A stretch of DNA of 15,902 nt from Candidatus Desantisbacteria bacterium CG1_02_38_46. GTDB lineage: Bacteria; Desantisbacteria; UBA1551; UBA1559. This document shows positions 1-15,902 of this stretch, piece by piece. The translations under genes and the position numbers were made by a program. A model generated the notes under the pieces. The model searched no databases. It was not told the origin of the DNA and saw only the letters and a program-made list of their open reading frames with translations. Every line of letters starts with the position of its first letter. Position 1 is the stretch's first letter. Where the stretch lies: positions 1 through 15,902 of the forward strand of contig MNUO01000042.1 in assembly GCA_001871015.1 (NCBI GenBank). The letters run 5' to 3'.

Positions 1-74
1 ATATCAACTATGCTTATCCCGAGTTCAGGATCCGCCACATCTCTCAATGATTCAATAACATTTTCTCTGCTCAG
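1..74 (-). other. Start of a MIP18/DUF59 (SufT-like) domain at the C-terminus of the UXS protein
   Basis: From about residue 317 the frame reads [18 protein letters not shown] and then ISIVD, the typical first helix and DPELGxxIVD loop of MIP18/DUF59 proteins (SufT, CIAO2-like factors, and the N-terminus of Mrp/ApbC ATPases), which act in iron-sulfur cluster assembly. The linker [11 protein letters not shown] contains two ATG codons that might have been the start of a once separate gene, but no Shine-Dalgarno sequence precedes them. The catalytic or metal-contact half of the domain lies outside the window, so function cannot be judged. Confidence 0.75.
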
Positions 75-1022
75 CGGCCCTTTTCCCGCAGGTTTCATAT
101 GCATTTTGAACCATGCAATAGTGCGGGCAAGACCATCTTCAATTCCAATTTTGGGCTCCCACTGCAAAAACTGTTTAGCTTTGGAAATATCCGGCTGTCT
201 CTTACGTGGATCATCTTTTGGCAGAGGAAGATATGTAATCTCACTCGAGATACCAGTAATTTTTAGAATAAGTTTCGCAAACTCAAGGATGCTCATTTCT
301 GCAGGATTGCCGAGATTTACTGGTTCATTCAAATCACTCATCAACAACCTGTAAATTCCCTCCACAAGGTCATCAATATAGCAAAAACTCCTGGTCTGCG
401 TTCCATCACCATAAACTGTTAAAGGTATATTATTTAAAGCCTGGTAAATGAAGTTGGGCACAACTCTGCCATCGTTTAACCTCATGCGGCCACCAAAAGT
501 ATTAAAAATCCGAGCAATTTTAACATTAATTCCATAAACCCTATAGTATGCCATTGTGAGTGCCTCAGCGAATCTCTTCGCTTCATCGTAGACTCCCCGT
601 GGCCCAATTGAATTTACATTTCCCCAGTAATCTTCTTTTTGTGGATGGACAAGTGGGTCACCATAGATTTCAGAGGTTGAAGCAAGCAGAAACACCGCCT
701 TCTTTGCCTTTGCGAGTCCCAGGGTATTGTGTGTACCTAATGACCCAACCTTCAAAGTTTGAATTGGAAATTTTAGATAGTCCACAGGACTTGCAGGGGA
801 CGCAAAATGTAAAATGTAATCAATGCCCCCATTAATCTCAATTGGTTTGGTTACATCGTGCTCAATGAATAAAAAATTGGGATTGCCCTGAAGATGTGAA
901 ATATTAGAAGGACTTCCTGTTATGAAATTGTCCATGCAGAAAACCTGCCAGCCTTTTTTCACTAAAATTTCACAGAGATGCGAACCAATAAAACCTGCAC
1001 CCCCGGTTATTAAAACCTTCAC
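1..1022 (-). CDS. uxs: UDP-glucuronate decarboxylase (UDP-xylose synthase) fused to a MIP18/DUF59 domain, 3' end outside window
   Basis: Converts UDP-glucuronate to UDP-xylose with bound NAD+; a cytoplasmic extended short-chain dehydrogenase. The first 340 codons are visible. The Rossmann motif [11 protein letters not shown] is at residues 6-16, the STSEIYGD active-site strand at 115-122, and the catalytic YxxxK is Y145/K149. The segments [37 protein letters not shown] and [10 protein letters not shown] follow the UXS family closely and separate it from dTDP-glucose dehydratases. The start is GTG at 1022, because the next ATG would cut into the Rossmann fold; AGGAGG lies 4 nt upstream. The UXS fold ends near residue 305 (AWFK), but no stop follows. 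The frame continues through a short linker into [18 protein letters not shown], the opening of a MIP18/DUF59 domain. It lies directly downstream of ugd, which makes its substrate. The UXS call is firm; the fusion is visible but its far half is not. Confidence 0.94.
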
Positions 1023-1026
1023 CTTT

Positions 1027-1032
1027 CCTCCT
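1027..1032 (-). promoter_or_regulatory. Shine-Dalgarno AGGAGG fixing the GTG start of the UXS gene
   Basis: A full AGGAGG stands 4 nt before the GTG at 1022 and 2 nt beyond the end of the 50-bp palindrome. It supports GTG as initiator. An RNA hairpin formed by the palindrome would end right beside this site and might affect ribosome access. Confidence 0.8.
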
Positions 1033-1034
1033 AA

Positions 1035-1084
1035 GAAAAGGGGACGCTTCTATTTTTTTAAAAAAATAGAAGCGTCCCCTTTTC
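1035..1084. repeat. Perfect 50-bp palindrome (25-bp arms, no spacer), REP/MITE-like, at the ugd-uxs junction
   Basis: The two arms are exact reverse complements centred between 1059 and 1060. Each outer half carries AAAAGGGGACGCTTCTA, and the centre is seven T followed by seven A. In the sense of the genes it encodes the last ten residues of Ugd (429-438) and contains its TAG stop at 1052-1050. The RNA would form a strong stem ending in four U, so it could attenuate or partly terminate transcription before uxs, or protect the upstream mRNA. The GGGGAC...GTCCCC outline resembles dispersed repeats mobilised by RAYT/IS200-type transposases in uncultivated bacteria; that link is from memory of the style of such repeats. 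No second copy occurs in this window. Confidence 0.92.
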
Positions 1085-2366
1085 CTACTCCTTTGTAGAT
1101 GAATCCCAATTTTTTCATTTTCTCATGGTCGAAGATATTTCTTCCATCAATAATCACCGGCACTTTCAACAGTTTCTTTATTTTTTTCAAGTCCAGGTTC
1201 TTGAATTCGTCCCATTCTGTAAGAATCACCAGGCAATCGCTATTCATCGCAGCCTCATAGGCATCCTGACAAAACTTTACTCCATGAAGTATTTTCTTTG
1301 CCTCTAAAGTTGCCGCAGGGTCAAACGCTTTTATTCTTGCTCCCTCTTGCTGCAACATTTGAATTACATAGATGGAAGGAGCAAGTCTCATATCATCAGT
1401 ATTTGGTTTAAATGCAAGGCCAAGTACTCCAATTACTTTATCCTTCAAAACCCAGAGCGCCTCTTTAACTTTTTTTACTAATATTTTCCTCTGCTCTTCG
1501 TTTACTTTCTGCACAGCTTTCAGAATAGTTAGCTCATAGCCATATTTTTCTCCAATATGTATGAACGCAGCAAGGTCTTTTGGAAAACAGAAACCACCGT
1601 AACCCACCCCTGCACTAAGAAATGCTTTGCCTATCCTGGGGTCATATCCCATCCCCTGTGCAACTTTTACAACATCTGCGCCGACTTTTTCACAGAGGTT
1701 AGAAACAGAATTGATAAATGAAATTTTTGTTGCCAGGAATGAGTTTGAAGCATGTTTGATAATCTCGGCAGTGGAAAGGTTGGTGATAATCTTTGGGCAG
1801 TTAATCTTCTTGTAGATTTCAAGAAGTATTTTCTTTGCTCTTTCGTTCTCCACTCCTATTACAATTCGGTCGGGCTGAAGAAAATCTTTAACTGCACTAC
1901 CTTCTCTCAGGAATTCAGGATTAACTCCGACATCAAATTCTGTATTGCCTTTATTGTAAAGATTTACAGTATGCTTTATCCACTGCCAGGTATTTACCGG
2001 TACAGTGCTCTTCTCCACAATCGTGCGATAATCATCAAGACTATGAGCAACTTCCCTTACTACTTTTTCTACGCTGGATAAATCTGCTTCACCATCTTCT
2101 CTGGGTGGTGTTCCAACACATATAAAGACTACTTCTGAATTTTTTACTCCAAACTTAATACTTGAAGAAAAAGATAGCCTTCCTTTCTTTTGATTTTCCC
2201 TGATAAGTTTTTCCAATTCCGGCTCATAAAATGGAACTGTTTTTCTCATTAAACCTTTAATTTTTTTTATGTCGTTATCAACACCGATTACCCTGTGACC
2301 TAACTGGGCAAATCCTGCACTTGTAACTAAACCTACATGCCCGATGCCAATTACACAAATTTTCAT
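1050..2366 (-). CDS. ugd: UDP-glucose 6-dehydrogenase
   Basis: Oxidises UDP-glucose to UDP-glucuronate with two NAD+ in the cytoplasm; the product is the substrate of the next gene. The protein has 438 residues. The NAD motif GIGHVG is at residues 7-12, NPEFLREG lies in the middle, and the catalytic set is complete: K204, N208, C260 in GGFCFPKD, and D264, matching the numbering of well-studied bacterial enzymes. The C-terminal domain contains FKPNTDDMRLAPS. The start chosen is the second of two adjacent ATG codons (2366), 5 nt after AAGGAG; the frame is open 29 codons further upstream, but that part overlaps metG and is not family-like. The first ATG overlaps the metG stop (TGATG), so translation is probably coupled. 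The natural end is near GFIYKGVG; the tail DASIFLKK and the stop come from the 50-bp palindrome. Confidence 0.97.
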   Translation of the reverse strand: MKICVIGIGHVGLVTSAGFAQLGHRVIGVDNDIKKIKGLMRKTVPFYEPELEKLIRENQKKGRLSFSSSIKFGVKNSEVVFICVGTPPREDGEADLSSVEKVVREVAHSLDDYRTIVEKSTVPVNTWQWIKHTVNLYNKGNTEFDVGVNPEFLREGSAVKDFLQPDRIVIGVENERAKKILLEIYKKINCPKIITNLSTAEIIKHASNSFLATKISFINSVSNLCEKVGADVVKVAQGMGYDPRIGKAFLSAGVGYGGFCFPKDLAAFIHIGEKYGYELTILKAVQKVNEEQRKILVKKVKEALWVLKDKVIGVLGLAFKPNTDDMRLAPSIYVIQMLQQEGARIKAFDPAATLEAKKILHGVKFCQDAYEAAMNSDCLVILTEWDEFKNLDLKKIKKLLKVPVIIDGRNIFDHEKMKKLGFIYKGVGKGDASIFLKK

Positions 2367-2368
2367 CA

Positions 2369-3904
2369 TCACTCCTTGTGGTTGTAAAATTCTATTCTTG
2401 GGAAAAGAGGATTGCCTTTTCGCACACTTATGCCTGGCTTCATCAACCCCCATTTCAAATCACTCAACCGTTTCTCCTCTATTTTATCGTCCATTCCAAT
2501 CTGACTGTACATTTCCGCTGCCTTACAGGGCATAAATGGAAAAATAAGAATAGCAACGATACGCAAAGATTCCATAAGCGTCCACAGAACAGTATTAAGC
2601 GCAGGGGAATTTTCTTTCTTTAACCTCCAGGGTTGGGCATCTTCAATATATTTATTTGCCCGATTGATAAACTGCCATATTGCCTCAAGAGCAAGGCTGA
2701 AGTCCAATTTTTCCATTAATTCATTAACTCTTTGTAAAATCTTCACGGCATCCTCAACAACCTGGTCATCCATTTCTCTGGGTTGGTTAGAATCGGGCAC
2801 CACTCCCTGAAAGTATTGTTCAACCATTGAAATAGTCCTGTTGAGAAGATTGCCGAGGTCATTTGCCAGGTCTGCGTTAAATCTCTTTTCCATAGCAGAA
2901 ATAGAAAAATTTCCATCCAGGCCAGGTGAAATTTCCCTCAAGAGAAAATATCTTAATGCATCAGCTCCATATTTTTTTACCAATACATCAGTATCCATAA
3001 CATTTCCCAGTGACTTGGACATCTTCCGACCTTCTGCCATCCACCAACCATGAGCAAAAACTTTTCGCGGCAATGACAATCCTGCTGCCAGCAATAAGGA
3101 TGGCCATATCACTGCATGAAATTTAAGAATGTCTTTTCCAACAAAATGAACATCTGCAGGCCACAAATATTTAAATCTTTTTTCGTCGTCAAGATAACCA
3201 GCTGCAGAAATATAATTTAAAAGTGCATCAAACCAAACATATATAGAAAGCCCGGGCTCCTCTGCAACCGGAATTCCCCAGGAAAGTTTGCTGCGGGTTA
3301 TGCAGAGGTCTTTTAATCCCTCTTTAACAAAGTTTATAACTTCGCTCCTGCGGGACGAAGGATTGATGAAATCCGGATGTTCATTGTAATATTGGAGAAG
3401 AACATCGCCATATTTTGAGAGTTTAAAAAAATAACCTTCCTCCTCAAGTTTATGAACTTCTCTATTACACTCCGGGCATTTGTCATCTTTTAACTGAGTC
3501 TTTGTCCAGAAAGATTCACAGGGAACACAATACCACCCGCTATATTTTCCTTTGTAGATATCTCCAAAACTTACAAGATTTTGAAAAAACTTTTGCACAA
3601 CTTTAATATGTCTCTCTTCTGTTGTTCTGATGAAATCGTCATAGGAAATTGAAAGAGATTGCCAGAGGTTTTTAAAATGAACAACCATCCCGTCTGCCAG
3701 CTCCTGAGGTTTTACATTCCTCTTGTTTGCTTCTGCTTCTATCTTCTCGCCATGCTCATCTGTTCCTGTAAGAAAAAATACATCGTCCCCTTTTAGTTTT
3801 CGATAGCGGGCTAATGTATCTGCCACCACACAGGTATATGCATGCCCGATATGAGGCTTATCGTTCACATAATACAAAGGCGTCGTTATATAGAATTTAC
3901 TCAT
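2369..3904 (-). CDS. metG: Methionyl-tRNA synthetase, short form without C-terminal tRNA-binding domain
   Basis: Charges tRNA-Met with methionine using ATP, in the cytoplasm. The protein has 511 residues. The class I signatures are clear: HIGH at 18-21 and KMSKS at 294-298. Four cysteines (C126, C129, C143, C146) in WYCVPC and KCPEC form one zinc knuckle in the connective-peptide region. TGTDEHGEKIE and GWWMAEGRKMS are family hallmarks. The length is that of synthetases lacking the C-terminal EMAPII/Arc1p-like domain; the anticodon-binding helical domain ends near the C-terminus. The ATG start gives the canonical MSKFYITTPLYYVN. It lies 15 nt after the giant gene's stop with no clear Shine-Dalgarno sequence, and its TGA overlaps the first ugd ATG by one base. 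Confidence 0.98.
   Translation of the reverse strand: MSKFYITTPLYYVNDKPHIGHAYTCVVADTLARYRKLKGDDVFFLTGTDEHGEKIEAEANKRNVKPQELADGMVVHFKNLWQSLSISYDDFIRTTEERHIKVVQKFFQNLVSFGDIYKGKYSGWYCVPCESFWTKTQLKDDKCPECNREVHKLEEEGYFFKLSKYGDVLLQYYNEHPDFINPSSRRSEVINFVKEGLKDLCITRSKLSWGIPVAEEPGLSIYVWFDALLNYISAAGYLDDEKRFKYLWPADVHFVGKDILKFHAVIWPSLLLAAGLSLPRKVFAHGWWMAEGRKMSKSLGNVMDTDVLVKKYGADALRYFLLREISPGLDGNFSISAMEKRFNADLANDLGNLLNRTISMVEQYFQGVVPDSNQPREMDDQVVEDAVKILQRVNELMEKLDFSLALEAIWQFINRANKYIEDAQPWRLKKENSPALNTVLWTLMESLRIVAILIFPFMPCKAAEMYSQIGMDDKIEEKRLSDLKWGLMKPGISVRKGNPLFPRIEFYNHKE
2372..2377 (-). promoter_or_regulatory. Shine-Dalgarno AAGGAG of ugd, inside the end of metG
   Basis: AAGGAG encodes part of the last two metG codons. 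It lies 2 nt before the ATG at 2369 and 5 nt before the ATG at 2366. The spacing favours the second ATG as the ugd start, giving the normal N-terminus MKICVIG. Confidence 0.75.
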
Positions 3905-3919
3905 CGTGAAATATATATC

Positions 3920-6900
3920 TTATCGTATTACCACAATCTTACCAATCTTCTTTTCTTTTGTATCATCAGTTAAGAAGTAAATGTACACTCCACTTGAAAC
4001 TGGTTCATTGTAATTGTTTTGTGCATGCCAGTCATAATTACCACTGAGGTTATCCTTTTCAAATATAAGTTCACCTGCAATGTTGTAGATTCGTAGTTGC
4101 ACATTTGAAGTAAGTCCTGTGAAGCGTATGGCTGTGTGTCCAGGACCTGGCTTGAATGGAACTGGATATGCATAAGCATCCTTTATGGACTTAACTTGAA
4201 TATTAGGAGATACGAGGGCACGCATTGAAGAAGAGCTTTGAGTGGATGTATCTGGGGCACCAATCTTAATTACCCTATTATTGTTCTCATCTACAATTAA
4301 AAGATTACCTTTCTTGTCAATAGTGAGTCCTGCAGGCTTATTGAGGAATAAATTTGGACTATCCCCATTTACTGACAAGAATTTTGCAACAAGATTTCCA
4401 TATTTATCAAACTTTGCAATTGAATCAGAATTTGTATTTGAAACATAGATATAGCCCCTGGAATTGACAATGACAGAATTTGGCTTGTTAAGACCTGTTA
4501 CAACAAGCATTGTTTCGCCATTTGAATTCAATTTCACAACCCTGTCATTGTTTCTATCAGCAATATATATGTTAGATTTAGAATCCACAAATACACCTTC
4601 TGGTTTATTGAATCCAGTGAATTGGGCAAGGAATGTACCATGTGAATCAAACTTCTGAATTCTGTCATTGTTTCTATCAGTAACATATAATTTGTTCTGG
4701 CTGTCAATGAAAATTCCTTCTGGCTTATTGAATTCAGAAGGATTATGCCCATTTTTGCCAAATGAATAGAGGAAATTGCCATTCAAATCAAACACCTGTA
4801 TCCTATCGTTATTCCTATTAGCAACATATATTGCAGGTGATTCACCTTTTGAAATTGCAATACCACTTGGCCCATTAAATTCTTTTTCCTTTTTGCCATG
4901 CTTACCGAATTCGAGTATGAAATTGCCTTCAGGGCTGAATTTCTGAATTCTGTGATTAAGACTATCAGTGATGTAAATATTTCCTGTATCATCCAGGCAA
5001 ATTCCATATGGATGGTTGAACTTGCCCTGTTCTTTTCCTTTTCCTCCAATTGTTAGAAGCAATTCTGGTTTTCCTATATAAATTGAGGGTGAGTCAATGG
5101 AAGTGTTATTTACTCTATCAATTGCGGTTATCCTTAAGATATAATAACCATCTGCAAGCCCTAAAGTATTCAGGATTGCAAGTTCTTGATTTGCTTTTTG
5201 CTCACTACTCTCTATAATTGTCTGCCACTGTGTATCTGGTTCACCTTCCTTCTTAATTTCAACTCTGTAATTCAAGAAGTGCTGGTCAAAGACATTTCCA
5301 ATTATTGGAACTGTCTCATTATTTATTATTTTGCACAAGCCATAATCCTGTTTTGAAGGAGAAGTTAGTTCACAGACTGGTGCAATGTTATCTAAGAACA
5401 CTGTCCTTGTGTTTTCCTTTTCCTTATTTAAAACATTGTCAGTGCTATAATATGAGATTGCGTGAATTCCATAAGTAAAACTTTCAGAAGGAATGTTGAA
5501 AGAAGAAACATATGTAGACCATGTTTCATTGTCTATCCTGTAGTATGTATTTGCTATTCCTAAACCAATGCTATCACCTACCTCAATTAAATCATCTATT
5601 ACTGTAAGGGTAAATGTAGTTGTGCTTGAAATAAGTGTGGGTGTTTCGCCGTATTTCGGCTCACCAATAGTTATACTTGTCCTCGGTGGAAGAATATCGT
5701 GAATTATTGTAAATTGTCCACTCGTCTCAACTCTTGTATTTTCAACAAAATCCTTTACCTGCACCGTCAATATCCACTGACCTGACGGAATATTCAATGG
5801 GTCTGTTTCCCAGCCATTATACACAGGAATTGTTTCGCCACCAGTGTCAATATGAGTAAGGAATGTAACAACCTGCGGATCCGTATCAGCATTGTCAATT
5901 ACAGTGAAGTCAATTTTTAATTTATCCTTCTTTGCCACATAGGTTTCGCCTGGAGAAGGAACATTAATTGTAATGGTGGGGGCGGCATTGTCTACGAATA
6001 CAGTGATTGATTTTGTTTCTTCGGTATTTCCAACTTTATCAATGCTTCTGAAGTATATCGTATGAGTTCCTTCACCAGTAATATTAAATGGCAAAGTGTA
6101 TGTATCCCAAATAGTTTCTGTTTCAGATCTATATTCTGTCTTTGCTACACCCAGACCGATACTATCTCTTATTTCAACCAAATCATCTACTGCAGAAAGA
6201 GTGAGTGTTGTTGCACTTGTGACAAATGCTGGGGTCTCTCCATATTTTGGCTCGCCGATTACAATGCTTGTCCTGGGTGGGAGAATATCGTGGATGATAA
6301 TAAATGGACCACTTAATGGACCTCGGCTTTCAGTGGAAACATTACCCACAAAATCTTTCGCATAAACTGTCAATATCCATTCGCCAGAAGGAACAATGAA
6401 TGGTTCAGTTTCCCAATAACCACTATAGATAGGAATGGTTCCTGCACCGGTAGCAGAAGAAACCAGAGACGCAAATATTCGAGGATTAGAATCGGCGTTG
6501 TCACTTACAAGAATATTTATTGTAAAGGTATCTTCCTTAGAATAGAATATATTAATTGTTATCGTAGGAGCAGTATTATCTACGAACACAGATATGGATT
6601 TTGTTTCCTCAATATTTCCCAAGTTATCAATAGCATGGAATAAAATAGTATGCGTTTCTTCGGATTCAAAAGAAATATTTATTATTGAAGAAGTATCGCT
6701 TTTCCACTCGCTACCATCAATTTTATATCCAATCCTGTTTACTCCAGCAAAGGTGTCATAAGCAGTAAGTCTAATCATTGTACCTGAAGTAATATATGCT
6801 GGCGCAGTGCCATGCTGAGGTCCAACAAGAGTCAGTTGAGTAGAAGGAGGAGAATTATCGACAATCACGGTAAACATATTGGGGATTAACTCCGCATTTC

Positions 6901-9900
6901 CCATTGTATCAAAAGCATAACAGGAAATAATATGAACACCTTCGGTAGGTATAGTAAATGGACCTGTATATGTATTCCAGACGGTTTCAGTATCGAGTCG
7001 GTATTCTATTCTTGCCACTTGCGCTGTATCCCCGACTACAACAAGAGAAATAGTGCTTGCAGAAGTAATAACGGTTGCTTTCAAAATTTCACTGTAATAT
7101 GAAGGGCTATCAATACGTACATCAGTCTTGGGCGGATTACTTACCATCACAAAAAACATTTTATTCTCTTCAATGTTTCCTGCTCTGTCAACAGCCCTAT
7201 AATTTACAAAATGCATTCCTTCAGAAAGAGAAAAAGAATCTGCATAAACTATCCACTGTCCTCCATCAACTTGATACTCAATAACTGCAATTCCTGACGA
7301 AACTTTATTTACCTCAGGGTCAGTAGAAGTAATGGTGTATGTATTTGTAGGTGAACTATACAGGTTCTTGTATAAAGAAACTGATGGCGTAAATGCACTC
7401 TGCGGTGGAGTAGAATCCACCCCAATCCATCCTGCTCCCTGTTTATACCTCATAATTCTATTATTCGTAGAATCGCTAATATAGAAATTCTTGCCGCTGG
7501 AGTCTATTAGGAGTGACATTGGCGTTGTAAATTGTGTTTCGGTGTCATAACTTCCAGAAATCTGAGATTGCGTATCATAACCAGATATTTTCATTGAGAA
7601 AGTCGGGATTTGTGGATTGCCTATGTTATCGAATTGTGAAAATTTCTGGATGCTGTGTTTCCCGATGTCAGAAACATAAATATATTTTTCACTTGGGTCA
7701 AGAGTAATTGCTTGCGGAGAAATAAATTGCTCCCCATTTAAAATAAATGGACCAAGTTTCCAGATAAAATTGCCGTTTCTATCAAATTTCTTTACACAGG
7801 AATTTCCACTATCCACTACATATACAAATCCGAGGGAATCTACATAAATATCGATCGGCTGTGACAATTGAGTATCTTCTCCTGTATTTCCTGAACCAAT
7901 CTTTAATACAAAATTTCCATCCTTATCAAATCTCTGGATGCAATTCTTTTCTTTATCTGCAACATAAATGTTTCCTGCAATGTCTAAGGAAATGCTTACC
8001 GGATTTTTGAACTTACCATCTTCATCTCCATAGCCACCCCTTTCCCATATCTTCCAGCCATCTGAATTGAATTTGTACATAAGAGGAATGGGACCAGGAA
8101 TAGTAGGATCTCCAGAATCTATAACGAGGATATTTTCTTCGTTATCAATTGCAATGTCTCTGGGTGATTTTAGAGACGCTTCACCAATCTCGCCAAATTT
8201 TGAAACAAATCTACCATCTGAGGTGAATTTTTGAATCCTGTTATTTCCCATATCGCAAACAAGGATGTTTCCTCTATAGTCAATTGCCATACCGAGTGGA
8301 TAATTAAACTTGGCGTTCCCTGCTCCAAACTCTCCAAACTTCAGGAAATATACCATTGTATCACTGTTGATTACTTCAGTTGCTTCTGGAAGAAGATTAA
8401 ATTCAAAGAAATATGCACCATCAGGAACATCTTGACCCATAATGTCTTTTCCATTCCACATCTCAGAATTAATACCTATGTTTTTATTCTTATATTCCCC
8501 CATCTTTATCGCATTGTAATTCCAATCGTAAACTTCCATATTTAATGCCTGAGGCTTAGAAAGATTGAAGGAAATTGTAGCAGTATCTTTTTCTGGTATT
8601 AGAAATTCCGGATAACTAAGGTTTGTGATGTCCATTGATTCTCTACGTTTGTTGTGCACGATAACAGTTTTTGAATCCTCTCTTGTATTTCCCATGCTGT
8701 CTTCGCCAATAAGTCTGATAACATAGATATTATCTTCAATGTTAGAAGTATTCCATGCCCCTAATATGGTATTTACTTTTGTATCTCCTGAAGAACAAAT
8801 CTCCTTCCAGAAGTATGGGTTTGTGCCAAGACCATATTCAAGAACATATTTCTTAAGATTTGACCTACCGAGATTATCAGTATCAATTGCAGTGCCAATG
8901 ATATTTACTATTCCACTTAAAATATCATTTTCTCTGGGATTTGAGATTTCTGCTACAGGTGGAACTGTGTCGGGAAGAACAACTGAAATTGTCCCGATTT
9001 CAGAAGAATATTTCCAGGTATTGCCATTGTTTCCAGAAAATCTTGTGGTATATTGATATTCTCCTATTGGCAAAGGCCCAATTGTAGTCTTATATTCGTC
9101 ATTTATTCCTCTGTCTTGGAGATAATCCATATCCATTGTTCTTAAAATACCATTAATTGATTCCACAATTTGTGAAGTGTCTGAAAAATTATTAGAGAAT
9201 TGCCCGTCTGGTTCATAAGAGGTAGCATAATTTACTGTCACGGAATTTACTACTGGTGAAACAGAAGGATTGTCTGTTGCCATCTGACATCTGAATTGAA
9301 CCCATTTTTTATCCGGTAATCCATATATCTTGTGTCCATTGTATGCCCTATACCACCTTGCTGAAGATAATTTTTCTTTTGGATCCGCAGTTCTAACATC
9401 AAAAGTAATATTTTGCCCGTTAGTATTATAATCTGCTTCAAAAATGCCGTAGTATGGAGTATCTACTCCACTATTATGAGCAGCAGAAACATAAGTACCT
9501 GAAGTGTAATAGTTTCCTAACGTATATGCGCTTCTTGTCGGTGAGCCATCTGCATAAAGAATAGAATGTTCATCCTCTGTTAATGCCTTTCCTTCCCATA
9601 TGATTGGTTCATCAATTACACCATTAAAATACTCACTGGGGCTATTATTCCTCGTCCAAGCACCAATTCCAAGTATCTGAGCACCAGCACTTGCACTCTC
9701 TGTATATGTCCCAGAACCAACCAGACTACCATCAACATATAATTTTATACTTCCATTGTTATATGTTACGGCCACCAAATGCCAAGCATTATCACGCAAA
9801 TCAGGCCCCCCATACACGTGTTTCCAGCCACCACTATGTTTCTCACAACTAAATGTCAATGTAGTGCCCACAAGCATCCCCCAACCAAATTGCTCCACAT

Positions 9901-12900
9901 AAGTTGTATTATCTCCTTGCCCCATAACCTGCTTCCTGCTTCCAGCATCATACGTAGGTATCTTGACCCATGCTGAAACTGTAAAAACTGACGACGACGA
10001 GATGCTATGATTTGGAGTTTCAACCCACTGAGCCAAACCCGTAACAAATTGCCTTGCGTTACCAATCTTACCATCTACAACTGCTGGACTATTATGAGGA
10101 GTCCCGTTATTGTCATTAGAAGTTTGATCATATAAAGTTCCACTTGTTTCTTCAAGTTGCCAAAAAGCAGTTATATTAGATAATTGAGGAAGTCCTAAGG
10201 ATAATTTTACAGCTCCAGGACTGCTGATACCTTCAGTGTGATAATATGTACCGGCCTCCCAATCGGCTTGAGAATCGACAAGAAACTGGGAAACAGCAGC
10301 CTCAAGCTCAGTAATCCTTAAGTTATCAAAAGATACTTTTGCGTTATAGGTAACAAGAGCAAACCCACCACTTAATAGACTATCATCTCTTCCCCAAATT
10401 TGCCACTCAGGAGGTTCATTTTGACCCTTTTGCCACATTTTGGCATAGAAATAACTACCCATGACTTTAATCTTTAAAGTAACCCATTCATTATTCAATT
10501 GAGGGAAGGAATACACAGTAGCAGGAGTGTATAAATCAATAGGGGAAGAACCTTCTATAACTTTTTTAATTTTAAGTTTTCCTTCGCTCCAACTAAGCAA
10601 ATAGAAGTTATTTTCATCAATCAACCGGAATGCCATACCTAATAATTCAGAATTTTCTCCTTCGAATTTTGCGTCTACAGTTGCAATGTATGAAGAATAA
10701 CCCGGCCAATTGCCTGGCAATCCAAACATATATCCTTCACTTTCCTGAGTATATACTCCTTCCTCTATTTTATAACTTCCCTTCTTGCTTAACCATACCT
10801 GTCCTGATATACTTTCACCCTTTCCTGCACCATCTGTCACACCGGGAGAATAAACTTGGCAGAATATAGTAACAGTTTCTGTATTATTCATTTTTATAGG
10901 TTTATCTGCACCAGGATAAAGACTAACTACACTTGCTATTTCAATAAGTGTAGCGCTGGCAGAATCAGAATGCGAGCTCTGGTTTCTTGCTAAATCTACT
11001 GCTGTAACTGTGTAGACAGGAGACTGATTACCTAAAAGTAACCCGCCCTCATATTTATTATTAGTTGTTGTATCAATAGCAATTCCGTCGCAATAAATGA
11101 CATAATAAGCAAAATCAATCTCGCGATTATGGTCCCAGGTTAAATATATTGGCTCATCTGGTTGAGTAATAGTAATATTTAGACCTGTGGGTTTTGCAGG
11201 TGGTTCGGTATCACTCTGGATATTTACAGAAGGAATGTGCGATTTAGAAAGGAAGAAATAAGAAAATCCCTCAATCTGAGCGGTAACGGTATATGTCATT
11301 GTATCAATGTAGCAGGGAAGATATTTCAATTCCTGTGTTGATGGATGAAACACAAACAGACCAAGCATTGTTTCTGGAAAAGTAAGTTCACTAGGATCAT
11401 AGTGGAAGGTAAGAGTTGCTGGCTTTATGACTTCGCCGTTTGTGTCCGTGATAAAATCCTCTTTTGAAATTGATGGGGAAAATATAAAGGTGGGACCTGT
11501 GGGCTGAAAATCAGGATTAAAAACAGGAATTTCAGAAGAATCCACTACAGAAATTGTAACCAATTTATCAGATTTTAGTGAGCCCCGAGGGAAATTAATT
11601 GTTGTCTGGGCATATGGGTCAGTTGCTACCCCACCATTCTCTGCTGAAATTAACTGTCCGATTTGCAGAGTTGTCTTTTGTGATTCTTTCAGATTTCTAT
11701 CGCCATCAAATACCGTGAGAACAAGAGTATATATTCCATTAAGTCTTGTAACATTCCAATATGCTAATGTTCCGGTATCCACAGGAACATTTGATTCTTT
11801 GATAAGATTCCACTTTTCGGGTGATTCTCCTTTTCCATATTCCAAGTAATATTTGGAAAAACTACTACAATTAGCACTGCCTGTAATTTTAATGAAAGTT
11901 TTGCCACTGTATGGAATTTTCAAACGGGCAGTAAATCGGTCATCAAAGGTATACGTGGTAGTATCTACACTTACAACTAAAGTCTCTCCCTGAACTTTAC
12001 CAGACAGATCGGTAAGTAAAATATCTGAATTAAGGGAGTTTGTTCCGGGATAATAAGGACCACTAATAACCCATTTGCTATAATGTGGTTCATAAATAAG
12101 ATCACAGGGAGCATAATTTAACTTTTTAAAAATATCTATCGAAGAAGTTTCACCATAATAAATCACATTGTCGGAAGACATTCCACTCGTACTCCAGGCT
12201 TCGGACACATCAGTGGAAGCAAACAGCATGCCAGTCCTGCTATCAACAGTATCTGTATCGCCAATATATGTAGCCACAGTGATGCTGGTATCTTCCGTTG
12301 AGTACCGTGTGGAGGGATAATTGATGCTTAAAATATCTGGCCCCCCAGAGCCAATTCCCCCTGCATATGAAGTAATATATTTTCTTCTCTGTGTCAGATT
12401 GACTCTACTAGTTCCAGTTTCAATTTGTTGCCATTCTCGAGTGGTAGGCACATTCCACCAAACTTTAATATTTATCCGTGGATTGTTAATAGTCCAGCTC
12501 CATGGTGCCAATATCCAGGCGTACATATAATAACTATCTGGATTAAGCCATTGACTACCATAACCTTCATACCATCTGAAGAAGTAAGGAGGGAAGAAAA
12601 TAGGATACCACCATGTCGTCTCATTATGAGAAGGACTTACGCCTATGTAGGGATTAAGACATTGTGCACCAAAATCCTGCGCTCCAAAAGCCTGAAAATC
12701 TCCATATATCTTAATATATGTAGTGACATTTTGCCCGTATGGAATATAAAACAATTTTTGGTCACTTGTGCCATCCCACGCCCCACAGGTAATATATAAT
12801 TCTTGGTTTTTCTGGGTTGGATAATATTCTATTCCCCTTGCTGTTATAGTATATCCAAAATGTTGCCAGGGATAATAAACTCCGTTTCCTGTAGCACACC

Positions 12901-15900
12901 ACCCAAAATACGGCTTGCCATCTTCGACACCGTAATTGAATATTGAAGAAGCAAGGTTTGCCGGAGGATTTATGCCTCTATCCAGCGTAATTCCTGCAAC
13001 TTCGGTATCTACACTTGAACCTTTCCTTGCAGAGAATACGCAGGTATAAAATCCAGCAGTACAAGGAGAAAGGGAATCATTTCTCCCATTCCATTTTGCT
13101 GTATGGACTCCAGCAAGGGTTTCTGAGATAAATGTTTTTATAGGAGAGGCAGTTGTATCTGTGCCTGGATAAATCCTTAAGTAGGAAATATCTACATCTT
13201 TTGAAATAGTGTATGTGATAACCGCTGTATCCTTAATTCCATCAGTGTCAGGAGAAAAAACATCAGGAGAGACGTTTATTTCTACCTTTAAGATGTTAAA
13301 AACATTTAGTGGGGCCACAATGGTGGTTTTTGTATTCCCTGCTTTATCCTGCACTGTCAGGCGAATGGCATAGGTATCATCTGCAATATCCCAAGTATTC
13401 CATGATGCCAGAGTTCCTGAAGTTACAGCACTTGTTATGGTATCACCTGTACCGTTCCATGATGAAGGTGTTTCTCCCCAACCATATTCAACCAGATAAA
13501 ACCCGAAATTACTGTTGCTAACATCAGCAGTGCCTGTAATGTCTACTACACCAGAAACACTTCCAAGTGAAGGCGAAGTAATATTTGCTGTTATATCTAC
13601 AGAGGATGTATCCCTGGTTATAATCATTCCTTTTTTATCAGTAAATGTTTCGCTTGCAGTAATAGTGCACCAGTAATTCCCATCAATCACTCCTGTACCA
13701 CCCCATTCAACAGAATGACTTCCTGCAGGTTTATCTTCATTTACAAGGGTGGCAATAAACACTCCTGTTTCATTATAAATACTAATGTTAATATGGGTTT
13801 TGACTGGAATTGAATAATGAATTGTTGTTGTATCTTTTATACCATTATTATCCGGGGAGAATGGATTTGGAGAGGCACTGAAATTATAGATTTCAAATAC
13901 ATTGTCAACGTTGACATTCACTGTTGCTGTATCCAGAAGCAAACCATCGGAGTCAAGAATATTCATTTTAAGGACATAGTTTCCATTTGGAACCTGCATT
14001 GTATTCCAGGTTGCAAGAAGTCCGTTTGTAATCTGAATAAGGGAAACATTGGGGTCAGTGCACCAGTAACTGGATGGAACCGGTATCGGTGTCCAGGAGG
14101 AAGTATCTGGAGACAAAGCATAAAAAATTGAATATCCAGCGAATCCCGCAGGGTTAACAGCATTCCCATATAATGAAATCACTCCATTTATTGTTTCACC
14201 ATCTTTTGGAGAAGTAATTCCGATTGGAATCTTACTTTTTACTACTACACAAGTTCGCTCTGCAATATTCCCAGCCCCATTCATCACTTGAATCTTAATA
14301 ACATATGCTCCATCAGGAACAGTATCTCCGCTATCGTTCTTTCCATCCCATAATTGTTCAAAAGAATTGTAGTGACAGAGTTTACTCTGCACATATGCAA
14401 GCGTTTCTTCCTTATTATTTGATAACACTCTCACAACATTGCTATCCTTATCTATTATCTTCGCTATTACCCAAACCTTGTTTGATGAACCGTCGCTGAT
14501 ATTATAATATAAGGTAGTGGTATCGCGATTTACTTTGCCGGGGGTGAATATAAAGGGAGAGCAGAAGGGCTGGGAAATCTTTGGTGGAGAATTGTTTGGC
14601 AATACTACAAATGAATCACTGAAATCATTTATGGGAGCGATGAGAATAAAAGAATCTGGCTTGTTTTCAGAATAAACTAATTGTAGTTTGCCTGAAACAA
14701 TTTTGTATAGTCCTAAATTATTCTTGATTAGTTCAGTATCAGCAATTTCATCTCCTGTGATATCAAAATCAATGTCTTCGTAAGTGTATTTGAATTTTAG
14801 GCTGGCTTTTTGTTTTTGACCAGAAGTATCAGCATTAAAATCATCTGCTGTTAACCCGGGTTTAATCTCATAAATATGCCCAACTGGTTTGAATAATGGG
14901 TTTGGTAATGTAGTAGCAAGGTTTACTTTGCTTATTGTATCAAGGGGTGAAATTGTAATATAATTCCTTCCTTTTAATGCCTGCGGTGGAAACCACAGTT
15001 CCATTTTCCTATAAGAGTCATATGCTGTAGCACTCCAGTTATCATCTGTGCCCGGGACTTTTGTTCCAAGATAATATGTCGTTGAATTCACTTCCTGCCC
15101 GCTGATTCTGCATTTTACTTGATATTGCCCATTTAATCCTGTAGTTTGCCAAGTGTATAATGTACCGTACATCGGACCCGGGATTTTACTTGAAAAACTT
15201 TTCACATCCCAAACAGTTGGATTTTCTCCTTCTCCAATTTCGATGTTATAACCATTCCACTGACTCGCATCTGCATTACCTTGTAGTTTTACAAATGTCT
15301 TGCCTTGGTAATCATTGTTTAACTTTGCCTTGAACCTTGTCATTCCTTCTATTTTGTAGTTGCCTGATTCATCAGGCTCAAGTAGGTTTCCATTTTCATC
15401 AAGGAATACAATGTCTGGATTTATCTCCCCATTCAGATATTGTGGTTTGGATAACTTGTAGGTATTTGTTGGCAAATCTATATTTTTCTCAGGTAATGCT
15501 CCCCCATAGTCACCAAATGAAAGAGATTGAACTTCTGTAGTTATGACACTGCCACTTGAATCAAGAATAAAATACTGAAATTGTGATGAGTTTTCAGGAA
15601 TCAATATCATCCCATCCCTGGGATAGGAAATGCCAACGAGATAGATATTATGGGGGTTGCTGGCACTATAATAATTGGCAGGGTTGTTTGCCATTACAAA
15701 AACAGTGTTCTTGCCTCCAGCAGCTAATGTGGCAGTCTCTGAAAAATATCCAAATGTATCAAAATCAATTTGTTGAGCTATTTGATTACTGAAAACTAGT
15801 TTTGCGTCTAACTTATGCAATAAATAATCCCAGAGATTGCCAGTGATAATTATTCCTGGTTTAGTTATATCCTGCAGGGTATTATTTGGTAGTGGCTTGC

Positions 15901-15902
15901 TG
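3920..15902 (-). CDS. Giant multi-modular surface protein with two NHL propellers, LamG, OmpL47-type repeats and a T9SS-like C-terminal domain (5' end outside window)
   Basis: At least 3993 residues in one uninterrupted frame, open to the right edge, so the true start and any signal peptide are not visible; a TTG at 15820 is only an internal codon. Residues counted from the first full codon in the window: unassigned N-terminal region 1-185; WNT module 186-278; ZU5-like 296-434; FlgD-like 443-554; WNT 555-667; FlgD-like 669-764; WNT 766-867; FlgD-like 870-979; aromatic-rich region 992-1270; WNT 1314-1412; ZU5-like 1413-1556; fibronectin III 1563-1654; jelly-roll 1700-1867; split beta domain holding LamG 1870-2220; WNT 2307-2419; FlgD-like 2422-2514; NHL propeller 2514-2823; OmpL47/Ig block 2827-3510; WNT 3505-3613; NHL propeller 3613-3881; Ser-rich linker; C-terminal FlgD/T9SS-like domain 3905-3993. 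All modules are typical of secreted adhesive or glycan-binding proteins. No catalytic domain is recognised. Likely exported and held at the cell surface; the ligand is unknown. Confidence 0.97.
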   Translation of the reverse strand, partial: SKPLPNNTLQDITKPGIIITGNLWDYLLHKLDAKLVFSNQIAQQIDFDTFGYFSETATLAAGGKNTVFVMANNPANYYSASNPHNIYLVGISYPRDGMILIPENSSQFQYFILDSSGSVITTEVQSLSFGDYGGALPEKNIDLPTNTYKLSKPQYLNGEINPDIVFLDENGNLLEPDESGNYKIEGMTRFKAKLNNDYQGKTFVKLQGNADASQWNGYNIEIGEGENPTVWDVKSFSSKIPGPMYGTLYTWQTTGLNGQYQVKCRISGQEVNSTTYYLGTKVPGTDDNWSATAYDSYRKMELWFPPQALKGRNYITISPLDTISKVNLATTLPNPLFKPVGHIYEIKPGLTADDFNADTSGQKQKASLKFKYTYEDIDFDITGDEIADTELIKNNLGLYKIVSGKLQLVYSENKPDSFILIAPINDFSDSFVVLPNNSPPKISQPFCSPFIFTPGKVNRDTTTLYYNISDGSSNKVWVIAKIIDKDSNVVRVLSNNKEETLAYVQSKLCHYNSFEQLWDGKNDSGDTVPDGAYVIKIQVMNGAGNIAERTCVVVKSKIPIGITSPKDGETINGVISLYGNAVNPAGFAGYSIFYALSPDTSSWTPIPVPSSYWCTDPNVSLIQITNGLLATWNTMQVPNGNYVLKMNILDSDGLLLDTATVNVNVDNVFEIYNFSASPNPFSPDNNGIKDTTTIHYSIPVKTHINISIYNETGVFIATLVNEDKPAGSHSVEWGGTGVIDGNYWCTITASETFTDKKGMIITRDTSSVDITANITSPSLGSVSGVVDITGTADVSNSNFGFYLVEYGWGETPSSWNGTGDTITSAVTSGTLASWNTWDIADDTYAIRLTVQDKAGNTKTTIVAPLNVFNILKVEINVSPDVFSPDTDGIKDTAVITYTISKDVDISYLRIYPGTDTTASPIKTFISETLAGVHTAKWNGRNDSLSPCTAGFYTCVFSARKGSSVDTEVAGITLDRGINPPANLASSIFNYGVEDGKPYFGWCATGNGVYYPWQHFGYTITARGIEYYPTQKNQELYITCGAWDGTSDQKLFYIPYGQNVTTYIKIYGDFQAFGAQDFGAQCLNPYIGVSPSHNETTWWYPIFFPPYFFRWYEGYGSQWLNPDSYYMYAWILAPWSWTINNPRINIKVWWNVPTTREWQQIETGTSRVNLTQRRKYITSYAGGIGSGGPDILSINYPSTRYSTEDTSITVATYIGDTDTVDSRTGMLFASTDVSEAWSTSGMSSDNVIYYGETSSIDIFKKLNYAPCDLIYEPHYSKWVISGPYYPGTNSLNSDILLTDLSGKVQGETLVVSVDTTTYTFDDRFTARLKIPYSGKTFIKITGSANCSSFSKYYLEYGKGESPEKWNLIKESNVPVDTGTLAYWNVTRLNGIYTLVLTVFDGDRNLKESQKTTLQIGQLISAENGGVATDPYAQTTINFPRGSLKSDKLVTISVVDSSEIPVFNPDFQPTGPTFIFSPSISKEDFITDTNGEVIKPATLTFHYDPSELTFPETMLGLFVFHPSTQELKYLPCYIDTMTYTVTAQIEGFSYFFLSKSHIPSVNIQSDTEPPAKPTGLNITITQPDEPIYLTWDHNREIDFAYYVIYCDGIAIDTTTNNKYEGGLLLGNQSPVYTVTAVDLARNQSSHSDSASATLIEIASVVSLYPGADKPIKMNNTETVTIFCQVYSPGVTDGAGKGESISGQVWLSKKGSYKIEEGVYTQESEGYMFGLPGNWPGYSSYIATVDAKFEGENSELLGMAFRLIDENNFYLLSWSEGKLKIKKVIEGSSPIDLYTPATVYSFPQLNNEWVTLKIKVMGSYFYAKMWQKGQNEPPEWQIWGRDDSLLSGGFALVTYNAKVSFDNLRITELEAAVSQFLVDSQADWEAGTYYHTEGISSPGAVKLSLGLPQLSNITAFWQLEETSGTLYDQTSNDNNGTPHNSPAVVDGKIGNARQFVTGLAQWVETPNHSISSSSVFTVSAWVKIPTYDAGSRKQVMGQGDNTTYVEQFGWGMLVGTTLTFSCEKHSGGWKHVYGGPDLRDNAWHLVAVTYNNGSIKLYVDGSLVGSGTYTESASAGAQILGIGAWTRNNSPSEYFNGVIDEPIIWEGKALTEDEHSILYADGSPTRSAYTLGNYYTSGTYVSAAHNSGVDTPYYGIFEADYNTNGQNITFDVRTADPKEKLSSARWYRAYNGHKIYGLPDKKWVQFRCQMATDNPSVSPVVNSVTVNYATSYEPDGQFSNNFSDTSQIVESINGILRTMDMDYLQDRGINDEYKTTIGPLPIGEYQYTTRFSGNNGNTWKYSSEIGTISVVLPDTVPPVAEISNPRENDILSGIVNIIGTAIDTDNLGRSNLKKYVLEYGLGTNPYFWKEICSSGDTKVNTILGAWNTSNIEDNIYVIRLIGEDSMGNTREDSKTVIVHNKRRESMDITNLSYPEFLIPEKDTATISFNLSKPQALNMEVYDWNYNAIKMGEYKNKNIGINSEMWNGKDIMGQDVPDGAYFFEFNLLPEATEVINSDTMVYFLKFGEFGAGNAKFNYPLGMAIDYRGNILVCDMGNNRIQKFTSDGRFVSKFGEIGEASLKSPRDIAIDNEENILVIDSGDPTIPGPIPLMYKFNSDGWKIWERGGYGDEDGKFKNPVSISLDIAGNIYVADKEKNCIQRFDKDGNFVLKIGSGNTGEDTQLSQPIDIYVDSLGFVYVVDSGNSCVKKFDRNGNFIWKLGPFILNGEQFISPQAITLDPSEKYIYVSDIGKHSIQKFSQFDNIGNPQIPTFSMKISGYDTQSQISGSYDTETQFTTPMSLLIDSSGKNFYISDSTNNRIMRYKQGAGWIGVDSTPPQSAFTPSVSLYKNLYSSPTNTYTITSTDPEVNKVSSGIAVIEYQVDGGQWIVYADSFSLSEGMHFVNYRAVDRAGNIEENKMFFVMVSNPPKTDVRIDSPSYYSEILKATVITSASTISLVVVGDTAQVARIEYRLDTETVWNTYTGPFTIPTEGVHIISCYAFDTMGNAELIPNMFTVIVDNSPPSTQLTLVGPQHGTAPAYITSGTMIRLTAYDTFAGVNRIGYKIDGSEWKSDTSSIINISFESEETHTILFHAIDNLGNIEETKSISVFVDNTAPTITINIFYSKEDTFTINILVSDNADSNPRIFASLVSSATGAGTIPIYSGYWETEPFIVPSGEWILTVYAKDFVGNVSTESRGPLSGPFIIIHDILPPRTSIVIGEPKYGETPAFVTSATTLTLSAVDDLVEIRDSIGLGVAKTEYRSETETIWDTYTLPFNITGEGTHTIYFRSIDKVGNTEETKSITVFVDNAAPTITINVPSPGETYVAKKDKLKIDFTVIDNADTDPQVVTFLTHIDTGGETIPVYNGWETDPLNIPSGQWILTVQVKDFVENTRVETSGQFTIIHDILPPRTSITIGEPKYGETPTLISSTTTFTLTVIDDLIEVGDSIGLGIANTYYRIDNETWSTYVSSFNIPSESFTYGIHAISYYSTDNVLNKEKENTRTVFLDNIAPVCELTSPSKQDYGLCKIINNETVPIIGNVFDQHFLNYRVEIKKEGEPDTQWQTIIESSEQKANQELAILNTLGLADGYYILRITAIDRVNNTSIDSPSIYIGKPELLLTIGGKGKEQGKFNHPYGICLDDTGNIYITDSLNHRIQKFSPEGNFILEFGKHGKKEKEFNGPSGIAISKGESPAIYVANRNNDRIQVFDLNGNFLYSFGKNGHNPSEFNKPEGIFIDSQNKLYVTDRNNDRIQKFDSHGTFLAQFTGFNKPEGVFVDSKSNIYIADRNNDRVVKLNSNGETMLVVTGLNKPNSVIVNSRGYIYVSNTNSDSIAKFDKYGNLVAKFLSVNGDSPNLFLNKPAGLTIDKKGNLLIVDENNNRVIKIGAPDTSTQSSSSMRALVSPNIQVKSIKDAYAYPVPFKPGPGHTAIRFTGLTSNVQLRIYNIAGELIFEKDNLSGNYDWHAQNNYNEPVSSGVYIYFLTDDTKEKKIGKIVVIR
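3923..4185 (-). other. C-terminal FlgD/T9SS-type sorting-like domain
   Basis: After a Ser-rich linker (STQSSSSMR) come AYAYPVPFKPGPGHTAIRF, LRIYNIAGELIFE, EPVSSGVYIYFLTD and the terminal KKIGKIVVIR. The order YPxPFxPG, xIYxxxGxL, PVxSGVYxY and a basic tail is that of FlgD-like T9SS type A sorting domains. Function as a secretion or anchor signal is inferred from that likeness; whether this organism has a T9SS cannot be seen here. Confidence 0.8.
4258..5062 (-). repeat. NHL propeller 2 (six NHL repeats)
   Basis: Six repeats, more regular than those of propeller 1. Blades carry GNIYITDSLNHRIQKF, DRNNDRIQKF, DRNNDRVVKL and the like, with NKPEGxFxDS openings. Blades 3 and 4 are exactly 40 residues each, and their DNA shows a 120-nt direct repeat. 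It is close to the C-terminal sorting-like domain, so it would be surface-proximal if that end is the anchor. Confidence 0.94.
4542..4737 (-). repeat. 120-nt direct repeat inside NHL propeller 2
   Basis: CTGTCATTGTTTCTATCAG occurs identically at 4542-4560 and 4662-4680, and CCTTCTGG-TTATTGAA at 4596 and 4716, both 120 nt apart. A looser copy follows at 4801-4820. It encodes the DRNNDRI and NKPEG parts of neighbouring blades, so this is gene-internal duplication, not a mobile or CRISPR repeat. Confidence 0.88.
5068..7425 (-). repeat. OmpL47-type/Ig repeat block (five OmpL47-like units, two interposed Ig units, then WNT module 6)
   Basis: OmpL47-like units lie near 7133-7420, 6850-7132, 6560-6850, 5965-6285 and 5375-5690. 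Each shows PPxT...GxxxxEYRxDxxxW, then a HxIxFxxxDxxGNxE strand and FVDNxAPT. Two Ig units with PSGxWILTVxxKDFVxN sit at 6290-6560 and 5690-5965. The two Ig+OmpL47 pairs are a 591-nt tandem duplication. The block ends with WNT module 6 (YRVEIKKEGEPDTQW, LAILNTLGLADGYYILRI). It is probably a stiff stalk between the two propellers. Confidence 0.82.
7433..8358 (-). repeat. NHL propeller 1 (six NHL repeats)
   Basis: Six repeats can be counted, each with a P-x-x-[IL]-x-[IL]-D opening and a [IV]-x-D-x-x-x-x-x-[IV]-x-[KR]-[FY] strand pair, for example GNILVCDMGNNRIQKF and GNIYVADKEKNCIQRF. Blades 2 and 5 carry extra loops. Six units is the usual number for a closed NHL propeller, which binds proteins, glycans or nucleic acid. 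Confidence 0.92.
8360..8635 (-). other. FlgD-like Ig module 4
   Basis: NLSYPEFLIPEKDTATISFN, MEVYDWN, then MWNGKDIMGQDVPDGAYFFEF. The WNGKDxxGxxVPDGAYxF closing is the FlgD-like signature. Confidence 0.75.
8645..8980 (-). other. WNT module 5 (Ig-like)
   Basis: PPVAEISNPRENDILSG, YVLEYGLGTNPYFW, LGAWNTSNIEDNIYVIRL and DSMGN. It is a well-kept copy placed directly before an FlgD-like module and the first NHL propeller. Confidence 0.78.
8981..9230 (-). other. Linking beta region with Y_Y_Y-like ending
   Basis: About 80 residues between the split domain and WNT module 5. The segment GPLPIGEYQYTTRFSGNNG and then TWKYSSEIGTISV resembles the short Y_Y_Y-type sandwich found beside propellers, but the match is weak. 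Confidence 0.35.
9240..10292 (-). other. Beta-sandwich domain apparently split by an inserted LamG domain
   Basis: The first part, QADWEAGTYYHTEG...GAVKLSLG (10195-10290), resembles the opening of a common surface module. The usual continuation, YYTSGTYVSAAHNSGV...ITFDVRTA...WVQFRCQMATD...VNSVTVNY (9240-9520), appears only after the LamG domain. The two pieces fit one domain interrupted by LamG. Confidence 0.6.
9543..10185 (-). other. LamG-like (laminin G/concanavalin A) domain
   Basis: AFWQLEETSGTLYDQTSNDN, IGNARQF, FTVSAWVKIP, NAWHLVAVTYNNGSIKLYVD and FNGVIDEPIIW follow the LamG pattern in order: W-LdE opening, SNdNnG, FTVSAWVK, WHLVAVTYdgG, FnGxIDEvxIW. Such domains bind glycans or matrix molecules, often with calcium. 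Confidence 0.93.
10300..10800 (-). other. Jelly-roll (concanavalin/GH16-like) beta domain
   Basis: About 167 residues with YIATVDAKFEG, GMAFRLIDENNFYLLSWS, EWVTLKIKVMGSYFYAKMW and GGFALVTYNAKVSFDNLRI. This is the fold seen in DUF1080/LamG-like sugar-binding domains: two-sided sandwich strands, WxxLKIxVxG, and a closing FDNLxI. No catalytic acid pair is visible, so binding rather than hydrolysis is more likely. Confidence 0.72.
10940..11212 (-). other. Fibronectin type III domain
   Basis: Begins PPAKPTGLNITITQP, then IYLTWDHN, DFAYYVIYCDG, and ends YTVTAVDLARNQS. The Trp in the B strand, the YxIY C strand and the YxVTAVDxxxNxS closing are standard FN3 marks. Confidence 0.87.
11235..11664 (-). 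other. ZU5-like beta domain 2
   Basis: GGVATDPYAQTTINFPRGSL, LVTISVVDS, then DFQPTGPTFIFSPS, PATLTFHYDPSEL and LGLFVFHPSTQELKYLP. The order follows the usual ZU5 outline (GGxV, xIPxGAL, VTI) and aligns with the copy near the N-terminus. Confidence 0.6.
11665..11960 (-). other. WNT module 4 (Ig-like)
   Basis: GKTFIKITGSA, YYLEYGKGESPEKW, LAYWNVTRLNGIYTLVL. The opening matches copy 1 (GKTFVKLQGNA) more closely than the other copies, and both are followed by a ZU5-like domain. Confidence 0.75.
12090..12930 (-). other. Unassigned aromatic-rich region
   Basis: About 280 residues that match none of the beta modules around them. A 42-residue core (12494-12619) has 7 Trp, 7 Tyr and 4 Phe, including TTWWYPIFFPPYFFRWYEGY. 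The flanking part includes YFGWCATGNGVYYPWQHFGY and IKVWWNVPTTREW. It is too rich in Trp, Tyr and Pro for an ordinary membrane helix. It could be a carbohydrate-binding or assembly segment; I cannot name a family. Confidence 0.55.
12965..13290 (-). other. FlgD-like Ig module 3 with SPDTDGIKD loop
   Basis: VSPDVFSPDTDGIKDTAVIT opens the module, followed by LRIYPG, AKWNGRNDS and a GFYTCVF strand. The acidic DTDGIKD loop repeats that of FlgD-like module 2. Confidence 0.75.
13300..13605 (-). other. WNT module 3 (Ig-like)
   Basis: ITSPSLGSVSGVVDITGTA, YLVEYGWGETPSSW, LASWNTWDIADDTYAIRL and DKAGN. This is one of the best preserved copies and a good consensus source for the family. Confidence 0.78.
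13606..13895 (-). other. FlgD-like Ig module 2 with SPDNNGIKD loop
   Basis: NPFSPDNNGIKDTTTIHYSI, a short IYNETG strand, then VEWGGTGVIDGNYWCTI. The DxxNGIxD loop resembles the acidic loop seen in gliding-type and T9SS-associated surface modules and could bind calcium; that is inference. Confidence 0.78.
13900..14239 (-). other. WNT module 2 (Ig-like)
   Basis: Opens with ITSPKDGETINGVISLYGNA, continues YSIFYALSPDTSSW, and closes with LLATWNTMQVPNGNYVLKM. It keeps the WNT half well; the YGxG half is changed to YALS. Confidence 0.7.
14240..14575 (-). other. FlgD-like Ig module 1
   Basis: SPFIFTPG...TTTLYYNISD...WDGKNDSGDTVPDGAYVIKI is the FlgD Ig-like pattern: an opening PFxFxPG, a central WDGxxxxG and a closing DGxYxxxI strand. 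It is followed directly by WNT module 2. Confidence 0.75.
14600..15015 (-). other. ZU5-like beta domain 1
   Basis: Contains FPPQALKGRNYITISPLD, LFKPVGHIYEIKP, DDF and ASLKFKYTYEDI. It aligns by eye with the domain at 11235-11664 and has the FPPGAL...ITI opening of ZU5-type beta modules. The family name is tentative. Confidence 0.5.
15070..15345 (-). other. WNT module 1 (Ig-like, degenerate)
   Basis: GKTFVKLQGNA, then YNIEIGEGENPTVW, then LYTWQTTGLNGQYQVKC. This is the most diverged of six copies of a module with the pattern YxLEYGxGxxPxxW followed by LxxWNTxxLxDGxYxIRL. It pairs with the ZU5-like domain that follows, as does copy 4. Confidence 0.65.
15346..15902 (-). other. Unassigned N-terminal region of the giant protein (window edge)
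   Basis: About 185 residues without a fold I recognise, for example GIIITGNLWDYLLHKLDAKL and KNTVFVMANNPANYYSASN. The strand-rich, Asn/Ser-rich character fits an extracellular domain whose beginning lies outside the window. No signal peptide or membrane segment is visible. Confidence 0.5.

Follow-up and report, generated by a model that had tools for sequence, protein, structure and literature searches.

UDP-xylose synthase (UXS; UDP-glucuronate decarboxylase) enzymes are dimers. Proteins of the DUF59 (PF01883, MIP18-type) family, SufT among them, harbor a conserved cysteine (PMC4982691). In Mycobacterium tuberculosis, this cysteine of SufT is required for homodimerization and for the binding of SufS and SufU, and the protein binds no cluster itself (PMC9045647). 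A survey of 761 SufT homologs in SufBC-containing genomes complete by October 2011 listed fusions with a scaffold, Rieske, CysE, thiolase, P-loop NTPase, DUF1858, and PqqD, and no fusion with a sugar-nucleotide enzyme (PMC4982691). Our literature searches found no published fusion of DUF59 with UXS or with an epimerase.

The DNA stretch analyzed here (the window; 15,902 nucleotides) is an entire contig (C84) of Candidatus Desantisbacteria bacterium CG1_02_38_46, whose genome of 1.73 Mb is distributed over 133 contigs. A sequence-only reading of the window had proposed that a UXS gene at its left end runs in frame into a MIP18/DUF59 domain, either as a genuine fusion or through loss of the stop codon between two former genes. 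The comparison within the phylum covered two genomes, this one and a second (G001) from another family in the same order.

Results

The UXS gene continues into DUF59 across two contigs

A minus-strand frame of the window (positions 3 to 1022) begins with a GTG codon at 1022, runs without a stop up to the contig edge (base 3), and is truncated there by the left end of the contig. On inspection, a Shine-Dalgarno region (TTAGGAGGAAAG before the GTG) was found at 1023 to 1034 on the same strand. The frame encodes residues 1 to 340 of a 397-residue product, as established from the open frame and the overlap described below. Residues 1 to 308 (99 to 1022, minus strand) form the UXS domain, which aligns end to end with UXS1 structures and matches PF01370/PF16363. 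From the end of UXS the frame continues straight through a linker, MKPAGKGPL (residues 309 to 317; 72 to 98, minus strand), which is delimited by the last residue aligned with UXS1 and the first one matching PF01883, into the opening residues of DUF59 (residues 318 to 340; 3 to 71, minus strand). With the domain limits set here, the linker has about 9 residues rather than the 11 of the earlier reading. The window covers only the first 22 of the 73 positions of the PF01883 profile, and its scores of 15.2 bits for the whole frame and 21.7 bits for the tail only lie below the cut-off of 23.5, so that the window alone is suggestive but not conclusive.

The sole PF01883 match in a profile search of the genome (68.5 bits) is located on another contig, C24, whose terminal 280 bp are identical to bases 1 to 280 of the window. 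C24 (L112:5287-5460) supplies the missing 57 codons together with the stop codon. The joined contigs encode an in-frame 397-residue protein with UXS at residues 1 to 308, a linker of about 9 residues, and a complete DUF59 domain at the C terminus (about 319 to 394; 64.8 bits, profile positions 1 to 73 of 73). Extension to the left, as the sequence-only reading had recommended, thus bore out its assignment of the tail to MIP18/DUF59.

The TGA of the fusion gene (C24:5287-5289) overlaps the ATG of nrdJ, a gene for B12-dependent ribonucleotide reductase. This ATGA overlap (L112:5287-5290 on C24) suggests that the two genes may be translationally coupled in the window genome. In G001, unlike in the window genome, the two genes are separated by about 177 bp.

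Upstream of the fusion gene on the same strand are ugd (1050 to 2372; UDP-glucose 6-dehydrogenase, TuaD-like; TIGR03026, 465.6 bits, cut-off 189.8), whose annotated product supplies the substrate of UXS, and metG (2369 to 3904; methionine--tRNA ligase; NF008900, 752.3 bits, cut-off 598). At 1036 to 1083, ugd and the fusion gene are separated by a perfect palindrome, AAAAGGGGACGCTTCTATTTTT...AAAAATAGAAGCGTCCCCTTTT. Copies of its arm number 24 in the genome at no more than 2 mismatches (12 per strand; 0 for the control), and this dispersion identifies it as a REP-like repeat. The palindrome also extends into the end of ugd, where the last residues of Ugd (YKGIGR in G001) appear to have been replaced by it. 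The remainder of the window harbors a single minus-strand frame (3920 to 15901; at least 3993 residues) that is still open where the contig ends on the right. By eye, it contains repeated Ig-like and NHL-type (beta-propeller) stretches, and its C-terminal end is FlgD-like (AYAYPVPFKPG...SGVYIYFL).

The fusion is conserved in a second family

The same fusion was found in G001. Here the gene encodes 398 residues and is situated mid-contig in a single 36-kb contig. The order metG-ugd-uxs::DUF59-nrdJ-FMN reductase (an FMN-reductase-like gene) is common to both genomes. The two fusion proteins are 75% identical, and that of G001 likewise matches PF01883 at positions 1 to 73 of 73, with 66.4 bits. 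The linker is in frame in both, with no stop or frameshift in either of these two independent genomes. Between them, second codon positions are identical at 89, 75, and 94% for UXS, linker, and DUF59, respectively, and third positions at 39, 42, and 34%, which corresponds to saturation. The dN values (NG86) are 0.17, 0.18, and 0.14 in the same order, and dS was not computable, as saturation predicts. This pattern of codon positions indicates that, in each of the two lineages, the DUF59 part has stayed in frame and under constraint at the protein level.

Our results confirm that the UXS::DUF59 fusion is real and conserved. Because the window breaks off within the gene and the assembly comprises 133 contigs, an assembly chimera, a sequencing indel, or a recent loss of a stop codon had to be considered. 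The contigs are bridged by the exact overlap of 280 bp, and the same architecture in another family, mid-contig and with the same flanking genes, nearly refutes such an explanation, which we consider extremely improbable; an assembly artifact was rejected on the basis of the overlap and the second genome. Presence of the fusion in the second genome and the constraint on it argue against all three possibilities. Of the two origins initially proposed, the genuine fusion is supported, and a recent join by stop-codon loss is disfavored because the join is common to both families and the protein is under constraint.

Conservation of Met307 and Met309 between the two genomes raises the possibility that the gene gives rise to two products, the full-length protein and a free DUF59 domain, through an internal start at one of these residues or through proteolysis. 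The actual gene starts are preceded by AGGAGG or GGAGG in the two genomes (AGGAGG in that of the window), whereas no Shine-Dalgarno sequence was found by inspection before the ATG codons of the linker in either genome, in agreement with the earlier reading. An internal start was rejected on this basis, and we regard the formation of two products as very unlikely.

The UXS half appears intact

Residues 1 to 308 align end to end with the human UXS1 structures 4gll and 2b69 (E about 1e-116). Over residues 2 to 309, the UXS1 structures reach about 390 bits, compared with 140 bits for the next family, so the full-length similarity is to UXS1 over other extended SDR enzymes. The NAD-binding GGxGxxGxxL motif, TSE, YxxxK, and the C-terminal Arg motif (DDPxxRxPDI) are kept in both fusions when aligned with 4gll; we take these motifs to contain the NAD-binding and active-site residues. 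The UXS half thus retains an apparently intact UDP-glucuronate decarboxylase, which would convert UDP-glucuronate to UDP-xylose. The adjacent ugd gene supports the predicted decarboxylation. The UXS genes of two unrelated genomes (L156:737-3118 in G002 and L157:588-2909 in G020) are each interrupted by an in-frame intein, about 460 residues long. Both inteins are inserted at the same site, after IFN and before TYGP, and carry intein-splicing and LAGLIDADG domains (PF14890, PF14528).

The DUF59 half retains its core motifs and lacks the usual C-terminal end

The DPE and TTPxCP motifs of DUF59 are intact in both fusions when aligned with TM0487, which has DFE. The single conserved cysteine, Cys369, is found in TTPHCPL in one fusion and TTPNCPL in the other. 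Family membership suggests a role for the fused domain in the maturation of iron-sulfur proteins. The domain stops short of the W-containing C-terminal tail found in most stand-alone relatives, and its scores against the SufT equivalogs are below the cut-offs (69.8 versus 143.4 bits for TIGR02945 and 66.5 versus 202.6 bits for TIGR03406, scored for the domain), so we class it as a DUF59 domain and not as SufT.

The missing tail and the low SufT score also mean that the fused domain may have drifted from its usual role. DUF59 might have left iron-sulfur maturation and now serve UXS as a tail with a structural or regulatory function. It could, for instance, stabilize the dimer or, through its one cysteine, adjust the synthesis of UDP-xylose to the thiol, iron, or redox state. 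Loss of the W-containing end of most free DUF59 proteins would fit this possibility, as would a host enzyme that lacks an iron-sulfur cluster and the strong conservation of both halves together. However, the core DUF59 motifs and the single cysteine are all intact, although a tail of purely structural function could do without them, and the closest free-standing DUF59 relatives are short-tailed as well. We therefore regard a structural or regulatory tail as possible but unlikely.

The neighbors of these closest free-standing relatives (by eye, an ABC transporter, a HAD-type phosphatase, and an Rrf2-like regulator) provide no clear functional lead. The structure of one DUF59 protein, PDB 2cu6, is titled "dTDP-4-keto-L-rhamnose reductase-related," which might hint at an older link with sugars; nothing was found to support such a link.

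Iron-sulfur machinery in the two genomes

In profile searches, the fused domain was the only PF01883 found in the window genome and in G001, and neither genome gave a match to SufB/D (PF01458), for which 14 of 14 control genomes were positive; as the genomes are 88% and 93% complete, a further DUF59 or a SufB/D may have escaped detection. The co-occurrence with SufB/SufC used as a test for SufT was not observed, as judged on PF01458 (SufB/D) alone; sufT without sufBC has been reported for 68 of 1669 genomes (PMC4982691). Each genome harbors one NifU_N (IscU/SufU-type) scaffold, and a scaffold of this type seems to be the basis of iron-sulfur assembly in the phylum. A strong match to Mrp-type ATPases is present in the window genome, in a frame of 268 residues without a DUF59 of its own, and G001 has only weak matches to this family.

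Retention of the fusion across two families, as the only DUF59 of each genome, could mean that functional coupling has been selected, with the tail either recruiting the iron-sulfur machinery to a pathway of sugars or of the cell surface or tying UDP-xylose production to iron-sulfur status. The genes adjoining the fusion (metG, ugd, nrdJ, and the FMN reductase gene) include neither an iron-sulfur gene nor an iron-sulfur enzyme of sugar metabolism, and no precedent was found in the literature. The lack of an adjacent iron-sulfur gene also speaks against an ordinary maturation role of the fused domain. Selected coupling is quite unlikely in our judgment.

Distribution and phylogeny

Among 108 distinct full-length UXS homologs from many phyla, none carries DUF59 (0/108), and C-terminal extensions reach at most 23 residues. 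When 386 genomes were searched with a query spanning the junction, the fusion was found only in these two genomes among the matches listed; the listed matches in other genomes were to the DUF59 half. In six genomes of one other order (that of G094), essentially only the UXS half was matched. Widespread occurrence of the fusion in bacteria was rejected on the basis of these three sets.

The UXS and DUF59 trees both group the two fused sequences (support values of 100/98 and 96/92, respectively), and this is consistent with a single origin of the fusion. The nearest relatives in the UXS tree, with moderate support, are sequences from Omnitrophota.

Discussion

The explanation that we favor, at about an even chance of being correct, is a lineage-specific fusion in which UXS is active and its dimer displays the only MIP18-type iron-sulfur maturation domain of the genome. 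The join would have taken place, most simply once and before the two families split, between the ancestral uxs gene of a metG-ugd-uxs cluster and a gene encoding a short iron-sulfur maturation factor of the DUF59/MIP18 type. The N-terminal half would produce UDP-xylose from UDP-glucuronate supplied by the neighboring Ugd and, as UXS is a dimer, two DUF59 domains would be displayed per dimer; the related SufT of M. tuberculosis acts as a homodimer. DUF59 most likely keeps its ordinary job of helping to mature iron-sulfur proteins, and its single conserved cysteine would engage sulfur-transfer or scaffold proteins. Since SufB/D was not found, the partner would be the IscU/SufU-type scaffold. No sequence evidence was seen for a chemical coupling of the two activities, and the covalent link most likely provides coexpression and a ready dimer platform rather than coupled chemistries. 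The comparisons establish the fusion, its conservation, the intact motifs, and the lack of any other DUF59 or SufB/D match, whereas both activities, the dimer platform, and the single origin are inferred. A stronger proposal, that the phylum's only MIP18-type domain works solely as a tail of UXS and so ties sugar-nucleotide synthesis to iron-sulfur maturation without SufB/D, is distinctly improbable.

The architecture is a new combination of known domains, and no new mechanism is demonstrated. A stable fusion to a well-understood enzyme without an iron-sulfur cluster, carrying the sole DUF59 detected in genomes in which no SufB/D was found, represents a natural test of whether DUF59 is an interaction module that is independent of its attachment or plays a further role connected with sugar-nucleotide enzymes. 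If this gene were annotated from its N-terminal half alone, one would overlook the only DUF59 of the genome.

Human UXS1 (4gll and 2b69) resembles residues 1 to 308 of the fusion over its whole length and in its motifs, but human and other known UXS proteins have no DUF59. In ArnA (PDB 1z7e and 8gjh), a related UDP-glucuronate decarboxylase domain is also part of a natural fusion; there, the decarboxylase is joined to a formyltransferase that acts in the same pathway, whereas the DUF59 partner described here has no known place in the UXS pathway. TM0487 (1uwd), TTHB138 (2cu6), and SufT contain the same domain with its DPE and TTPxCP motifs. These proteins stand alone, whereas the fused DUF59 is the C-terminal tail of an enzyme and is without the W-containing end. 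In known DUF59 fusions such as the Mrp/HCF101-type P-loop NTPases, as here, DUF59 is combined with another module and retained within a lineage (PMC4982691).
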